Below are positions 1 to 11,834 of a stretch of 11,834 nt of DNA, in pieces. Both the position numbers and the translations under genes were made by a program. Within the stretch, counting starts at the first letter, position 1. Each line of letters begins with the position of its first letter. The stretch lies in the NCBI GenBank assembly GCA_003218935.1, contig QHPA01000350.1:1-11834 (forward strand), in the 5' to 3' direction. Under the pieces are notes generated by a model that was not told where the DNA came from, searched no databases, and worked only from the letters and a program-made list of their open reading frames with translations. Origin of the DNA: Verrucomicrobiota bacterium. Lineage in GTDB: Bacteria; Verrucomicrobiota; Verrucomicrobiia; Limisphaerales; AV2.

Positions 1-71
1 CGGCGCTGATCGCCGCCGTAATTTTGTGCACGGCCTGGGTTGGCCCTCAGGCATTGAACAAAGGAGAGCCC

Positions 72-1151
72 ATGAAAACGATGAAACAAACCTGGAAACG
101 TTCCCTGGCGGCGTTCGCGCTGTTGGCGTCGCTGGGAACCGACAACAATATCGCGTCTGCTGCCAACGCGGGCGATCGGTCAATCGACAAGAAGGCAACA
201 CCTGCGAACACAAAACCCACACCCGCGCCCGACGAACAGGCGGCAGAAGACCCTTCGAGCAAACCCGCCGCGGAGACGCTGGTCACCAAGATCTACGAGT
301 CGAAATACGTTGATCCCGCCTTTCTCGCCGTGTCCGTGAAGCGGGCGGTTTCCGGGCGACACAGCCGGATCGTCCCGGACACCCGCACCGGCCAGCTCAT
401 TGTCGTGGCGACAGAAAAAGAATTACAGGACGTGGATTCCTTAATCGAGAAACTGGACAGGAAACCGACCCCTCCCGGTGGACAGTCGGCCGAGGATTAC
501 AACCGGCTGATGATGGAACGTTATGGGCTGATCCCCAAAGACGCGGCCCAGGCGGCGAAGCCGCCAACCACAGTTGGCCCAATGGATCTCATGCGCCAGC
601 GTTACGGTCTTCCTGCCGCGAAAAGGGAAAAAGGCCGGGTCGAGTCGAAGCTGGAGGAAATTGCTTTGGAGGAAGTGACGTTCGACAGCCTGCCTCTGCC
701 GCAAGTGCTGCAATTTCTCGATGAGGAATCGCGCAAGCGCGACTCGGAGAAACGGGGAATCAACTTTCTGATCAATCCGAACGCAACACAAGCCACGGCC
801 ACCACGGCCATAGATCCGAACACTGGCCAACCGATTCAATCTCCGCCGTCCGAGCCGCTCGACATGGACAGCGTCATCGTCCGATTCAACCTGCCGTTGC
901 GCAATGTTCGATTGAAGGATGTGCTGGATGCGGTGGTGAAGGTGGCTGACAAACCGACGCCGGAGCACCCGGGCCGACACCGCTGCAAGTCCGCACCTTC
1001 AAGGTTGATGCCGACAAGCTCCTGCCGGGTATGGAAAGGGCGTTCGGAATCATCAGCGATCCTGAGAAAATTCGCCAAACAATCAGTGAGCAGGAGAAGA
1101 GTCTGGCTGAATTGCTCACACAATTCACGGACAAACATCCCAAGGTCGTAG
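72..1151 (+). CDS. Exported secretin-N-domain protein, 5' part of a frameshifted gene
   Basis: Start chosen at 72 because AAGGAG lies five bases upstream and a signal peptide follows (MKTMKQ..., hydrophobic LAAFALLASLG, likely cut after ASA near residue 30). Residues about 69-131 match a secretin/NolW-like N domain (RIVPDTRTGQLIVVATEKEL). Residues about 194-292 match the second, N0/STN-like domain typical of verrucomicrobial PulD-like proteins (SLPLPQVLQFLDEESRKRD, INFLINPN, RLKDVLDAVVKVADKP). Between them lie two copies of a short M-x-R-Y-G-L motif (residues 147-155 and 174-182). After VADKP the frame becomes basic, Ser/Arg-rich nonsense to the stop at 1151, while the sensible sequence continues in another frame to 1498. 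The usual conserved stretch just after VADKP (a YS-x-EDY-x-VVF-like core) is absent, suggesting a small deletion. It is probably a periplasmic or outer-membrane-associated structural protein; its partner is unknown. Confidence 0.8.
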   Translation: MKTMKQTWKRSLAAFALLASLGTDNNIASAANAGDRSIDKKATPANTKPTPAPDEQAAEDPSSKPAAETLVTKIYESKYVDPAFLAVSVKRAVSGRHSRIVPDTRTGQLIVVATEKELQDVDSLIEKLDRKPTPPGGQSAEDYNRLMMERYGLIPKDAAQAAKPPTTVGPMDLMRQRYGLPAAKREKGRVESKLEEIALEEVTFDSLPLPQVLQFLDEESRKRDSEKRGINFLINPNATQATATTAIDPNTGQPIQSPPSEPLDMDSVIVRFNLPLRNVRLKDVLDAVVKVADKPTPEHPGRHRCKSAPSRLMPTSSCRVWKGRSESSAILRKFAKQSVSRRRVWLNCSHNSRTNIPRS

Positions 1152-1498
1152 AGCAGCGCGAGGCCATCCATGCTCTCAAGGAGTCGCTGAAAAGGAAACT
1201 GATCGCCCAGGACGGCAAAGCGCCGGAGACTCAGGTCGCCCTACGGCGTTTGTTGACTCAGTTGGGCATCAATATGGATGTGCCGGGCAAAGCCGTGTTC
1301 TACAACGACCTTACCGGCATCATCATGGTGCGTGCGACTTTCGAAGATTTGGAAATCGTAAAGGCAGCGATCGAAACGCTGGGGGGATCGACCGGCGAGC
1401 AGACAGCGCCTCAGGGTTCGGCCAAGGATGGAACGACTCCATTTACTTACAATGAGGACATGATGCGCCGGTACGGACTTCTTCCTCCGAAAAAGTAG
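1031..1498 (+). CDS. 3' part of the frameshifted secretin-N-domain protein
   Basis: This is the continuation, in a different frame, of the gene starting at 72. The frame is open from 950, and the residues before the ATG at 1031 (PLQVRTFKVDADKLLPG) belong to the same protein, so 1031 is an internal Met and not a real start. In order it holds: a charged helical segment (residues about 10-58, with TDKHPKVVEQREAIHALK) resembling the coiled-coil end of Wzz/GNVR-type proteins; a further secretin-like N domain (about 70-118, GINMDVPGKAVFYNDLTGIIMVRA in two runs); and a C-terminal third copy of the M-x-R-Y-G-L-x-P motif (DMMRRYGLLPPKK). With the 5' part the intact protein would be about 475 residues plus whatever was deleted. 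It is either a pseudogene or an assembly/sequencing indel. Confidence 0.75.
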   Translation: MERAFGIISDPEKIRQTISEQEKSLAELLTQFTDKHPKVVEQREAIHALKESLKRKLIAQDGKAPETQVALRRLLTQLGINMDVPGKAVFYNDLTGIIMVRATFEDLEIVKAAIETLGGSTGEQTAPQGSAKDGTTPFTYNEDMMRRYGLLPPKK

Positions 1499-1550
1499 AG
1501 TGCGCGAGCCGAAGGATTCGGTCGGCGGCTTTCCATAAACCATCTCCCCG

Positions 1551-1576
1551 TAGCGGCGTCTCGGCAGAGCGCCGCC
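1551..1576. repeat. REP-like hairpin (GTAGCGGCG family)
   Basis: GCGGCG (1553-1558) pairs with CGCCGC (1570-1575), with an inner TCT/AGA stem, one bulged G and a CGGC loop. It lies in the spacer between the two convergent frameshifted genes. The left end GTAGCGGCG is shared with the hairpin at 11689-11710, so these look like two members of one dispersed palindrome family. There is no U tract, so it is not an obvious rho-independent terminator. Confidence 0.5.
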
Positions 1577-1620
1577 GGCAGTTGTTCCCAAGGGAAAGCG
1601 GATGCGTGCGTGGAGGTCGT

Positions 1621-2945
1621 TCAATGTCCCGACTCGCGTTCTGAAGTCGCGGAGGCTCTCCCCGTGACCAACGGCTGCGTCCACGCTCGCTCGAACTCTC
1701 CTTTGGCGTACGGATTGGCTTTAGGCTTAGAGGAAACGATCCGGGCGCGAACGTAGATTTCGTCCCCTTGCAACCTGTAGCTCGGCGTCGTTCCTTCGAC
1801 CTCGGCCAGCACCGCGCCGATGTCCTGACTATAGTGCCGCGTCACCGCCAGCGGTTCGCCTTTTTTGTCGAGGACCGGTTCGCTGGTGCGGTCGAAACCT
1901 TTGCGCGTGCCGATGAATTGCGTTGTGTAAGTCACGCCTTCCTCCGGCTCGATTTCAATTTCATAGCGGTCCTTGCGCCGGCGCACGTCTTTCAATCGCA
2001 CGCCGGACGAGGCGTAAAATTCACCGGCCTCCATCGCCGCGACAATGCTGGTCGCTGTGAGCGCCGGCGCGCGGACGACGACCCAGCCCCGGCCGGGATT
2101 GCTGTTGGACGAGGATTCTTTGTGGTAGTTATGCGAATCGTCCACGGCCAGCGCGTAAAGCGGGCCCTGGCCGAACTCCGTCAGGCGCATCGTCTGCACG
2201 ATGTCCCAGAGGCGGTCGGAACTGGCGTGGGTGGCGTCGCCCTCGTTATGGACAGCCGGGTGACCGTTATAGACTTCGAAGAACCGCTCCCCTTTACCTG
2301 CATGAAGTCCTCGGCAGTCACGGCCCAGCCGAAGTTGGGATGATTGAGATGCGGAAACATCGGCTGGCCGGTGCGCCGATGTTGCTCAAACACTGCGTTC
2401 ACTTCGTTCTGAATGACCTCCAGCACGCTGTTGCCCCCTTGCGGCTCGATGAGGTCGCGCAGGTTGGTGGCGTTGACGTGGACCGGTTTTGATCTGAATC
2501 TGTCGGTGATTTCTTCATTCTGAATCAACAGGAAGCGGCCCGGTTCCTCAAAGAGGCGGCGGAATTCACTCAGTGTTTTGAGCCGCACCCGCTGCTTACC
2601 CTTTGCTTCACCCAGTTGGACCCAATTCGTGCCGAACCGTCTCAAATACTTTTCCAACGCGACCACGCCGCCTCTGTTGTTCGTTGCCTCGATCCATTTG
2701 TCGCCTTGCAGCAGGATGTTGTGATCGGAGAGCGCGAGGAACTGGTAGCCATGCTGTTTGTACCAATCGACAATCATTTCCGGATAATCATCGCCATCGC
2801 TCCAAAGCGAATGCGTGTGGAGATTGCCTTTCCACCAGCGCGCTGCATGCGGTGTGGCGTCGTCTTGGGCCGCTTGCAGACGCGGCGCAGCGAACAGCAG
2901 GAGTCCACAGAGCAACAAGGAACTTTTCGCGGCAAAGGTTTTCAT
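1621..2945 (-). pseudogene. Exported PHP-domain metal-dependent hydrolase, split by a one-base frameshift
   Basis: The 5' part (2945 to about 2290) begins with a signal peptide (SSLLLCGLLLFAAPRLQA) and a PHP domain: NLHTHSLWSDGD (H43, H45, D50), ALSDHN (H75), QNEE (E144/E145) and FPHLNHPN (H199, H202), all likely metal ligands of the polymerase-and-histidinol-phosphatase fold. After EDFMQVKG the frame turns to Ser/Thr-rich nonsense. The sensible sequence (ERFFEVYNGHPAVHNEGDA..., DRLWDIVQTMRL, ALAVDDSHNYH) continues in the -1 frame to the stop at 1621. Adding one base in the G4 run (CCCC at 2289-2292 on the + strand) restores a 441-residue protein. No Shine-Dalgarno is visible before 2945. It is predicted to be a secreted metal-dependent phosphoesterase-like enzyme of unknown substrate. 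The mRNA contains the slippery-type heptamer A AAG GGG exactly at the break, so indel error, pseudogene and programmed frameshift are all possible. Confidence 0.8.
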
Positions 2946-2990
2946 GTCGGGAAAGGAGACTGAAACAGCGACTGGCGATATTCACGCTAA

Positions 2991-3046
2991 AAAGTGGGGC
3001 AGACCTCTGGCCTGCCCGAGGACAGGTTGGAAGCCTGTTCCACTTT
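2991..3046. repeat. Three-way-junction palindromic repeat downstream of leuA
   Basis: AAAGTGG (2991-2997) is complementary to CCACTTT (3040-3046) and closes two inner hairpins: GGCAG (2998-3002) with CTGCC (3012-3016), and ACAGG (3022-3026) with CCTGT (3034-3038). It sits ten bases past the leuA stop and before the PHP gene on the same strand. It could fold in the leuA 3' end or in DNA; there is no U tract. It looks like a dispersed intergenic palindrome, which is an inference because only one copy is in the window. Confidence 0.5.
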
Positions 3047-3055
3047 GCTCTGCGC

Positions 3056-4711
3056 TCACGATCGGTTCAGCGCGCTGAGGACGGCTTTGACCGACGCCAG
3101 TTCGATATTGGTGTCCACGCCAGCTCCCCACCGGGTGCGGCCGTCGCTGTGTTTCACCTGGATATAGGCAATGGCCGCGGCCTCTTCACCGGAACTCAAG
3201 GCGTGTTCGCTGTACTGAGTGATCTCGAAGCGCGGCACTCGTGCGGTTCCAAAGCCGTGAACCAGCGCGGCCAGAGGACCGTTGCCTTCACCGGAGAATT
3301 CGACCGGCTGGTCGTCCCGCAGCAAGCGCGCGCGGCAGCGAACAACGCCGTCGCGGCTTTCGGTCTCGAATCCCAGGAGCTGCCACGGCGCGGTGCGCTC
3401 AATGTATTCGCGCCAGAACATCGCCTTCAACTCGGCGCCGCTCACCTCGCGTCCGAGGCGGTCCACCTCGTTGTTGGCGATGGGACCGAACTCGCGTTGC
3501 ATTTCCTTGGGCAGTTCGATACCGAACTCGCTCTCGAGCAGATAGGCCACTCCGCCCTTGCCGGACTGACTGTTGACGCGGATGACCTCGCGGTATTCTC
3601 GACCGATGTCGGTCGGGTCGATGGTAAGATAGGGCACGTCCCAGTGCTGGCGGCCGCCCCGCTCCCACTCGGTGAGACCCTTTTTGATCGCGTCCTGGTG
3701 CGAACCGCTGAAAGCGGTGAAGACCAGTTCGCCGGCGTAAGGCTGGCGCGGCGGCACGGTCATGCCGGTGCAGCGCTCATAAACCTCGAGCATCGCGGTG
3801 AGGTCGGAGAAATCGAGCTTCGGATCGATGCCGTGCATGTACAGATTCAACGCAACCGTCACGATGTCCAGGTTGCCGGTGCGTTCGCCATTGCCGAAGA
3901 TCGTGCCTTCGACCCGGTCGGCGCCGGCCAGCAAGCCAAGCTCAGTGGCCGCGACCCCGGTGCAGCGGTCGTTATGGGTGTGCAGACTGATGACGAGGGA
4001 ATCGCGGTCCCTGATGTTCCGGCAAATCCATTCGATCTGGTCGGCATAAACGTTCGGCATCGCGACTTCGACGGTGTCGGGCAGGTTCAGGATCATTTTC
4101 CGCTGCGGCGTCGGTTTCCAGACCGCCATGACTGCTTCGGAGACTTCCTTTGTGAACTCGACTTCGGTGGCGCTGAAGCTTTCCGGTGAATACTGGAGCA
4201 TGACTTCGGTGCCCTTGAGCCGCGGCAGACGCTCCTGGATCCAGGTCGCGCCGCGCACCGCAACCCGGACAATTTCCTCCTTCGACATTCCAAACACAAC
4301 GCGGCGCTGGGCCGGCGAGGTGGAGTTGTAGAGATGAATGATGGCTTTCTTCGCGCCGACGAGTGATTCGAAGGTGCGTTCGATCAAATCCTCGCGCGCC
4401 TGCACGAGCGCCTGGAGCCAAACGTCGCCGGGCGCGCGGTTTTCCTCGATGAGCCGGCGATTGAAGGAGAACTCGGTGTTTGATGCGGAGGGGAATCCCA
4501 CCTCGATCTCTTTGAAGCCGCATTTAACCAGCGTTTGAAAGAGCTCGAGCTTCTGGCTGATGTTCATCGGCACCGCGAGCGCCTGGTTGCCATCGCGAAG
4601 GTCCACACTGCACCAAAGGGGCGCGCACGTGAGGACGCGATTGGGCCACTGCCGGTCAGGCAAATGGACCGGTGCGAACGGACGATACTTTTGAGACGGG
4701 TCCTTCAACAT
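3056..4711 (-). CDS. leuA: 2-isopropylmalate synthase, type 2 (LeuA)
   Basis: Catalyses acetyl-CoA + 2-oxoisovalerate to 2-isopropylmalate, the first committed step of leucine synthesis, in the cytoplasm. The start at 4711 gives 551 residues beginning MLKDPSQKYRPFAPVHLPDR, as expected for the type-2 (actinobacterial-like) family; the longer open frame upstream is repeat-derived. Visible landmarks are the DRE-TIM entry DLRDGNQAL (residues 37-45, R39/D40), the metal-binding HTHND (H244, H246), the flexible-loop motif GNGERTGN (273-280), and a C-terminal regulatory LeuA_dimer-type region (about 430-545, with GEGNGPLAALVHGFG) that in relatives binds leucine for feedback inhibition. No Shine-Dalgarno precedes the ATG (TTGAGCCT only). 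A leucine attenuator lies 220 bases upstream, so both transcription and activity are probably controlled by leucine. No other leu genes are nearby. Confidence 0.96.
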   Translation of the reverse strand: MLKDPSQKYRPFAPVHLPDRQWPNRVLTCAPLWCSVDLRDGNQALAVPMNISQKLELFQTLVKCGFKEIEVGFPSASNTEFSFNRRLIEENRAPGDVWLQALVQAREDLIERTFESLVGAKKAIIHLYNSTSPAQRRVVFGMSKEEIVRVAVRGATWIQERLPRLKGTEVMLQYSPESFSATEVEFTKEVSEAVMAVWKPTPQRKMILNLPDTVEVAMPNVYADQIEWICRNIRDRDSLVISLHTHNDRCTGVAATELGLLAGADRVEGTIFGNGERTGNLDIVTVALNLYMHGIDPKLDFSDLTAMLEVYERCTGMTVPPRQPYAGELVFTAFSGSHQDAIKKGLTEWERGGRQHWDVPYLTIDPTDIGREYREVIRVNSQSGKGGVAYLLESEFGIELPKEMQREFGPIANNEVDRLGREVSGAELKAMFWREYIERTAPWQLLGFETESRDGVVRCRARLLRDDQPVEFSGEGNGPLAALVHGFGTARVPRFEITQYSEHALSSGEEAAAIAYIQVKHSDGRTRWGAGVDTNIELASVKAVLSALNRS

Positions 4712-4735
4712 AGGCTCAATAAATTTGCAAATTAA

Positions 4736-4929
4736 ACCACGGATGGACACGGATGCACACGGATAAAATGCGCGGAGCGCGGGTTTCAGTTTGCTTCGCC
4801 TCACTTCGCACCAGGCCGCGTCGAACCGCAACTGGTGAACGGCCTTGAAGCGGACTGAAGTCCGCGTTCGTATCGCCTGAACCTTGCGCGCCCCGTTTGT
4901 ATCCGTGTTTATCTGTGTTCATCCGTGGT
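4736..4929. mobile_element. MITE-like element with 30-bp imperfect terminal inverted repeats
   Basis: The left end at 4736-4765 reads ACCACGGATGGACACGGATG and continues ACACGGATA. The inverted right end at 4929-4900 reads ACCACGGATGAACACAGATA and continues ACACGGATA. The arms agree at 26 of 30 positions. Each arm is itself a degenerate tandem of about ten bases (ACACGGATG). The interior holds the hairpin at 4850-4865 and no gene. No clear target-site duplication is seen, though both flanks are A/T-rich. The element fills almost the entire space between the leuA attenuator and the leuA start, so it would be transcribed in the leuA 5' leader. From memory, ACGGATG-type repeats of this kind are widespread in verrucomicrobial genomes. 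Confidence 0.55.
4850..4865. repeat. Perfect 7-bp hairpin inside the MITE-like element
   Basis: GCGGACT (4850-4856) and AGTCCGC (4859-4865) form a perfect stem around a GA loop. It lies inside the inverted-repeat element between the leuA attenuator and leuA. There is no U tract. It is probably a separate short dispersed palindrome nested in the element. Confidence 0.45.
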
Positions 4930-4966
4930 AAAAAACAAAAAACCCCACCGCCGTCTGGCAGTGAGG
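4930..4966 (-). terminator. Rho-independent terminator of the leuA attenuator (stem 3:4)
   Basis: On the minus strand, CCTCACTGCC (4966-4957) pairs with GGCGGTGGGG (4952-4943) through all ten positions (two G-U pairs) around an AGAC loop. It is followed at once by TTTTTTGTTTTTT (4942-4930). No long gene ends here on the minus strand; the preceding ORF is the 29-codon Leu-rich leader peptide and the next gene is leuA. This is the arrangement of an attenuator rather than an ordinary gene end. Confidence 0.85.
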
Positions 4967-5061
4967 TTCAGGAAAGTCAGGTGATCGAACTAGAACCCGC
5001 CTGCCAGGCTGCACAGCAGCAACGCGCCCGGCAGCAGTTGAAGGTTCAGTGTGCGATTCAC
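4930..5061 (-). promoter_or_regulatory. Leucine transcription attenuator upstream of leuA
   Basis: Four complementary segments occur in order on the minus strand. Segment 1 is CTGCCGGG (5034-5027), inside the Leu-rich codons. Segment 2 is CCTGGCAG (5008-5001), at the end of the leader ORF. Segment 3 is CTGCCAG (4961-4955) within CCTCACTGCC. Segment 4 is GGCGGTGGGG (4952-4943), followed by the U tract. Segments 1 and 2 pair over eight positions (one G-U); 2 and 3 pair perfectly over seven; 3 and 4 form the terminator. By analogy with the trp, leu and his leaders, a ribosome stalled at Leu codons would cover segment 1, allow 2:3 and give read-through into leuA; rapid translation would allow 1:2 and 3:4 and terminate. 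The elements are seen directly; the regulatory outcome is inferred. Confidence 0.82.
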
Positions 5062-5079
5062 GCGGATACAGGTAGCCAC
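4990..5079 (-). CDS. leuL: Leucine-rich leader peptide of leuA
   Basis: A 29-codon ORF with GTG start and TAG stop at 4992-4990, ending 24 bases before the terminator stem. Its core RTLNLQLLPGALLL is followed by CSLAGGF; eight of 29 codons are Leu (six CTG, one CTT, one TTG), clustered as Leu-Asn-Leu-Gln-Leu-Leu and Leu-Leu-Leu. A shorter start at the in-frame GTG at 5061 (23 codons, all Leu codons kept) is equally possible, and an in-frame TTG lies at 5097. None has a convincing Shine-Dalgarno. The role is ribosome-position sensing of leucyl-tRNA rather than a functional product. It was found by reading the strand upstream of leuA; it is below usual gene-size cut-offs. Confidence 0.78.
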   Translation of the reverse strand: MATCIRVNRTLNLQLLPGALLLCSLAGGF

Positions 5080-5163
5080 TTTCGCGCTGTGAGTCAATTT
5101 GTATTTTACTGTTCGTTAAAGGCGGGCTTTGGCACAGTGGCGCGGTAATTAACTCCGAACTTT

Positions 5164-5571
5164 ATGAACGTCCAGATTGCCGTCTTGTGCGACGCCGCGA
5201 CCGATTACGGCGGAAAACTGAATCTGCTCGGCGCTTTCGACACGATTGCCACGCAACAACTGCCCGCGGTGCATCCGCAATGTTCCGTCGCGCTGCGCAT
5301 TGTTTTCAGCAAAGTGGAAGAAGGACCGCACAAGGTGAAGATGAATTTCGTGGACGAAGACGGACGATTTGTGATGCCCAGCATCGACATGCCGGCGGAG
5401 GTCGCTTTACCGCCGGACGCGAACTTCGTGGCGCGCAATTTCATCATCAACATCCAGCAGTTGAAGTTCGACAAGCCCGGCCAATACGCCATCGATATCG
5501 CGATCGACGGTCGGCAGGAATCGAGCATTCCGCTGCACGTAAAGCAAATGCCGCCGCCGAACCAGGGTTGA
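5164..5571 (+). CDS. DUF6941-like conserved protein
   Basis: 135 residues with no signal peptide, membrane segment or cysteine cluster. The opening MNVQIAVLCDAATDYGGKLN, then LLGAFDTIATQQLPAVHPQC, resembles the small conserved family I know as DUF6941 (recognition from memory). The rest alternates short hydrophobic strands (VALRIVFSKV, HKVKMNFVDEDG, YAIDIAIDG), so a compact all-beta fold is likely. Function unknown. There is no Shine-Dalgarno before the ATG at 5164. The gene is divergent from the leuA leader, whose GTG start lies 84 bases away, so the two promoters must sit close together. Downstream, a GC hairpin CCCGC/GCGGG (5650-5666) followed by a short T4 could be a weak terminator. It reads cleanly as one intact frame. 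Confidence 0.8.
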   Translation: MNVQIAVLCDAATDYGGKLNLLGAFDTIATQQLPAVHPQCSVALRIVFSKVEEGPHKVKMNFVDEDGRFVMPSIDMPAEVALPPDANFVARNFIINIQQLKFDKPGQYAIDIAIDGRQESSIPLHVKQMPPPNQG

Positions 5572-5736
5572 CGCTGATGGTCCCAGGCGTGATTGTGCCA
5601 AATCCTTGTCAACAAATTGTTGAAGAAAAATCTTCGTTTTCCTGGGCTTCCCGCTTGCGCTGCGGGCGGAGTTTTGGTTCTCTATTGCAGTCAACCCGGT
5701 GAAAGCGTTTCCCCAGGGGTTAAGTATCATAACTAG

Positions 5737-6069
5737 ATGCAAACGTTGCACACAATGCGTTCGAGACCGTCGAACAGCTCCCACCACGGCCGTTACTCGG
5801 CCAGAAACATGGCCAAGCCGACCAACTTTTTCTGCGCGGCGACGGAGGCGCAATCGGTCGCCGTGGTTGGCGATTTCAATGATTGGCGTCCCCAAGTCCA
5901 TCCCATGCAACAACAGACGGATGGGTCCTGGCACCTGCAGATCCCCCTCAACCACGGGCATCATCACTACGCATTTCTCGTGGATGGCAAGCCGGTGCTT
6001 GATCCGCGTGCCATGGGCGTCGCGCGGAACGAAAAGAACGAACGCGTCTCGCTGATCGCGGTCAGTTGA
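5737..6069 (+). CDS. Stand-alone CBM48/E-set glycogen-recognition-like protein
   Basis: 110 residues. After a polar, His/Ser-rich N-terminus (about residues 1-27) comes a single immunoglobulin-like E-set domain of the type found at the front of glycogen-branching enzymes and in the AMPK beta subunit: FFCAATEAQSVAVVGDFNDW (residues 31-50), then DGSWHLQIPL and HHHYAFLVDGKPVLDPRA. The GDFNDW turn and the Trp at 65 are the expected carbohydrate-contact positions in the family. No catalytic domain is attached and no glycogen gene is adjacent, so it may act as a free glycogen-binding or protein-interaction module (inference). Neither the ATG at 5737 nor the in-frame ATG at 5755 has a Shine-Dalgarno, so the start is uncertain. 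It converges with tadA; a GGAGGC/GCCTCC hairpin (6088-6110) lies between them. Confidence 0.85.
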   Translation: MQTLHTMRSRPSNSSHHGRYSARNMAKPTNFFCAATEAQSVAVVGDFNDWRPQVHPMQQQTDGSWHLQIPLNHGHHHYAFLVDGKPVLDPRAMGVARNEKNERVSLIAVS

Positions 6070-6126
6070 AGCTCGACCGGATCAGGAGGAGGCGGTCAGG
6101 GAGAGCCTCCAAACAGTCAGCAGGGA

Positions 6127-6642
6127 TCATTCTGCGAAGCCTGGCTTCGGGCTTTCTGGTTTTGTCCGTTCACGCTGCTCCGCAAAAAAGCTCTGCAACA
6201 ACGACCGGCATTCGGCTTCGCGCACACCGCGCGTGATTTCACAGCGGTGGTTCATTGTCGGGAACTGGAGAAGATTCAAGGCACTCCCGGCCGCGCCGCC
6301 TTTCGGGTCGCTCGCCCCGTAAACCAGTCGCGCCAGCCGGACGTGAACGATCGCGCCGGCGCACATCGGACACGGCTCCTTGGTCACGTAAATCGCGCAG
6401 TCAGCCAGCCGCCAGTCACCGACAGCCTCTTCGGCCTGGGTCAACGCGAGCATTTCAGCGTGCGCCGTGGCGTCCTTCAGCAGTTCCACCTGATTAAAAG
6501 CCCGCGCGATGATGCGACCCTCGCGCACGACGACCGCTCCCACCGGCACCTCTTCCGCCTCGTAAGCGCGCCGCGCCTGACGCAGCGCTTCGCCCATGAA
6601 GTAGTGGTCGCTCTGCAGATCAATGATGGGTTCGTCGGGCAT
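6127..6642 (-). CDS. tadA: tRNA adenosine(34) deaminase TadA
   Basis: Converts A34 to inosine in the tRNA-Arg(ACG) wobble position, a cytoplasmic housekeeping function. 171 residues, normal for the family. The cytidine/deoxycytidylate deaminase zinc site is complete: HAE at residues 61-63 (His61 zinc ligand, Glu63 proton shuttle) and PCPMCAGAI with Cys91 and Cys94. EVPVGAVVV, NHRCEITRGV and the acidic/basic C-terminal helix are as expected. The ATG at 6642 lies inside the last codons of the NUDIX gene (23-base overlap), suggesting translational coupling. There is no Shine-Dalgarno; the bases just upstream are a 7-bp tandem repeat. The C-terminal tail after about residue 155 (RERTKPESPKPGFAE) is low-complexity and probably disordered. 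Confidence 0.96.
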   Translation of the reverse strand: MPDEPIIDLQSDHYFMGEALRQARRAYEAEEVPVGAVVVREGRIIARAFNQVELLKDATAHAEMLALTQAEEAVGDWRLADCAIYVTKEPCPMCAGAIVHVRLARLVYGASDPKGGAAGSALNLLQFPTMNHRCEITRGVREAECRSLLQSFFAEQRERTKPESPKPGFAE

Positions 6643-7252
6643 TGCCGGATGTTTGATGTTTGATGGTTGATGGTTGAGTGGATTCTTCCAGCGTCCAGTC
6701 GTTGCGGCCTTCGGGATGAGAATGGCAATGGGCGGCGAAGAAACCGCCGCGATGCCGCCAGAACAACGGCCAGATTTGTTCGCGGTCGGTTTGCGGCAGC
6801 GCCAACCCTTTCAGAGCGTCACGGGAGAAAAACGAGAACCGCCCTTCATCGTGCGGAGGAGGCAGCTTTGCCAACTTCTCGGTAAGCTCGAACAAAAACA
6901 TCAGCCAATGCGCCTGGCCTTCATAGCCGTGCTCGCTGACGATGCCGGTCAGGTGCAGATCGGTCGGTGAGATTCTTAAGCGAATTTCTTCTTCTGCTTC
7001 GCGACAGGCGCAGGTGTAGGGCGACTCGCCGATTTCCATTTTCAATTTGCCGCCGCACGGGCTCCACAGGCCACGATTCGGCTCCTTGCGCCGCTCCAGC
7101 AACAGCACTTCGTCGCGTTCATTGAAGCAATAGAGCAGTGTGGAGATTTTGTACGGCAACGTCACGCCGGCAGTGAAGCAGGAAGCGGGAGCGCGGGCAA
7201 GGTGGCGATGCAAAGCAGGACGACGCCAGCGCACAGCTTCATTTGGGTCCAT
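6620..7252 (-). CDS. NUDIX hydrolase
   Basis: Hydrolyses a nucleoside diphosphate linked to some moiety X; substrate not evident. The core ISTLLYCFNERDEVLLLERR and NRGLWSPCGGK is followed by a NUDIX box ending E-x7-REAEEEIRL, with catalytic REAEEE intact. It departs from the consensus in two ways: G-x7-E in place of G-x5-E, and Arg in place of the last Gly. VSEHGYEGQAHWLMFLFEL forms the remaining sheet. The ATG at 7252 was chosen over the longer frame (7354), which would overlap the divergent ORF at 7308. A GTG at 7165, just before TLPYKISTLL, is also plausible because the 29 residues between look unlike the family. The last dozen or so residues are encoded by a 7-bp tandem repeat and the tadA overlap, so the C-terminus is probably a recent extension. 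Confidence 0.86.
   Translation of the reverse strand: MDPNEAVRWRRPALHRHLARAPASCFTAGVTLPYKISTLLYCFNERDEVLLLERRKEPNRGLWSPCGGKLKMEIGESPYTCACREAEEEIRLRISPTDLHLTGIVSEHGYEGQAHWLMFLFELTEKLAKLPPPHDEGRFSFFSRDALKGLALPQTDREQIWPLFWRHRGGFFAAHCHSHPEGRNDWTLEESTQPSTIKHQTSGNARRTHH
6648..6675. repeat. Four tandem 7-bp repeats (GATGTTT/GATGGTT)
   Basis: Two GATGTTT units (6648-6661) are followed by two GATGGTT units (6662-6675). They lie across the 3' end of the NUDIX gene, just upstream of the tadA start, and are translated there as part of the NUDIX tail (QPSTIKHQTS). The unit is not a multiple of three, so copy-number change would shift the NUDIX frame. Confidence 0.7.
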
Positions 7253-7307
7253 GAGAGACTCTGGCTTTTTTCTGCAAGAATGATTAGCCTCGCCAAAATT
7301 CCCCGCC

Positions 7308-7511
7308 ATGGGCGATGAACATATTCTGCGATACACAGATCTGGCGGCGCTCATTCAGATGGCTAAAGCTCGCGGTTGGCCGACAATGAGAATCGTTCGA
7401 GAGATGTCTTCGGGATTGACCTACGCTGGCGCTCTGAAACTGGCGCGAAAAGCTGCGCCGCTGCTCGACATCACGGTTTCGGAGTTTATGCGACTGCGAA
7501 AGAATGAGTGA
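7308..7511 (+). CDS. Small hypothetical protein, helical
   Basis: 67 residues, not recognised. The sequence looks like a helix-rich soluble domain: DLAALIQMAKARGW, TMRIVREMSSG, then AGALKLARKAAPLLDITVSEF and a basic end (MRLRKNE). The LDITVSEFMRL end could be part of a helix-turn-helix-like or small interaction domain, but this is a guess. Start at 7308 without Shine-Dalgarno. It is divergent from the NUDIX gene (55 bases between starts) and its stop is three bases from the stop of the convergent ORF at 7515. Codon use matches neighbours. Confidence 0.5.
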   Translation: MGDEHILRYTDLAALIQMAKARGWPTMRIVREMSSGLTYAGALKLARKAAPLLDITVSEFMRLRKNE

Positions 7512-7514
7512 AGC

Positions 7515-7811
7515 TCAGGCCTGCTCCAGCTTCGCCAGCAAACGCTCGCTGTAACCGTCTTTGCGAAGCTTGTCGTAATCAATGCGACCGTCCTTCTTCA
7601 GCATGTCCTGCTTGAGCGCGCGCAACAGATTGTTCGAGGCGTGATCGAGTAATTCGGCTTCAGATTTCGCCCGTCGTTTTGAGGTCGCTTTCACGGGGAT
7701 AATTTGCCTCAAACCATTCAGTCGTTCAATTCCCAATTTCAGGCGATTCAAAAACTTGCGCTGAGGCCACGGGATGCGCGTGAGCGACGCTCGCCTGCGC
7801 GGACGAATCAT
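7515..7811 (-). CDS. Small hypothetical protein with charged helical C-terminus
   Basis: 98 residues from the ATG at 7811, or 59 from a GTG at 7694 that has a GAGG about twelve bases upstream. The C-terminal part (AELLDHASNNLLRALKQDML, KKDGRIDYDKLRKDGYSERL, LAKLEQA) looks genuinely coding and helical, with a pattern similar to short helix-rich domains at the ends of verrucomicrobial hypothetical proteins. The first 39 residues are Arg-rich and less convincing, so the shorter start may be right. Function unknown. It converges tail-to-tail with the 7308 ORF with a three-base gap. Confidence 0.5.
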   Translation of the reverse strand: MIRPRRRASLTRIPWPQRKFLNRLKLGIERLNGLRQIIPVKATSKRRAKSEAELLDHASNNLLRALKQDMLKKDGRIDYDKLRKDGYSERLLAKLEQA

Positions 7812-7865
7812 AGTAGAAGTCAGGAGATTGGCCGAAGTTTGAAAGCGCGTAGTCTAACCTTCTCA

Positions 7866-8046
7866 TCAGGGCCTTACATCGTGGCATGACAAGTACCTTA
7901 AGATCGAGGAAAATCCGCACTTAGGGCAAACGCTTTCAATCAAATAGGGATAATGGCAATCAGGGCAATCCGCCTGTGTTTCATCGAAAAGAATTCTGAG
8001 ATGGTCATGTTGAGGTAGCGCGCGATGTGGTCGAACGGATGGCTTA
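7866..8046 (-). pseudogene. Possible remnant with HTH-like and zinc-ribbon segments
   Basis: Downstream of the PQQ gene, two frames carry protein-like sequence. One gives PFDHIARYLNMTISEFF, HTH-like, then runs to a stop near 7950. The other gives FDETQADCPDCHYPYL and IESVCPKCGF, a C-x2-C-x9-C-x2-C zinc-ribbon pattern, ending at 7866. Neither has a start codon between 8046 and the motif; the only ATG for the second frame (8129) is inside the PQQ gene. The simplest reading is one small gene that lost its start and suffered a frameshift, or a chance zinc-knuckle pattern. Base composition is lower in GC than the neighbours. Low certainty. Confidence 0.3.
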
Positions 8047-9378
8047 CTAGTTTCCAACGCAGTAAAGTTTGGAGCCGGTGCGGATGAACAAACAACCGCG
8101 AGCGATGGCGATGCTCGACCGCAAGTCATGGTCGCCCTCGTCCCCCATCGCAGTCGTGTGAAGCAACTTAAACTGCTCGCCCGCCTCCACCACGAACACG
8201 TCGCCGCGATGGTTCATGAAATAAATTTTGCCGTCGGCGGCCGTGGGCGAGGACTCGATTTTCGCCTGGCTGCCTGGCTCGCCCGTCCATTCGATCTTGC
8301 CGCTGGCCGGCACGACCCGGGCGAGTGTCCTTCGGTCGCTGTTCAAAATGTAGAACCGCCCTTCGTAAAACAGCGGTGTGCTCACGTCGGAGGAAATTTC
8401 GCGCTCCGCGCCTTTCCAGGCCAATCCTGAATCGTCCAGGTTGCCTTTGCCTCCGGCTTTGACAGCGAAGACCGGCGCGCCCTTCGGCCCGCAGGCCAGC
8501 TCTACGCCGGCCCCGGCGACCGGGGAAGGGACCAGGCGCCAGTGTGTGATTTTGTCCGGGTTCCACGTGCCCCAACGCCACAGCTCCTTGCCCGTAGCGG
8601 GGTCGTGTCCGGTGATGCAATCGCCGCCCGTGATGAGAATTTCCGTCCGGCCGTTGAAGGTGAACGGAATCGGCGTGGCGTAAGATTCCTTCGATTCTTC
8701 ACGCGCATCATTGGGACGAACGACCTTCCAGAGCTCCTTGCCGGTCTTCGGATCGAGCGCCAAAAGGAACGAATCGATTGGGCCATCCGTGCGTCCACGG
8801 CCATGCACCGGCACGTCGCGTTGGAGGACCTGCAAGTAAAGGCAGCCGTCGTAATACGTCGGGCTGCTGCCGAACGTCCATTGAAACGCGAACTGGCCGT
8901 AGTCTTTCTGAATATTGCGGGACCAAACCTGCTTGCCGTCGAAGTCGAACGCCGCCAGTTGGCCGTTTCCATAAAAGAACCAGACCAGCTTGCCGTCGGT
9001 GACCGGCGAAGGGGAAGCGAGGTTGCTTTTCTCGTCGAGGCTGATGCCGACGCCGGTCTCGTGTTGCCAGAGCGTCTTGCCGGTGGCGCGATCCAGACAC
9101 AGGGCCTGGAGTGTGCCCGCCTGTTGGTCCACTGAATTGACAAAGACCCGGCCGTCCCAAATCACCGGCGTGGCGGCCGAAGGTCCGGGCAGGTTCGCCA
9201 CCCATTTTACGTTTTCAGTTTTCGAAAAGGTGGCCGGAAGCCCTTTCTCCGTGGTGGACCCGTTGAAAAACGGTCCGCGCCATTGCGGCCAGTTTTCCGC
9301 CCGCAATGAATGAAGCGCGAGCGTGACCTGAATGCCCAGTGTCAAAAGCAGAGCGAATATTTTGTTGTTGTTGTTCAT
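8047..9378 (-). CDS. Exported PQQ-type beta-propeller protein
   Basis: 443 residues. AGGAG with a six-base gap selects the second of two adjacent ATGs (9378). A signal peptide (KIFALLLTLGIQVTLALHSL, cut before about ENWPQWRGP) is followed by repeated propeller blades with W-docking/PQQ-like motifs: DRATGKTLWQHE, DFDGKQVWSRN, DPKTGKELWKVV, DPATGKELWRW, PASGKIEWTG. The WPQWRGP opening and LPGPSAATPVIW are typical of planctomycete/verrucomicrobial exported PQQ-binding-like proteins. The blade motifs alone do not show that PQQ is bound or that the protein is an enzyme; many relatives have no known activity. It is divergent from the ThuA gene (175 bases between starts), a pairing compatible with a shared role in secreted carbohydrate or organic-matter processing (inference). 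Ends SKLYCVGN, a normal final strand. Confidence 0.88.
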   Translation of the reverse strand: MNNNNKIFALLLTLGIQVTLALHSLRAENWPQWRGPFFNGSTTEKGLPATFSKTENVKWVANLPGPSAATPVIWDGRVFVNSVDQQAGTLQALCLDRATGKTLWQHETGVGISLDEKSNLASPSPVTDGKLVWFFYGNGQLAAFDFDGKQVWSRNIQKDYGQFAFQWTFGSSPTYYDGCLYLQVLQRDVPVHGRGRTDGPIDSFLLALDPKTGKELWKVVRPNDAREESKESYATPIPFTFNGRTEILITGGDCITGHDPATGKELWRWGTWNPDKITHWRLVPSPVAGAGVELACGPKGAPVFAVKAGGKGNLDDSGLAWKGAEREISSDVSTPLFYEGRFYILNSDRRTLARVVPASGKIEWTGEPGSQAKIESSPTAADGKIYFMNHRGDVFVVEAGEQFKLLHTTAMGDEGDHDLRSSIAIARGCLFIRTGSKLYCVGN

Positions 9379-9553
9379 CATTTTCTCCTGCGCCCGGCAC
9401 AGATTGAAGGCGCTGATTCGGGTGATTCCGCGCAGGCTAATAACAGGCTGACGGCGGCAACACAAGGCGGATTCAGGATTTTTCACGGGAGTCGTTGATG
9501 ATGAATCCGTGCTCGACAGCCGAAAGTTTCAATCTTATGAGTCAGGCAAAGCC

Positions 9554-10351
9554 ATGAAAAAGTTCTCCCTCGCCCTCGCGGGCTGCCTGACAATTTTCCT
9601 GCTGATGGTTCCAGCCAACAACCTGGCGGCGCCGACGGCCAAGCCAACCCTGGTTCTGATTTCCGGCGAATACGAATACAAATCGGCGGAGACGCTGCCC
9701 GTGTTCAAGCAATTTCTGGAAACAAACTACGGGTTCAACTGCGTTTACCTCGAGCGAACCCAGGGCGAAGACATCCCCGGCCTCGACGCGCTCGCCAAAG
9801 CGGACCTGGTCATTCTTTTTGTCCGTCGCATGACTTTGCCTGCCGAACAGCTTGGCAGGATCAAGAACTACCTCGAGTCAGGCAAACCGCTCATTGGCCT
9901 GCGCACGGCCAGTCACTCATTCGAAAACTGGAAAGAGTTCGATCGCGAGGTGCTCGGAGGCAACTACCACAACCACCACAGTGACAAACTGGTCGCGACG
10001 ATCAGAATTGTTCCCGAAGCCGCGGAACATCCCATCTTGAAAGGCGTGGAAAGGGAATTTGTCGCCGGCGGTTCGCTTTACCTCAACTCGCCGTTGCCAC
10101 CGTCGTCCACGGTGTTGTTGATGGGGAGCGTAACCAACCAGCCGTCGGAGCCGGTGGCCTGGACGCATGACTACAAGGGCGCGCGGGTGTTTTACACGTC
10201 GTTGGGACATCCGAAAGATTTTGAAAGTCCCGCATTCCGGCGATTGCTGGTGAACGCAATTTTCTGGACCTTGAACCGGCCCGCGCCGGAGGAATCTGCC
10301 CGAAGTCAGAAACCTGACGCGCAAATAACGGCGGAGAAGACAGCGAAGTGA
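9554..10351 (+). CDS. Exported ThuA-family (trehalose-utilisation-like) protein
   Basis: 265 residues from the ATG at 9554, chosen because it begins a signal peptide (KKFSLALAGCLTIFLLMVPA, likely cut near NNLAA); the longer frame from 9509 adds a polar stretch. A LAGC box at residues 8-11 resembles a lipobox, but the hydrophobic core runs past it, so ordinary secretion is favoured. The body is a class-I glutamine-amidotransferase-like ThuA fold: LVLISGEYEYKSAETLP, DLVILFVRRMTLP, GLRTASHSF, GGNYHNHHSDK, PVAWTHDYKGARVFYTSLGH and the closing FRRLLVNAIFWTLNR. ThuA proteins are tied to sugar metabolism, often as secreted copies in Verrucomicrobiota; the reaction is not established. The tail after residue 242 is low-complexity. 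It converges with the kinase gene 61 bases downstream. Confidence 0.9.
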   Translation: MKKFSLALAGCLTIFLLMVPANNLAAPTAKPTLVLISGEYEYKSAETLPVFKQFLETNYGFNCVYLERTQGEDIPGLDALAKADLVILFVRRMTLPAEQLGRIKNYLESGKPLIGLRTASHSFENWKEFDREVLGGNYHNHHSDKLVATIRIVPEAAEHPILKGVEREFVAGGSLYLNSPLPPSSTVLLMGSVTNQPSEPVAWTHDYKGARVFYTSLGHPKDFESPAFRRLLVNAIFWTLNRPAPEESARSQKPDAQITAEKTAK

Positions 10352-10412
10352 CCGAGCGCCTGGAGCTGACGGATGGGTTTACCGCCGCCACCAGCTTGAC
10401 TGGCCGGCCTGA

Positions 10413-11441
10413 CTACCGTCGCCACCAGCTTCGGCCGACCGAGCCGGTCTCCTTCTTGGCCCGCAACTGGCCGATCAACAACTGGCTCCGCGCGGCCTCC
10501 ATCGCCATGCGAAAATCATCGTAAGTGCGATAGCGTTCCGCCGGGCTTTTCGCCATCGCGATGACGAGCGCGTCGCTGGTGGGCTGGGTGACTTCCGGAA
10601 TCACCTGATTGGGCGGCGTCAACGGGGTGTGAATGTGCGCCGCGACGACTTCCTCGACCGTCGGCGCTTCAAAGGGAACATGGCCGGTCAACGCGTGATA
10701 CAGCGTGCCGGCCAGACTGTACATGTCCGACAGAAAATCCTCGCGTTCGCGCTTAACTTTTTCCGGCGCGATGTAATAAGGCGTGCCCCAAACGGCGGTG
10801 TCGTATTCGGTGTCGGCCTCGGTGCTGCGCGCCAGGCCAAAATCCACCAGCTTCGGCTCGCCTTCGGCGTTGAACAAGATGTTGCCCGGTTTGATGTCGC
10901 GATGAAGCAAGTTGTGCTTGAGGGCAGTGTCCAGGGCCGAGGCGACTTTGCTGCCGATGTCGAGCACGTGCAACTCCGAGAGCCGGCCTTGCTGCTCGAT
11001 CCGATGGTCCAGGCTCCCGCGGTCCGCCAGTTCCATGACGAGGTAGAGTTGTCCCTCAAACTCGTCGAACGTGTAGATGTGGATGATGTTCGTGTGGTTC
11101 AAAGCCGCGCAGGCGCGGGCCTCGCGATAAAAACTCTCCAGCACCTTCGCATCTTCGGTCAAATCTTTCCGCATGAGTTTCACCGCCACCTCGCGTTCGA
11201 GCATCAGGTCAAACGCGCGATACACCGTGCCCATGCCGCCCGAGGCGATCGCATCCCGCAGCTCGAACTGCCGGAGTCGCATCGGCATCATCACTGGATG
11301 GCCGCACTTGGTGCAGGGCGTGGTGGAGAGCGGCGGCAGGTCGCCGGAAATGAAAACCTTGGCGCCACAGCCACCACAAGTCACCATGCGCAGGGGTTTG
11401 CGAACTTCATTCATTCTGGCGTCACAGTTTAACTCTAGCAT
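10413..11441 (-). CDS. Hanks-type Ser/Thr protein kinase with N-terminal zinc ribbon
   Basis: 342 residues, soluble, no membrane segment. The start at 11441 is supported by AGGAA six bases upstream; an internal ATG at 11414 lacks this. A zinc ribbon (C22, C25, C43, C46) precedes a complete kinase domain: glycine loop IASGGMGTVY (65-74), AVK lysine K88, C-helix E107, HRDIKPGN (D182, K184, N187), DFG (200-202), WGTPYYIAPE (225-227) and SDMYSLAGTLYHALTG. All catalytic residues are present. After about residue 315 there is only a short basic tail ending GRSWWRR; no sensor domain is attached. Such zinc-ribbon kinases are cytoplasmic signalling proteins of unknown target. The probable LD-carboxypeptidase gene lies upstream on the same strand across a 293-base repeat-rich spacer, so co-transcription is uncertain. 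Confidence 0.95.
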   Translation of the reverse strand: MLELNCDARMNEVRKPLRMVTCGGCGAKVFISGDLPPLSTTPCTKCGHPVMMPMRLRQFELRDAIASGGMGTVYRAFDLMLEREVAVKLMRKDLTEDAKVLESFYREARACAALNHTNIIHIYTFDEFEGQLYLVMELADRGSLDHRIEQQGRLSELHVLDIGSKVASALDTALKHNLLHRDIKPGNILFNAEGEPKLVDFGLARSTEADTEYDTAVWGTPYYIAPEKVKREREDFLSDMYSLAGTLYHALTGHVPFEAPTVEEVVAAHIHTPLTPPNQVIPEVTQPTSDALVIAMAKSPAERYRTYDDFRMAMEAARSQLLIGQLRAKKETGSVGRSWWRR

Positions 11442-11578
11442 TTAACGTTCCTACTACAAGTTTGGATATCGCTCAGCGCCATCGGGTTCAAAACTTCCCA
11501 CGGTAACAACCAGGAAAAATGAGGTAAATCGCACCGGATTGTGGGTAGCCTCCTTTCGCTTTTGCGAACGCATTGGGA

Positions 11579-11667
11579 CATGAACGGTGCGGCGAGACTC
11601 CGTCGAGCTCTAATTTGTATCCATTGGAGATCAGGGCTCGACGGAGTCTCGCCCCACCTGGTTCATG
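11579..11667. repeat. Large inverted repeat with perfect 18-bp arms (MITE/REP-like)
   Basis: GGCGAGACTCCGTCGAGC (11591-11608) and its exact reverse complement GCTCGACGGAGTCTCGCC (11636-11653) enclose a 27-base loop. The arms extend outward with GGTG/CACC (11586-11589, 11655-11658) and CATGAAC/GTTCATG (11579-11585, 11661-11667). No ORF lies inside. It sits between the kinase gene and the carboxypeptidase fragment. It is a strong hairpin in RNA and probably a dispersed non-autonomous element. Confidence 0.7.
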
Positions 11668-11688
11668 GAAAGTGTCTTAATCTCCTTG

Positions 11689-11710
11689 TAGCGGCGGTCT
11701 GTGACCGCCG
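11689..11710. repeat. REP-like hairpin (GTAGCGGCG family), second copy
   Basis: CGGCGGTC (11692-11699) and GACCGCCG (11703-11710) form a perfect 8-bp stem with a TGT loop, preceded by GTAG and followed by AAAAGGGCGCTCC. It shares the GTAGCGGCG start with 1550-1558. It lies 25 bases past the stop of the carboxypeptidase fragment on the minus strand and could act at its 3' end; on that strand TTTT precedes the stem rather than following it, so it is not a standard terminator. Confidence 0.55.
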
Positions 11711-11734
11711 AAAAGGGCGCTCCTAGTTAGAGCA

Positions 11735-11834
11735 CTATTCGACTGCCGCCTCGATCACTGTCAACGTTCCACGGCCCGTGTCCAGTCTGGCGCGGAGTCC
11801 GATGGGCAACGTGAGCTTGCGCGCCACGTGCCCG
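11735..11834 (-). CDS. Partial: C-terminus of a probable LD-carboxypeptidase (peptidase S66)
   Basis: Only the last 32 codons are in the window, ending at the TAG at 11737-11735; the gene continues beyond 11834. The fragment GHVARKLTLPIGLRARLDTG then RGTLTVIEAAVE matches the well-conserved end of muramoyltetrapeptide (LD-) carboxypeptidases (pattern GH-x4-LTLP-x-G-x3-LD-x4-TLT-x2-E). In that family the final His-containing strand lies near the catalytic Ser-His-Glu triad. The enzyme removes the terminal D-Ala from murein tetrapeptides during cell-wall recycling. The call rests on this short match from memory. Confidence 0.65.
   Translation of the reverse strand, partial: GHVARKLTLPIGLRARLDTGRGTLTVIEAAVE

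Follow-up and report, generated by a model that had tools for sequence, protein, structure and literature searches.

Leader-peptide attenuation is a textbook mechanism of gene regulation, and enteric bacteria such as E. coli and S. typhimurium have leu leader attenuators, represented in Rfam by Leu_leader. According to the accessible parts of a 2010 survey, leader-peptide systems were, ermC aside, recorded only from Proteobacteria and Actinobacteria, to which a his leader from Firmicutes was added (PMC2965389). S. aureus has since joined the known cases of leader-peptide attenuation: as described in the available portion of that account, its leucine-rich ilv-leu leader peptide resembles the locus analysed here in serving Leu-dependent attenuation at a U-tailed terminator in branched-chain synthesis, but belongs to the Firmicutes, lies upstream of ilvD in an ilv-leu operon and is accompanied by CodY as a second control (PMC5794164). 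The actinobacterial LEU element likewise consists of an upstream ORF with a run of Leu codons before leuA, for which the available sections of its description propose a pseudoknot, the Leu codons pairing with the leuA Shine-Dalgarno box, and judge classical attenuation unlikely (PMC1262725). No description of amino-acid attenuation in Verrucomicrobia was found in the open-access literature, subscription papers being mostly outside the scope of the search; a paper on an Akkermansia leader concerns, in its accessible part, an erm leader (PMC11683593).

The present locus lies in a window of 11,834 nucleotides (the whole stretch of DNA analysed) from a Verrucomicrobiota bacterium, where it occupies the minus strand from 5097 to 4931, upstream of leuA (Table 1). 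An initial annotation had interpreted it as a leucine-peptide attenuator of that gene, and this interpretation was supported: the helices, the Leu codons and the terminator are all present, and the arrangement stands above chance by virtue of the stability of the leader fold (z = -3.05; 0 of 200 shuffles equally stable) and, mainly, of conservation in relatives. These parts and their conservation, together with terminator covariation, codon constraint on the antiterminator and the folding predicted around a stalled ribosome, point at the level of sequence to what is very probably a ribosome-mediated transcription attenuator of leuA of the classical kind, from which we infer the transcription start, translation and response to leucine.

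Table 1. Predicted elements of the leader locus and the gene downstream, in window coordinates.
Feature	Position	Strand	Remarks
-35 promoter hexamer TTGACT	5092..5097	minus	TTGAC at equal start-codon distance in 74/94 leaders
-10 promoter hexamer TACCTG, weak	5069..5074	minus	17-nt spacer; 7 nt upstream of start codon
Leader ORF, 23 codons, GTG 5061 to TAG 4990, VNRTLNLQLLPGALLLCSLAGGF	4990..5061	minus	kept in relatives
Segment 1, CTGCCGGGC, pairs with 5009-5001	5026..5034	minus	predicted fold; 1:2 not uniform in relatives
Segment 2, last leader-ORF codons	4993..5009	minus	partner is segment 1 or 3
Segment 3, terminator 5' arm and antiterminator partner	4955..4969	minus	
Segment 4, terminator 3' arm	4940..4952	minus	
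U-rich terminator tail, TTTGTTTTT	4931..4939	minus	
leuA, 2-isopropylmalate synthase (long type), regulated gene	3056..4711	minus	NF002991 and TIGR00970 above curated cut-off

The stop codon of the leader ORF (TAG, 4992-4990, minus strand) is followed by a terminator stem, GAACCTCACTGCC / GGCGGTGGGGTTT with loop AGAC, that extends from 4969 to 4940 and adjoins a tail at 4939-4931; as originally described, the terminator is strong and U-tailed, but 13 pairs including G-U were counted instead of 10. The antiterminator (segments 2 and 3; 5007-4993 with 4969-4955) similarly comprises 13 pairs flanking a two-base internal mismatch where seven had been claimed, and helix 1:2, given as eight pairs, has nine in the predicted fold (CTGCCGGGC, 5034-5026, with GCCTGGCAG, 5009-5001). 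Segment 3 is common to terminator and antiterminator, so that the two pairings are mutually exclusive. The hairpin looks like any plain intrinsic terminator, as would befit the ordinary terminator of an upstream gene beside a chance Leu-rich ORF; that explanation is scarcely credible, however, given that the upstream gene in the window is on the opposite strand (5164-5571, plus) and that the leader recurs together with its promoter across the order. The identification of the next gene as leuA was upheld by the two protein families listed in Table 1; it starts at ATG 4711, and its product has 551 amino acids. LeuA matches in many relatives begin only at residue 21 of the query, which had been started at 4771, 20 codons upstream of ATG 4711 and inside a repeat; leuA distances in the scripts are consequently off by 60 nt, helix and promoter results being unaffected. 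Between terminator and leuA, at 4736-4929, lie inverted-repeat arms of 33 nt, 85% complementary and 128 nt apart, constituting a MITE- or REP-like insertion, the end motif of which, CCACGGATGAACAC, has 14 copies in the genome (reversed control, 0).

Conservation was assessed in regions upstream of leuA in relatives. A genome scan for LeuA, from which the best 80 of 244 relatives were kept, was complemented by a further set in which all 58 genomes, the window's own included, gave a LeuA-like match; 80 loci, 28 further loci and the window, with duplicates removed, provided 99 distinct upstream regions. A script located a Leu-rich ORF and then a U-tailed hairpin in 84 of these, and 79 were retained as canonical, those excluded being spurious choices (L071, L076), a terminator with no clear Leu leader (L061) and diverged leaders with hairpins (L103, L104). 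Start and promoter could be placed in 74, which constitute alignment A1; a further five (L016, cut by a contig end, L047, L048, L063 and L065) have leader and hairpin without a start that has a promoter match at 33-39 nt, and because they were omitted A1 is partly promoter-selected. Another 20 leaders, not promoter-selected, were added to give 94 in total, and two of the 74 assigned starts look wrong (L059, L068). The 15 regions in which the script found no leader plus hairpin were L005, L023 (whose leader contains Ns but which has the terminator), L046 (with 77 nt of upstream sequence) and a group comprising L049, L053, L055, L067, L070, L073-L075 and L077-L080. The members of this last group, together with L071 and L076, are Verrucomicrobiales- and Chthoniobacterales-like loci with other Leu-containing short ORFs upstream of leuA (e.g., MTTTATALLLLSLRLTQG), after which come hairpins without a clear U tract, and several carry the motif CGACTTACG; they are possibly under different control. 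The same leader was also encountered in L060, on a contig titled Proteobacteria bacterium WB4_2_1501 with a LeuA 76% identical to the window's, an assembly that is probably mislabelled or mixed.

Read by eye, the peptide consensus approximates to VNRNLNLLLxNALLLxxAAVGF, with 6.6 Leu codons per leader (74 leaders) and a well-conserved tail, AAVGF. The peptide core singled out in the initial annotation, PGALLLCSLAGGF, proved to be a local variant, the family core being NLNL..LL..ALLL..AAVGF-stop.

The 29-codon ORF with eight Leu codons that had been described on the minus strand of the window (GTG 5079 to TAG 4990) is indeed present, but conservation points to the second GTG of the frame, at 5061, as the start, which probably leaves 23 codons. 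When start codons were picked by peptide length among ATG and GTG in the 94 leaders, 72 were GTG and 22 ATG, and TTGAC was found 34-37 nt before the start codon in 74, against 0.285 expected in shuffled upstream sequence (74 of 99 if the five promoter-less leaders are counted as misses); the histogram compiled prior to filtering has the same peak, with 51 distances of 34-36 nt to GTG among 69 leaders. From this spacing a leaderless mRNA is predicted, the simplest reading of the sequences being that the leader transcript would begin at the start codon itself or no more than 1-2 nt away. Shine-Dalgarno-like tetramers occur at chance (10 of 94 leaders; 11.3 when shuffled), and it is the promoter spacing that carries the leaderless argument, since some Verrucomicrobia are Shine-Dalgarno-scarce anyway, as stated in the available part of a published account (PMC10783764). 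The same attenuator might instead be translated from GTG 5079 or an upstream start, behind an ordinary 5' untranslated region and a promoter that was not recognised: the 29-codon frame is open in the window, the scarcity just cited means that the absent Shine-Dalgarno sequence tells little, TACCTG is a weak -10, and a consensus promoter scan of the window did not list this promoter. This alternative is nevertheless unlikely in view of the recurrent TTGAC spacing, and GTG 5079 was rejected as the start, as it lies within the spacer of the TTGACT-17-TACCTG promoter and reads GCG in the close relatives L045 and L002.

Covariation, suggested at the outset as a check on the stems, was evident in the terminator: 97.7% of 3:4 cells are paired in the 74 leaders, both sides have changed at 6 of 12 pairs, and none of 500 shuffles scored as high on any of five measures. 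One pair, C-G in 54 leaders and A-U in 16, accompanies a change in C-run length, and its switch may represent few events; the terminator sequence is highly conserved across leaders. For the antiterminator the pairing was borne out (84.8% of 2:3 cells in the 74 leaders, compared with 28.6-59.6% when slid), but covariation was modest relative to shuffles: the observed value was reached in 0, 17, 2, 73 and 1 of 500 on the five measures, the 17 and 73 referring to both-side-changed pairs and pair types, and a slide of +1 gave 16 both-side cells against 14 in the true register. With the 20 additional leaders (94), the proportions paired were 97.8% for the terminator and 84.4% for the antiterminator. 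Segments 2, 3 and 4 jointly depart from the majority in L052 (GACGGTTGGGGT / CGCCCCATCGTC / GACGATGGGGCT) and likewise in L144. RNAalifold applied to A1 returned an extra helix of four pairs, the Leu codons with the start of segment 2, which corresponds to 1:2.

A codon test, in which the peptide was held fixed and codons were redrawn by leuA usage, showed the observed 2:3 duplex to be stronger than the average over synonymous codings in all 74 leaders (mean -20.0 versus -14.0 kcal/mol). The Gly codon two positions ahead of the stop's last sense codon reads GGG in 68 of 74, GGG accounting for 12% of Gly in leuA. The Val codon before that Gly is GTG in only 3 of 61 leaders, against a share of 48% among the Val codons of leuA (binomial p 1.7e-13, without correction for relatedness), even though GTG there would complete the antiterminator; at position 89/44, where the Val wobble faces segment 3, 89 of 94 leaders have a mismatch, and our guess is that avoidance of G at this wobble keeps 2:3 weaker than 3:4. 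The Leu codons are CTG (63%), CTT (15%) and TTG (11%), with CTG at 28% in leuA, and their choice favours 1:2, the duplex beating the Leu-synonymous mean in 77 of 94. An arrest peptide, in which the nascent chain rather than slow Leu codons would sense leucine and stall the ribosome, could account for a conserved AAVGF, but RNA pairing explains that tail, codons as well as residues are constrained, tails vary jointly with segments 3 and 4 in L052 and L144, and the Leu codons vary while Leu stays; as the main mechanism it was rejected on the codon test, and it must be considered very improbable.

To model the ribosome, the RNA ahead of a stalled ribosome was folded with segment 4 still unmade. 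When the A site was placed at either the final Leu codon or the third from the end, all 94 leaders were predicted to form six or more 2:3 pairs; with no ribosome, 2:3 was predicted in 51 and 1:2 (at least four pairs) in 46, the window leader being one in which 1:2 forms and 2:3 does not. With the ribosome at the stop codon 2:3 was predicted in 0 of 94, a figure that holds by construction because the ribosome there covers segment 2. Of the features that an alignment of leuA upstream regions had been expected to retain, the run of Leu codons is kept, as are segments 2, 3 and 4 and the terminator with its U tail, while helix 1:2 is less uniform than had been implied.

In the attenuation mechanism envisaged, RNA polymerase would start at or within a base or two of GTG 5061, as predicted from the promoter, and ribosomes would therefore load on the 5' end of the RNA. 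When leucine is ample, the ribosome would translate as far as the stop codon where segment 2 ends, and this segment would be covered, or held by segment 1, so that 3:4 pairs and transcription ends some 125 nt from its start, at the U tract. A shortage of charged tRNA-Leu would instead stall the ribosome on the Leu codons with its front edge short of segment 2, whereupon 2:3 would pair, the terminator could not form and leuA would be transcribed. The points that count against this mechanism are the modest covariation of 2:3, the mismatch at 89/44, the patchy prediction of 1:2 and a genus, g67, without the leader.

A strong terminator and a highly conserved sequence would suit a riboswitch, T-box or protein-bound leader that controls the terminator, the ORF being incidental. 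An Rfam search, which the initial annotation had advised, yielded no match at the leader: at E up to 1 the window gave two weak matches, both elsewhere, and 15 relatives (13 with a canonical leader) gave one tRNA only at gathering level. The ORF, moreover, retains its Leu run, its promoter-relative start and its stop at the end of segment 2. Such control is extremely improbable, and a riboswitch or T-box was rejected on the absence of an Rfam match in the window and the 15 relatives.

A covariance model, R1, was built from A1 and matched 252 of 293 genomes of the order at E<=1e-3, including 139 of 154 of good quality and 110 of 118 genera; such a match may lie anywhere in the genome, and a weaker match can represent the leader of ilvB or some different terminator, as the window's own genome illustrates. 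At 1e-6 the count, taken from the listing, was 226 of 293. In a phylum sample of 115 genomes, only the window's own matched at E<=1e-6 (0 of 114 others); among the matches listed, 20 of the 114 others appear, all 'same class'. Ten R1-negative genomes were searched for short-type LeuA, which was present in seven. The initial annotation had held that relatives conserving leuA without the leader would count against an attenuator, and leuA devoid of an upstream leader was found in one genus tested, g67 (three genomes; L174, L177, L178); L175 and L179 have diverged Leu leaders with U-tailed hairpins, L176 offers 130 nt upstream, and L180 is a fragment. Some genomes of the order have, in place of the long LeuA, a different one that shares 28-32% identity with that of the window; the one such gene tested by family, in L110, belongs to TIGR00973 (695 bits, cut-off 598.7). 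A Leu leader and terminator were located by script upstream of this second subfamily in 20 of 20 regions, 16 of which have TTG[AC]C at a distance of 35-37 nt upstream of an in-frame start; the sample is not blind because all 20 have an R1 match and 13 were already listed beside leuA. G019 has both LeuA types.

In the window's genome, R1 also matched (27.3 bits) upstream of an acetolactate synthase gene (L113 1400-1731, G000:C534), with leader peptide MILTALQIAVLVVVVDDAAVACRA, an ATG 37 nt after TTGACC and terminator AACCCACGGCCG-gcca-CGGTCGTGGGTT; acetolactate synthase models give the best matches to this gene, with scores under the cut-offs because the read is truncated and contains masked bases. 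Among 28 ilvB loci from 30 genomes (L146-L173), 24 have a Val/Ile/Leu-rich ORF and a U-tailed hairpin, the script finding no leader plus hairpin in L150 (1 nt upstream), L156, L160 and L172; in most the distance from TTG[AC]C to the ATG is about 34-42 nt, and an antiterminator is also present. These 24 ilvB loci are described as preceded by a separate, predicted Val-rich attenuator. Two other R1 matches were recorded in the same genome. At L112 1489-1600 (G000:C80; 34.6 bits), GGCAAGCAGGAGGGT could pair with terminator arm ACCCTGCTTGCC, the downstream gene is transporter-like by eye, and there is no clear Leu leader. L114 (G000:C200; 24.5 bits) adjoins genes resembling ribosomal proteins L13/S9 and is probably merely a similar terminator.

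More tentatively, and as a possibility that we would not yet call probable, the leaders may form an order-wide regulon of leaderless leader mRNAs (leuA with Leu, ilvB with a Val-rich peptide, and probably others besides); ribosome and polymerase would be synchronised by the entry of ribosomes at the RNA's 5' end instead of by a 1:2 pause hairpin, the conserved internal mismatch would hold the antiterminator weaker than the terminator, and the switch would have stayed while leuA was swapped for a distant subfamily. That the leader stands before both LeuA subfamilies suggests that a regulatory RNA can persist for longer than the gene under its control.

The kind of control is thus known, whereas, judged against the open-access literature, the phylum and the leader family look undescribed: a leucine attenuator in most sampled members of a Verrucomicrobiota order, without an Rfam match, would extend such control to another phylum, and the covariance model could be used in uncultured genomes to annotate how leuA is regulated. 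With its predicted leaderless GUG start, the leader additionally offers a compact system in which to ask how leaderless mRNAs couple translation and transcription. In the available parts of the reports on C. glutamicum ilvBNC (PMC11857589) and S. meliloti trpL (PMC7298713), the transcripts of attenuation leaders likewise begin at the leader's start codon or one nucleotide away from it, but with ATG starts, other amino acids and other phyla, the starts being mapped there and predicted here. Compared with the LEU element, for which the accessible text reports no obvious terminator (PMC1262725), the present locus has a strong U-tailed intrinsic terminator and an antiterminator. With the enteric leu attenuators it shares a Leu-rich leader peptide, three mutually exclusive pairings and a U-tailed terminator upstream of leuA; it differs from them in its predicted leaderless start, mostly at GTG, in its unmatched status in Rfam and in its sequence.
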